Source: an uncultured Rhizobiaceae group bacterium | Lineage (GTDB): Bacteria; Pseudomonadota; Alphaproteobacteria; Rhizobiales; Rhizobiaceae | DNA length: 49,729 nucleotides | Reading direction: 5' to 3' | NCBI GenBank assembly: GCA_937951645.1 | Contig: CALFBM010000054.1 | Span: 1 to 49,729 of the forward strand | Shown here: positions 1 through 49,729 of the stretch, in pieces | How the letters are laid out: the number at the start of each line of letters is the position of its first letter | How positions within the stretch are numbered: position 1 is the stretch's first letter | Position numbers and translations under genes: made by a program | The notes under the pieces: generated by a model | What the model was told of the DNA's origin: nothing | The model's database searches: none | The model's input: the letters and a program-made list of their open reading frames with translations, nothing else

Positions 1-1316
1 ATGATAATGAGTTTTTTGCCCATTTTTGCAGCCTGTTTGAAATAGGTTGCAGCTACAGGATGGTTTTGTGCAGGTCTTGCACCGATTACAATCATGCAGT
101 CAGACTTCATAGAATCGGTGAACGGTGCAGATACCGCACCTGAACCAACGCCTTCAAGCAGTGCCGCAACAGATGATGCGTGGCAAAGGCGGGTACAATG
201 GTCAACATTGTTTGTGCCAAAGCCCTGACGGATGAATTTTTGGAAAAGATAGGCTTCTTCGTTGGAACCCTTTGCAGAACCAAAGCCTGCGAGTGCTGAA
301 CCACCACGTTCGTCTGATATTTTTTTAAGGCCTGAAGCTGCCAAATCAAGCGCTTCTTCCCAGGTTGCTTCACGGAAAATATCTGACACTTCCATAAAGC
401 GCATGTCCATGTCACCTGCTTTTGGCGCATCATCACGACGGATCAGTGGTTTTGTCAGACGATCCTTGCTCATTACATAGTCATACCCAAAGCGCCCCTT
501 TACACAGAGACGGTTTTCATTTGCAGGGCCATTGCGGCCATCAACCTGGACAATCTTGTCGTCTTTTACGGCAATTGAGGTCTGGCACCCTACCCCGCAA
601 AACGGACAAACAGAATCAACAACCTTATCGAACTCCTTGATTTCACGTGTTTTATACGCATCATTCATCAAGGTTTTTTCGTATAAGGCACCTGTTGGGC
701 AGGCTTGAACACATTCGCCGCAGGTTACGCAGGTTGAATCACCCATCGGGTCTGCCATATCGAAGACCGGCACAGAATATGCCCCACGTTCAGCCATGCC
801 GATTACATCATTTACCTGTACTTCACGGCATGCACGCACACAGGCATTGCACGTAATACAAGAATCCATGTTAACGGCAATTGCCACGTTGGAAATATCA
901 AACTCCACAGGATGGTCTGCATCAAATTTGCTCTCAAAACGCTCTGAACCAGTTATGCCCATGCTTTGCGACCAAATCCAGAAATCTGACTGATCGTCAG
1001 GACTGGCTTCACGAGCCGGCATATCTGCTGCCAACATTTCAAAAACCATCTTGCGGGATTTGTCCGCACGCTCAGTATCCGTTTTGACAATCAGACCTTC
1101 CGCAACATTACGCACGCAGGAAGCTGCAAGAACGCGTTCCCCTTCAATCTCAACCATACAGGCGCGACAATTACCATCAGAACGGTAACCTGGCTTATCA
1201 AGATGGCAAAGATGCGGAATACGTGTACCTTCACGTTTTGCCACTTCCCAGATGGTTTCATCTTTTGAAGCAGCTACTTCCTTGCCGTCCAGGGTGAATT
1301 TGATTTGGTCAGTCAT
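1..1316 (-). CDS. fdhA: NAD-dependent formate dehydrogenase alpha subunit, 3' end outside window
   Basis: Catalytic subunit that oxidises formate to CO2 at a molybdenum or tungsten bis-pterin site and passes electrons through Fe-S clusters to the beta subunit. The 438 visible residues start at ATG 1316. Cys37, 50, 53 and 67 form an N-terminal [2Fe-2S] site; ferredoxin-like cysteine sets follow at 153-163 and in the CVTCGECVQAC motif; a further CPFCGVGC set opens the molybdopterin domain. Cys378 (codon TGC at 183-185, motif TRLCHAS) is the expected metal ligand, so this is a cysteine, not a selenocysteine enzyme. The C-terminal half lies outside the window. The beta subunit is upstream at 2303-4012 but separated by two unrelated genes. 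The fused beta subunit resembles the FDH1 (FdwAB) type of Methylorubrum; whether the metal is Mo or W cannot be read from sequence. Confidence 0.95.
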   Translation of the reverse strand, partial: MTDQIKFTLDGKEVAASKDETIWEVAKREGTRIPHLCHLDKPGYRSDGNCRACMVEIEGERVLAASCVRNVAEGLIVKTDTERADKSRKMVFEMLAADMPAREASPDDQSDFWIWSQSMGITGSERFESKFDADHPVEFDISNVAIAVNMDSCITCNACVRACREVQVNDVIGMAERGAYSVPVFDMADPMGDSTCVTCGECVQACPTGALYEKTLMNDAYKTREIKEFDKVVDSVCPFCGVGCQTSIAVKDDKIVQVDGRNGPANENRLCVKGRFGYDYVMSKDRLTKPLIRRDDAPKAGDMDMRFMEVSDIFREATWEEALDLAASGLKKISDERGGSALAGFGSAKGSNEEAYLFQKFIRQGFGTNNVDHCTRLCHASSVAALLEGVGSGAVSAPFTDSMKSDCMIVIGARPAQNHPVAATYFKQAAKMGKKLII

Positions 1317-1374
1317 CGTTTTTGTCTCTTTGTTTATTCAAGCATCCTTGGGGTTTATCCCAAAATGAAGTCAT

Positions 1375-1671
1375 CTATCCCTCGTAACCCTCAACCAATG
1401 TGAAGCGCGCATAACCGGCACCGTCACGTTTTGCCCTGGCCGCCTGATATTCTTCTGATTTATACCAGTTTCTTGCACTATCCATGTCAGGGAACTGCAA
1501 AATCACGATGCGTTTTCCGTCATCTTCAAAATTCTCAAGTCCCTCAATTGCTCCACCACGGGCAATATATGTACCGCCATGAGCTGCTACAGTCGGCCCT
1601 GCTGCTGCAGCATACTCTTTCCACTTTTCTGCGTCAGTAACATCCACGCGTCCAACCATATACGCTGTCAT
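1375..1671 (-). CDS. DUF1330 family protein
   Basis: Small cytoplasmic protein of 98 residues in the DUF1330 family, which has a ferredoxin-like dimeric alpha/beta-barrel fold related to antibiotic-biosynthesis monooxygenases. Recognised by the start MTAYMVGRVDVTD, the central GGAIEGLE stretch and the RIVILQFPDMDSA / WYKSEEYQAARAKRD pattern. No catalytic role is established for the family. Its ATG overlaps the stop of the upstream exporter gene by four bases (ATGA), so the two are probably translationally coupled. fdhA starts 58 bases downstream. Its presence inside a formate dehydrogenase operon is unexpected. Confidence 0.85.
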   Translation of the reverse strand: MTAYMVGRVDVTDAEKWKEYAAAAGPTVAAHGGTYIARGGAIEGLENFEDDGKRIVILQFPDMDSARNWYKSEEYQAARAKRDGAGYARFTLVEGYEG

Positions 1672-2303
1672 TGTTTTAACTCCTTAATTCCGTCCAATAA
1701 TAATTTTCCACCCAGCAAGCCAAAAACGGCTCCGAATGAAAGTTCAATCCATCTTGCAAACTTTGAATAGGTTTTAACAGCCAGTCCACTGGAAAACATG
1801 AAGGCGTAACTACCATAAATCAATGTCGCTGAAGTAGCAGCGACAGGGCCAAATGCCAAAACCTGCCAGGCACTAAATCCATTGCCAAAAAGGAAACTCC
1901 CAACAGCTGTCCACATCAAGGCTGCTTTTGGGTTGGTCATAATCACCAATAGACCGTGCAACCAGGCACCAGATGCAGAAAAGGTTTGTCTATTTGACTT
2001 AATTGACATTTCACCCCCGTGAAAAGATGCCTTTATCGCCTTGTAAGCCATCCAAAGCAGGTAAGTACCTCCACAGATTTTCATGGCGGTAAGAAGTGCC
2101 GGATAAACAGAAAGAACGGCAGCAAGCCCAAAAGCAACCATTGTTGCCCAGATAAACATGCCAGTTGCCACGCCCAAAACAGTATAAAGAGCCATTCGCC
2201 GCCCCTGCCCAAGCCCTGCGCTGACAACTGCCAGAAAGTTTGGGCCGGGTGACGCTTGCGCAAGCGCAACTCCAAAAAGGGTTATGACAAATGTTTCAAA
2301 CAT
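1668..2303 (-). CDS. RhtB/LysE family amino-acid exporter
   Basis: Inner-membrane exporter of 211 residues with about six hydrophobic segments. The family exports amino acids such as homoserine, threonine or lysine. The N-terminal motif SPGPNFLAVVSAGLGQGRR is the family signature; ITNPKA-like sequence (MTNPKAALMW) near the middle is also typical. The start codon overlaps the fdhB stop (TAATG, sharing base 2303), and the end overlaps the DUF1330 start by four bases, so it appears embedded in the fdh transcript. The substrate cannot be deduced; nothing links exporters of this family to formate metabolism. Confidence 0.9.
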   Translation of the reverse strand: MFETFVITLFGVALAQASPGPNFLAVVSAGLGQGRRMALYTVLGVATGMFIWATMVAFGLAAVLSVYPALLTAMKICGGTYLLWMAYKAIKASFHGGEMSIKSNRQTFSASGAWLHGLLVIMTNPKAALMWTAVGSFLFGNGFSAWQVLAFGPVAATSATLIYGSYAFMFSSGLAVKTYSKFARWIELSFGAVFGLLGGKLLLDGIKELKQ

Positions 2304-4012
2304 TACAGGTCTTCTCTAAAATAAGTCAGCAAGTGCCTTACCGGGTTTGGAGCAGCCTGTCCCAATCCGCAGATTGATGCATCTCTCATGACCGTTTCCA
2401 GATCTGCGATTGCATCTTCATCCAGATCGCCACCTTTTTGTAACATGGCGACCATTTTCTCTGTGCCGCCACGACATGGTGTGCATTGGCCACATGATTC
2501 ATGCTTGAAAAATTTTAACGTGTTCAGCACTGCATCCTTGATGTTGTCTTGATCAGACAAAACCACAACGGCGTGCGAGCCAACAAACGACCCCAAAGAA
2601 GCAAGCGGTTCTCCAAAATCCATAGCCAGATCATCCATGCTTGCTGGAAGAACACCACCAGATGCACCGCCCGGGTAATAGGCTTTGAAGGTATGACCAT
2701 CTTCCATGCCACCACAATAATCATTAATTAATTCGCGAATGGTAACACCTGCAGGTGCAAGTACAACACCCGGCTTTTTAACGCGGCCAGATACTGACCA
2801 GGATCGTGGACCAGGATGACCTTCCTTGCCTTGCGAAGCAAACCATTCAGAACCCTTGTCTATAATATCACGAAGCCAAAATAATGTTTCCACATTGTGA
2901 TTAAGCGTTGGACGGCCAAAGACACCTACTTCTGCGATAAAAGGAGGTCTGTGACGTGGCAATCCACGCTTACCTTCAATGGATTCAATCATGGCTGATT
3001 CTTCACCACAAATATAAGCACCAGCGCCTCTGCGAAGTTCGATAAAACCTTTTTTACAAATACCAGCGTCTTCCAGCGCTGTTATTTCACGGCGCAGGAT
3101 TTCCAGTACCGCAGGATATTCATCGCGCATATAAACATAGATACGTTCTGCTTCCACATAATGAGCAGCAATCAATGCGCCTTCAAACATGCGGTGAGGA
3201 TCACGTTCCAGATAATAACGGTCCTTGAATGTACCTGGCTCACCTTCATCACCATTAATCGTCATTAGGCGTGGACCTTGATAACCGCGTACAAATTTCC
3301 ACTTCATGTGAGATGGGAAACCAGCACCACCGAGACCACGTAAACCTGAGTCTTTCAGCATGTCCAGCATCGCATCAAATTCAATAGCGCCGGATCTTAC
3401 CTTGTCCCAGATTGCATAACCACCCTCGTTCTTGTAAGCATCCAATGCAACATAATTTGGAATATCAGCAGGAATTTCTTTATTGGTAGAACCAGAGTTT
3501 GCAAGCTCCAGCAAGCTTTCAACTGTCACATTGCCAACTTCCTTGTCACCAACACGGGCCGCAGGCGCAACATCACAACCGCCCATACAAGGCGCACGCA
3601 TGATGCGAACCTTATCTTTATCAACCCCTGCTTCAAGTTCAGAAATAAGCGTTTCAGCGCCAGCCATCATACACGATAGCGAATCACACACACGGATGGT
3701 TACAGGCGCAGGCTTGGCTTCACCTTCTTTGACCACATCAAAATGATCATAAAACGTAGCGACTTCATAAACTTCAGTCATGGAAAGTTTCATGGTTTCA
3801 GCCAAAGCACGCATGTGACGCGCTTCAAGGCAACCATATTTATCTTGAATCAAGTGCAGATATTCAATCAATAAATCACGTTTGCGATCACCTTCGCCAA
3901 TTAGCGCATCTACTTCTGCAAGCGCACCCTCATCCAGTTGGCGGCCTTTTGTATGGTGAGATTTCTTTCCTTTTTGGCGTTTGGGCTCATCAGGAGAAAC
4001 ATGCTTATTCAT
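2303..4012 (-). CDS. fdhB: NAD-dependent formate dehydrogenase beta subunit (NuoE-NuoF fusion)
   Basis: Diaphorase subunit of 569 residues that takes electrons from FdhA and reduces NAD+. The first ~160 residues are a NuoE-like [2Fe-2S] domain with the cysteine pairs VCDSLSCMMAG and APCMGGCDVAP. The rest is NuoF-like: GLRGLGGAGFPSHMKWKF for FMN/NADH binding, YICGEESAMIESIEG, and ESCGQCTPCRGG plus a later ICGLG for the [4Fe-4S] cluster. This single-chain fusion matches FDH1B (FdwB, about 570 residues) of Methylorubrum rather than the separate FdsG/FdsB of Rhodobacter. A lysine-rich stretch (residues 9-25) precedes the first domain. It is the first gene of the operon; an inverted-repeat cluster lies 65-140 bases upstream. 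Confidence 0.95.
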   Translation of the reverse strand: MNKHVSPDEPKRQKGKKSHHTKGRQLDEGALAEVDALIGEGDRKRDLLIEYLHLIQDKYGCLEARHMRALAETMKLSMTEVYEVATFYDHFDVVKEGEAKPAPVTIRVCDSLSCMMAGAETLISELEAGVDKDKVRIMRAPCMGGCDVAPAARVGDKEVGNVTVESLLELANSGSTNKEIPADIPNYVALDAYKNEGGYAIWDKVRSGAIEFDAMLDMLKDSGLRGLGGAGFPSHMKWKFVRGYQGPRLMTINGDEGEPGTFKDRYYLERDPHRMFEGALIAAHYVEAERIYVYMRDEYPAVLEILRREITALEDAGICKKGFIELRRGAGAYICGEESAMIESIEGKRGLPRHRPPFIAEVGVFGRPTLNHNVETLFWLRDIIDKGSEWFASQGKEGHPGPRSWSVSGRVKKPGVVLAPAGVTIRELINDYCGGMEDGHTFKAYYPGGASGGVLPASMDDLAMDFGEPLASLGSFVGSHAVVVLSDQDNIKDAVLNTLKFFKHESCGQCTPCRGGTEKMVAMLQKGGDLDEDAIADLETVMRDASICGLGQAAPNPVRHLLTYFREDL

Positions 4013-4076
4013 TGATTACGGTTCCGATTGCAGATTCAATAACGATATTACGTAATTGTTGGGTTGGAAAGCGACT

Positions 4077-4150
4077 GTCTACGACTTATCTTAATGCGTA
4101 GACGGCTGGTATAAAATTAGCCTACTATCCGACCGGGAACCCTGTCCGGT
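4077..4150. repeat. Cluster of three inverted repeats upstream of fdhB
   Basis: Three perfect inverted repeats follow each other: GTCTACG (4077-4083) with CGTAGAC (4097-4103), GGCT (4104-4107) with AGCC (4119-4122), and ACCGG (4132-4136) with CCGGT (4146-4150). They lie in the 251-base gap between divergent fdhB and the quinone oxidoreductase gene. On the fdhB strand they would form consecutive hairpins in a leader, without a U-run. They could be a structured leader or operators; I do not recognise a known riboswitch. Confidence 0.5.
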
Positions 4151-4263
4151 ACGAACACTAATATCACAAGGAAGTCTTTCGGCAAGTCACATTTATTAGT
4201 TTCCTGCCATAAATATTTATTTAATACCATGAATATAACTTTTCATACCCAAGGAATGAGAAA

Positions 4264-5259
4264 ATGACCTTTCCACACACAATGCAAGCCGTTGAAATTA
4301 CATCACCAGGAGGCCCCGAGGTTTTAAAAACTTGTGAGCGTGCAGTACCAACCCTTTCAGCCAATGAAGTGCTTGTTAAAATTGCTATTGCAGGTGTTAA
4401 CCGCCCCGATTGCCTGCAACGCATGGGTGGTTATCCGCCGCCGCCAGGTGCGTCTGATATTCCAGGTCTTGAAGTTGCTGGGGAAATTGTTGCTTGTGGT
4501 GACAGTGTTGACGCAAAACAAATGGGTACTCAGATTATGGCACTTGTTCCTGGTGGTGGTTATGCTGAATATGTCAATGTTGACATTAGAAATACGCTCT
4601 CCATTCCCAAAGGACTTTCAATGGAGGAAGCAGGTGCAATTCCTGAAACCTTTTTTACAGTTTGGCATAATGTCTTTCAGCGTGGCGGATTGCTTGCGGG
4701 TGAAACCTTCATGGTACACGGTGGCACAAGTGGCATTGGCACAACTGCCATTCAACTGGCAAAAGCCTTTGGGGCGACCGTGATTGCAACCGCTGGCACA
4801 GATGAAAAATGTAATGCTTGTCTGAAGCTTGGTGCGGATCATGCCATCAATTATCGCAATGAAGTATTTGAAGAGCGAACAAAAGATATCACAGCAGGAA
4901 AAGGTGTCGATGTTATTTTGGATATGGTTGGTGGTTCATATACCGAGCGTAATTACAGGGCTGCGGCCATGGATGGTCGTATTGTTCAAATTGCATTCCT
5001 GGGCGGGCCAAAAGCCGAAACCAACTTCTTGCCAATCATGTTGAAGCGCTTAACACATACAGGTTCAACATTACGCGCCAGGTCAATCGAATTTAAAGCG
5101 CAGATTGCCAACGAATTACAAGAAAAGGTTTGGCCACTCATTGAAAGTGGCAAAGTAAAACCTGTCATGGACAGCAGTTTCCCGCTTAGTGAAGCAGACA
5201 AGGCACATGCGCGCATGGAATCAAGCGGGCATATTGGCAAGATTATTTTGAAAGCCTAG
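4264..5259 (+). CDS. NAD(P)H:quinone oxidoreductase, zinc-free MDR family (PIG3/Qor-like)
   Basis: Cytoplasmic 331-residue medium-chain dehydrogenase/reductase that probably reduces quinones or enones with NADPH. The N-terminal GroES-like half carries NRPDCLQRMGGYPPPPGAS, typical of the PIG3 (TP53I3) branch; the Rossmann half starts with VHGGTSGIGTTAIQLAKAFG near residue 150. The catalytic and structural zinc cysteines of alcohol dehydrogenases are absent. AAGGAATGAG precedes the ATG and gives a plausible ribosome site. The gene is a single unit: fdhB diverges upstream, and the last four bases overlap the stop of the convergent fbpB. The real substrate is unknown. Confidence 0.9.
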   Translation: MTFPHTMQAVEITSPGGPEVLKTCERAVPTLSANEVLVKIAIAGVNRPDCLQRMGGYPPPPGASDIPGLEVAGEIVACGDSVDAKQMGTQIMALVPGGGYAEYVNVDIRNTLSIPKGLSMEEAGAIPETFFTVWHNVFQRGGLLAGETFMVHGGTSGIGTTAIQLAKAFGATVIATAGTDEKCNACLKLGADHAINYRNEVFEERTKDITAGKGVDVILDMVGGSYTERNYRAAAMDGRIVQIAFLGGPKAETNFLPIMLKRLTHTGSTLRARSIEFKAQIANELQEKVWPLIESGKVKPVMDSSFPLSEADKAHARMESSGHIGKIILKA

Positions 5260-6923
5260 CGCTCACCTACCTGCAATAACAAGATAACAGGCACGGCTCC
5301 TGCTGCTATGATGAGCAAGCAACCAATGGCTGCTTCTTCAATACGGGTTTGTGATGCAAAATCATATACATGCGTAGAAAGTGTGTTTACGCCGAACGGT
5401 CGAAGCATGATGGTTGCCGAGAGTTCCTTGATAACCTCAACGAAAACAAGTAGCCCTGCCCCGATAATTGCCGGCCTCATGATAGGAAGCAAAATGGTCT
5501 TCAAGACCTGCCTTCTTGTGCGCCCAAGGCATCTGGCAGCCATGTCAATATTGGGTGAGACCTTATTAAACCCATTGCTCAAACTCCCCTCTGCCATCGC
5601 CATAAAGCGTACGACATAGGCAAAAATGAGCGCAGCACCTGACCCTGTTAAAAGCAGGCCGGAAGAAATTCCAAAAACGGATCGCATGATGCCATCAAGC
5701 TGGTTATCAAACGTTGCCAGAGGCAAGAACACGCCAAGAGCGATTAAAGTTCCTGGAACCGCATAACCAGAAGATGCCATTCGAACCATTTTGTTTAAAA
5801 TTGGCAGATTTGTAATCCGCAGCGCGTACGTTAAAAACAAGCCAACGCCAACTGCAATTATTGCGGCAACAACGCCAAGCGTTACACTTGTAAAAAATGC
5901 TTCAACCAATTGGGGAGAATAACCACTTGTAAAATCAGTCAGTGCATATTTTCCCAGTACATATACAGGAACGCCAAAGCCTAAAATCACAGGCATAATA
6001 CATACCAGCAATGCAAGATACTTGCTGGAACCGCGCAAATTTTTTCTGATAATTCTTGGCTTTGAACTTGTGGCTTTTGTCTCATGAAATTTTCGCTCAC
6101 CTCGACTCATTCGTTCAATGGCGATTAGTGCAATAACGATGATTAGAAGAAACAATGCAATTTGTGCAGCACCTGCCAGATCGTTTTGATTAAGCCAAAC
6201 AGAAAAAATTGAAAAAGTAAGCGTTTGCGTGCCCATATGCTCAACGGCACCGATATCGTTAAGCGTTTCCATAAGTGCCAGCGTTACACCCAGAATGATA
6301 GCAGGCCTTACAAGGGGTAAAATTATTGTAGAGAACAACCGCCAACGTGCTGCTCCCAATACACGTGCACTATCCAGGGCATTGCTCCCCTGGAACTGGA
6401 ACATGGTTCGAACAGACAGATAAACATAAGGAAACAAGACCAGCCCCATAACAACAATTGTGCCACCAAGAGATCTAAAATCAGGGAACCAATAATCACG
6501 GGGCGAATTATACCCTCCCAATGCCCTCACAAGCGTTTGTAATTCGCCTGTATAAGACAGAAATTCGACAAAGGCATAAGCTGAAATATAGGTTGGCACA
6601 GCAAGTGGCAGCATTAACATCCATTGCACGCTACTGCGCATGGGGAATTCATAAAATGCCACCAGCCAAGCTGTCACCGTCCCTATAACCGCAGTAAATA
6701 GGCCAACCCCAAAGAGTAAAAGAAAGGTTGTCCTGGTTGCGGTAGGCATAACAGTTGTTGCTATGTGAGAGAAACTTTCAAAGTCTCCTCCAAATGCAAT
6801 GAAAACCAAGGCAATGACAGGTAGGCACAAGCAAAAAGCCAAAGACCCGGCGACAATGACAAGTTTGCCATTGCTCCGAGTTTTCAGGTTTTCACTTCGT
6901 CTTGATAAAGCTAGTTCATTCAA
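5256..6923 (-). CDS. fbpB: Ferric iron ABC transporter permease (FbpB/SfuB type)
   Basis: Inner-membrane permease of 555 residues made of two fused permease halves with about 12 transmembrane helices. Each half has an EAA-type loop that docks an ATPase: SARVLGAARWRLFSTIILP near residue 195 and AARCLGRTRRQVLKTILLP near 468. It should move Fe3+ delivered by FbpA into the cytoplasm. Its ATG overlaps the fbpA stop (ATGA at 6920-6923), so the two are coupled. No ATPase gene (fbpC) follows: the next gene is the convergent oxidoreductase, overlapping by four bases. The ATPase must be encoded elsewhere. Confidence 0.92.
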   Translation of the reverse strand: MNELALSRRSENLKTRSNGKLVIVAGSLAFCLCLPVIALVFIAFGGDFESFSHIATTVMPTATRTTFLLLFGVGLFTAVIGTVTAWLVAFYEFPMRSSVQWMLMLPLAVPTYISAYAFVEFLSYTGELQTLVRALGGYNSPRDYWFPDFRSLGGTIVVMGLVLFPYVYLSVRTMFQFQGSNALDSARVLGAARWRLFSTIILPLVRPAIILGVTLALMETLNDIGAVEHMGTQTLTFSIFSVWLNQNDLAGAAQIALFLLIIVIALIAIERMSRGERKFHETKATSSKPRIIRKNLRGSSKYLALLVCIMPVILGFGVPVYVLGKYALTDFTSGYSPQLVEAFFTSVTLGVVAAIIAVGVGLFLTYALRITNLPILNKMVRMASSGYAVPGTLIALGVFLPLATFDNQLDGIMRSVFGISSGLLLTGSGAALIFAYVVRFMAMAEGSLSNGFNKVSPNIDMAARCLGRTRRQVLKTILLPIMRPAIIGAGLLVFVEVIKELSATIMLRPFGVNTLSTHVYDFASQTRIEEAAIGCLLIIAAGAVPVILLLQVGER

Positions 6924-7951
6924 CTTTGTGGACCGTTATCATATCCTACCTTGTCAACCAGTCTGGATGCTGCCTTGCGCAGCTCTGCAATTGCGTCCAA
7001 TGCCAGCGTATCGGGCTTGATTTCACCAAAGCCTGCAACTGTAGCGGAAGGTTTTGCACCTGGTTTCACAGGGTATTCATAGACCTGTTCTGCATAAATT
7101 TCCTGAGCCGTACCACTTGCAAGGAATTCCATCAACTTAATTGCGGATTCTTTGTTTGGAGAATTCTTGGCAAGCGCCATGCCTGAAACATTTACGTGAG
7201 TGCCACGGTCATTATTATTTGGAAACAGTACCTTGATAGACTTGGCCCATTCTTTTTGTTCCGGATCTTTTTCATTGTTTTGCATCAAGCCAACGTAATA
7301 AGTATTGCCAATGCCAAGATCACATTCGCCAGAAAAAATTGCCCTTGCTTGTGCCCGGTCATTGCCATCAGGCTTTCTGGCCAGATTATTTTTAACGTCT
7401 CCCAACCATTTTTCGGTGTATTCTTCACCCTTGTTGGCAATCATTGATGCAAAAAGAGCAACATTATAAGCATGTTGGCCAGAGCGGGTACAGATACGGC
7501 CTTTCCATTCAGGCTTTGCCAAATCCTCATAAGTTATTTCATTTTGCGCGACACGATCCTTGGAGGCAAATACAACACGGCCCCGAATTGTAAGGCCGAA
7601 CCAATTGCCGTCCGCACTTCGGAAACTATCCGGAATATTTGCGTTAATAGCATCATTATCGACTGGCTGAGTTAAACCCTTATTGGAGATTTCCGACAAA
7701 CGTCCAATGTCTACAGTCATAATAACGTCTGCAGGTGAATTGATATCTTCTGCCTGTAGCTTCTCGACCATCCCCTTTTTCAAAAACTGAACCTTGGTTT
7801 CTATCCCCGTTTCTTTTGTGAAGGCGTCAAGCACAGGCTTTATCAAATCCGGTTGACGATATGAGTAGATGTTGACTGTTTCGGCAAAGGCATTGCCGGA
7901 CAAACTTGAAAGTGCAGTTGCGCTAAATAAAATGCTGAGGAGGGTTTTCAT
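6920..7951 (-). CDS. fbpA: Ferric iron ABC transporter periplasmic binding protein
   Basis: Periplasmic Fe3+-binding protein of 343 residues from the chosen start. A longer frame begins at 7996, but ATG 7951 directly opens a clean signal peptide (MKTLLSILFSATALSSLSGN, cleavage after AFA at residue 23), and the RirA operator and promoter overlap the longer version, so 7951 is preferred. The mature protein starts ETVNIYSYRQPDL as in FbpA/FutA. Tyr218-Tyr219 (TYYVG) fall at mature positions 195-196, the iron-ligating tyrosine pair of FbpA. It forms an operon with fbpB, and an IRO box upstream predicts repression by RirA under iron sufficiency. Confidence 0.93.
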   Translation of the reverse strand: MKTLLSILFSATALSSLSGNAFAETVNIYSYRQPDLIKPVLDAFTKETGIETKVQFLKKGMVEKLQAEDINSPADVIMTVDIGRLSEISNKGLTQPVDNDAINANIPDSFRSADGNWFGLTIRGRVVFASKDRVAQNEITYEDLAKPEWKGRICTRSGQHAYNVALFASMIANKGEEYTEKWLGDVKNNLARKPDGNDRAQARAIFSGECDLGIGNTYYVGLMQNNEKDPEQKEWAKSIKVLFPNNNDRGTHVNVSGMALAKNSPNKESAIKLMEFLASGTAQEIYAEQVYEYPVKPGAKPSATVAGFGEIKPDTLALDAIAELRKAASRLVDKVGYDNGPQS

Positions 7952-8007
7952 AACTTGGAAACTCGCGTTGGGTTTTAACATGACTAATTTTGTCATGTTT
8001 GCTTACT

Positions 8008-8022
8008 TGATAATCAATGTCA
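8008..8022. promoter_or_regulatory. RirA operator (IRO box) over the fbpA promoter
   Basis: TGATAATCAATGTCA matches the IRO-box pattern TGA-N9-TCA exactly. On the minus strand it overlaps a perfect -35 hexamer TTGACA (8018-8023); a weak -10 AAACAT follows at 7995-8000 with 17-base spacing. The box sits between fbpA and the divergent rirA gene. A repressor bound here would block fbpA transcription. Pattern match is seen in the sequence; repression is inferred from the known role of RirA. Confidence 0.75.
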
Positions 8023-8101
8023 ACAACAAACTTGATAAAAAAGGTTTACTTTGTTTGGAATTGTTCTAAAGTAGCTCAAGCAAAAACACCTGGAGCAATT
8101 T

Positions 8102-8566
8102 ATGCGCCTTACAAAACAAACGAATTACGCAATCCGTATCTTGATGTATTGTGCAGCAAATGACGGAAAGTTAAGTCAAATTCCTGAAATTGCGAGCGCA
8201 TATCATTTATCTGAATCGTTTCTTTTCAAAATTTTAAAACCGATTGTGAAACATGGGTTCGTAGAATCCATACGTGGTCGAAACGGTGGTATCAGGCTTG
8301 CCCGCCCAGCATCGGAAATAAAATTATCTGATATTGTTCGTGTAACAGAAGATAATTTCTCCATGGCTGACTGCTTTGAAGCAGAAGGAAGCAATTGTCC
8401 ACTGGTTGATCATTGCGGACTTAATTCAGCGTTAAAAGAAGCGTTGGGGGCTTTTTTTATTGTTCTGGACAAATATACAATCGACGACATTACAAATAAT
8501 AATTCACGTATCAATGAGCTTCTTGGCCTGCACCTTATTGAAGGCTATGAAGCAAGAGCAAACTAA
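8102..8566 (+). CDS. rirA: Rrf2-family iron-responsive regulator RirA
   Basis: Cytoplasmic Fe-S-sensing repressor of 154 residues. It starts MRLTKQTNYAIRILMYCAAN, has a winged helix through residue ~80, and carries Cys91, Cys99 and Cys105 (ADCFEAEGSNC / DHCGLNSAL), the same three positions that ligate the cluster in Rhizobium RirA. That spacing separates it from IscR and NsrR. A GGAG ribosome site precedes the ATG. It is transcribed divergently from fbpAB with an IRO box between, consistent with direct control of iron uptake. In Hyphomicrobiales RirA represses iron-uptake genes when iron is plentiful. Confidence 0.93.
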   Translation: MRLTKQTNYAIRILMYCAANDGKLSQIPEIASAYHLSESFLFKILKPIVKHGFVESIRGRNGGIRLARPASEIKLSDIVRVTEDNFSMADCFEAEGSNCPLVDHCGLNSALKEALGAFFIVLDKYTIDDITNNNSRINELLGLHLIEGYEARAN

Positions 8567-8573
8567 TTTGTGC

Positions 8574-9014
8574 TTACAGTTTTAGTGTCATTTCACGCGG
8601 CGTTTTACAAAAACACTTGACCCAATTTTCAGTAATTAAGATTGGCTCTGTTATTTCCAAACCACTATCATCCAGCCAAAGCGCCGGCATAAAGTAAAAT
8701 GTCATACCTGGTTTGAGGATAGACATATCCCCTCTTCTGAAAGACATGGTGCGTCCTCACCAAACAGGTTGGCCATGGATTGGTACCAACACAGCCCGAT
8801 TGGTATAGAAAGACCACCCATCATATCCACTTAGCCAGGCCATGTTTGATGGATCGCTAACGACCAGAAAATCAATACCCACCTGCTCCATTGCTTTGCG
8901 TGTTTTATGTATTCGCTGGTCAAACTCAATACGAGAAAAATTATTCTTGCCCATCCTCGACCCCTCAAATCCGGCTAAGCCAAGTCTGCTCGCAACGGTT
9001 ACGTTGGTCAACAA
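8574..9014 (-). pseudogene. Remnant of ectoine hydrolase / M24 peptidase gene (doeA-like), large internal deletion
   Basis: Two ends of one M24-family gene remain and the middle is gone. The N-terminal part (9014 to 8757) reads RIEFDQRIHKTRKAMEQVGI, then DPSNMAWLSGYDGWSFYTN and ends at GQPVW followed by an in-frame TGA. The same frame continues at once into a C-terminal part with MSILKPGMTFYFMPALWLDD and LEITEPILITE, typical of the end of DoeA, stopping at 8574-8576. About 250-280 residues holding the catalytic domain are missing compared with a ~390-residue family member. No function is expected. Ectoine hydrolase is the best match from memory; another creatinase-like M24 enzyme is possible. 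Confidence 0.8.
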
Positions 9015-9052
9015 ATTTTATAGCAAGGTTTTTTAATTTGAATCCAAGACAC

Positions 9053-9085
9053 AAAAAAGCCCCGCATCAATGAAGATACGGAGCT
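9053..9085 (-). terminator. Rho-independent terminator of the HU gene
   Basis: On the minus strand AGCTCCGTATC pairs with GATGCGGGGCT across a short loop and is followed by six T residues. It lies 20 bases after the HU stop codon and separates HU from the doeA remnant. Confidence 0.85.
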
Positions 9086-9105
9086 GATTAAAATATAGTT
9101 TTAAA

Positions 9106-9384
9106 TTATCTGCCGTTAACTGCATCTTTCAATGCTTTACCCGCTTTAAACTTTGGTGCCTTTGAAGCTGCAACCTGCACTGTTTCACCAGTACGAGGGT
9201 TACGCGCTGTCGTTGCCTTACGATCAGAAACAGAGAAGTTTCCAAAACCTAATAAGCGAACTTCATTACCTGCACAAAGTGATTCTTGTACAGACCCCAG
9301 AACTGCTTCAACAGCCTCTCCTGCCTGTGCCTTGTTTACATCGCACTTTTCTGCAACCGCAGCGATAAGTTCGTTTTTGTTCAT
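9106..9384 (-). CDS. hup: DNA-binding protein HU
   Basis: Nucleoid-associated protein of 92 residues that bends DNA non-specifically as a dimer. Whole-length match to HU: MNKNELIAAVAEKCDVNKAQ at the start, GFGNFSVSDRKATTARNPRT with the arm residues, and FKAGKALKDAVN at the end. Histidine-free DNA-arm motif RNPRTGE is intact. A GGAAGGG ribosome site precedes the ATG. It follows lon on the same strand, as in many Proteobacteria, but lon has its own terminator, so HU is probably transcribed from its own promoter in the 180 bases upstream. Confidence 0.96.
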   Translation of the reverse strand: MNKNELIAAVAEKCDVNKAQAGEAVEAVLGSVQESLCAGNEVRLLGFGNFSVSDRKATTARNPRTGETVQVAASKAPKFKAGKALKDAVNGR

Positions 9385-9564
9385 GATGTTATCCCTTCCA
9401 TGATTAAATTAAACGACTCAGTTACTATGCATACATAGTCTGATTTTTATTCGCATTAGACAACTAAAATCGGCTCAAAACGGCTGAAATCAGGGGTTTT
9501 GGGCTGTTTTTTGCTTTTTTCCCATAAAGAATGACCATTTAATTTTCAAAATAGCCAAACAAAA

Positions 9565-9594
9565 CAAAAAAGGCTCGAATCAATCCGAGCCTTT
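9565..9594 (-). terminator. Rho-independent terminator of lon
   Basis: On the minus strand AGGCTCG and CGAGCCT form a 7-bp stem around an 8-base loop, followed by TTTTTTG. It lies just after the lon stop codon. Confidence 0.9.
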
Positions 9595-9617
9595 CCTATA
9601 CGTCATTTTTATATTTT

Positions 9618-12050
9618 TTAGTGAGCAACAGTTGTATTTTCGCCTGATCTTGGTGCGTGCATTTCGCGACGCGCGCGCTCTGCATCTTCCAATGTCCACT
9701 CAATTGCAACCGGCTTTGAAACCAAGGCATGTTCGATAACTTCATCAATTCTGGAAACAGGAATGATTTCCATTTCATTTTTAACGTTATCAGGAATATC
9801 TGCCAGATCTTTTGCGTTCTCTTCAGGAATAAGAACTTTGGTGATCCCTCCCCGAAGTGCTGCAAGGAGTTTTTCCTTCAAGCCACCAATTGGAAGCACG
9901 CGACCTCTTAAAGTGATCTCGCCGGTCATTGCAACATTTGCCCTGATTGGAATACCCGTCATGACTGATACAATAGAAGTCGCCATACCGACACCTGCTG
10001 AAGGTCCATCTTTTGGCGTTGCACCCTCTGGCACGTGAACGTGAATATCCATTTGATCAAATGTAGGTGGTTTAATACCAAAATCCACAGCCCTCGAACG
10101 CACATAGGACGCCGCAGCAGAAATAGATTCTTTCATCACATCCTTAAGATTACCTGTAACAGTCATCTTGCCACGCCCCGGCATTGATATCGCCTCAATC
10201 GTAAGAAGCTCACCACCGACTTCTGTCCATGCAAGACCTGTAACCGCACCAATTTGATCGTCCGTCTCAGCCATACCATGACGGAACTTGGGAACACCCA
10301 GGAATTCATCAATGTTTTTTGGAGTCACTTTTACAGATTTCTTGTTGCCCTTCATGATTTCTGTCACAGCTTTACGTGCGAGCTTGGAAAGCTCGCGTTC
10401 AAGATTACGTACACCAGCTTCACGTGTATACGTTTGTATGACAGCCAGGATTGCATCATCGCTAACAGAAAACTCTTTTGCCTGAAGTGCGTGATCCTTT
10501 ATTGATTTTGGCAACAAGTGACGCTTGGCAATTTCCAGCTTTTCATCTTCTGTATAACCCGCAATACGGATAATCTCCATACGGTCCATGAGCGGACCCG
10601 GAATGTTTAGCGTGTTTGCAGTCGTTACAAACATTACATTTGATAGATCATAATCAACCTCAAGATAATGGTCTGCAAATGTATGATTTTGCTCAGGGTC
10701 AAGCACCTCAAGCAAGGCTGATGACGGATCACCACGGAAGTCCATGCCCATTTTATCAATCTCATCCAGCAAAAATAGCGGATTGGCTTTCTTTGCCTTC
10801 TTCATGGATTGTATGATCTTGCCTGGCATTGAACCAATGTATGTACGGCGGTGACCGCGAATTTCAGACTCATCACGCACCCCACCCAATGCCATGCGAA
10901 CAAACTCACGGCCAGTGGATTTGGCGATTGATTTGCCCAAAGATGTTTTACCGACACCTGGAGGACCAACCAGACAAAGGATAGGACCTTTAAGTTTCTT
11001 GGCGCGTGTTTGCACAGCCAGATACTCAATGATGCGTTCCTTTACCTTATCCAGGCCATAATGGTCCGTATCAAGGATTTCTTCTGCTTTATGCAAATCT
11101 GTTTTAATCGCCGAACGCTTGCCCCACGGTATGCCAAGCAACCAATCAAGATAATTGCGCACCACTGTCGCTTCCGCAGACATTGGACTCATTTGTTTTA
11201 ATTTCTTGAATTCAGCTTCAGCTTTTTCCTTGGCTTCCTTGGAGAATTTGGTTTTGTTGATACGATCTTCAAGTTCCTGAAGTTCGTCTTTACCATCCTC
11301 GCCTTCACCCAATTCTTTTTGAATGGCCTTCATTTGCTCATTCAAATAATATTCGCGCTGAGTTTTCTCCATCTGTCGCTTAACGCGACCACGGATGCGT
11401 TTTTCTACTTGAAGCACGGAGATTTCACTCTCCATCATGCCAATAACATGTTCAAGACGCTCCCGGACACTAAAAATACCTAGGATATCCTGCTTTTCAG
11501 AAATTTTGACAGCAAGGTGTGATGCGATCGTATCTGCAAGCTTTGAATATTCTTCGATCTGTGAAACAGAACTCACTACTTCCGGTGACACTTTCTTGTT
11601 CAATTTCACATAATTTTCGAAGTCAGAAACCACAGAACGTGCCAGTGCTTCAATTTCGACCGGATCATCATCATCATCGTCGATGATATCAGCCACCGCT
11701 TCGAAGTACTCTTCACGTGCTGTGAATTTGCGAACTCTTGCACGAGAAACACCTTCAACAAGCACTTTTACGGTGCCATCAGGCAGTTTAAGCAGTTGCA
11801 GTACAGAGGCTACAGTCCCGATTTCATACAGGGATTCAGGTGATGGATCATCATCACTGGCATTTTTCTGTGTAAACAACAGAACCTGGCGGTCATTATT
11901 CATGACTTCTTCAAGGGCAGCGATTGATTTTTCACGGCCAACAAAAAGTGGAACAATCATATGTGGGAAGACAACAATGTCGCGCAAAGGCAGTAGCGGC
12001 AACACATCGCCTGTACCAAACTCTATTTCGCTTGTTTTGTCATTGCTCAT
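9618..12050 (-). CDS. lon: ATP-dependent Lon protease
   Basis: Cytoplasmic AAA+ serine protease of 810 residues that degrades misfolded and regulatory proteins. In order: N-terminal substrate domain (LPLLPLRDIVVFPHMIVPLF), coiled coil near 210-290, Walker A GPPGVGKT at 362-369, Walker B LFLLDEID at 425-432, and a C-terminal protease domain with Ser684 in PKDGPSAG and the partner lysine near 727 in GGLKEK. Length is usual for the family. An unusual acidic run of five Asp lies near residue 125. In alphaproteobacteria lon normally follows clpX, as here. A heat-shock-like promoter lies at 12211-12243. Confidence 0.98.
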   Translation of the reverse strand: MSNDKTSEIEFGTGDVLPLLPLRDIVVFPHMIVPLFVGREKSIAALEEVMNNDRQVLLFTQKNASDDDPSPESLYEIGTVASVLQLLKLPDGTVKVLVEGVSRARVRKFTAREEYFEAVADIIDDDDDDPVEIEALARSVVSDFENYVKLNKKVSPEVVSSVSQIEEYSKLADTIASHLAVKISEKQDILGIFSVRERLEHVIGMMESEISVLQVEKRIRGRVKRQMEKTQREYYLNEQMKAIQKELGEGEDGKDELQELEDRINKTKFSKEAKEKAEAEFKKLKQMSPMSAEATVVRNYLDWLLGIPWGKRSAIKTDLHKAEEILDTDHYGLDKVKERIIEYLAVQTRAKKLKGPILCLVGPPGVGKTSLGKSIAKSTGREFVRMALGGVRDESEIRGHRRTYIGSMPGKIIQSMKKAKKANPLFLLDEIDKMGMDFRGDPSSALLEVLDPEQNHTFADHYLEVDYDLSNVMFVTTANTLNIPGPLMDRMEIIRIAGYTEDEKLEIAKRHLLPKSIKDHALQAKEFSVSDDAILAVIQTYTREAGVRNLERELSKLARKAVTEIMKGNKKSVKVTPKNIDEFLGVPKFRHGMAETDDQIGAVTGLAWTEVGGELLTIEAISMPGRGKMTVTGNLKDVMKESISAAASYVRSRAVDFGIKPPTFDQMDIHVHVPEGATPKDGPSAGVGMATSIVSVMTGIPIRANVAMTGEITLRGRVLPIGGLKEKLLAALRGGITKVLIPEENAKDLADIPDNVKNEMEIIPVSRIDEVIEHALVSKPVAIEWTLEDAERARREMHAPRSGENTTVAH

Positions 12051-12210
12051 ATCAAATCCTTTATGTGCAAATAAATTTGCTCTTACGAATCTCTATTTTA
12101 AACCCTTCTCACCTGAACGAATACTGAATTTACTAATTATAGCTAATTCACTGTGGAGAGAGGCTAACCATTCTGGAATTGAACGGTTACAAAAGTTTCT
12201 GTTAATTGTG

Positions 12211-12243
12211 ATTTGGGGTGGTAAGAGTTGTCATTCAACCCCT
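12211..12243 (-). promoter_or_regulatory. Possible sigma-32 (RpoH) promoter for lon
   Basis: On the minus strand GGTTGAA is followed after 15 bases by CCCCAAAT (12211-12218), close to the heat-shock pattern CTTGAA-N13-17-CCCCATnT. It would give a leader of about 150 bases before the lon ATG. lon is a classic RpoH target, which supports the reading, but the match is imperfect at the first base and at the -10. Confidence 0.4.
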
Positions 12244-12292
12244 TAAAATAGCTAATTCCCACCGTTTTTGTCTAAAATGTGCATTTAGTCGC

Positions 12293-12324
12293 AAAAAAAC
12301 CGCTACAAGAAAATTGTAGCGGTC
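12293..12324 (-). terminator. Rho-independent terminator of clpX
   Basis: On the minus strand ACCGCTACAA and TTGTAGCGGT form a 10-bp stem around a short loop, followed by a run of T. It lies about 25 bases past the clpX stop codon, so clpX and lon are separate transcripts. Confidence 0.9.
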
Positions 12325-12349
12325 TTCCAAAGTTTTCTTGAGATTAAAA

Positions 12350-13639
12350 TTAAGCGCTAGCTTCTTTTTCTTCCTTCTTTTCTGAATAAATATAAAGCGG
12401 GCGTGCATCGCCATCGACCACTTCTTCAGAGATCACCACTTCTTCAACACCTTCAAGTGCAGGCAAATCAAACATTGTATCCAGCAATATACCTTCAAGA
12501 ATTGAACGCAGGCCACGAGCGCCCGTTTTGCGGCCGATTGCACGTCGTGCAACGGCTTTAAGTGCATCTTCATGGAAAGAAAGCTTAACATCTTCCAGCT
12601 CAAATAAACGCTGATACTGTTTTACGAGTGCATTTTTTGGTTCTGTAAGAATTTGCACAAGCGCATCCTCGTCCAGATCTTCCAAGGTTGCCAGCACAGG
12701 CACACGACCAATAAATTCAGGGATTAGACCAAAGCGCTGCAGATCTTCTGGTTCAACACCACGAAGCAGCTCTCCTGTCTTGCGTTCATCTGGGCTTTCC
12801 ACGTGAGCACCAAACCCAATTGATGTCTTTTGACCACGATCAGAAATGATTTTCTCAAGGCCGGCAAAAGCTCCCCCACATACAAACAGCATGTTGGTAG
12901 TATCTACTTGCAGGAATTCTTGTTGTGGATGTTTGCGGCCACCTTGTGGCGGTACAGATGCAACTGTGCCTTCCATAATCTTTAGAAGTGCTTGCTGAAC
13001 ACCCTCACCTGATACATCACGTGTAATCGATGGATTATCCGACTTTCTGGAAATCTTGTCTACTTCATCAATGTAAACAATGCCGCGTTGCGCACGCTCA
13101 ACATTATAATCAGACGCCTGAAGCAATTTTAGAATGATGTTTTCAACATCTTCACCAACGTAACCGGCTTCTGTAAGCGTTGTCGCATCAGCCATTGTAA
13201 AGGGCACATCCAAAATACGAGCCAATGTCTGCGCAAGAAGTGTTTTACCACAACCTGTTGGTCCAATAAGCATGATGTTTGACTTCGCCAATTCAACGTC
13301 CTGGTTCTTGGTCGCATGATTCAAACGCTTGTAATGGTTGTGCACGGCAACAGACAGCACACGTTTTGCATGAGGCTGACCAATGACATAATCATTAAGC
13401 ACGTCCATAATTTCTAATGGAGTAGGAATGCCTTCGCCGGATTTAACCATCGAAGACTTGTTTTCTTCGCGAATGATATCCATACAAAGCTCAACACATT
13501 CATCACAAATGAATACAGTCGGACCTGCAATCAGTTTCCGTACTTCATGCTGACTTTTACCGCAAAAGGAACAATAGAGTGTGTTTTTGCTGTCGCCACC
13601 GCTGCTGTTACCGCCAGTGGTATTTGAAATCTTGCTCAT
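12350..13639 (-). CDS. clpX: ClpX, ATPase subunit of ClpXP protease
   Basis: AAA+ unfoldase of 429 residues that delivers substrates to ClpP. The N-terminal C4 zinc domain uses Cys23, 26, 45 and 48 (LYCSFCGKS / [10 protein letters not shown]). Walker A is GPTGCGKT, the pore loop GYVGED follows, and Walker B is VYIDEVDKI. The C-terminal sensor region [14 protein letters not shown] is typical. Length is normal. clpP lies upstream on the same strand, 248 bases away with no terminator that I can see, so both co-transcription and a separate promoter are possible. In alphaproteobacteria such as Caulobacter ClpXP degrades CtrA as part of cell-cycle control; cckA in this window belongs to the same circuit. 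Confidence 0.98.
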
Positions 13640-13887
13640 AAACTAACCTCGGCCCTTATATTTTTGCCTGTAGCGCGACACCAAAACAGATGCCTCTTTT
13701 AACTTATAATCCTTGAATTAAGCCTTAAACTCATCAACAACAAATCACGCTATCTTGTTTATTGGCCAAACTCAAACATTGAAAAGGCAATTTCGCAAGC
13801 ACAAAACCACCTTTAGAATCATTTTACGTCACAAAACATTCACATAGGCTTAACAGAAAGAAACAGTTAAACCCAAATCTGAAAGTT

Positions 13888-14511
13888 TTATTCCTCGTCA
13901 GTAACTACACGTTGTTCGAGGACTTCATCAATAATACCAAACTCTTTTGTTTCTTCGGCAGTCATGAAGTGGTCACGATCAAGCGTTTTTTCAATAGTTT
14001 CGTAATCCTGCCCTGTGTGTTTTACATAGACTTCGTTCAACCGACGTTTCATTTTTATGATATCCTGTGCATGACGCTCAATATCAGAAGCCTGCCCCTG
14101 AAAGCCACCTGAAGGCTGGTGAACCATGATACGTGCATTTGGCAATGCAAAGCGCATATCCTTGTTACCAGCACAAAGAAGCAATGACCCCATTGAAGCT
14201 GCCTGTCCCATGCAAAGTGTCGAAACTGGCGGGCGAATAAACTGCATCGTGTCATAAATAGCCATTCCTGCTGTCACAACACCGCCAGGTGAATTGATAT
14301 AAATGTTTATTTCTTTTTTCGGGTTTTCAGCTTCAAGGAAGAGAAGTTGCGCACAAATAAGTGTCGCCATACCATCTTCAACAGGTCCTGTAAGGAAGAT
14401 AACACGTTCTTTCAGCAATCTTGAAAAAATGTCATAAGCACGCTCACCACGAGCTGATTGCTCTACAACCATAGGCACAAGGTTCATATATGTTTCAATT
14501 GGATTTTTCAT
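13888..14511 (-). CDS. clpP: ClpP, proteolytic subunit of Clp protease
   Basis: Serine protease of 207 residues that assembles into a 14-subunit barrel and works with ClpX or ClpA. The catalytic triad is visible as Ser106 ([10 protein letters not shown]), His131 ([10 protein letters not shown]) and Asp180 (TLDRDHFM). The N-terminal [20 protein letters not shown] is typical. It is the first gene of the clpP-clpX-lon-hup block. In most alphaproteobacteria tig lies directly upstream; here tig is about 7 kb away, with accessory genes between. Confidence 0.98.
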
Positions 14512-14629
14512 GTAGTCATGGCCCCTTCAAGCTGCCGCGAATCTTTACGTTAGCGGTTAAAATAGGGTATGGCGCACGGAAATTAAAGAGGCAAAGGAAC
14601 CCAGGCGTAATTAGGGTTACCAAATAGGC

Positions 14630-15679
14630 TTACAAATCCGCTTCAACGAGACGTTCACCCATCTCAATTTTCCGTTTTGCACTTTTTCCAATCAGTTTTT
14701 CCCAGTTGGATGGTGCAAGACTCAAGCCCGGGCGACAGATTTTCAGATTTTCTGAGCTAAACACTTCACCTTGTACAATATCTTTTGAAGGATAGATTGA
14801 TTGTCGAAACTGTTTTGACTTTTGCTCATTGTCAGTACCGTCGTATTTCACCTGACCACTTGCATGCCACGCTCGGGAAGTTTCTTCCCTTAGCATTTTC
14901 ATTTCATGAGGCTCCATGGAAAATTCAGAATCAACCCCACCTTCGGAGCGGTCAATCGTAAAGTGCTTTTCAATCACCGTGGCACCATAACCGATTGCTG
15001 CAATGCCAACACCAATTCCAAGCGTGTGGTCGGACAAGCCAACTTGTACCCCAAAGCGCTCCGCCATGTCTGAAATGGTTTCCAGATTGGCATCAGAGGC
15101 ATTTGCCGGATATTGGCTTGTACATTTCAGGATAATAATGTCATCCGTACCGCCGTCTCTCGCAGCTTGAATAGCAGTCTCAATTTCCTCAATACTTGCC
15201 ATGCCAGTTGAGATAATTACCGGTTTTCGCGTTTGACCTATTTTGCGGATAAGCGGCAAATGGGTAATTTCAAAGCTTGCCACTTTAAACATTGGCACGC
15301 CAAGATTGTCTAGAAAATCGACAGCTGTTTCATCAAAGGGTGAGGAAAATGCAATAACACCATGATCATTTGCAACTTGAAATAATTCTTCATGCCATTC
15401 CCAAGGGGTATGAGCCTCATGATATAACCCATGTAGTTGACGGCCATTCCAAAGACTTTTTTCATCATTGATTGTAAAGTCTGCTTTTGTAGAATTGAGC
15501 GTGATAGTATCAGCGGTATAAGTTTGGAATTTCAGGCAATCGACACCTGTCGCTGCTGCACGCTTGATGATTTCAATCGCACGTTCCTTCGAACCATTAT
15601 GATTGCCAGACATTTCGGCAATGATGAATGGTTCTTCATCAGGCCCGATTGTTTTGCTTCCAACTTTGATCGGCTGCAT
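14630..15679 (-). CDS. pseI: Pseudaminic acid synthase (NeuB/PseI family)
   Basis: Cytoplasmic enzyme of 349 residues that condenses phosphoenolpyruvate with a 6-carbon amino sugar to make a nonulosonic acid used on flagellins or surface glycans. A longer frame starts at 15703, but an AAGGAAG ribosome site lies six bases before ATG 15679, so this start is used. The TIM-barrel part holds AEMSGNHNGS and QTYTADTITL, the latter pattern favouring PseI over NeuB and SpsE. A C-terminal antifreeze-like SAF domain (SIYPSKDIVQGEVFSSENL) is complete. No other pse genes are near, and it diverges from the ammonia-lyase gene. Confidence 0.85.
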   Translation of the reverse strand: MQPIKVGSKTIGPDEEPFIIAEMSGNHNGSKERAIEIIKRAAATGVDCLKFQTYTADTITLNSTKADFTINDEKSLWNGRQLHGLYHEAHTPWEWHEELFQVANDHGVIAFSSPFDETAVDFLDNLGVPMFKVASFEITHLPLIRKIGQTRKPVIISTGMASIEEIETAIQAARDGGTDDIIILKCTSQYPANASDANLETISDMAERFGVQVGLSDHTLGIGVGIAAIGYGATVIEKHFTIDRSEGGVDSEFSMEPHEMKMLREETSRAWHASGQVKYDGTDNEQKSKQFRQSIYPSKDIVQGEVFSSENLKICRPGLSLAPSNWEKLIGKSAKRKIEMGERLVEADL

Positions 15680-15808
15680 TGTTACTTCCTTTTGCAAACT
15701 CAATTCTTTCTTTGCGCGGTTTGAACATTTTTTTCAACAGCCATGGCGCAATTTGTCTCCCACCGTGCAAAATCATGCACTAGTCTTGCTTCAAATTATG
15801 GAGTTACC

Positions 15809-16951
15809 ATGCAGTCAATTCAATCCTTTCTGAATATGTGCAAAATCGACGATACACATTCACTAACACAAACACCGTCAGCTTATCCCGCAGAACTGGA
15901 AGTACTCTTCCCGACAAGCATGGTCAGTGAGGCACAAGATACCATCTCCAATTGGGATGGTTATGCACCTACTGCGTTGCATGACCTTTCACCCCTGGCA
16001 CAGGCAATTGGTGTTAAAAAACTCTCCTACAAGGATGAATCTACCCGCTTTGGACTTGGCAGTTTCAAGGCACTTGGTGGTGCTTATGCCGTTGAAAAAC
16101 TTATGAGCGGACGCGACGCCTCAAGGATTACTGTTGCTACTGCGACTGATGGCAATCATGGTCGTTCCGTTGCATGGGGCGCTCAACAAGCTGGTTGCAA
16201 ATGCATTATCTATATCCATGCCGAAGTCAGCCAAGGCCGCGCTGATGCCATGGCAGCTTATGGTGCCACGATTATTCGTGTTGATGGAGACTATGACTTG
16301 TCCGTTCGTCAATGTGCAGAAGACAGCGCCAGGCACGGTTATGAAATTATTTCAGACACCACATGGGAAGGATACATGGACGTACCGCGTTACGTTATGG
16401 CGGGCTACACCATGATGGTGCGTGAGATCAAGGCACAAGCTGAGCCGCCTACGCATGTTATTTTGCAGGCAGGTGTTGGCGGTCTGGCTGCAGCTGTTAC
16501 AGCTGCCCTTTGGCAGGATTTGGGTATCCATATGCCCAAGGTCATTATCGTTGAAGCCGGCTTTGCGCCTTGTCTCATAGCAAGCGCCCGATCTGGCAGG
16601 GCCGAGACCGTTCACATTACACAAGAAACCATCATGGCCGGTCTTTCTTGCGGTGAAGCTTCTCCGCTTGCCTGGGAGATACTCAAACAACGCGTTAGCC
16701 ATTTTGTGACCATCGCAGATACTGCAGTTCCGACGGGCATGCGCCTGCTTGCTTGCGGTGAGGCAGGACCAAAAATCGAAGCTGGCGAATGTGGGTTGCC
16801 GGGCGTGATTGCGCTCGCTGGCATGATGAAGGATGACACGTTGCGCAAAGCGGCTGGTTTAAGCTCTGCGGCTCGCGTTCTGGTTTTTGGTTGCGAAGGT
16901 GCCACTGACCCAGAAATTTATGATCAAATCATCACTGGTGAAATTGCATGA
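15809..16951 (+). CDS. dpaL: Diaminopropionate ammonia-lyase-like PLP enzyme
   Basis: Cytoplasmic fold-type II PLP enzyme of 380 residues. The family splits 2,3-diaminopropionate into pyruvate and two ammonia. The PLP lysine is Lys87 in FGLGSFKALGGAYA, preceded by KDESTRFG; the glycine loop is QAGVGGLAAAV; ATDGNHGRSVAWGAQ is the substrate-loop motif. The frame opens at 15743, but a GGAG site at 15800-15803 and family length favour ATG 15809. The last four bases overlap the next gene's start (ATGA), so it is coupled to an M24 peptidase. A threonine-dehydratase-like role, as for EutB in ectoine clusters, is the main alternative. Confidence 0.8.
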   Translation: MQSIQSFLNMCKIDDTHSLTQTPSAYPAELEVLFPTSMVSEAQDTISNWDGYAPTALHDLSPLAQAIGVKKLSYKDESTRFGLGSFKALGGAYAVEKLMSGRDASRITVATATDGNHGRSVAWGAQQAGCKCIIYIHAEVSQGRADAMAAYGATIIRVDGDYDLSVRQCAEDSARHGYEIISDTTWEGYMDVPRYVMAGYTMMVREIKAQAEPPTHVILQAGVGGLAAAVTAALWQDLGIHMPKVIIVEAGFAPCLIASARSGRAETVHITQETIMAGLSCGEASPLAWEILKQRVSHFVTIADTAVPTGMRLLACGEAGPKIEAGECGLPGVIALAGMMKDDTLRKAAGLSSAARVLVFGCEGATDPEIYDQIITGEIA

Positions 16952-18120
16952 CCGCACAACCAAGTGAGCCTTCTCGCGGATTTCCAGTTTCGGAATTTGA
17001 AGCGCGCCTTGTCAAAGCACAAACTCAAATGGCGAGCGAAGGCCTATCGGCCATGTTGTTGACGACAGAACCAGAAGTTCGATACTTCTCTGGTTTTCTG
17101 TCCCAATTCTGGCAAAGCCCTACGCGACCGTGGTTCATGGTAATTCCGGTCTCTGGCAAACCGATTGCAGTTATTCCGGAAATTGGCCGTCAATGCATGG
17201 CAAAAACCTGGGTTAATGATATTCGCACCTGGGATGCACCAAACCCGCAAGATGATGGTGTTTCCCTTTTGGCAGATACCCTGCGCGAAGTTGCCGGCAA
17301 GTCTGGTATTATAGGCGTGATGAAAGGTGCAGAGTCGCATCTTCGTATACCTATGGCTGATTATGAGCGATTAACTAACTCCCTGCCCCATAATCCAATT
17401 CGTGATTGTAATGAACTTGTCCGTGCGCTCAGGGTTGTAAAGTCTGAAAACGAGGTCAATAAAATCCGCCATGCTGCGCAAGCTGCATCACGTGCTTTTC
17501 TTCGTGCACCAGGGTTTGTGTCCATCGGCATGTCAGACCGTGAGGTTTTTCAAGCCATGAAACATGAATTGCTTAATGAAGGTGTGGACGATGTTTCCTA
17601 CCTCGTTGGCGGCTCGGGTCAAGGTGGCTATGACGATATCATCTCACCACCTTCCACTCGCAAGCTACAATCCGGCGATGTACTAATCCTTGATACAGGC
17701 TGCGTTTGGGATGGTTACTTCTGCGACTTTGATCGTAATTATGCAATTGGCAAACCAACACCAAAAGTAGCAGAAGCACATCATATAATCTGGGATGCAA
17801 CCGAAGCAGCACTCGAAATTTGCAAGCCAGGAACAACCTGCGCAGAACTCTTCACCACCATGAACAAAGCCATGGGCCTGGGCGATGACGCAGGCTCGGT
17901 TGGCCGCTTGGGGCACGGACTAGGAATGCAACTCACCGAGCACCCCTCTCACGCTGCATTCGACAAAACCGTATTGCAAGAAGGCATGGTGCTGACCCTC
18001 GAACCGGGCTACGAATTTGCACCTGGTAAAATGATGGTGCACGAAGAGAATATTGTAGTGCGAGCTGATGGCGCTGAGCTATTAAGTACCAGGGTGGCTA
18101 GGGACATTGTTGTGGTTTGA
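16948..18120 (+). CDS. M24 family metallopeptidase (Xaa-Pro aminopeptidase/creatinase-like)
   Basis: Cytoplasmic dinuclear-metal hydrolase of 390 residues. An N-terminal creatinase domain (EVRYFSGFLSQFW) precedes a pita-bread domain with all five metal ligands: Asp249 and Asp260 (LDTGCVWDGYFCDFD), His323 (RLGHGLGMQL), Glu352 (LTLEPGYEF) and Glu366 or Glu367 (VHEENIVV). Family members cut Xaa-Pro peptides or hydrolyse small amides such as creatine or ectoine. Coupling to the ammonia-lyase gene by a four-base overlap suggests a small-molecule substrate that yields a diamino acid. It is intact, unlike the doeA remnant at 8574. Confidence 0.85.
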   Translation: MTAQPSEPSRGFPVSEFEARLVKAQTQMASEGLSAMLLTTEPEVRYFSGFLSQFWQSPTRPWFMVIPVSGKPIAVIPEIGRQCMAKTWVNDIRTWDAPNPQDDGVSLLADTLREVAGKSGIIGVMKGAESHLRIPMADYERLTNSLPHNPIRDCNELVRALRVVKSENEVNKIRHAAQAASRAFLRAPGFVSIGMSDREVFQAMKHELLNEGVDDVSYLVGGSGQGGYDDIISPPSTRKLQSGDVLILDTGCVWDGYFCDFDRNYAIGKPTPKVAEAHHIIWDATEAALEICKPGTTCAELFTTMNKAMGLGDDAGSVGRLGHGLGMQLTEHPSHAAFDKTVLQEGMVLTLEPGYEFAPGKMMVHEENIVVRADGAELLSTRVARDIVVV

Positions 18121-18168
18121 GTTTATCTATATCTTAACTTCTTAACCAAAGAGGATATTGATTTTTAG

Positions 18169-19563
18169 TTATGTAATCCACACGTCAACTTTCGTCTTGC
18201 GCCCACGCAGTTTGATATCCTGTTTGAATTCAAAGGTTTTTTGCACAGCCTCCCTAACTTCTTGAGGCTGAAGACAGGACTTCATAAGGTGGTCACTAAC
18301 AATACAACGACACTCCAGTTCCCGAGTTGTTGACTCCAATCTACTTGCCACGTTTACGGTATCACCAAGCACTGCAAATTCAAGTCTGCGAGATGGCCCT
18401 ATATCACCCAGGATAACCGGACCATAATGAGCACCTATTGAAACATCGATTTTGGATTTGCCGTTATTCACACGTTCTTTATTGAACTTATCCATCGTGC
18501 TTATGATCTGCTCAGCTGCTCGAAGTGTATTAATTCCGTCATTTGGTCCGGTTTGTGGCGTGCCAAATGTAGCCATGACACCATCCCCCATATATTTATC
18601 AAGTGTTCCACTGTTATCAAAAATTGCCTTTTCTACAATGCCATGATATTCGCGTAATAGTTCCATTACTTCCTCAGGTGACTGCTGTTCTGCAAATTGT
18701 GTAAAGCCTACAATATCAGTAAACAGAACACCCACATCTTGACTTCTGACTGCGCCAATATCGTGATCAGAAGACGCCAGCACATCCACAAGACTTGATG
18801 GGAAATATCGGGAAAGATTAGCTCTTTCTGCAGCTATGCTTGCCTGCTGCATTAACAAATTGTTTGAACGCCATCCCTTGATCGCAAGAATGCCTGCAAC
18901 AATTATAAATACGACAATCTCCTGTATCCTGACATTGAGTTGAATATCGTTTGGGCCCAAAAGTTCAGTTACAATGTCATGCCCAGCAAATGCTTTTGTT
19001 GCGGCGTCGCTTAACTCGGGTATTTCGTGCCCTAAAAAAGTGACACCAAAAACCCCAGCCAACCATAACAAGGCAACCCAGGTTCCCATTGCCCATATCG
19101 TCCTCCATGAATATGCCAATGTAGCAACGGCCAGGATTACAAAGAAATATATGAAATTATCAAATCTATAGAGCATGGCAGTCGGTATCTGCTCATCCAG
19201 GAATGGGTTTGGAAAAATGAATATAAGTGTCAAGAACATCAAGTCGACCAGTATCAAGACCAGTTCAGCACCTGACCTTCCTACACTTGACATTCTGTAT
19301 TGCAACCAGCCCAATGCGATAAAAACCAAAAGAGTAGCCTCGTAGAAAAGCACGTTCCAGTTTGGGTTCAGAAAGGGTATGAGGATAGCAATCGTACCGA
19401 GCGCAACTGTTCTGGCAATCGCAGCAATACGGTGTCCATCGTGTTTTTCCTTTTCAAGTGCCTCGGCAAGAAATGGATTTGATTTGGCCTGTTCTTGTTC
19501 CAGTTTTCTCATTTCCTGAAACTTGAAAAAATGTGTAGGCTCTTTTTGATCCATCATGTTCAA
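18169..19563 (-). CDS. Membrane class III adenylate cyclase
   Basis: Inner-membrane enzyme of 464 residues expected to make cAMP. The first ~245 residues hold about six hydrophobic segments with a short periplasmic stretch; a linker helix leads to the catalytic domain. Key motifs: metal-binding Asp in VGVLFTDIVGFT (near 284) and in KYMGDGVMATFG (near 324), the purine-specifying Lys in LDKYMGDG and Asp in VLGDTVNVASRLE (near 397), and the transition-state Asn/Arg in NVASR. These residues favour ATP over GTP. It is a single gene, convergent with the M24 gene. Confidence 0.88.
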   Translation of the reverse strand: MNMMDQKEPTHFFKFQEMRKLEQEQAKSNPFLAEALEKEKHDGHRIAAIARTVALGTIAILIPFLNPNWNVLFYEATLLVFIALGWLQYRMSSVGRSGAELVLILVDLMFLTLIFIFPNPFLDEQIPTAMLYRFDNFIYFFVILAVATLAYSWRTIWAMGTWVALLWLAGVFGVTFLGHEIPELSDAATKAFAGHDIVTELLGPNDIQLNVRIQEIVVFIIVAGILAIKGWRSNNLLMQQASIAAERANLSRYFPSSLVDVLASSDHDIGAVRSQDVGVLFTDIVGFTQFAEQQSPEEVMELLREYHGIVEKAIFDNSGTLDKYMGDGVMATFGTPQTGPNDGINTLRAAEQIISTMDKFNKERVNNGKSKIDVSIGAHYGPVILGDIGPSRRLEFAVLGDTVNVASRLESTTRELECRCIVSDHLMKSCLQPQEVREAVQKTFEFKQDIKLRGRKTKVDVWIT

Positions 19564-19737
19564 ACCTTTGGCAAATATCTGAGCTTGCGTGAATACTAAT
19601 CTACAAGCGGTATGATATCTCTAATGTTTTATTGCATTAAACAGTATTGTTATTTGAATTTTGTATAAGGCAAGTCTCAAGAATTGTATGGATATTCGCT
19701 TTATGAGACAAAGCCACCATTAAAACCAATCTACCAC

Positions 19738-19910
19738 CACACTGTGCATGAAAAATGTCCCATATTTTCATGCAAGGCTTTTAAATTCCGACAAGATTAA
19801 AGCCTCGGCTCTTACGCGCCATCTTCTTTCATCAGCTTTTTCTTGCTGGCTATTTTGTTTTTAACTTCTGCTTTTTTCACGATGAAGCCACCGACTTTAT
19901 CTTCATAAAG
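19738..19910. repeat. Decayed direct copy of the tig 3' end and its terminator (copy A)
   Basis: This stretch aligns base by base with 21440-21616, the last codons and terminator of tig, in the same orientation. Shared blocks include TTTTCATGCA, AAATTCCGA, ATCTTCTTTCATCAGCT and CTTTATCTTCATAAAG. Identity over the coding part is about 75-80 % by eye; similarity fades beyond 19910. The terminator stem is degraded in this copy. Together with copy B it brackets the flavoprotein gene 19992-21182. Confidence 0.85.
19812..19910 (-). pseudogene. Truncated trigger factor tail (tig fragment)
   Basis: The minus-strand frame encodes LYEDKVGGFIVKKAEVKNKI and ends SKKKLMKEDGA at stop 19812-19814. It matches the last residues of the intact Tig (LYEDKVIDFILEKAEVKDKT ... 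LMKEDEAEV) at about two thirds of positions. The open frame runs back in phase to the TGA of the flavoprotein gene at 19992-19994, so read-through would append it to that protein. There is no start, promoter or N-terminal part of tig, so it is a remnant, not a gene. Confidence 0.85.
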
Positions 19911-19991
19911 CAACGCAGGTTGCCTTGTGCCTACCGGTAAAATATTTCTCATCTGCCTCATGACTTTAGCAGGTGCTTTAGAGGTTTTTTG

Positions 19992-21182
19992 TCAAATACT
20001 TGAATTACGAAACGGTATGCCCAAAAAAGTTCCTCTGGCAAAATGATATATAAACCTAATCCATCGGCGTCCGCTCCAACCTGGCCCCAGTTTGGTCGAA
20101 ATTCCATGAAGAAAATATGCACCGTTGATACTATCTGTATCACTTTCCAGTTTTTCTGGATCCTTGTAAAAGTCTCCAATGGTCTTCGCGCTTAATTCAT
20201 TGCTTTCGAGCCAGTCTGGAATGTGTGTGCCACACAACTGTTTGACATCAATTAATGCCTTGCCAACTCCGGTTCCCGCACCAGGACATGAAGTAGAATA
20301 CGCATCTCCTATAAACACAACGCCATCACATGTATGAGAATGCGTTTGATACAAGTCAATTGGGCGAACATGAACGCGACCATCAACACTGAATTTACCA
20401 ATTGTTTTTTCAAGTGATGGCATCAAACATGTGAGGGCTTCTTCTGGCGCAGTCTGTAAATTTAATATTGTTTCTTCGTCGCGTTTCCAATAGCCGAACA
20501 GGTTTGCCCTGAATTTTCCATCATTTTTGAAAGCAGTGAAATACGCCATCTTGCTTGAAACCTTTTCAGGCCAGTATGTTAAGGATTCAAAGCCAAAATT
20601 ATTGTTATTTTCAGGTTTTAAATCAAACCCGACAGCCATCACATGATGCCTGCTTAACATTTCCTGTTCGACACCAAGTTGCCTTCTCAATCCTGGATTA
20701 AGTCCATTAGCCATAATGACAATACGGCAGGTAACCTGCGTACCGTCCACAAGTGTAAGGGTTTGTTTGGTCGCTGTGTTTTCAATGGTCTTTACCTTGC
20801 TGAAAACCTTTTTCACCGTTTTTGGAATATCATCCCTTATGGCAGTAATCAGCGTTTGATAGGAAAATCCATAATGGGGGTAGTTTACCTTGTTTAGCAG
20901 ATGTCCCAGGCGAGAAATCCACACACTTTCAATAGGTGTGCAGGATTTGAATACAGCATTTGCCAAACCCATGTTTTCGAGTGTCTGCATTTGTGGACGA
21001 TTAAGCTTCTCGCAGCGAAAGTCATCCGGATAAACTTCATGAGGGTCTATCAGTATGCAATCATGTCCGGATTTTCCAAGCATCGCAGCAGCAGCAGAAC
21101 CGGCGACTCCTCCACCAATAATCGCGATGTCAGATTTTATCAACTTGGCGTGGGCTGAACCATAAATCATACTATTACTCAT
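19992..21182 (-). CDS. FAD-dependent oxidoreductase (class A monooxygenase / geranylgeranyl reductase-like)
   Basis: Flavoprotein of 396 residues. FAD is bound by an N-terminal Rossmann motif IAIIGGGVAGSAAAAMLG with LIDPHE at the end of the second strand, and by GVVFIGDAYSTSCPGAGTGVG near residue 295. CEKLNRPQMQTLENMG is like the RG/DG region of phenol hydroxylase and geranylgeranyl-reductase families. The substrate cannot be named. It stands alone, between tig and a decayed copy of the tig 3' end in the same orientation, which suggests acquisition by recombination at tig. The start MSNSMIYG is weakly supported; the Met at residue 5 is an alternative. Confidence 0.75.
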   Translation of the reverse strand: MSNSMIYGSAHAKLIKSDIAIIGGGVAGSAAAAMLGKSGHDCILIDPHEVYPDDFRCEKLNRPQMQTLENMGLANAVFKSCTPIESVWISRLGHLLNKVNYPHYGFSYQTLITAIRDDIPKTVKKVFSKVKTIENTATKQTLTLVDGTQVTCRIVIMANGLNPGLRRQLGVEQEMLSRHHVMAVGFDLKPENNNNFGFESLTYWPEKVSSKMAYFTAFKNDGKFRANLFGYWKRDEETILNLQTAPEEALTCLMPSLEKTIGKFSVDGRVHVRPIDLYQTHSHTCDGVVFIGDAYSTSCPGAGTGVGKALIDVKQLCGTHIPDWLESNELSAKTIGDFYKDPEKLESDTDSINGAYFLHGISTKLGPGWSGRRWIRFIYHFARGTFLGIPFRNSSI

Positions 21183-21439
21183 ATCTGCTTCTTATTCACC
21201 AACACTAAAATTCGTTGACAATAAGAAAAATCGATAGCTTATTTTTCGAGGTGCAATTACCAGCCATCTGTTGAAGTGATAGAATGTACTTGCCCAACAC
21301 AGTATTTGATCAATATTTTGCCATTGCAACTTTTTTTATTTTCTTAATTGATTAATGGTGAACAGTAATAATTAATACAGCAGGCTTAATGTGTATTTTA
21401 TAATGCTACCAAGTCATAATATCGCACTCTATCGCACCA
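21183..21439. other. AT-rich gap upstream of the flavoprotein gene
   Basis: AT-rich sequence between the flavoprotein start and the tig terminator. It presumably holds the flavoprotein promoter but no convincing hexamer pair stands out. A short tandem ATCGCAC-TCT-ATCGCAC lies at about 21421-21437. No gene is visible. Confidence 0.4.
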
Positions 21440-21616
21440 TACACAGTGTATAAAAAAGCCCCACATTTTCATGCAGGGCTTTCAAATTCCGATCAGACCA
21501 ATATTTAAAGCTTATACTTCGGCTTCATCTTCTTTCATCAGCTCTTCCTTGCTGACTGTTTTGTCTTTTACTTCAGCCTTTTCCAGTATGAAGTCGATAA
21601 CTTTATCTTCATAAAG
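21440..21616. repeat. Intact tig 3' end and terminator (copy B of the direct repeat)
   Basis: The functional copy of the repeat, made of the last ~35 codons of tig plus its terminator. It aligns with 19738-19910 about 1.7 kb away in the same orientation. See the copy A entry for the shared blocks. Confidence 0.85.
21452..21480 (-). terminator. Rho-independent terminator of tig
   Basis: On the minus strand AGCCCTGCAT pairs with ATGTGGGGCT around GAAA and runs into TTTTTTA. It lies 30 bases past the tig stop codon. A degraded version sits in repeat copy A. Confidence 0.88.
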
Positions 21617-22858
21617 TGGCGCGCGTAGTCCTGCTACTGCGTCCGGGTTTTCCTTGAAGTAGTTTAGAACTTGTTCTTCCTGACCCGGATACTGCTGGAT
21701 TTGCTGATAAACAGCTGCCTGCATTTCATCGTCTGTTACCTGAACGTCGGCTTTTTCGCCAATTTCTGCGAGAACCAGCCCCAGACGCACACGGCGTTCT
21801 GCCAATGTTTGATATTCTTTCTTGGCTTTGGCTTCTGTAGTGCCTTCATCCTTGAAAGTTTTGCCTGCACGCTCAAGTTCGGAGTTCATCTGTGTCCAGA
21901 TGTTATTGAACTCTTGCTCAACCATTTTTTCCGGCAATTCCATTTTGGTTTTCTTGTCAAGCGTATCAAGAATTTCACGCTTTACCTTGGCACGCGAGAA
22001 AGATGTGTACTGGCCTTCAATTTGGCCGCGCACTGCTTCTTTCAACTTCTCGACATTTTCCATGCCAAGCTTGGTAGCAAATTCATCGTTGATTTCCAGT
22101 TTGCCAGCTTTTTCAACTTTAATAACTGTTACATCAAACTCGGCATCCTTGCCTGCAAGTTGCTTTGCGCCGTACTCATCAGGAAATTTCACTTTAACAA
22201 CTGTTTCATCGCCTGCTTTTGTACCTTTAAGCTGGTCTTCAAAGCCGGGAATAAACTGGCCAGAACCAATAACCAATTGTGCATCATTGTCAGCACCCCC
22301 TTCAAAAGGTTCGCCATCAATTTTGCCAAGATAATTCATGATGATGCGGTCGCCGTCTGCAGCCTTGCCCTTTTTCTCTTCGTAAGGCTTCATATTATCG
22401 CCGATCTTTTCGATCTGCTCATCAATTTCCTTGTCGGACACTTCCGCAACCGGACGCGTCAATTTCAGTTTTTCAAGTTCAGGCACATTGATTGCCGGAA
22501 TAACTTCATAACTCAAGGAAAATTCAAAATCCTTTTTGCCTGCAAGAATTTCCTCTGCTTCCTTCTCGTCTTCCGTCATGTTGACTTCCGGCTGTTGGGC
22601 AGCGCGCTCTTCGCGCTCGACAAGCACTTCTCCAGTACGTTTGGAAACATACTCATTTACAATTTCAGCCATTGCCTGTTTACCGTACATTTGTTGAAGG
22701 TGTGATTTTGGCACTTTACCCTGACGGAAGCCATTTAGCTTGACCTGGCCTTTTAGTGTGTCCAATTTGGCATCAAGTTGCGATTTCATGTCTTCTTTCG
22801 CAACAACGATTTTAAGCTCGCGTTTCAAGCCTTCATTGAGGGTTTCTGTAACTTGCAT
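21512..22858 (-). CDS. tig: Trigger factor, ribosome-associated chaperone
   Basis: Chaperone and prolyl isomerase of 448 residues that binds nascent chains at the ribosome exit. The N-terminal domain holds the ribosome-binding region GFRQGKVPKSHLQQMYG near 43-60. The FKBP-type isomerase domain (about 165-250) reads GDRIIMNYLGKIDGEPFEGG and GSGQFIPGFEDQLKG. The C-terminal helical domain is complete with an acidic lysine-rich tail. Tig usually sits just upstream of clpP; here it is separated from clpP by about 7 kb, and its 3' end is duplicated at 19738-19910. Codons and length are normal. Confidence 0.97.
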   Translation of the reverse strand: MQVTETLNEGLKRELKIVVAKEDMKSQLDAKLDTLKGQVKLNGFRQGKVPKSHLQQMYGKQAMAEIVNEYVSKRTGEVLVEREERAAQQPEVNMTEDEKEAEEILAGKKDFEFSLSYEVIPAINVPELEKLKLTRPVAEVSDKEIDEQIEKIGDNMKPYEEKKGKAADGDRIIMNYLGKIDGEPFEGGADNDAQLVIGSGQFIPGFEDQLKGTKAGDETVVKVKFPDEYGAKQLAGKDAEFDVTVIKVEKAGKLEINDEFATKLGMENVEKLKEAVRGQIEGQYTSFSRAKVKREILDTLDKKTKMELPEKMVEQEFNNIWTQMNSELERAGKTFKDEGTTEAKAKKEYQTLAERRVRLGLVLAEIGEKADVQVTDDEMQAAVYQQIQQYPGQEEQVLNYFKENPDAVAGLRAPLYEDKVIDFILEKAEVKDKTVSKEELMKEDEAEV

Positions 22859-23245
22859 TTGTTCAAACCTGTTTCATGTTGTTTCCAATGCTTGTATTTG
22901 CCTGTTTTCCAGACAGCACCGGAGAAAATTGATGTTCCGAAGAGGTTCGGGTTTTGGGTGCGGGACTTGTTAAAAATCAGGATGCACAAAACCCATTCAA
23001 CGTTTGGAAAACGCAATAGCAGAGCAAGCCACAAGTCGCAAGTGTTATTGGAACGTAGAGGCTAATTCTACTTAATGCTTGATGTCTCGTGACAGATCAG
23101 CATTTGAGTAAAATTATGAGACTTATTGTTACAGGAAAAAATCTCATGCGTATTATTATGGCATTATAGATTCGTTTTTTACGATATCTATAGGCGGCTG
23201 GTTTGATTTTGCCCCAATCAAACTGGTCGCCATTAAATCCATTGA
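22859..23245. other. Gap between tig and homospermidine synthase, with a long hairpin
   Basis: A 387-base gap that should hold the tig promoter and the 3' region of the synthase gene. The one clear element is the hairpin at 23193-23231. No gene or RNA is recognised in the remainder. Confidence 0.4.
23193..23231. repeat. 16-bp stem-loop after homospermidine synthase
   Basis: GGCGGCTGGTTTGATT (23193-23208) pairs over its full length, allowing four G-T pairs, with AATCAAACTGGTCGCC (23216-23231); the loop is TTGCCCC. It lies 15 bases after the synthase stop and could end its transcript, although no U-run follows on either strand. Its left arm resembles the left arm of the hairpin at 34809-34849. 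Confidence 0.7.
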
Positions 23246-24601
23246 CTATATATATTCGCTCTCCAGCAAATTAGACATCTGCCATGCTGAAGGTGAATCT
23301 TCCCATATCCCACTAACCCCTTCCAGATTACCAAGATATGGGCGAGCAACTTCAAGAACGCGAGTGTGGTCTGTGTCTTCTGCTGAAACAAGACCTTTGT
23401 TGGCATTTTCAAGTATCCAGACAATGCCACCCAAAACCCCGGCAGCAACTTGCAGGGATGTAGCATTCGCGCACGGGACCAGTGATCTTGCTGTGTCAAT
23501 GTCCAACGTTGAACCATACCAATAGACTTCGCGTTTGCCTTTTCTCAAGACTAGAATGCCAAGTTCATCGACACCTGATTGTACTTCTTTCATCAAGACG
23601 CGGGGTTTAAGTGCTTCAAGCCCATCATTTTGTGAAAAGAGCGTCACATAAGCTTGAGGGCATGGACGATATGCAAATAGAACGCTTGGCTGATAATGAT
23701 TGTTCCAATCTGAAAAAAGCTCTGCAATGCTAAACGCTTCTTCATGGGGAATGATGGATGCGCTAAAAGGGCCTTCGCTGGGTATCCAGCTTTGTGTCTT
23801 GCAATGTTTGGCGGGGGCTGGAAAACTTGCAACCATGCAGGCAGGGTCTTTGCGTAATTTTACTGCATGCATGTTTTGCTCATGTGTGCCCCATGCAAAA
23901 CAGGGAGCTGAGTGCCCCTCCTCAATCAAACCTTCGACAGACCAAGTATTAAAGAAATCATTTGAACCTGCCTTTATTTTGGCTGTTTGGCTGTCTTGCT
24001 CTGAGATATGTAGTGCTTCAATTTCCAATGCCATTGCAAGCTTTGGCCAGTCAGGTGTTCCGCCCTCACTCCAATAACCTTCGCTGCGCGCAAGGTTTTC
24101 AACAGCCTGTTTTGCGAAGTAACTTACAATGCCCGGATTTGCACCATGGCTCACTAGTGCAGTTGAGGCCTTGGGCAAAATATCCCTGTCACCAATTAAC
24201 TGTGCCCATTGTTGCGCGAAGTCGGCTGAATCATTGTACATGGCACCATGTTCCCAGCGTTCATTGCTGGTATCGATGTAGTCTATGCCGTTGAGCAGAC
24301 AATATTTAACCAAATCACGCGCTGAAACACCTCCGGTGAGATTAACAATACAGTCACCAGCTGTGACAATCTTTGCAAGTATTCTTGTATGGTTTTCAGG
24401 TGTAAGGCGTATTGATTGATGTTCAATACCCACGCGTAAATTTGAATAACGTCCGTCATCAGAAAGAATGAGAATTTGGTTTTTATCAATGCCAATGTGT
24501 TTGATAATCATTGGAAGCACCGTTGCTGCAATACTTCCAAAGCCCAGAACCAAAAGTCTACGGCCAGTAAATTTTGCACATATCGAGGAGTTATTACTCA
24601 C
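23246..24601 (-). CDS. hss: Homospermidine synthase
   Basis: Cytoplasmic NAD-dependent enzyme of 451 residues that makes sym-homospermidine, an alphaproteobacterial polyamine, from putrescine (or putrescine plus spermidine). The Rossmann fold starts RRLLVLGFGSIAATVLPMII; VNLTGGVSARDLVKYC and GIDYIDTSNERWEHG follow; LVSHGANPGIVSYFAKQAVE is the most diagnostic stretch. Length is slightly below the usual ~470-480. It belongs to the saccharopine dehydrogenase-like superfamily, which is the alternative annotation. It is a single gene; the divergent upstream gap holds a GTTAC/GTAAC repeat cluster. Confidence 0.88.
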   Translation of the reverse strand: MSNNSSICAKFTGRRLLVLGFGSIAATVLPMIIKHIGIDKNQILILSDDGRYSNLRVGIEHQSIRLTPENHTRILAKIVTAGDCIVNLTGGVSARDLVKYCLLNGIDYIDTSNERWEHGAMYNDSADFAQQWAQLIGDRDILPKASTALVSHGANPGIVSYFAKQAVENLARSEGYWSEGGTPDWPKLAMALEIEALHISEQDSQTAKIKAGSNDFFNTWSVEGLIEEGHSAPCFAWGTHEQNMHAVKLRKDPACMVASFPAPAKHCKTQSWIPSEGPFSASIIPHEEAFSIAELFSDWNNHYQPSVLFAYRPCPQAYVTLFSQNDGLEALKPRVLMKEVQSGVDELGILVLRKGKREVYWYGSTLDIDTARSLVPCANATSLQVAAGVLGGIVWILENANKGLVSAEDTDHTRVLEVARPYLGNLEGVSGIWEDSPSAWQMSNLLESEYI

Positions 24602-24652
24602 ATTACCTCACAGACGAATTACACTAAATAATTAATGTATAATGAAATTATA

Positions 24653-24702
24653 GTTACGGTAACAGTAAAATTAGAGTTACGAGGTTACAGTGACAGTAAC
24701 CT
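24653..24702. promoter_or_regulatory. GTTAC/GTAAC palindrome cluster between hss and the membrane-protein gene
   Basis: GTTACGGTAAC (24653-24663) is a perfect palindrome. After one more half-site GTTAC (24676-24680) comes AGGTTAC-N7-GTAACCT (24682-24702), a perfect inverted repeat. Five half-sites in 50 bases suggest a binding array for a dimeric regulator of one or both divergent genes. The regulator is unknown. Confidence 0.5.
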
Positions 24703-24873
24703 AAACTATCACAGCCAGATTATTGTATGCTCCCACCCTGGCGTTTAACCAAAGTAATGCCTTTCAGTCTTCCCCATTAACCACATCCATAAACCCTCTT
24801 TGACGCATGGCTCTTTTTAGCCCAAATTGTATTGTTAGTACTTTATAAACTATAATTGCGCTGAGGCTTTGCC

Positions 24874-26172
24874 ATGCCGGAACAAAACAATGCTGCCAAG
24901 ATCAAGCTTGGGATTGAAAATCTTGAGGTTATAAGCCGTTTTGCGCTGGCAATTCTTGCGCTTGCCAGTGGCGTTTACACGTATCTTGGGGTTCGCAGTC
25001 TTTTGGATGGGTCTTCGACGCAGGTATTTTTTGCTGCAATTGTCTATTCAACGGCTGTTTCTGTGGCAATTTATGCATTTTGGACCTACTTGCTGAAATT
25101 TGTGCCGCTGATGCAGGATGGTGCGCGGCGGTTAGCACTTTTTGGCACAATGGCGCTTGGATCCTTGATGATTATCGCAATGTCATCATGGCTCAATGCA
25201 GCAGCATTGGCGGGCTCTGCCGCGACCGAACAGCATTTGGCACTTCAACTTGAAGGTTACGTGGAAGATCTGGACAAGGCACATGCCAATGCGCTTTCTG
25301 CACAAAGTCTTTTGCCAGATGTGATGCGTGCATCCGAGCGCTTCAAGCGATTGGGTGATGAAGAACAAAATTCCGGCGCACTAACAGGCACATCGGGATC
25401 CGGTTCCGTGGTTCAGCTTTTGTCCCAGATGGGCAATCAACTGGATGAACTGGCAACTACCATCACTTCATCAAAGGCAACAAGTGCAGACTTGTTTACT
25501 GAAGGGCGCGAGCATTTGGAGAAGATGCGTACGCTTGTTTCTGCTCCTGGAGCCATTCAGCCGCGTGCAGACCAGTTTGGCAGTGAGGCGATTTCACTTG
25601 CGGGTGTGATTGCATCCTTGCAGGAAACGTCTATTGCACCATCTGTTCGCCGTGCGGCTGAGGATTTATCCCTTGGTTTTATTGCGCCCATTGCTGATGG
25701 CAATAGTCAGGACTTGGCCTCTCGCCAAAACACAGTCATTGATAATGTAAAAGCTTCCGTTGAAGCGCAATCAACGGCACTTGCTAAAGCTGCTGATGTA
25801 ATTTTGGCTGAGCCGCGTGTTGCTTCACGTCGTTTTGTACCCCTGTCAAGTGCAGAAGCAGTTCTGCGCTATGCAGGTGATTTTGTACCAAGTTGGGCGG
25901 GGGCAATTTCAATTGATCTTCTGCCTGCTGTTTTGGTTCTGATTTTGTCTATCGCTCATTCTGCCATTCGTCAGGAACGTCAAAACCTTGATCCGGCGGA
26001 ACAAATTACAGCTGCCGAAATGATGCGTGCTGTGGCATTACACAACAAAATGACCAACGACGACACGTCTGAAAAACAGGAGCAGATCAAAGAGCAAGTA
26101 GCCTCCAATACAACTGTACTTAGACCTGTGGATTCTGAACAGCGCAAACGTATTGAGGAAAGCCGCTCATGA
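24874..26172 (+). CDS. Unrecognised membrane protein with a central helical domain
   Basis: Protein of 432 residues that I cannot assign to a family. Three hydrophobic segments lie in the first 110 residues (about 19-40, 50-72, 88-108). A helical, Ala/Ser/Glu-rich region of about 230 residues follows (for example EGYVEDLDKAHANALSAQSL and TSADLFTEGREHLEKMRTL). A fourth segment (about 342-365, SIDLLPAVLVLILSIAH) leads to a charged C-terminal tail. With four segments the middle domain would face the periplasm and the tail the cytoplasm. The end overlaps the ClpP-like gene by four bases (ATGA), so they probably work together. Confidence 0.75.
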   Translation: MPEQNNAAKIKLGIENLEVISRFALAILALASGVYTYLGVRSLLDGSSTQVFFAAIVYSTAVSVAIYAFWTYLLKFVPLMQDGARRLALFGTMALGSLMIIAMSSWLNAAALAGSAATEQHLALQLEGYVEDLDKAHANALSAQSLLPDVMRASERFKRLGDEEQNSGALTGTSGSGSVVQLLSQMGNQLDELATTITSSKATSADLFTEGREHLEKMRTLVSAPGAIQPRADQFGSEAISLAGVIASLQETSIAPSVRRAAEDLSLGFIAPIADGNSQDLASRQNTVIDNVKASVEAQSTALAKAADVILAEPRVASRRFVPLSSAEAVLRYAGDFVPSWAGAISIDLLPAVLVLILSIAHSAIRQERQNLDPAEQITAAEMMRAVALHNKMTNDDTSEKQEQIKEQVASNTTVLRPVDSEQRKRIEESRS

Positions 26173-26996
26173 GTGTTGAGCCTACCCTGGCTGGTGATGA
26201 AGATAGAAGTGAGAGGCAAAGCACTTCTGTACTTTTAAAAATCGGACGGTATCTGGATGATGCCACCCTCATGCGAACGGCATTTTATGGCCTTGTAATT
26301 GGCGTTGGGCTTACGCTTTTTCTGGATTATCGCGAAATGCTGAAAGCAGATGAAATTGCTCCTGTTGTAACACCTCGAACTGCAAACCCCGTATTGCCTG
26401 CTTTCGTTCCTGAAAATACGGGTGAAGATCGACCGCAAACCACAGCGCCTGATATAACGACAACTCCCGAAATACTGAATAATGTCATGACAATTGAACT
26501 TGGTTCCCAAGGCGTTCTCTATATGACCGGTTTTATTGATGTCGGGACGGCAGAGCTTTTTAAAAAAGAGATTGAAGGCATTAGCGAATATGTAAAAACT
26601 GTAGAACTTAATTCGCCTGGTGGTTCGGTTTTTGATGCGCTTTCAATATCTACCAAAATTCGTGAATTTGGCTGGACTACAAAGGTTTCAAATGGCCACC
26701 TCTGCGCCTCATCATGCCCACTTGTTTTTGCGGGTGGAGAAAAGCGCATTGCCGAGGACAAGGCTGCGATTGGAGTTCATCAGTTCTTTTCATATGGCGA
26801 AGATACCCGATCCCCCAGTGAAGCGATTTCCGGCACACAATCGACCACCGCACGCATTACACGCCATTTGGAAATCATGGAAGTTGACCCGCAACTCTGG
26901 TTTCATGCGCTGGAAACACCACCACAACAACTCTATTACTTCTCTCAAGATGAGCTAAAAAAATACAATCTGGTTACGAAAAACAGGGCTAATTAA
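26169..26996 (+). CDS. Membrane-anchored ClpP-like serine protease (COG3904 type)
   Basis: Protein of 275 residues with one hydrophobic anchor (about 37-55) and a ClpP/crotonase-fold domain (about 105-270) that should lie in the periplasm. VELNSPGGSVFDALSIS matches the ClpP oxyanion region; Ser181 in GHLCASSCPLVFAGG is the likely nucleophile and His204 in AAIGVHQFF the base. Two nearby cysteines (180-184 region) are typical of this group. It is translationally coupled to the preceding membrane protein, which may present substrates or be cleaved. Substrate is unknown; family placement is sound, function is inference. Confidence 0.85.
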   Translation: MSVEPTLAGDEDRSERQSTSVLLKIGRYLDDATLMRTAFYGLVIGVGLTLFLDYREMLKADEIAPVVTPRTANPVLPAFVPENTGEDRPQTTAPDITTTPEILNNVMTIELGSQGVLYMTGFIDVGTAELFKKEIEGISEYVKTVELNSPGGSVFDALSISTKIREFGWTTKVSNGHLCASSCPLVFAGGEKRIAEDKAAIGVHQFFSYGEDTRSPSEAISGTQSTTARITRHLEIMEVDPQLWFHALETPPQQLYYFSQDELKKYNLVTKNRAN

Positions 26997-27445
26997 ATCC
27001 AGCGCCTGACACGCAACATATATTCTCCGTATTCTTCTCCAAATTTTTCCAGGAGCATTTCCTCTTCCGGGATGATCTGCAATTTTGTGATGAACACGAC
27101 AAAGCCAGGAACAAGCGCAAAACAAGCCCAATTTCCCAGCCAAACAGCCAGCCCCGTAAGAATTAGTACCATCCCCAAATACATTGGGTTTCTGGTGTAT
27201 TTATAAATACCTGTTATGACGAGACTTGTTGTTTTATTTGGACTGAATGGCGATACAGTGGTTTTTGAGCGTGTAAACAGACCTACAGAGACCAAATCCA
27301 TTCCTATTCCCATAAGACAGATCAATATTGCCAGTGATTGCTGCAGTGAGAATGAAAAACTCAAGCCTGGTAATTTCGTTGATATCCCCCACATGCAAGC
27401 AGCACAGATAATGGCTTGTACAGGGGGCGGTATCAGCAATTTCAT
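26993..27445 (-). CDS. Isoprenylcysteine carboxyl methyltransferase-family membrane protein
   Basis: Integral membrane protein of 150 residues with about four hydrophobic segments. GIYKYTRNPMYLGMVLILTGLA and the C-terminal IPEEEMLLEKFGEEYGEY are the SAM-binding hallmarks of the ICMT/PEMT family. Bacterial members probably methylate lipids or small molecules; the substrate is unknown. The gene converges on the ClpP-like gene with a four-base overlap of the ends, and lies six bases after cckA on the same strand, so it may be co-transcribed with cckA. Confidence 0.88.
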   Translation of the reverse strand: MKLLIPPPVQAIICAACMWGISTKLPGLSFSFSLQQSLAILICLMGIGMDLVSVGLFTRSKTTVSPFSPNKTTSLVITGIYKYTRNPMYLGMVLILTGLAVWLGNWACFALVPGFVVFITKLQIIPEEEMLLEKFGEEYGEYMLRVRRWI

Positions 27446-27450
27446 GACAC

Positions 27451-30048
27451 CTATCCTTCTTCAAGCTTTTCTTTAACTGTCGTTGCTAACTGCTTGAGTG
27501 AATATGGCTTTGGCAGAAATCCAAACTTGCCTCTCTCTGCTTCTGGCAGGTTTTTAGAAAATGCTTCTTCCGCATAGCCTGAAACGAATATAAAGCCCAG
27601 ATCCGGGTATTCCTTACGCAATTCCACCAATAAAGTCGGCCCATCCATTTCAGGCATAACCACGTCTGAAACAACAAGATCAATTTCATCGCCGTACTCT
27701 TCCATGACTTCGAGCGCTTCCACACCGCTTGCTGCTTCATGGACCTCATAACCGCGCGATACAAGAGCCCTAGAGGCAAACGCCCTTACAGCATCTTCGT
27801 CTTCGACAAGCAGAATTATTGAGCTACCTGTTAAATCCTTGACTGGCTCTTCCTTTACCTGAGAGGCAATGCTTTCAAGCTCATTTATTTCTTCTACTGT
27901 TTGAATATGTCTTGGCAGGAAGACGCGGAAGGTCGTTCCCTTGCCCAATTCACTATCAGGATAAATATAACCACCAGTTTGCTTGATGATTCCATATACG
28001 GTGGAAAGACCAAGACCAGTCCCCTTGCCCACTTCCTTAGTAGAGAAAAATGGCTCGAATATCTTGTCGAGCACCTCCCGGCTCATGCCTGTACCTTCAT
28101 CCTGAACTTCGATCATCACGTATTCTGCAGGTACCAATTCGTGATAATTATGATCCTTGCGACAAGTCTCTTCATCAATATTCAAGGTTCTGATTTGAAG
28201 CCTGCCCTCACCTTCCATGGCATCACGGGCATTTACAACCAGGTTTACAATCACTTGTTCAAGCTGGGAAATATCCGCTTTTATTGGCCAAAGATCACGG
28301 CCATGCTTAACCTCCAGCTTTACGCGGTCACCTACGAGCCTGTCCAGGAGCATGTTCAAATCGAACAATACGTCTGACATATGAAGGACTTGAGGTCGCA
28401 ATGTTTGCCTTCGTGAGAACGCCAGCAATTGTCGAACCAAACTTGCGGCTCTGTTCGCATTTTGCTTGATATTCATGATATCCTGAAATGAAGGGTCTGA
28501 TGGCTTGTGATTTGTCAAAAGCAAATCAGAAAAACCAATGATGGCAGTGAGAACATTATTAAAATCATGCGCAATTCCGCCTGCAAGCTGACCAACAGCT
28601 TGCATTTTTTGTCCCTTGGCAAATTGATCTTCCAACGCCCTTTGCTCTGTAGTCTCCATCGCATAAATGATGACACGTTCATCGTCATTATTGTCGGCAG
28701 TGTCTTGCTCGTCAACTTGTGCAACATGGCTCACGTAGAAACGTACATGACGTTCTTCGTTACCATTAATGGATAAATCAATCGGGTTGATTTCACTGCT
28801 TCCCGAAAGTGCTTCAGAGAAGATTTCCTTTAATTGAGCAGTATCTTCAGAACCTACCATGTTGGTATATTGCATGCCGCCTGCACTGCCCTGAGCTTCA
28901 ATTATTGTGGCAAACATACGCTGGAAAGGCGCATTGGTTCTCACAATTTCACCACTGCTGTTTACCCCTGCAATGGCAACAGGAGTTGAATTGAAGAACC
29001 GTGTGAAACGAATTTCAGCATCCCTGAGCGCATCACTATCACTTGCTGTTGCGGACCTGTTAATAACAAGTGTACGCGTTGCACCTGGTGCGCCATCTGA
29101 AGATGATGGTATCTTGTGATAAAGCCTGACAGGCAGGAGCTTGCCATCACTTTTCTTCATATCAAGATCAAGCACACTTGTGTGCGCACTTGCCGATCCG
29201 GACTGCAATGAAGAAAACAATGCCAGATTATCACCTGAAATGATATCCTGCATGTTTAATGAACCTGGCTCAAAGCGGGTTAAATCCATCCCCAGCCAAT
29301 CGGCCAATGTTGCGTTAATATAGACCAATTCGCCATTATTATCACCAGCCATAAAGCCGGCAGGTGCGTGGTCCAGATAATGTATTGCGTCTTGAAGTTC
29401 CTGGAATGTATTTTCCTGGTTTTGACGATCACTCGTAACATCAGACACTTGCCAGACCGTTACAGGTTTATTATCGACTGGATTTGCCATACCCCTCGAA
29501 CGCAAACGAAACCATCTGGCTCCTTCCTGGGCATTTTTAAGACCAGACGTCAGCCGTATTTCTTCAATGCTGGCAATATCTTGTTTTGATGCGTTTGCCA
29601 TTTTATAGATAATTTCATTAGCCTCAGGACGTTTTGAGAAAACCGCTTCAACACTTGCAATTTCTTCAGGTGAATTTGCACCTAAAAGTTGGGCATATGC
29701 TTCATTTGCGTAAATTACACGTCCTTCACTATCCGAAACCACAATGGAAGAGTCCATTGAACCAATCAAGTTTCTGGAAAAATCGTCTACCTTTTTTGCT
29801 GAGGTTAATTGGACAATACCCAACACCAATGAAAATATAAAAAACACGCCAATGCTTGCCAATATACCCAATATTGCCAAAAAAAATGGTTCGCCAAGAC
29901 GATCAGGGCCAAAGTAGGCCAGAAACGAGACCCCAATTACCAAAAAAATGCCAAATAGAAAAAATCGACCGACACCTGCGGTAGAATTAATTTCATTTAT
30001 GACTGGCTTACGCTCATCTGTATTTTTTACGTGCTTGCTGCCCGCCAT
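27451..30048 (-). CDS. cckA: CckA, cell-cycle hybrid histidine kinase
   Basis: Inner-membrane hybrid kinase of 865 residues that phosphorylates ChpT and through it CtrA. Two hydrophobic segments (about 28-46 and 54-80) precede PAS-like domains (about 90-460). His494 in GGIAHDFNNVLTAIIGFSDL is the phosphorylation site; ATP-binding motifs are NLVVNARDAM (602-611), EGTGM and GKGTGLGLSTVYG; the receiver domain has Asp795 in VVSDVVMPEMDG. The HDFNNVLTAI box is characteristic of CckA. Length is close to family members. Adjacent FliO-like and DksA genes are commonly found with cckA in Hyphomicrobiales. Confidence 0.93.
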   Translation of the reverse strand: MAGSKHVKNTDERKPVINEINSTAGVGRFFLFGIFLVIGVSFLAYFGPDRLGEPFFLAILGILASIGVFFIFSLVLGIVQLTSAKKVDDFSRNLIGSMDSSIVVSDSEGRVIYANEAYAQLLGANSPEEIASVEAVFSKRPEANEIIYKMANASKQDIASIEEIRLTSGLKNAQEGARWFRLRSRGMANPVDNKPVTVWQVSDVTSDRQNQENTFQELQDAIHYLDHAPAGFMAGDNNGELVYINATLADWLGMDLTRFEPGSLNMQDIISGDNLALFSSLQSGSASAHTSVLDLDMKKSDGKLLPVRLYHKIPSSSDGAPGATRTLVINRSATASDSDALRDAEIRFTRFFNSTPVAIAGVNSSGEIVRTNAPFQRMFATIIEAQGSAGGMQYTNMVGSEDTAQLKEIFSEALSGSSEINPIDLSINGNEERHVRFYVSHVAQVDEQDTADNNDDERVIIYAMETTEQRALEDQFAKGQKMQAVGQLAGGIAHDFNNVLTAIIGFSDLLLTNHKPSDPSFQDIMNIKQNANRAASLVRQLLAFSRRQTLRPQVLHMSDVLFDLNMLLDRLVGDRVKLEVKHGRDLWPIKADISQLEQVIVNLVVNARDAMEGEGRLQIRTLNIDEETCRKDHNYHELVPAEYVMIEVQDEGTGMSREVLDKIFEPFFSTKEVGKGTGLGLSTVYGIIKQTGGYIYPDSELGKGTTFRVFLPRHIQTVEEINELESIASQVKEEPVKDLTGSSIILLVEDEDAVRAFASRALVSRGYEVHEAASGVEALEVMEEYGDEIDLVVSDVVMPEMDGPTLLVELRKEYPDLGFIFVSGYAEEAFSKNLPEAERGKFGFLPKPYSLKQLATTVKEKLEEG

Positions 30049-30188
30049 AGATTTTTACCCACCAAGTGCCGATTCGTATAAAACACACTATCAGTTTAGC
30101 GTATTATGCTGAACCCAAGTCCGACCATATTGATATAAAATAGCACTTCTGATAATTATATCGCTCAGTGTGGGTAGAAAATTTATTT

Positions 30189-30204
30189 TCGCAAGTATTT
30201 GCGA
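30189..30204. repeat. Inverted repeat upstream of the FliO-like gene
   Basis: TCGCAA-GTAT-TTGCGA is a perfect 6-bp inverted repeat in the 235-base gap between divergent cckA and the FliO-like gene, about 80 bases before the latter. It may be an operator or a leader hairpin. No CtrA box (TTAA-N7-TTAA) was seen nearby. Confidence 0.35.
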
Positions 30205-30283
30205 GCGCTAATAATAGCTCATAATTTAAAATGCGGTTTGGGGCTTTGACCCTTTTTGGCTTTTCAGCCTGGGAGTAAAGAGT

Positions 30284-31186
30284 ATGGAGTGGTTAAGTAA
30301 TTTAACAAGCGGGGAAAATGGATCTGCAATCAATCTGGTGTTAATTACGCTTGCAATTGCATTCCTGTTAATTGTAGTTGTCTGGATTTTCCGCAAAATG
30401 ACCGGAACGGCAGCAAGACGCGCCATGAGAAGTCGCGTTCCCCGCCTTTCAATCACGGACTCGACTACTGTAGATGAGAAACGGTATCTGGTTATGATAC
30501 GCCGCGACAATGTAGAGCATTTGCTTCTTATCGGTGGTGCGAATGATTTAGTGGTTGAATCCAATATCGTGCGTGCACAAACATCGCAAAAAGCACCTGC
30601 AAATTCGGTCATTGCGCCAGTTGCGAAGAAAGAAGCACAAATTGCCGAAGTTCCAATTGAGAAAGAAAATCCGTCAATTTCAACACCCATGGCAAGCGCA
30701 GCTGCAGTTGGAACAGCCGGATTAGCTGCAGCAACAACAATGACATCAAATGCTGCTGACACTGTTTCGCAAGTAGCCTCCGATGCAACTGAAACCGTAT
30801 TTGATACAGCAAGTAATATTACCGAGACTGTTTCGAACACGGTTACTGATACCGTATCAAATATTACCAAACCAAGCCCCGAAGCTACAATCTTAGTTGA
30901 AGAAGCAATTTCTACCGACATCGAACCTGAAATTGAAACGCCGGAATCAGTCGTGGCTGCTGTAGAAACAGTAGAAATTCCTGAAGTTGACCTGGAGAGT
31001 ACAATTTCAGCTCAACTTGATGACGCTTTATCAGCCGATGCACTGGAAATAAGCGCTTCTGAAGCCCCTCAGGTTAATACCAATACTCCATCTTCAGATA
31101 AAGTTGTCAATAATGATAATGGTGATGATGAAATGCAACGCTTACTTAATGAACTTTCTGGTGAAGCCAAGGAACCTGCTCAGTAA
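30284..31186 (+). CDS. fliO: FliO-like flagellar biosynthesis membrane protein
   Basis: Protein of 300 residues with one transmembrane segment near the N-terminus (about 19-38) and a FliO-type cytoplasmic domain: RVPRLSITDSTTVDEKRYLV, then RRDNVEHLLLIGGANDLVVE ending at Ile about residue 95. FliO helps assemble the flagellar export gate. The remaining two thirds are low-complexity and Ala/Thr/Ser/Glu-rich (many TETVSNT- and PEV-like runs), probably disordered. No other flagellar genes are in the window. The short family domain makes the name probable rather than certain. A GGGAG ribosome site precedes the start. Confidence 0.75.
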   Translation: MEWLSNLTSGENGSAINLVLITLAIAFLLIVVVWIFRKMTGTAARRAMRSRVPRLSITDSTTVDEKRYLVMIRRDNVEHLLLIGGANDLVVESNIVRAQTSQKAPANSVIAPVAKKEAQIAEVPIEKENPSISTPMASAAAVGTAGLAAATTMTSNAADTVSQVASDATETVFDTASNITETVSNTVTDTVSNITKPSPEATILVEEAISTDIEPEIETPESVVAAVETVEIPEVDLESTISAQLDDALSADALEISASEAPQVNTNTPSSDKVVNNDNGDDEMQRLLNELSGEAKEPAQ

Positions 31187-31213
31187 GCTTTTTTGTATTA
31201 TTTTCCAACAAAG

Positions 31214-31239
31214 AAAAACCGCCAAATGGCGGTTTTTTT
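31214..31239. terminator. Bidirectional terminator between fliO and dksA
   Basis: AAAAACCGCC-AAAT-GGCGGTTTTTTT forms a 10-bp stem with A and T runs on either side, so it can act on both strands. It lies between the convergent FliO-like and dksA genes. Confidence 0.9.
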
Positions 31240-31259
31240 ATTTGTAACCTGAATATTTT

Positions 31260-31679
31260 CTAGTCATCCCGATAAACTTTTTCGCGACGTTCATGAGCCT
31301 CTTGTGCCTCTATAGAAAGCGTTGCGATGGGTCTTGCGTCCAGACGCTTCAAGCTAATTGGCTCTCCGGTATGCTCACAATAACCATAGCTGCCATCTTC
31401 AATACGCTTAAGAGCAGAGTCAATTTTTTTAACCAATTTTCGTTGGCGGTCTCTTGCGCGCAGCTCAATGGAACGATCTGTTTCAGAAGAAGCACGATCG
31501 GCCGCATCAGGCATTTTATCGCTTTCATCTTGAAGAACAGCAATTGTGGATTTTGATTCACGAAGAATATCAGCCTTCCACGTTTCAAGCTTTTGCTTGA
31601 AATAAGCCTTTTGCATGTCGCCCATAAAGGGTTCGTCATCACTGGGACGATAATCTATATCGAGTTCTACAATGCCCAT
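31260..31679 (-). CDS. dksA: DksA, RNA polymerase-binding regulator with a reduced zinc motif
   Basis: Transcription factor of 139 residues that binds in the RNA polymerase secondary channel and acts with ppGpp. The frame is open to 31787, but AGGAGG lies just before ATG 31679 (MGIVELDIDYRPSDDEPFMG), which is chosen. The coiled coil spans about 25-90, with the DxxDxA-like tip at MPDAADRASSETD. The zinc-finger region reads YGYCEHTGEPISLKRLDARP and LSIEAQEAHERR: only one of the four cysteines remains. This cysteine-poor form is common in alphaproteobacterial DksA. Converges with the FliO-like gene. Confidence 0.93.
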   Translation of the reverse strand: MGIVELDIDYRPSDDEPFMGDMQKAYFKQKLETWKADILRESKSTIAVLQDESDKMPDAADRASSETDRSIELRARDRQRKLVKKIDSALKRIEDGSYGYCEHTGEPISLKRLDARPIATLSIEAQEAHERREKVYRDD

Positions 31680-31846
31680 AAGAAAACCTCCTGCTATTTC
31701 GTTACAACTTTTACAGTTGTAAAGCTTGACCTTTGGGCGGTATATAGACTGCGACTTGAAAACACTCAAGGCGAAATAACAGTTCACTACAAAAGTTTAT
31801 CAGATTATCCCTGTAAAGTAGTAATCCTTAACGATTGGAAACATCA

Positions 31847-32356
31847 ATGCTACGCCTTTATATTATGAGACATGCCAAATCTTCCTGGGCCATTCCTGGT
31901 GCCAGAGACTTTGACAGAGAGCTTAATGACAGAGGTTTGCAGGATTTGGAAAAGATATCCAAAGTCATGATAAATGAAGGAGTTTTGCCCGATAAAATAT
32001 TATGTTCGAGTGCTATTCGTACACGCCAAACACTTGATGCTGTCATTGACTGTTTTGATAATGGACCTGAAATTGTTTATACAGAGCGTCTCTATTCAAG
32101 TGGTCTCTCTGAATATATCGAAATCATAAACTCAACCAAAGACGCCAAATCCCTTTTGATTATTGGGCACAATCCGATGTGTGGTTCTCTTGCGATAAGC
32201 TTACCTGGGTCCGGTGATTCTGAAGAACTTGAAAAAATAGCCTATAAATATCCCACAGCCACCATTTCCATTATTGATTTTAACATGGATGACTGGGCAG
32301 ATGTTACCAAAGCCAGTGGCATTTTGAAAAAATCCGTTTTTCCTTCAGAAATATAG
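31847..32356 (+). CDS. sixA: SixA-type phosphohistidine phosphatase
   Basis: Cytoplasmic histidine phosphatase of 169 residues. The catalytic RHG-type motif is MRHAKSSW at the N-terminus, and the second histidine is in LIIGHNPMCGSLA; CSSAIRTRQTLDAV carries the conserved arginine. SixA removes phosphate from histidine phosphotransfer proteins. The frame can start at TTG 31835, but ATG 31847 with TTGGAA upstream fits the family N-terminus. It diverges from dksA. Its partner histidine protein is not visible here. Confidence 0.88.
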   Translation: MLRLYIMRHAKSSWAIPGARDFDRELNDRGLQDLEKISKVMINEGVLPDKILCSSAIRTRQTLDAVIDCFDNGPEIVYTERLYSSGLSEYIEIINSTKDAKSLLIIGHNPMCGSLAISLPGSGDSEELEKIAYKYPTATISIIDFNMDDWADVTKASGILKKSVFPSEI

Positions 32357-32430
32357 CGTTTGCCACAATTGATGAACGGTTGATTAACCATTTCAGGTGA
32401 TATTCAGGCATCAAAATTAAAGGTTCTGTT

Positions 32431-32952
32431 ATGCGTTTTGTTGCCCTCGTTCTTTCTGCTTTTATATCCTTCGCTCTAAGTAATTCAGCTTTTGCCTCCG
32501 ATGTAAAATTCTTCAAGGGCATTGAAGGTAAATGGTCCGGGCCAGGTGAAATTGTTGCTGGCAAGTACAAGGGTACAAAATACATCTGCACGTTTGATGG
32601 CACAAACCCTGCAAAAGGTGATGGCATGATTATCGACGGCGCATGCCGTGTTGGTGTGTTTTCCCAAAAAATGACAGCTCACATTACTAAAAAAGGCAGT
32701 AGCTATAAAGGTGCCTTTCTTGATGGTGCCAAAGGTGATGGCATGGATGTTACTGGCGGGCGCTACACAAGAAACCGCATCATCGTTGATATTATACGCA
32801 ATGATTTAAAGGGCATCATGGTTGTGAACTTGAATGACAAGAACCAATTAAAAGCAACAATCTCGGTTCGTCATAACAAACAGCTTATCCCTGTTATCGG
32901 CATGAATTTGGCTCGTATTGATACAGGCACCGTGACCAGTTCTATAAAGTAA
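32431..32952 (+). CDS. Secreted protein of unknown function, lipocalin-like
   Basis: Periplasmic or exported protein of 173 residues. A signal peptide (MRFVALVLSAFISFALSNSA, cleavage after AFA, residue 22 or 23) precedes IEGKWSGPGEIVAGKYKGTK. The mature part is rich in short beta strands with repeated GDGM motifs (AKGDGMIIDG and AKGDGMDVTG), as in small beta barrels. I recognise the general pattern from Hyphomicrobiales hypothetical proteins but no function. The end overlaps the convergent folK by 11 bases. Confidence 0.8.
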   Translation: MRFVALVLSAFISFALSNSAFASDVKFFKGIEGKWSGPGEIVAGKYKGTKYICTFDGTNPAKGDGMIIDGACRVGVFSQKMTAHITKKGSSYKGAFLDGAKGDGMDVTGGRYTRNRIIVDIIRNDLKGIMVVNLNDKNQLKATISVRHNKQLIPVIGMNLARIDTGTVTSSIK

Positions 32953-33442
32953 GCTCAAGTTCTGTTTTTTGAATATCGCTTGTCTTGAGCAATTCAACCC
33001 ATTGCAAGATTGATTTCTCCTGGAGCATTACGTTTGGCGCAATGTCCGCCATGGGTAACATCACAAACCCACGCTCGTGCATTCTTGGATGTGGAACTTG
33101 TAAATCTTCTGCATCAATTATTTCATTGCCATAAATCAAGACATCAAGGTCTATAGTCCTTGGCCCCCAGCGTATTTCGCGCACGCGATTTAAGCTTTTT
33201 TCTGCGGCAAGACATTCAGATAGAAGCTCATGACCTGTAAGGGATGTTTGAACGCATGCACACGCGTTTAAAAACCAATCCTGCTTCTCGATTCCCCAAG
33301 GTGGCGTTTTATAGACGTGAGAAATTGATCTGACAGATATTTGCTCATGGCTATCAAGCGAACGCAAAGCAGATTGCATGTTGTTAAATACATCGCCAAC
33401 ATTACCGCCAAGCCCAATGTAGGCAGTTACAAATTTAGCCAT
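32942..33442 (-). CDS. folK: Hydroxymethyl-dihydropterin pyrophosphokinase
   Basis: Cytoplasmic enzyme of 166 residues that transfers pyrophosphate from ATP to 6-hydroxymethyl-7,8-dihydropterin. AYIGLGGNVGD opens the protein; YKTPPWGIEKQDWFLNACA and RWGPRTIDLDVLIYG with the metal-binding DLD, then VPHPRMHERGFVMLP, are all present. Start overlaps the folB end by eight bases. Third gene of folP-folB-folK. Confidence 0.96.
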   Translation of the reverse strand: MAKFVTAYIGLGGNVGDVFNNMQSALRSLDSHEQISVRSISHVYKTPPWGIEKQDWFLNACACVQTSLTGHELLSECLAAEKSLNRVREIRWGPRTIDLDVLIYGNEIIDAEDLQVPHPRMHERGFVMLPMADIAPNVMLQEKSILQWVELLKTSDIQKTELELTL

Positions 33443-33812
33443 TGGGTTTATGGTTCAGCGTAACTTCAACGTGATCCAGGACACCCTGTACTGGTGCGTT
33501 TGGCTTGCGAATGGTTATTTCCGCATTCTCAATCATGGGAAATTTATGACAAAGTGCCTTGGCTGTTTCAAGCGCCAAAGATTCAATTAAAAAACGCCGC
33601 TTACCCGTGATGATGCTTTCGATAACCTGAAAAGCTGTACCGTAGTCAACTGTACCTTCAATCTCGTCTTCGGTTAATGCATTACCCGCATCAACATCCA
33701 ATACTGCATCCACAAAGAAACGCTGCCCCAGAGTTTCTTCTTCATTATAAACACCGTGACGTGCAAAGAATGCACAGTTTTTGAGGGTGATTTTATATTT
33801 TGACATTTTCAA
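33435..33812 (-). CDS. folB: Dihydroneopterin aldolase
   Basis: Cytoplasmic enzyme of 125 residues that splits dihydroneopterin into hydroxymethyl-dihydropterin and glycolaldehyde. CAFFARHGVYNEEETLGQRF contains the pterin-site residues; TVDYGTAFQVIESI, FLIESLALETAKAL and ITIRKPNAPVQG (with the catalytic lysine) are typical. The start overlaps the folP stop by four bases; Met3 (33806) is an alternative start. Middle gene of the folate operon. Confidence 0.95.
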   Translation of the reverse strand: MKMSKYKITLKNCAFFARHGVYNEEETLGQRFFVDAVLDVDAGNALTEDEIEGTVDYGTAFQVIESIITGKRRFLIESLALETAKALCHKFPMIENAEITIRKPNAPVQGVLDHVEVTLNHKPNG

Positions 33813-34657
33813 TCCTGTCCCAAGGCAATAATAGCATCTGCCATAGCCAATGCCTGTATATTTGATGCTACATCATGTACACGAAAAACTTGCGCACCTT
33901 TCATGCGAGCGACTACGCTTGTCGCGGCTGTGCCAATATCGCGATTGTCTGCGTCCTGTCCAGTAAAATGACCTATAAAACGCTTTCTCGATGTCCCCAC
34001 GAGCAATGGATAGCCTAACTTGTGCAATTCTTCGAACCGCCCTAGAAGCTGTATACATTCGTTATTGTTTTTGGCGAACCCAAATCCCGGATCAAGTATA
34101 ATCTGACTGGCATTAATTCCAGTATTTTTCATGTGCTTCAATGATTGTTCAAGAAAAACAAACTGGTCTTTGATTACATCTTTTTCCGTTGTGCGCTCAC
34201 GCCCTGTATGCATTGCACAGCATCCGGCTTCAAATTCCACTGCAACGTTTGCTATCCCAGGATCTTTTTGAAAGCCCCATACATCATTGATAATATGTGC
34301 ACCTGCCTTTATCGCCAACTTGGCGGTGCTCGCTCTATAAGTATCAATTGACAAGACAGCACTGGTATCGGCGCTTAACGCCTCAATAACCGGGAGTATT
34401 CTTGCCTGTTCCTCTTGCGCGCTAACAGGCTCAGCACCTGGACGCGTAGATTCTCCCCCAATGTCAATGATTGAGGCTCCTTCACTTATCATTTTAACTG
34501 CCTGTTGAACGGAAGCCTCAATATCAACAAACTTGCCACCATCAGAAAATGAATCTGGCGTCACATTTAAAATACCCATGACAATTGCCTTGGGGCCAAG
34601 CTCAAGTTCACGGTTATGAGCAAGCTGCCAAATATGTGGATTGAAAACATTTTCCAT
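33809..34657 (-). CDS. folP: Dihydropteroate synthase
   Basis: Cytoplasmic TIM-barrel enzyme of 282 residues that joins p-aminobenzoate to hydroxymethyl-dihydropterin pyrophosphate; target of sulfonamides. Both signatures are present: MGILNVTPDSFSDGGKF and DIGGESTRPGAEPVS, plus LDPGFGFAKNNNECIQLLG and the C-terminal RVHDV. First gene of folP-folB-folK, all overlapping by four to eight bases. The 224-base upstream gap holds the hairpin at 34809-34849. Confidence 0.97.
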   Translation of the reverse strand: MENVFNPHIWQLAHNRELELGPKAIVMGILNVTPDSFSDGGKFVDIEASVQQAVKMISEGASIIDIGGESTRPGAEPVSAQEEQARILPVIEALSADTSAVLSIDTYRASTAKLAIKAGAHIINDVWGFQKDPGIANVAVEFEAGCCAMHTGRERTTEKDVIKDQFVFLEQSLKHMKNTGINASQIILDPGFGFAKNNNECIQLLGRFEELHKLGYPLLVGTSRKRFIGHFTGQDADNRDIGTAATSVVARMKGAQVFRVHDVASNIQALAMADAIIALGQD

Positions 34658-34808
34658 TATTTTATCTTATCATTTTGCGATGCTAAATAGCTATAAATAA
34701 TAGCAAAAACAATTTTCATGATATTTGAAATTATTTCTTTACTTAGCGTAAGTTTTTGTCTATCTAGATTCTGCGTGATGAACTACGGGGCAAGTAGGAA
34801 GTTACGTA

Positions 34809-34849
34809 GCGGCTAGTTTGTCTCCCAGCCTATCAGATAAGCTAGCCGC
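34809..34849. repeat. 15-bp stem-loop between the racemase gene and folP
   Basis: GCGGCTAGTTTGTCT (34809-34823) pairs with AGATAAGCTAGCCGC (34835-34849), eight outer pairs perfect and two inner G-T pairs; the loop has 11 bases. It lies 33 bases past the racemase stop, so it may stabilise or end that transcript, but there is no U-run. Left arm resembles that of the hairpin at 23193. Confidence 0.7.
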
Positions 34850-34881
34850 CATATTTTACAAAAATCTGTTATAAAATTCAC

Positions 34882-35661
34882 CTAGCCCAAGCTCTTTTCA
34901 TACAAACTTCCCCACTGCGGCATGGCACGTTCATCGCCAGCAAGCCTCAATGCGTGCCATGCCATGGCATGATTTGAGGATGTTACCGGTAAACTTGTCT
35001 TGGCTTCAATTTCACAGACAGCCTGCATCAAGCGTACATTCGTGCAAGAAACAAATACCATGTCCACTTCGTCTGCCTGTTTCAGTTTATCAACTGCATT
35101 GACGATGCTATGCGCATCAATTCTGGCGACGGTGGGATCATGTTCTTCGTTAAAAGAGCCAAAAACCGGAACTTCAAAGCCTGCCTGCTCGATGTATGAT
35201 TTTACGATTTTGTTTACATCGCTTCGATAGGGTGTAAGTACGGCAATGCGTTTTGCTCCAAAAGCATTAAAGGCGGCAAAGGCAGCTGTTGCTGGTGTCG
35301 TGCACTTTGCATCAGGCTGGCTCTCATGAATGCATGAAAAGACCTTATCTTCTCCCATCACCATAGAGGCTGATGTACAGCCATAAGCCACCACGTCAAG
35401 TTTTTCATCCGGCAGTATCAAGTTCACCGTCTCGGTAATTCGAGACCCCATGGCAGAAAGCGTTTCTGGTGTGACTACTGCATCATTATATATACGAGCA
35501 GCAAACAGGCCAATCTCAGGTTCAACGAAAATCTGACGAAATTCATGCTCAATAGTAAAATCAGTGGCCAGCACAACTAATCCGACCCGTGCCAGACTAC
35601 CAATGCCATCATCAGTGGTAAATTTTATATGCTCAAGTGATATATCAGACAATTGCTGCAA
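34882..35661 (-). CDS. Asp/Glu racemase-superfamily protein (maleate isomerase / EutA-like)
   Basis: Cytoplasmic enzyme of 259 residues in the Asp/Glu/hydantoin racemase and arylmalonate decarboxylase superfamily. The two cysteine motifs are YGCTSASMVMG (near 107) and FVSCTNVRLMQAV (near 207). The N-terminus RVGLVVLATDFTIEHEFRQI resembles maleate isomerase and the ectoine-cluster protein EutA. It starts inside the end of the RidA gene (17-base overlap), so the two form a coupled pair divergent from a TRAP transporter. The reaction (cis-trans isomerisation, racemisation or decarboxylation) cannot be decided from sequence. Confidence 0.8.
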   Translation of the reverse strand: MQQLSDISLEHIKFTTDDGIGSLARVGLVVLATDFTIEHEFRQIFVEPEIGLFAARIYNDAVVTPETLSAMGSRITETVNLILPDEKLDVVAYGCTSASMVMGEDKVFSCIHESQPDAKCTTPATAAFAAFNAFGAKRIAVLTPYRSDVNKIVKSYIEQAGFEVPVFGSFNEEHDPTVARIDAHSIVNAVDKLKQADEVDMVFVSCTNVRLMQAVCEIEAKTSLPVTSSNHAMAWHALRLAGDERAMPQWGSLYEKSLG

Positions 35662-35989
35662 TTACCTGTATTTCAACTAAAAATTTTGATTTTGCAAGCT
35701 TTGACTCAACACACGCGCGAGCAGGTGGATTGCCTTTTGATACCCAATTATCCCAAACCCTGTTCATCTCTGCAAAATTGGCCATGTCGGTTATCCAAAT
35801 TGTTGCCGAGAGAAGGTTTGACTTATCTGAACCGGCTTCTGCCAATAAATCATCAATTTGGGCGAGAATGCTTACAGTCTGATCTGCGATTGTATCGCCT
35901 TCAGCCACTTGCCCGGCTGTGTAAACGGTATTGTTATGCACAACTACCTGGCTCATTCTGTCACCGGGCCTGATTCTTGTAATCGTCAT
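35645..35989 (-). CDS. RidA-family enamine/imine deaminase
   Basis: Small cytoplasmic protein of 114 residues in the RidA (YjgF) family, which hydrolyses reactive enamines/imines, often products of PLP enzymes. VVVHNNTVYTAGQVAEG, ATIWITDMANFAEMN and NPPARACVESKLA, with the substrate-binding Arg in PPARA, are typical. It belongs to a divergent pair with the racemase gene. In catabolic clusters such proteins often act on a pathway intermediate (as in aminomuconate or pyrimidine breakdown), which may be the case here. Confidence 0.9.
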   Translation of the reverse strand: MTITRIRPGDRMSQVVVHNNTVYTAGQVAEGDTIADQTVSILAQIDDLLAEAGSDKSNLLSATIWITDMANFAEMNRVWDNWVSKGNPPARACVESKLAKSKFLVEIQVIAAIV

Positions 35990-36040
35990 ATTTTTAAAAA
36001 CCTTTTATTTTTAGAGATGCTCATTCAAATTTAGCGCCGC

Positions 36041-36061
36041 TTTATTGCTTCCAGCAATAAA
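36041..36061. promoter_or_regulatory. Operator-like palindrome between ridA and dctP
   Basis: TTTATTGCT-TCC-AGCAATAAA is a perfect 9-bp inverted repeat in the divergent gap, about 50 bases before the ridA start and about 200 before dctP. A second, weaker repeat TTCC-ATTTG-GGAA lies near 36118. Likely binding site of the cluster's regulator, which is not encoded in the window. Confidence 0.5.
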
Positions 36062-36256
36062 ATAACGTGGAATCATCCAAAATTGCCCCAATTTTTTTGA
36101 AAACTACCACATTATTTCCATTTGGGAACAAATGAATTTATTTACCTCAATCTTCGACTGTTTTGCTTGTAGAACGCCAACAATGGTGATTAAATTATGC
36201 ATCCGTACATTAACTACGGTTTTAAATGCCCGCTATTGGGCTCTGGAGGAGATAAT

Positions 36257-37360
36257 ATGACTGAACAACTTAATCGCAGAAAGTTTCTTAAAGGCACAGC
36301 TGTTGCCTCTACAGTTGCTGCAGGCGCACTTGCTGCACCAGCGGTTGCCCGTGCTGAACCTACTGTATTGAAAGTCCAGGCTGCTTGGGGTGGCGGGATT
36401 TTTCTTGAAAACGCAAAATCATATGTGGAACGCGTACATGCAATGGCCGGCAAGGATCTCAAGATTGACCTGCTTGCGGTAAACTCTGTTGTAAAAACAG
36501 GTCAAATGCAAAACGCTGTGCATAAAGGTCTACTGGATGGCGCTCACTACGTACCTGCTTACTGGTATTCAAAATCAAAAGCTGCGTCACTATTTGGTAC
36601 AGGTCCATGCCTTGGTTGGTCATCCAACGAAGTGCTTGGCTGGGTTCACTACGGTGGTGGCCAGGCATTGTTTGACGAACTAATGGGCACACTTGGCTTG
36701 AATGTTGTATCATTCTTCAATTCACCAATGCCTGCCCAGCCAATGGGTTGGTTTAAAGAGGAAATCAAGGACGCTTCACAAATGGAAGGCCTCAAGTATC
36801 GTACTGTTGGTCTTGCCGCTGATGTTCTGTTGGAAATGGGCATGTCAGTTGTACAGCTTCCAGGTGGTGAAATTCAGCCAGCCATGAAATCAGGCCTGAT
36901 TGATGCAGCTGAATTTAACAATCCGACCTCTGACCGTGACTTTGGCATGCAGGATGTATCCAAGCATTATCACCTGGCTTCATTCCACCAGTCACAAGAG
37001 TTCTTTGAAGTGACTTTCAACAAGGACAAGTTCAACTCATTGCCAGCAGAACACCAGGCAATTTTGAAGCATGCCTCTGAAGCTGAAAGTGCGAACTTCT
37101 ACTGGAACAATACAAAGCGTTATGCTGATGATCTGGTCAAACTGCGTGATGAGCAAGGTGTTAACGTTTACCGCACGCCTGACTCAGTAATGCAAGCCCA
37201 GCTTGAAGCATGGGATAAAGTCGTTGACCGTATCTCTGGTGAAGATGCGTTCTTTGCCAAGGTAATTGAATCACAAAAAGCTTACGCTAAAAATGTGATG
37301 AACTACCTGAACTTGAACCAGCCTGATTACAAGCTGGCTTACAAGCATTACTTTGGCTAA
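36257..37360 (+). CDS. dctP: TRAP transporter substrate-binding protein, DctP type, Tat-exported
   Basis: Periplasmic solute receptor of 367 residues. The frame opens at 36197, but GGAGGA lies just before ATG 36257, giving MTEQLNRRKFLKGTAVASTV, a twin-arginine signal (RRKFLKG) cleaved after AVARA. The DctP fold is seen in the GGIFLENAKSYVERVHAMAG start, EMGMSVVQLPGGEIQPAMKS and AEFNNPTSDRDFG with the conserved central region. Tat export and the DctP branch suggest a carboxylate or keto-acid ligand. A strong hairpin follows the gene, before dctQ. Confidence 0.93.
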   Translation: MTEQLNRRKFLKGTAVASTVAAGALAAPAVARAEPTVLKVQAAWGGGIFLENAKSYVERVHAMAGKDLKIDLLAVNSVVKTGQMQNAVHKGLLDGAHYVPAYWYSKSKAASLFGTGPCLGWSSNEVLGWVHYGGGQALFDELMGTLGLNVVSFFNSPMPAQPMGWFKEEIKDASQMEGLKYRTVGLAADVLLEMGMSVVQLPGGEIQPAMKSGLIDAAEFNNPTSDRDFGMQDVSKHYHLASFHQSQEFFEVTFNKDKFNSLPAEHQAILKHASEAESANFYWNNTKRYADDLVKLRDEQGVNVYRTPDSVMQAQLEAWDKVVDRISGEDAFFAKVIESQKAYAKNVMNYLNLNQPDYKLAYKHYFG

Positions 37361-37386
37361 GGCAAAACGCCTTTAGAAAAACAGCG

Positions 37387-37420
37387 AACCAGAGGCTTTT
37401 ATTTTAGCCTCTGGTTTTTT
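37387..37420 (+). terminator. Hairpin terminator/attenuator between dctP and dctQ
   Basis: AACCAGAGGC and GCCTCTGGTT form a perfect 10-bp stem around a 10-base loop, followed by TTTTAG. Placed after the binding-protein gene, it should allow partial read-through and more DctP than permease. Confidence 0.9.
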
Positions 37421-37490
37421 AGAAACATTGGCAAAATGACATTACACATTCCTGCCTTGCACCGAATATGCTGGCTGGAGGGGAGAAAAA

Positions 37491-38096
37491 GTGGAAAAAA
37501 CTGTTTATACAATTGAAGGTATAAGTGTTTGGCTTGGCCGCGCATTTGGATGGTGCATTCTTATTTTAACACTTGCTGTGGCTTACGAGGTTTTCGTTCG
37601 TTACATCCTAAATTCCCCAACCGTTTGGTCGCTGGACATGCAAATCCAGATGTATGGCGCGCTATTCTTGATGACGGGTCCTTACGCGCTTGCGCAAGGC
37701 GCTCATGTTCGTGGTGATTTTCTTTACCGACTTTATCCGGTCAAATGGCAGGCCACATCCGATCTTATCCTGTACGTACTCTTTTTTATCCCTGGCATGT
37801 TTGCTCTTGTTTATGCAGGATATACCGCTGCAAGTGAAAGCTGGGCCTGGAAAGAAGTAAGCCTCAACAGCCCTGCAGGCATTCAGATTTATTATCTAAA
37901 AACGCTCGTCCCCATCATTGGCTTTTTTATGTTGCTTCAAGGCTTTGCAGAAATGTTGCGATGCTGGAAAGCAATCAAGACAGGCGTCTGGATGCCGCGA
38001 CTGGCTGACGTGAAAGAAACCGAGGATCTTTTGGCAGAAATGGAACATGACATCATGAACCGTGGCACGCCGCCCATTATGCCCGCCAATAAATAA
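37491..38096 (+). CDS. dctQ: TRAP transporter small permease subunit
   Basis: Inner-membrane protein of 201 residues with four predicted helices (about 15-40, 57-78, 95-115, 140-160). It pairs with DctM. Features include VWSLDMQIQMYGALFLMTGPYALAQGAHVRGDF near the middle of the first half, typical of the DctQ family. GAGGGGAGAA precedes a GTG start. A short acidic tail follows the last helix. dctM starts 48 bases later. Confidence 0.9.
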   Translation: MEKTVYTIEGISVWLGRAFGWCILILTLAVAYEVFVRYILNSPTVWSLDMQIQMYGALFLMTGPYALAQGAHVRGDFLYRLYPVKWQATSDLILYVLFFIPGMFALVYAGYTAASESWAWKEVSLNSPAGIQIYYLKTLVPIIGFFMLLQGFAEMLRCWKAIKTGVWMPRLADVKETEDLLAEMEHDIMNRGTPPIMPANK

Positions 38097-38144
38097 TCCT
38101 CATCGCTACAACCGTAACGTCACAAAATTTATCGAGACCCAAAG

Positions 38145-39503
38145 ATGTCAAACCCACAAGTCGCAATTTTAATGCTCACCAGCTTCATTTTTCTGGTGCT
38201 CCTAGGCTTTCCTGTTGCCTTCACGCTAATGGCAATGGGCATCATTTTCGGATTTTATTATTATCTGACACAAGGCAATAAATTTGAACAACTAAGTGAT
38301 TTATTTACAAACAATATCTTTGATTTGTTTGCGCAACGCACCTTTGAGGTAATGGATAACTCAACACTTGTCGCGATACCCCTGTTCTTGTTTATGGGGT
38401 ATATTGTTGAACGTGCCAGTATCATTGATAAGTTGTTCTTCTCAATCTACATGGCTGCTCGCAAGCTTCCCGGATCCATGGCAATTGCAGCTCTTGTTAC
38501 ATGCACAGTGTTCTCAACAGCTTCCGGCATCGTAGGTGCCGTTGTAACACTGATGGGGCTACTCGCTTTCCCTGCGATGGCCAAAGCAAACTACAACAAG
38601 GAATTTGCCTCTGGGGTTATTTGTGCGGGTGGTACGCTGGGTATTTTGATCCCACCTTCCATCATGCTGATCGTTTATTCGGTCATTGCAGAACTATCGC
38701 CGCTTCGCCTTTATGCAGCCGCTGTATTTCCAGGCCTAATGCTAGCTGGTTCCTACATGATTTACGTTATCATCCGTGCTACAATGAATCCGTCTTTGGC
38801 CCCTGCACCAAAAGATGAGGATGTCCCTCCTCCATCAGTTATTTTCAAAGATCTGCTATTTTCATTTTTTCCGCTAACAATTCTCATAATGCTTGTTCTG
38901 GGTTCAATCCTTGGTGGCCTCGCAACGCCTGCAGAAGCGGCTGCCATGGGTGCTGCGGGTGGTATTGGTCTTGCAGCAGCTTACCGTGCGCTGACGTGGG
39001 AAAAACTCAAGGAGAGCGTATTTCTCACCGCAAAAGCCACATCCATGGTATGTTGGCTCTTTATTGGTTCGTTTATCTTCTCGGCTGTGTTCTCACTGCT
39101 TGGCGGCGAACATTTGATCAAGGATTGGGTTTTGAGTTTTGATCTTGAACCTTGGCAATTCCTTATCCTTGCCCAGTTGATTATCTTCCTTCTGGGTTGG
39201 CCTCTGGAATGGTCAGAAATCTTGATTATCTTTGTGCCTATCTTCTTGCCCATGCTTTCAGCCTTTGATGTTAATCCGTACTTCTTTGCAATGCTGGTAG
39301 CCCTTAACCTGCAGACCTCATTCTTGACGCCGCCGATGGCCATGTCTGCATATTATCTCAAAGGTGTGCTCAAAAATCAGATTGAGCTTGTGCAGATATT
39401 CAAGGGCATTCTGCCGTATCTGGCTATAGTAATTGCGTGTATGGCAATGATGTATCAGTATCCGGAGATTGCTCTTTGGCTGCCTGACTATCTGTTCCCA
39501 TAG
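38145..39503 (+). CDS. dctM: TRAP transporter large permease subunit
   Basis: Inner-membrane transport subunit of 452 residues with about 12 helices, driven by the sodium or proton gradient. GFPVAFTLMAMGIIFGF at the start, LFLFMGYIVERASIIDKLF, the GTLGILIPPSIMLIVYSVIA signature, and a C-terminal LTPPMAMSAYYLKGV are all typical of DctM. Third gene of the TRAP operon; the amidase gene starts 17 bases after its stop, so uptake and catabolism are probably co-expressed. Confidence 0.95.
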   Translation: MSNPQVAILMLTSFIFLVLLGFPVAFTLMAMGIIFGFYYYLTQGNKFEQLSDLFTNNIFDLFAQRTFEVMDNSTLVAIPLFLFMGYIVERASIIDKLFFSIYMAARKLPGSMAIAALVTCTVFSTASGIVGAVVTLMGLLAFPAMAKANYNKEFASGVICAGGTLGILIPPSIMLIVYSVIAELSPLRLYAAAVFPGLMLAGSYMIYVIIRATMNPSLAPAPKDEDVPPPSVIFKDLLFSFFPLTILIMLVLGSILGGLATPAEAAAMGAAGGIGLAAAYRALTWEKLKESVFLTAKATSMVCWLFIGSFIFSAVFSLLGGEHLIKDWVLSFDLEPWQFLILAQLIIFLLGWPLEWSEILIIFVPIFLPMLSAFDVNPYFFAMLVALNLQTSFLTPPMAMSAYYLKGVLKNQIELVQIFKGILPYLAIVIACMAMMYQYPEIALWLPDYLFP

Positions 39504-39520
39504 GGCTGTGAAACAAGATC

Positions 39521-40852
39521 ATGACTGATTTACCACCCCATGGCCTCAGTGCTACTGACGCTGCTCAAAAAATCCGTGAAGGATGGCTTACATCTGTTGA
39601 ACTGGTGCAATCCTGTCTGGATCGTATTGAGCAGACCGATGGTCAGCTAAAAGCCTGGGCACATCTGGATAAAGAATATGCGCTGGCACAAGCCAAAGAA
39701 ATGGACGACAATCGGTTTCGTGGCCGTCCAATGGGGTCACTTCATGGCATACCTGTCGGCCTTAAAGACATCATCGACACCAAAGACCTTCGGACAGAAC
39801 GCGGCACAACTATATTCAAGGGGCGCCAACCCGATACGGATGCAACAATTGTAAACCGGTTGCGTGAAGAAGGTGCTGTCATATTGGGCAAAACCGTTAC
39901 GACAGAACTTGCTTTTATGCATGCAGCAGATACCAGCAATCCGCATAATCCGGAGCATACACCGGGAGGTTCTTCCAGTGGTTCGGCAGCAGCAGTAGCG
40001 GGCTATCATGTCCCCTTGGCGATTGGGACACAAACCAACGGTTCGGTCATACGCCCTGCTTCTTTTTGTGGCACTTATGGTTTCAAGCCAAGCAGAGGCA
40101 TTATCTCTCGCAGCGGTCTTTTACAAACTTCAAACTCACTCGATCAGGTTGGTGTATTTGGCAGGACACTGGAAGATGCAGCTCTTCTAAGTGATGCAAT
40201 CGGATGCTATGATCCACAAGATGAAAAGTCTTACACACGCCATCGCCCTCACATGCTGGAAGGTGCACAAAAAGAAGTTGAAATAGAGCCTGAACTTGCT
40301 TGGTTCGATTTACCCTTTGCAGATCGTCTTTCACAAGATTCCAAAGAAGGCTTTGAAGAAGTCCTTTCAGCCCTTGGTGCACGTGTAACCCGAATTGAAG
40401 CGCCTGAAAACTTTACAGGCCTGATTGATACACAACGCATTATTCACGAGTATGAAATTTGCATGCATCAAGCAGATGTCTTTAATAATCATTGGGATGC
40501 AATCAGTAATACTTTGAAACCCATTATCGAACGTGGCCGTAAAATCTCCAAAGATGAATATGAATACGCACTTGATATTATGGGACAAACAGAAAGTTTT
40601 CTGGCTGAGTTCTTTTTGGACTATGACGCCATCATAACACCATCTTCTACAGGTGAAGCACCTCTTTTAAGTGCTGGCACGGGTGATCCGGTATTTTGCA
40701 CGCTTTGGACGCTGGCTGGCCTTCCTTGTGTCAGTCTACCCATGATGGTTGGGAGCAACGGTTTGCCCATTGGTGTTCAATTGGTTGCCGGTTATGAAGA
40801 AGATGACAGATTATTAAGAACAGCAAACTGGCTGTTGACTGAATTGCAATAA
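39521..40852 (+). CDS. Amidase of the amidase-signature family
   Basis: Cytoplasmic hydrolase of 443 residues that cleaves an amide bond. The Ser-cisSer-Lys triad is visible: Lys in GLKDIIDTKDL (near 83), Ser-Ser in TPGGSSSGSAAAVA (near 150-160), with TNGSVIRPASFCGTYGFKPS following. GatA-specific partners are absent and the context is catabolic, so a stand-alone amidase for the imported compound or a derivative is likely. Follows dctM by 17 bases. Confidence 0.92.
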   Translation: MTDLPPHGLSATDAAQKIREGWLTSVELVQSCLDRIEQTDGQLKAWAHLDKEYALAQAKEMDDNRFRGRPMGSLHGIPVGLKDIIDTKDLRTERGTTIFKGRQPDTDATIVNRLREEGAVILGKTVTTELAFMHAADTSNPHNPEHTPGGSSSGSAAAVAGYHVPLAIGTQTNGSVIRPASFCGTYGFKPSRGIISRSGLLQTSNSLDQVGVFGRTLEDAALLSDAIGCYDPQDEKSYTRHRPHMLEGAQKEVEIEPELAWFDLPFADRLSQDSKEGFEEVLSALGARVTRIEAPENFTGLIDTQRIIHEYEICMHQADVFNNHWDAISNTLKPIIERGRKISKDEYEYALDIMGQTESFLAEFFLDYDAIITPSSTGEAPLLSAGTGDPVFCTLWTLAGLPCVSLPMMVGSNGLPIGVQLVAGYEEDDRLLRTANWLLTELQ

Positions 40853-40882
40853 GCATCAAAACTGGATGCAGGAGAAATACAA

Positions 40883-41329
40883 ATGGAAAAAGCACCCCTG
40901 AACGGAATTTCAGCATTTATTGCGGTAGCAATTTTATCAATATTTGTTATTGCCCTGGCGCAGAGTATATCTGCCGGGTTCGCCGGATTTTGGGGCGGAT
41001 TACCATTTTTCCTGATTATTATTTTTGTACTCGGTTTGGCCTTCTACAATTTTTTGGAAGAAACAACCGGCATGACCAAAGGCGTGAAGTTTTCACTTCA
41101 AACCATTGGCATACTTTATGCAGGAATGATTTTGGCATTTGGTTGCTGGCAGGGTTCAAAGTTCGTCAAAAAATTTGAATTTGCAAATTTCAGACTTCCC
41201 TTTTCAGATACACAACACATGCTGTCGCATGGCTGGCTTCAAGGCATCTGGATTGCTCTAACAATATTCTTTATTATTCTCACTTCTTACATGGTGATGA
41301 AACGCTACCGCGAATATACAAACTCTTGA
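40883..41329 (+). CDS. Unrecognised small membrane protein in the TRAP operon
   Basis: Protein of 148 residues with four hydrophobic segments (about 10-30, 36-56, 68-90 and 118-138). Start MEKAPLNGISAFIAV is preceded by GGAGAAATACAA, a good ribosome site. I cannot name the family. It sits 30 bases after the amidase and 14 before the dehydrogenase, so it is co-transcribed with them. A role as an accessory membrane component of uptake or efflux is possible but unsupported. Confidence 0.75.
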   Translation: MEKAPLNGISAFIAVAILSIFVIALAQSISAGFAGFWGGLPFFLIIIFVLGLAFYNFLEETTGMTKGVKFSLQTIGILYAGMILAFGCWQGSKFVKKFEFANFRLPFSDTQHMLSHGWLQGIWIALTIFFIILTSYMVMKRYREYTNS

Positions 41330-41343
41330 AAGATTGAATAAGC

Positions 41344-42306
41344 ATGGCTGCCAAACCTGTCTTATGGATTACCCGCCGTCTGTCAGATGCAACGCTAGAG
41401 CGCGCGCAAGAAAATTATGATTGCATCATCAATCATGAGGACGGTGAGCATACGGCGGATAAAATCATTGCAATGAGTGCAAAAGTGGATGCAATCCTGC
41501 CCTGTCACTCGGAAGTATTTCGGGGACGCACGGTAGACGAGCTGGATGCGCGTGTAAAAATTATCGCCAATCATTCAGTTGGTACAGATCATTGCGACAT
41601 CCCTGCCCTTAATGCACGTGGCATTTGCGTTACCAATACACCTGATGTCTTGTCAGATGCCACCGCAGAAATTGCCTTTCTGTTGATGTTGGGGGCTGCA
41701 CGCCGCGCCGTTGAAGGTGATACAATGGTGCGTGAAGGCAAGTGGAATTTCTGGTCACCGGCCTTCATGGTTGGCAAACAGGTTTCAGGATCACGACTTG
41801 GCATTATTGGCATGGGGCGTGTAGGACAAGCGATGGCAAGGAATGCACGTGGTTTTGGTATGGAAGTCCATTATTACAACCGTTCGCAACTTCCTACTAA
41901 AAAAGAAGCAGGTGCCATTTATCACGATAATATTGAAAGCGTTTTAGGCGTCTCTGACTTCCTTTCACTCCATTGCCCTGCAACACCTGAAACCACAGGC
42001 ATGATGAATGCAGAGCGATTTGCATTAATGCCTGACGGCGCAGTTTTGGTAAATACAGCGCGTGGTGCATTAATTGATGAGGATGCCCTTATTGAAGCTT
42101 TAAAGTCAGGAAAACTCTCGGCAGCCGGCCTTGATTGCTTCGTTACTGAACCCGGTGGAAATCCTGCATTTTCCGACCATGGCAATGTCTTCATGCTGCC
42201 CCATATAGGTAGTGCAACAGTTACAACACGCGACGCCATGGGTTTTCGCGCACTTGATAATCTGGATGCCTTTTTTAGTGACGCAACGCCGAAAGACAAA
42301 TTGTAA
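41344..42306 (+). CDS. D-2-hydroxyacid dehydrogenase (glyoxylate/hydroxypyruvate reductase-like)
   Basis: Cytoplasmic NAD(P)-dependent enzyme of 320 residues that interconverts 2-keto and D-2-hydroxy acids. NAD site: SRLGIIGMGRVGQAMARNAR; an Asn-Arg pair (YYNRSQ) at the end of the second strand favours NADPH. Catalytic Arg in NTARGALIDEDAL, Glu in CFVTEPGGNP and His in LPHIGSATV are all present. GyaR-like overall. Part of the TRAP operon; the photolyase gene begins three bases after its stop. Confidence 0.93.
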   Translation: MAAKPVLWITRRLSDATLERAQENYDCIINHEDGEHTADKIIAMSAKVDAILPCHSEVFRGRTVDELDARVKIIANHSVGTDHCDIPALNARGICVTNTPDVLSDATAEIAFLLMLGAARRAVEGDTMVREGKWNFWSPAFMVGKQVSGSRLGIIGMGRVGQAMARNARGFGMEVHYYNRSQLPTKKEAGAIYHDNIESVLGVSDFLSLHCPATPETTGMMNAERFALMPDGAVLVNTARGALIDEDALIEALKSGKLSAAGLDCFVTEPGGNPAFSDHGNVFMLPHIGSATVTTRDAMGFRALDNLDAFFSDATPKDKL

Positions 42307-42309
42307 GAT

Positions 42310-43737
42310 ATGACAAAAACAATCGTTTGGTTCAGGCAGGATTTACGCCTTGGTGATAATCCCGCACTTTCTAATGCCTGCAACAATGGTGAAATTATTC
42401 CACTTTTTATTCTGGATGAAACTGACCGCGAATTAGGTGGTGCATCAAAATGGTGGCTGCATCATAGCCTGTTAGCTCTAAGTGATAGCCTTGGCGGTTT
42501 GGTAATTCGACGCGGCGATCCGCTTGGCATTCTTCAAGGTCTGATTAATGAAACCAAGGCAGATGGTGTTTATTGGAACCGGGGCTATGAGCCTCATATT
42601 GTAAAGCGTGATACGGAAATCAAATCTACCTTGAGTAATGATGGATTTGATATTCAGAGCTTCAACGGTTCCGTGGTTCGCGAACCATGGGAAATTGAAA
42701 CAGGGGCTGGCGGCCCTTACAAGGTTTATACACCGTTCTGGAAAGCAAACCTTGCCAAGGGAATTCCTGAACCTGTTTTGAAACCTTCCATTAAGTTGGC
42801 AAAAATTGATGGTTTGGGAGAGACGCTTGGGGACTGGAATTTATTGCCGACAAATCCTGATTGGGCGAAAGACTGGAAAGATCTTTGGACACCCGGGGAA
42901 GCTGGCGCAATTAAGCGACTAGATGAATTCCTGCAAGATGACATCAAGGGCTATGGAGAATTACGCAACCGCCCTGATTTGCCAAACATTTCACGCCTCT
43001 CACCACACATTCATTTTGGTGAGGTTTCTCCAAGACAGGTTTGCAAAAATGCTTATGCACGTAAATCCGAAATGCCGGATTATACAAAAGATATTGATAA
43101 ATTTGTTGCAGAAGTTGGCTGGCGCGACTTTGCCAATCACCTGCTTTTTCATTTTCCGAAAATTCCAATAAAGAACTGGAAACCGGCATTTGATGATTAT
43201 CCATGGCGCGAAAGTGCTCAGGATTTAACAGCTTGGCAAAAAGGCATGACGGGTTATCCCATGGTTGACGCAGGCATGCGTGAATTATGGCATACAGGCT
43301 ATATGCACAACCGTATCAGAATGCTTGTGGGGAGTTTTTTGGTAAAACATCTGCAGCTTCACTGGAGCCATGGTGAAGCCTGGTTCTGGGATACGTTACT
43401 GGATGCTGATCTTGCTAATAATACAACAAGCTGGCAGTGGATTTCAGGTTCAGGAGCCGATGCAGCGCCCTATTTCCGGATTTTTAATCCCATAAGCCAA
43501 GGGCCAAAATTTGATCCCGATGGCAACTATATTCGCAAATGGTGCCCTGAATTATCCGGACTGCCAAATACTTTGATTCACCGCCCTCATGAAGCAACGC
43601 AAATGGAACTTAAAGCGGCTGGTATTGAACTTGGAATAACATATCCACACCCGATTGTTGACCATAAACAAGCACGTATTACCGCTCTTGCAGGTTATGA
43701 AGCAGTAAAATCGGCACAAGCTGCGAAAAGCGCTTGA
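42310..43737 (+). CDS. phrB: Class I deoxyribodipyrimidine photolyase
   Basis: DNA-repair flavoenzyme of 475 residues that uses blue light to split cyclobutane pyrimidine dimers. The N-terminal antenna domain starts TKTIVWFRQDLRLGDNPALS. The FAD domain holds EVGWRDFANHLLFHFP, GMRELWHTGYMHNRIRMLVG and the signature NNTTSWQWISGSGADAAPYF, followed by FDPDGNYIRKWCPEL. Length is normal. It starts three bases after the dehydrogenase stop, so it may be read through from the TRAP operon, although function is unrelated. Confidence 0.96.
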   Translation: MTKTIVWFRQDLRLGDNPALSNACNNGEIIPLFILDETDRELGGASKWWLHHSLLALSDSLGGLVIRRGDPLGILQGLINETKADGVYWNRGYEPHIVKRDTEIKSTLSNDGFDIQSFNGSVVREPWEIETGAGGPYKVYTPFWKANLAKGIPEPVLKPSIKLAKIDGLGETLGDWNLLPTNPDWAKDWKDLWTPGEAGAIKRLDEFLQDDIKGYGELRNRPDLPNISRLSPHIHFGEVSPRQVCKNAYARKSEMPDYTKDIDKFVAEVGWRDFANHLLFHFPKIPIKNWKPAFDDYPWRESAQDLTAWQKGMTGYPMVDAGMRELWHTGYMHNRIRMLVGSFLVKHLQLHWSHGEAWFWDTLLDADLANNTTSWQWISGSGADAAPYFRIFNPISQGPKFDPDGNYIRKWCPELSGLPNTLIHRPHEATQMELKAAGIELGITYPHPIVDHKQARITALAGYEAVKSAQAAKSA

Positions 43738-43784
43738 TTGTTTCAGCTAGCTAAGTTAGCCAGAACATAATCCGGTTTATAGTC

Positions 43785-43870
43785 GCGGGTATGGCGGAAT
43801 CGGTAGACGCAAGGGACTTAAAATCCCTCGATCTTAGATCGTCCCGGTTCGAGTCCGGGTACCCGCACCA
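43785..43870 (+). tRNA. tRNA-Leu (anticodon TAA)
   Basis: A complete class II tRNA of 86 bases with encoded CCA. The acceptor stem pairs GCGGGTA (43785-43791) with TACCCGC (43860-43866), discriminator A at 43867. The anticodon stem AGGGA/TCCCT encloses the loop CTTAAAA with anticodon TAA at 43819-43821, reading UUA codons. A long variable arm (GATCTTAGATC) and the T loop GGTTCGAGTCC are present. Confidence 0.97.
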
Positions 43871-43876
43871 ACAAAA

Positions 43877-45199
43877 TCAACTTACAACCGTATCAATCGC
43901 TAGTTTTAGTTTATCTACGAGTTCACCAATTTGATTATCATTCATAATAAATGGCGGAGCCAGAAGTATGTGGTCGCCGTTTTTACCATCAATTGTACCT
44001 GACATCGGATAACAAATTAGGCCTGCATCAAATGCGGCAGCTTTTATTTTCTTTGCAGTGCCTAGAGAAGCATCAAATGGAGCTTTGGCCTTTCTATCTG
44101 TAACAATTTCCAAACCTCTAAACAGCCCTCGTCCGCGAATATCGCCAATATTAGGATGTTGTCCAAATGTTTCATTCAAGGCCGATTGTAGTTTTTCGCC
44201 TTGTGTTTGAACATGCTGTAAAAGATTATTTTCAAAAATTTCAGAAACCACCGCATGGGAAGCAGCACTTGCAACCGGGTGTCCCAGATACGTATGACCA
44301 TGTTGGAAAAAACCGCTACCAGTTTCAATCGCACCATAAATTTCACTTGAACAAAGCATGGCACCAATCGGTTGATAACCAGCGCCAAGACCTTTTGCGA
44401 TTGTGACAATATCTGGCGTAATGCCATCTTGCTCACAGGCGAAAAGAGTTCCTGTACGTCCCATGCCGCACATGACTTCATCAAGAATTAACAAAACACC
44501 ATATTGATCGCATATCTCACGAATACGGGTGAAATAACCTTTAACGGCGGGCACAGCACCCAGCGTAGCACCCACGACAGGTTCTGCCATGAAAGCCATA
44601 ACTTCGTCAGCACCAAACCTTAAAATTTCCGCTTCAAGCTCATTGGCAACCCTTTGACCAAATTCATAAGAAGTTTCATCTCTCGTGCGCTCACGATATT
44701 CATAACATGGTGCAATATGCGAAACTTCTATCAGTAAAGGCGCAAATTGGGCGCGTCGCCATTCATTTCCGCCAGATGCGAGCGCACCCAATGTGTTACC
44801 GTGATAACTTTGCCGCCTGGCAATAATCTTGTTTCGCTTGGGCTCTCCCTTTTCAAGATAATACTGCCGTGCAAGTTTAATCGCTGCTTCAACAGCCTCA
44901 GACCCACCAGAGACCAAATAAACACGGTCAATGCCTTCAGGCGCATTCTTGATTAAAAGGTCAGCCAGAGCTTCGGCAGGCTTACTTGTGAAAAATCCCG
45001 TATGCGCAAATTCAAGATTTGAAAGTTGGTCGTTAATCGCTTGTTTAACGCGTTCATTGGAATGACCAAGACAGGAGACAGCCGCCCCGCCTGAACCGTC
45101 AAAATAGCGTTTGCCATTACTGTCTATGATATAACATCCCTCACCTTTAACGGCGGTCGGCATGTTACCAGACGTTGTACGACCAAAGATATGTCCCAT
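43877..45199 (-). CDS. Class III PLP aminotransferase
   Basis: Cytoplasmic aminotransferase of 440 residues that moves an amino group, probably from an omega-amine or amino acid to a keto acid. The PLP lysine is in IVTIAKGLGAGYQPIGAML; VSGGSEAVEAAIKLARQYY and SYHGNTLGALASGGN bind the cofactor phosphate; LILDEVMCGMGRTG carries the PLP-pyridine Asp. Length fits the family. It starts nine bases after the TAXI permease stop on the same strand, so it probably acts on the imported compound. It ends six bases from tRNA-Leu on the other strand. Confidence 0.93.
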   Translation of the reverse strand: MGHIFGRTTSGNMPTAVKGEGCYIIDSNGKRYFDGSGGAAVSCLGHSNERVKQAINDQLSNLEFAHTGFFTSKPAEALADLLIKNAPEGIDRVYLVSGGSEAVEAAIKLARQYYLEKGEPKRNKIIARRQSYHGNTLGALASGGNEWRRAQFAPLLIEVSHIAPCYEYRERTRDETSYEFGQRVANELEAEILRFGADEVMAFMAEPVVGATLGAVPAVKGYFTRIREICDQYGVLLILDEVMCGMGRTGTLFACEQDGITPDIVTIAKGLGAGYQPIGAMLCSSEIYGAIETGSGFFQHGHTYLGHPVASAASHAVVSEIFENNLLQHVQTQGEKLQSALNETFGQHPNIGDIRGRGLFRGLEIVTDRKAKAPFDASLGTAKKIKAAAFDAGLICYPMSGTIDGKNGDHILLAPPFIMNDNQIGELVDKLKLAIDTVVS

Positions 45200-45208
45200 G
45201 AATTCCTC

Positions 45209-47863
45209 TTAAGATGAAATTGCACGACCTGCCCAAAAAGCTGGTGTTGTTTGGCGTCTACGCTGAAAGAAGATAACCACCATCAATAACGCTAATGCAG
45301 GAATATAAAAGACTTCCTTGAATATCCGCTCCGACCGCACTTGCACAGCTTCAATTTGTACGGGCGCATCACCGTAAAAATCAAATGTCTGAAAAGGCAC
45401 AAAGAAAGGCGTACCAGGAAGCGGCTCTTCAAGAATGGCCTTACCATCTTCTATCCGCACCAAAAGCCCGCCCTGTTTTAACCGCTCTTCACCCGCACCT
45501 TGTTTACCTAGATTGACCATAATGGTTTGCTCGGTAGTTTTGTCTATATCATCAAAATCAGGCCCTTTGACCAGGATGCGCAAGAAATCGTTATCTTTCA
45601 TGGTTTCAGCAATTTGAGAGGCTTCAATACCTGAACGATTATCAAAAGGCGGTTGCACATAATCAAGCCAATAGCCTGGCCTGAACAAGGTAAAGGCAAC
45701 GAGTAAAAGGACAGCGGTTTCCCATAACCTGCTTTTGGCAAGGAAATAACCTTGCGTAGCGGCTGCAAAAAGCATCATGGCGATAACAGCCACAAAGAAG
45801 ATAAAAAACGCTTTCCCTGTTGAAACATCAATCAGCAAGAGTTCGGTATTAAAGATAAACAAGAAAGGTAAAAGCGCTGTCCTGATATCATAAGCAAAGC
45901 CTTGAATACCGGTTTTGATTGGGTCTCCGCCAGAAATAGCAGCTGCCGCAAATGCAGCCAACCCCACAGGCGGCGTATCATCCGCCAGAATACCAAAATA
46001 AAACACAAACAAATGCACAGCGACCAACGGGACAATCAAACCATTAGCAGCACCAACAGAAACAATCACAGGCGCCATTAAGGATGAAACAACCAGATAA
46101 TTGGCAGTGGTCGGCAGCCCCATACCAAGAATAAGGCTCATCACGGCTACCAGTAGAAGCATTACAATGATGCTACCGCCTGACAGGAATTCGACAAATT
46201 CACCCACAACCTGATGAGCACCTGTAAGTGTAACTGTACCGATGATAACACCTGCTGCACCTGTGGCGACGCCAATACCAATCATGTTTCTGGAACCCGC
46301 AATCATGCCGTTAAAGAAATCTTGCCAGCCTTGACGAAAACCTTGTCCAATGTTGCCCTCTCCTCGCAAAAAGCTCTTGATTGGCCTTTGGGTAAAGAGA
46401 ATGAAAATCATCGCAACCGTTGCCCAATAAGCAGAAAGTGTTGGTGATAAACGTTCGATCAAAATGCACCAGATCAAGACGACGATTGGCAAAATAAAGT
46501 GAAAGCCTGTAATGGCAACTTCCCATGGACGAGGTAATTTCGTCATTGGCGCATTGGGGTTATCAATCGCAAGATCAGGAACACCCGCAGCTTTGAAAAT
46601 CAAAACAGCATAGGCCACAAGAAAGATAATCACCGCAGTTAAAAACGTCATATTAGGGAATGCAACCTTGATCCAACCAAGCCCGTAATAAACAGCCATA
46701 CCCAGCAAACCCATGGCAATAAAACCAAATAGAACACCTGAAAGACGTTGCGCAGCCGTACCAATAACGCTAGGGCGCTCCATGCCTTTAAGACCTAATT
46801 TCAAGGCCTCAAGATGCACAATATAAACTAGCGCAATATACGAAATAATGGCAGGCAGAAATGCATGTTTAATAAGTTCAGGATAAGAAACACCCGTAAA
46901 CTCGGAAATTAAAAACGCGGCAGCGCCCATAACAGGTGGCGTTAACTGCCCATTCGTCGAAGAAGCAACTTCCACAGCCCCTGACTTTTCAGGAGAAAAT
47001 CCAGTACGCTTCATAAGCGGAATTGTAAATGTACCTGTCGTTACAACATTGGCAATTGAAGACCCTGAATAAAGGCCAGACATGGCAGAGGCCACAACGG
47101 CAGCCTTAGCCGGCCCCCCTCTAAAATGACCTAATAAGGCAAATGCTAATTTGATGAAATAATTACCAGCGCCAGCTTTCTCAAGTAATGACCCAAACAG
47201 AACAAACAGGAAAATCATTGATGCCGAAACACCCAGTGCTACCCCAAAAACACCTTCTGTTTGCATCCAAAAATGCCACATAGCCTTACCAAAAGAAGCC
47301 CCTTTCCATTGAATGGCATCAGGTAAGAAAGAATAATGCCCGAAGAAAACATAGCCAACGAAAACAAGCGCAACAATAACAAGCGGCAGCCCCAATGAGC
47401 GATAGACCGCAATAGCAAGTGAAACCATGCCAATAGCAGACATGGTAAGATCAGCAGTCGTGGGAAGCCCAGCACGCCCTGCAATATCATTTTTAAAATA
47501 CAATAAATAAAGACATGACATGGCTGCCAAACCCGCCAAAATCCAATCATAGACAGGAACACTTTCCCTGCTACTTGATTTAAACAATGGATAAGCAAGC
47601 ATGGCTAGCACAAGTGCAAATGCCAAATGAACCTGGCGCGCTTCCTGATTGTTAAAAACCAGATTAAGCCCAGTTAATGAGGTTAGGGTAAAAGGAATTG
47701 CCGAAGCTATATAAAGTTGAAAGAGCGCCCAAATAAAAGCAATGGCGATAATAATACGACCGGCTAAACCACCAGCGTTTCTTGCGCCTGTTTCAACCTC
47801 TGCAACCAGACTATCGACATCTGATCCTGATTGCTCACCTGCTACATCCTTCACCATGCCCAT
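45209..47863 (-). CDS. TRAP transporter fused permease (TAXI type, DctQ-DctM fusion)
   Basis: Inner-membrane transporter of 884 residues. A DctQ-like N-terminal part (about 30-190) is fused to a DctM-like part (about 195-650), with SMIFLFVLFGSLLEKAGAG, SSTNGQLTPPVMGAAAFLIS and GMGLPTTANYLVVSSL motifs. A C-terminal extension of ~170 residues (VKGPDFDDIDKTTEQTIMV) is the DUF3394 domain found in such fusions, and a last helix follows. Works with the TAXI binding protein upstream. Hairpin 47895-47926 separates the two; the aminotransferase follows after nine bases. Confidence 0.93.
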   Translation of the reverse strand: MGMVKDVAGEQSGSDVDSLVAEVETGARNAGGLAGRIIIAIAFIWALFQLYIASAIPFTLTSLTGLNLVFNNQEARQVHLAFALVLAMLAYPLFKSSSRESVPVYDWILAGLAAMSCLYLLYFKNDIAGRAGLPTTADLTMSAIGMVSLAIAVYRSLGLPLVIVALVFVGYVFFGHYSFLPDAIQWKGASFGKAMWHFWMQTEGVFGVALGVSASMIFLFVLFGSLLEKAGAGNYFIKLAFALLGHFRGGPAKAAVVASAMSGLYSGSSIANVVTTGTFTIPLMKRTGFSPEKSGAVEVASSTNGQLTPPVMGAAAFLISEFTGVSYPELIKHAFLPAIISYIALVYIVHLEALKLGLKGMERPSVIGTAAQRLSGVLFGFIAMGLLGMAVYYGLGWIKVAFPNMTFLTAVIIFLVAYAVLIFKAAGVPDLAIDNPNAPMTKLPRPWEVAITGFHFILPIVVLIWCILIERLSPTLSAYWATVAMIFILFTQRPIKSFLRGEGNIGQGFRQGWQDFFNGMIAGSRNMIGIGVATGAAGVIIGTVTLTGAHQVVGEFVEFLSGGSIIVMLLLVAVMSLILGMGLPTTANYLVVSSLMAPVIVSVGAANGLIVPLVAVHLFVFYFGILADDTPPVGLAAFAAAAISGGDPIKTGIQGFAYDIRTALLPFLFIFNTELLLIDVSTGKAFFIFFVAVIAMMLFAAATQGYFLAKSRLWETAVLLLVAFTLFRPGYWLDYVQPPFDNRSGIEASQIAETMKDNDFLRILVKGPDFDDIDKTTEQTIMVNLGKQGAGEERLKQGGLLVRIEDGKAILEEPLPGTPFFVPFQTFDFYGDAPVQIEAVQVRSERIFKEVFYIPALALLMVVIFFQRRRQTTPAFWAGRAISS

Positions 47864-47894
47864 CCCTCACTATGGTTTAATTACTCTACAATTA

Positions 47895-47926
47895 AAAAAA
47901 CCGGGTAACATGCGTTACCCGGTTTC
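47895..47926 (-). terminator. Hairpin terminator/attenuator between the TAXI binding protein and its permease
   Basis: AAACCGGGTAAC and GTTACCCGGTTT form a perfect 12-bp stem around a 4-base loop. On the minus strand a run of T follows. It lies 10 bases after the binding-protein stop, so read-through must supply the permease. Confidence 0.92.
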
Positions 47927-47936
47927 TTGTGTTTGG

Positions 47937-48905
47937 TTATTTCCAACCGCGCTCTTTGTAGTATTTAAGAGCTCCCGCATGAAGCGGTGCGGAAAGACCA
48001 TCGCTGATCATTTCTTCTTCCTTAAGGTTGGCAAATGCCGGATGCAGTTTTTTGAAATCATCAAAATTGTCAAAGACTGCCTTTACAAGTGTGTAAACGA
48101 CTTCTTCAGAAACATCAGAAGATGTAATGAAGGTTGCGCCTACACCAAATGTATTTGTGTCTGTATCAGAGCCACGATAAGTGCCACCAGGAACAGTTGC
48201 TTTACGGTAATATGAATTATTGCCAACAAGTGTATCAATTGGTCCACCTTCGACAGAAACAAGTTCAACATCACAAGTTGTAGCAGCTTCTGTGATTGCT
48301 GCAGCCGGGTGACCGATTGTGTAGATCATCGCGTCAATCTTGCCGTCACAAAGTGCTTGTGCCATTTCGGAACCTTTAAGTTCTGAAGCCAAAGCGAAGT
48401 CTGACATCTGCATGCCAAAGCCTTCCATCACAACTTCTGTTGTAGCGCGCTGACCAGAACCTGGGTTACCGACATTTACTTTTTTGCCTTTTAAGCTTTC
48501 AAAACCTGTTACGCCTGCACCTTTGCGGGCAACCAGTGTAAATGGCTCAGGGTGTACTGAAAACACAGCTCTTTGTTTTTCAAAAGCGCCTTGATCAGCA
48601 AATTTGGAAGTGCCTTTATAAGCATGGAATTGCCAATCAGATTGGGCAACACCAAATTCCAATTCACCAGCACGCACTGTGTTGATATTATAAACAGAAC
48701 CGCCAGTGGATTCTACCGAACAACGAATACCATGCTCTTTTCGGTTCTTGTTGACCATACGACAAATAGCGCCACCTGTTGGGTAATAAACCCCCGTAAC
48801 GCCGCCTGTGCCAATTGAGATAAATTGTTGTTCAGCAGCAATGCCAACTGAAGGTGTTAATGCCGTCGTAGCAAGTAACGCAAAACCTGCGAGTAACTTT
48901 TTCAA
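47937..48905 (-). CDS. TAXI-family TRAP solute-binding protein
   Basis: Periplasmic receptor of 322 residues. Signal peptide [20 protein letters not shown], cleaved after AFA-like GIAA near residue 23, then [20 protein letters not shown], the TAXI-family opening. Also [20 protein letters not shown] and [18 protein letters not shown] are typical. The family binds glutamate, glutamine or other small acids; substrate unknown. Ribosome site GGGAGAAG precedes the ATG. First gene of the operon with the fused permease and aminotransferase. Confidence 0.94.
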
Positions 48906-49355
48906 TTTTCTTCTCCCTATTTTTACTTAGGAAAGTATCCTCACTTTTTTGTTACGATAAGTAAACATATAATTTTTAGAAATATCTTTGCGACTAATGT
49001 GAAAAATAGCTAAATTTGTTTTAACACTGGGAGTAAAGTTACACTTTAAGTCTTAGTCTTACTATCTGTTAATTTGATTGAAACGGCGTTTGATATGACA
49101 AGCAATACAAGGCGAAGCTTGAAGAATGGGGCTTATCCCCCAGTCAAAAGCTTTAACGCAGTAATTCGCTATCATAACAACCGCCCTTTGGGTTGGACAA
49201 GTTTTCGTGGGCTATGCATTGTTTCGACTTGCAAAACAAAAGGTTTACCGCGCCTCACGCCTATTATCCACAAAATTTGTTCCAAGCATTTTAACCAGAT
49301 TAACAGGTCCTGGTCTTAGGGTCTAAACACATAGGTATTATTGTGATTCAATAGC
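48906..49355. other. 450-base gap upstream of the TAXI operon
   Basis: The TAXI operon promoter must lie in the first part, but no strong -35/-10 pair is evident. A plus-strand frame at 49074-49319 (81 codons) has no recognisable protein pattern and no good ribosome site, so it is not called. The right-hand part carries the 3' flank of the TPR gene and no clear terminator. Confidence 0.4.
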
Positions 49356-49729
49356 TTATTTATTTGATTCGAGGATTGTACTTTGGTATTTTTCAATTGC
49401 TGCTAAGATAGCTAATGAATTATCCCATGATTTATTACCACAGTTACGTGCACCTGTTGCGTACATATCTCCGATTAACTCGTATGGCTTTCCGAAGCTG
49501 CTGTCTAAGCTTGCTGCTTTGCGTGCGCTTTCGCGCGCTGGTCCGTAAGATTTCAATTTACGGAATTGAATAGAGGCAACAGAGAAGTACATTTTTGCCT
49601 GTTTAATCGGATCAGTTTCATCTGCGATTGCTTCTTTATATTTTGCTATTGCACCTGTAAAGTCACCTGCTTTGTACAATTCGTTAGCTGCGTAGCCTTT
49701 GTTGTTTTCACGTAACTCTGCCATTTGAT
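49356..49729 (-). CDS. Tetratricopeptide-repeat protein, 5' end outside window
   Basis: C-terminal 124 codons of a TPR protein. Two helix pairs are clear: AANELYKAGDFTGAIAKYKE and KAKMYFSVA-like QAKMYFSVASIQFRKLKSYG followed by ARESARKAASLDSSFGKPYE. The frame is open to the window edge (the Met at 49724 need not be the start). KPYELIGDMYATGARNCG resembles a C-terminal motif I know from Bacteroidetes TPR proteins, which continue for some 60 more residues; this one stops after ILESNK. No neighbour explains it. It may be acquired, truncated or an assembly-edge artefact. Confidence 0.7.
   Translation of the reverse strand, partial: QMAELRENNKGYAANELYKAGDFTGAIAKYKEAIADETDPIKQAKMYFSVASIQFRKLKSYGPARESARKAASLDSSFGKPYELIGDMYATGARNCGNKSWDNSLAILAAIEKYQSTILESNK

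Follow-up and report, generated by a model that had tools for sequence, protein, structure and literature searches.

A decayed second copy of the tig 3' end behind a flavoprotein gene in an uncultured Rhizobiaceae bacterium

The window analysed here, a stretch of 49,729 nucleotides, comes from contig 54 of a draft genome of an uncultured Rhizobiaceae bacterium (2.8 Mb in 208 contigs, 81.6% complete). It carries an intact tig gene, whose trigger factor product has the domains Trigger_N, FKBP_C, and Trigger_C. Read along the minus strand, the order is tig, its terminator, a flavoprotein gene, a decayed tig tail, a decayed terminator, and an adenylate/guanylate cyclase gene (Table 1). Beyond the cyclase gene, on the opposite strand, lies a putative pepQ, a name read off the sequence. 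The terminator of tig itself was not reported by a simple terminator scan.

Table 1. Features of the tig region, in minus-strand order
Feature	Position in window	Strand	Evidence or remark
tig, intact trigger factor, 448 aa	21512..22858	(-)	TIGR00115 equivalog, 405.7 bits (cut-off 180.2)
Tig-tail copy A, the functional tig 3' end	21517..21633	(-)	Direct repeat
tig intrinsic terminator	21454..21483	(-)	13-bp hairpin and T run, -18.6 kcal/mol, z -4.0
Flavoprotein gene, 396 aa, UbiH/FAD_binding_3 superfamily	19992..21182	(-)	PF01494, 55.6 bits (cut-off 22)
Spacer from flavoprotein stop to start of tail homology, about 60 nt	19931..19991	(-)	Similarity to tig at chance level
Tig-tail copy B, decayed, about 38 codons, early stop	19812..19930	(-)	76% to copy A
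Decayed terminator of copy B	19745..19796, homology ending at about 19750	(-)	85% to tig terminator; fold z -0.77
Adenylate/guanylate cyclase gene, 3' of copy B, outside the repeat	18169..19563	(-)	PF00211, 91.9 bits

The two tails and the two terminators form the two longest direct repeats reported between positions 18000 and 23000. The coding pair (19811-19927 and 21517-21633) runs ungapped and in the same orientation for 117 nt at 76% identity; the terminator pair (19751-19796 and 21452-21497) follows in conserved order, with 85% identity over 46 nt. Gapped blastn gives 76% over 179 nt (E 3e-31), and when the tig protein is compared with its own genome the second match is copy B (residues 410-446, 68%, E 6.6e-6). 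A first-pass annotation of this DNA had pointed to a repeat of the tig end, with its terminator, in the same orientation. That repeat is real: its local alignment scores 196, against a maximum of 54 in 500 dinucleotide shuffles. The shared peptides listed there (LYEDKV, KAEVK, and LMKED) are all present, and the tail does lie in phase with the flavoprotein frame.

The limits of the repeat can be read from the density of matches. Along the ungapped coding diagonal, matches per 15 nt number 10-13 over 19815-19919 (10 at 19905-19919), then 8 at 19920-19934 and 3 at 19935-19949; along the terminator diagonal they number 13-14, falling to 7 at 19745-19759 and 2 at 19730-19744. There is no above-chance similarity in the DNA past both terminators (matched or beaten by 283 of 500 shuffles), nor any above-chance match at the second copy for tig upstream of about codon 411 (445 of 500). 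A search for a longer repeat placed the score of tig body against flavoprotein body inside the shuffle range. The first-pass annotation had estimated about 35 codons plus the terminator; the repeated coding segment comes instead to about 36-38 codons, and the outermost 10-15 nt of the span it gave (at 19738 and 21440) have no demonstrable homology.

Copy B has decayed. Over 36 codons its differences from copy A are spread nearly evenly, at 8, 7, and 10 sites in codon positions 1, 2, and 3, respectively, the final two codons of this comparison lying past the early stop of copy B. Among 71 sites that are invariant in the tig tails of six species, 12 have changed; ID has become GG, and one E has become K, at positions uniform in all six tails. 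The original stem of the terminator is lost. Given the changes at invariant sites and the loss of this stem, copy B bears no sign of selection and is dead. A separate observation concerns positions 19745-19774, where the decayed terminator now forms a different, near-perfect hairpin (TGCATGAAAA / TTTTCATGCA). This hairpin could have been made by quasi-palindrome correction; its folding energy is unremarkable.

A second tail was sought in 12 tig loci (the window, 10 congeners, and genome G012; 1.5-12 kb downstream, E <=1e-3), and was found in the window only. For an eleventh congener, G008, the assembly is 58% complete and contains no tig, hence the number of 10. A DNA search with the tail through 12 genomes of the genus located it at two places in this genome, at one place in six others, and nowhere in five. 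All 10 tig-bearing congeners also lack the flavoprotein gene at tig. Five of these (G001, G002, G006, G010, and G011), with downstream DNA ranging from 1.5 kb (G002) to 11.6 kb (G006), have one tail and other genes in the same interval, so that none offers a clean empty site. The layout first proposed for the window (full tig, terminator, new gene, tig tail, decayed terminator) is confirmed. In 30 tig loci, about 1.4 kb downstream of each contained no recognisable second tail, a distance beyond which the window's own second tail lies; candidate matches in these loci are short (21-37 nt) or are low-complexity ends directly behind tig. One translated match, in locus L039 (35% over 31 aa, E 0.003), was considered as a second tail and rejected: it contains a stop and resembles the tails of other species, not its own, and is read as chance on those grounds.

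How old is the second tail? Its distance from copy A is 0.24 at codon positions 1 and 2, and 0.19 at invariant sites; this divergence is mostly on the decayed branch. The fourfold-site distance between tig of the window and that of G010 is 0.74, or 0.37 per lineage. Set against one another, these values suggest that, going back towards the split from the congeners, the duplication falls at roughly one half to two thirds of the distance, with a wide error. The absence of a second tail from the 10 tig-bearing congeners, together with its divergence, dates the event to the lineage of the window; in calling the event old, the first-pass annotation was right.

Over 93 coding sites copy B differs from its own tig at 19, from G010 at 17, and from the other four congeners at 22-25. 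Eight sites separate tig of the window from that of G010, and at these copy B has the G010 state at five and the tig state at three. In a tree of tails, copy B sits on a branch of 0.66 with no supported placement. Its sequence fits a copy of the lineage's own tig, with tig later changing at some synonymous sites; it may also derive from the tig of a near sister. The first-pass annotation had supposed a circular DNA with a related tig end, or repeat-mediated duplication; a donor end that was already diverged is not called for, since 19 differences in 93 sites is about what identical copies would yield through decay and later change in tig. The converse idea, that the intact tig tail is the foreign one, was rejected: over the last stretch compared it is 86-91% identical to five congeners, the usual level.

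What produced this arrangement? We put at about an even chance a single insertion-with-duplication event behind tig, in this lineage and after its split from the sampled congeners. DNA bearing the flavoprotein gene would have inserted directly 3' of tig, leaving a second tig 3' end and terminator, about 190 bp in all, at the distal side. Insertion and duplication would thus be one event, presumably through recombination that used homology in the tig tail as its anchor, with illegitimate joining at the other end, or through an equivalent single crossover; a circular intermediate may have been involved but is not supported. The tig end of the incoming DNA would have been nearly identical to that of the host. 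The outer tail, being dispensable, would then have decayed, while tig retained a complete end and terminator.

A serious but less probable contender separates the two steps. Here a short tandem duplication of the tig tail and terminator came before the arrival of the flavoprotein gene between the two copies, or else the tandem duplication was larger and most of the second unit has since disappeared. The tails do fit identical copies within the lineage, with the 12 changes falling at otherwise invariant sites, and the G010 states in copy B are what later changes in tig would give. Genes also come and go in the interval behind tig. However, this course requires two events within one 200 bp, and the larger unit predicts likeness past the two terminators, where the stretches are in fact unlike.

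Site-specific integration is improbable. On this view an element encoding a tyrosine integrase, either a phage or an island, would have used the tig 3' end as its attachment site, restored the gene with a copy of its own, displaced the original tail to the far side, and later lost all but the flavoprotein gene. A parallel for a regenerated target gene with a displaced fragment is e14 in icd of Escherichia coli. Islands of the kind treated in the Islander account (PMC4383910) show the same layout: complete target gene, insert, and displaced 3' fragment, in direct orientation. The window differs from them in that no integrase was found, the insert is about 1.5 kb, and the target is tig, not a tRNA or tmRNA gene. 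An integrase or its remnant inside the bracketed DNA is expected of such an island; none was found with PHROGs for the three small ORFs of the interval and the flavoprotein, nor with Pfam for the flavoprotein. For one small ORF, PHROGs gave two weak matches (E 0.05 and 0.07), both to families without an assigned function. Integrase matches (PF00589) were listed for 61 genomes, weaker ones left out, and many contigs are short. The one listed for this genome is on contig C11, and of all those listed the nearest to a tig on the same contig is about 85 kb from it, in G028. No second tail and no island at tig was found in the other loci searched (for 30 of them, about 1.4 kb downstream), and the flavoprotein was not found in viral contigs. 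Records of phages do contain tig (32 records), all below 60% identity, and are not informative here.

Least credible of all is a chimeric join, in a fragmented draft metagenomic assembly, of another organism's tig tail behind the flavoprotein gene: copy B is indeed no closer to its own tig than to that of G010, but it is unlike a working tig end (ID to GG, E to K, early stop, eroded terminator) and is located away from the ends of a 49.7-kb contig.

The single insertion-with-duplication event, the reading we favour, leaves the origin of the flavoprotein gene to be considered. The protein scores 83 bits against TIGR01988, under the cut-off of 224.65, and none of the best 25 of 49 NCBIfam models reaches its own cut-off. 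Among proteins of solved structure, profile comparison puts VisC and 6-hydroxynicotinate 3-monooxygenase closest to it. In a sample of the family, matches at E <=1e-60 occur in 14 of 297 genomes. An alignment-based query located 46 flavoprotein loci in genome contigs, and a single-sequence query none; tig was found in the flank of none of the 46 (up to 6 kb, shorter at contig ends), so a donor layout was not seen among them. Among plasmids, 6 of 72,556 records contain a match, at 31-35% identity, on replicons of 0.39-2.08 Mb predicted to be non-mobilizable.

Relatives that have the flavoprotein gene carry it at loci other than tig. Four congeners (G002, G006, G008, and G011) have it between an aldehyde dehydrogenase gene and a glyoxalase-family gene, near a gene that reads as mutL; G004 and G005 have it at yet another locus. 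The first-pass annotation had proposed to look for traces of a second tail in relatives with the flavoprotein gene, a comparison that does not apply as worded because their gene is elsewhere. In this genome the aldehyde dehydrogenase-glyoxalase site is empty, the two genes lying about 130-170 nt apart with nothing between, and it is empty also in G010, G001, and G003 (the site was compared in L111, 4180-4348, and in L112-L114). A side-by-side view showed none of the flanks of that locus around the window gene, and blastn with those flanks returned only the window itself and matches at E >0.7.

The window protein is 50-54% identical to those of the four congeners, which are 60-69% identical among themselves. 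In the flavoprotein tree it falls outside the four, with support of 96/97 and 99/98 for their grouping. Of groupings picked after the tree was seen, the AU test rejects the window protein with G002, G008, and G006 to the exclusion of G011 (p 0.006), and rejects neither its placement as sister to all four (p 0.31) nor its grouping with G004 and G005 (p 0.10). The gene thus appears not to be an orthologue of the one in the four congeners; a relocated orthologue is less likely than an old paralogue or a gene acquired from beyond the clade. The gene may yet be a relocated, fast-changing orthologue, given that the sister placement stands and that G011, the deepest branch of the tig tree, holds that position with support of just 82/88.

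Two further features of this gene concern its end. The frame is open past the TGA and runs on through 19931-19991 into copy B. At the C-terminus the protein lacks a few residues relative to the four congeners, yet it extends past the ends of the G004 and G005 proteins. On these two grounds, the stop may have arisen after the junction with the tig tail.

How does the arrangement compare with known systems? Homology-facilitated illegitimate recombination that leaves orphan 3' regions has been proposed for Vibrio T6SS effector/immunity arrays and for Rhs loci (PMC5361080), and its authors grade the process as putative and rare. The arrays described there share with the window an anchor that is conserved at one end and is followed by new genes and, downstream, by a displaced remnant. 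In contrast, the window has as its anchor a housekeeping chaperone gene, as its remnant about 38 codons and a terminator, and no donor was found. As in homology-anchored insertion with target duplication, two direct copies of the anchor bracket the insert, and close relatives have a single copy free of it; a donor with the insert linked to a tig anchor was absent from the flavoprotein loci surveyed. Our claim is one of likeness of layout, not of membership. The best reading is that of a further example of a known recombination scar, so far in this genome only.

Taken alone, such a scar alters no established view. It is a roughly datable one, in which a core chaperone gene gained a new neighbour behind it with no harm to itself, and the flavoprotein gene exemplifies a gene whose place differs between close species. 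Were tig-tail scars to recur in more strains, the locus would serve to mark an insertion mechanism.

The interval between tig and pepQ (18121-21511 in the window; L043-L047 elsewhere) differs in gene content in all six close species compared. It holds the flavoprotein and cyclase genes in the window; a DM13 protein and a 130-aa ORF in G002; a sulfotransferase-like ORF and repeat proteins in G010; an arginase/agmatinase-like ORF, an RhtB-like exporter (by tblastn), and a MarR-like ORF in G001; DUF4910 and Antibiotic_NAT proteins in G006; and a 108-aa ORF in G011. (The G010 contents, and the first and last of G001, are named from sequence only.) Gene turnover between core genes is a general phenomenon already described (PMC5635113), and tig-pepQ matches it in that different accessory genes occupy the interval in these six close species. 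It differs from those chromosomal hotspots in its small cargo (0.5-4.3 kb).

The first-pass annotation, whose interpretation is supported in part, had called the tig 3' end an integration hotspot, a description that holds in a loose sense only. The turnover agrees with this; the second tail, seen in none of 11 other loci, and the distance of the nearest listed integrase match do not. We found no paper on tig as an integration site. It is a long shot that small mobile units of this group, each bringing its own tail and terminator, use the tig 3' end as a genuine attachment site, with the decayed copy the only one caught so far; were it so, tig and its transcription stop would survive each insertion.

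The cyclase gene has its closest congener relative in G001, on two contig ends (L115 and L116, 68% and 59%). There it adjoins genes reading as dnaX, ybaB, and recR, away from tig, and so this gene too is found at varied locations.
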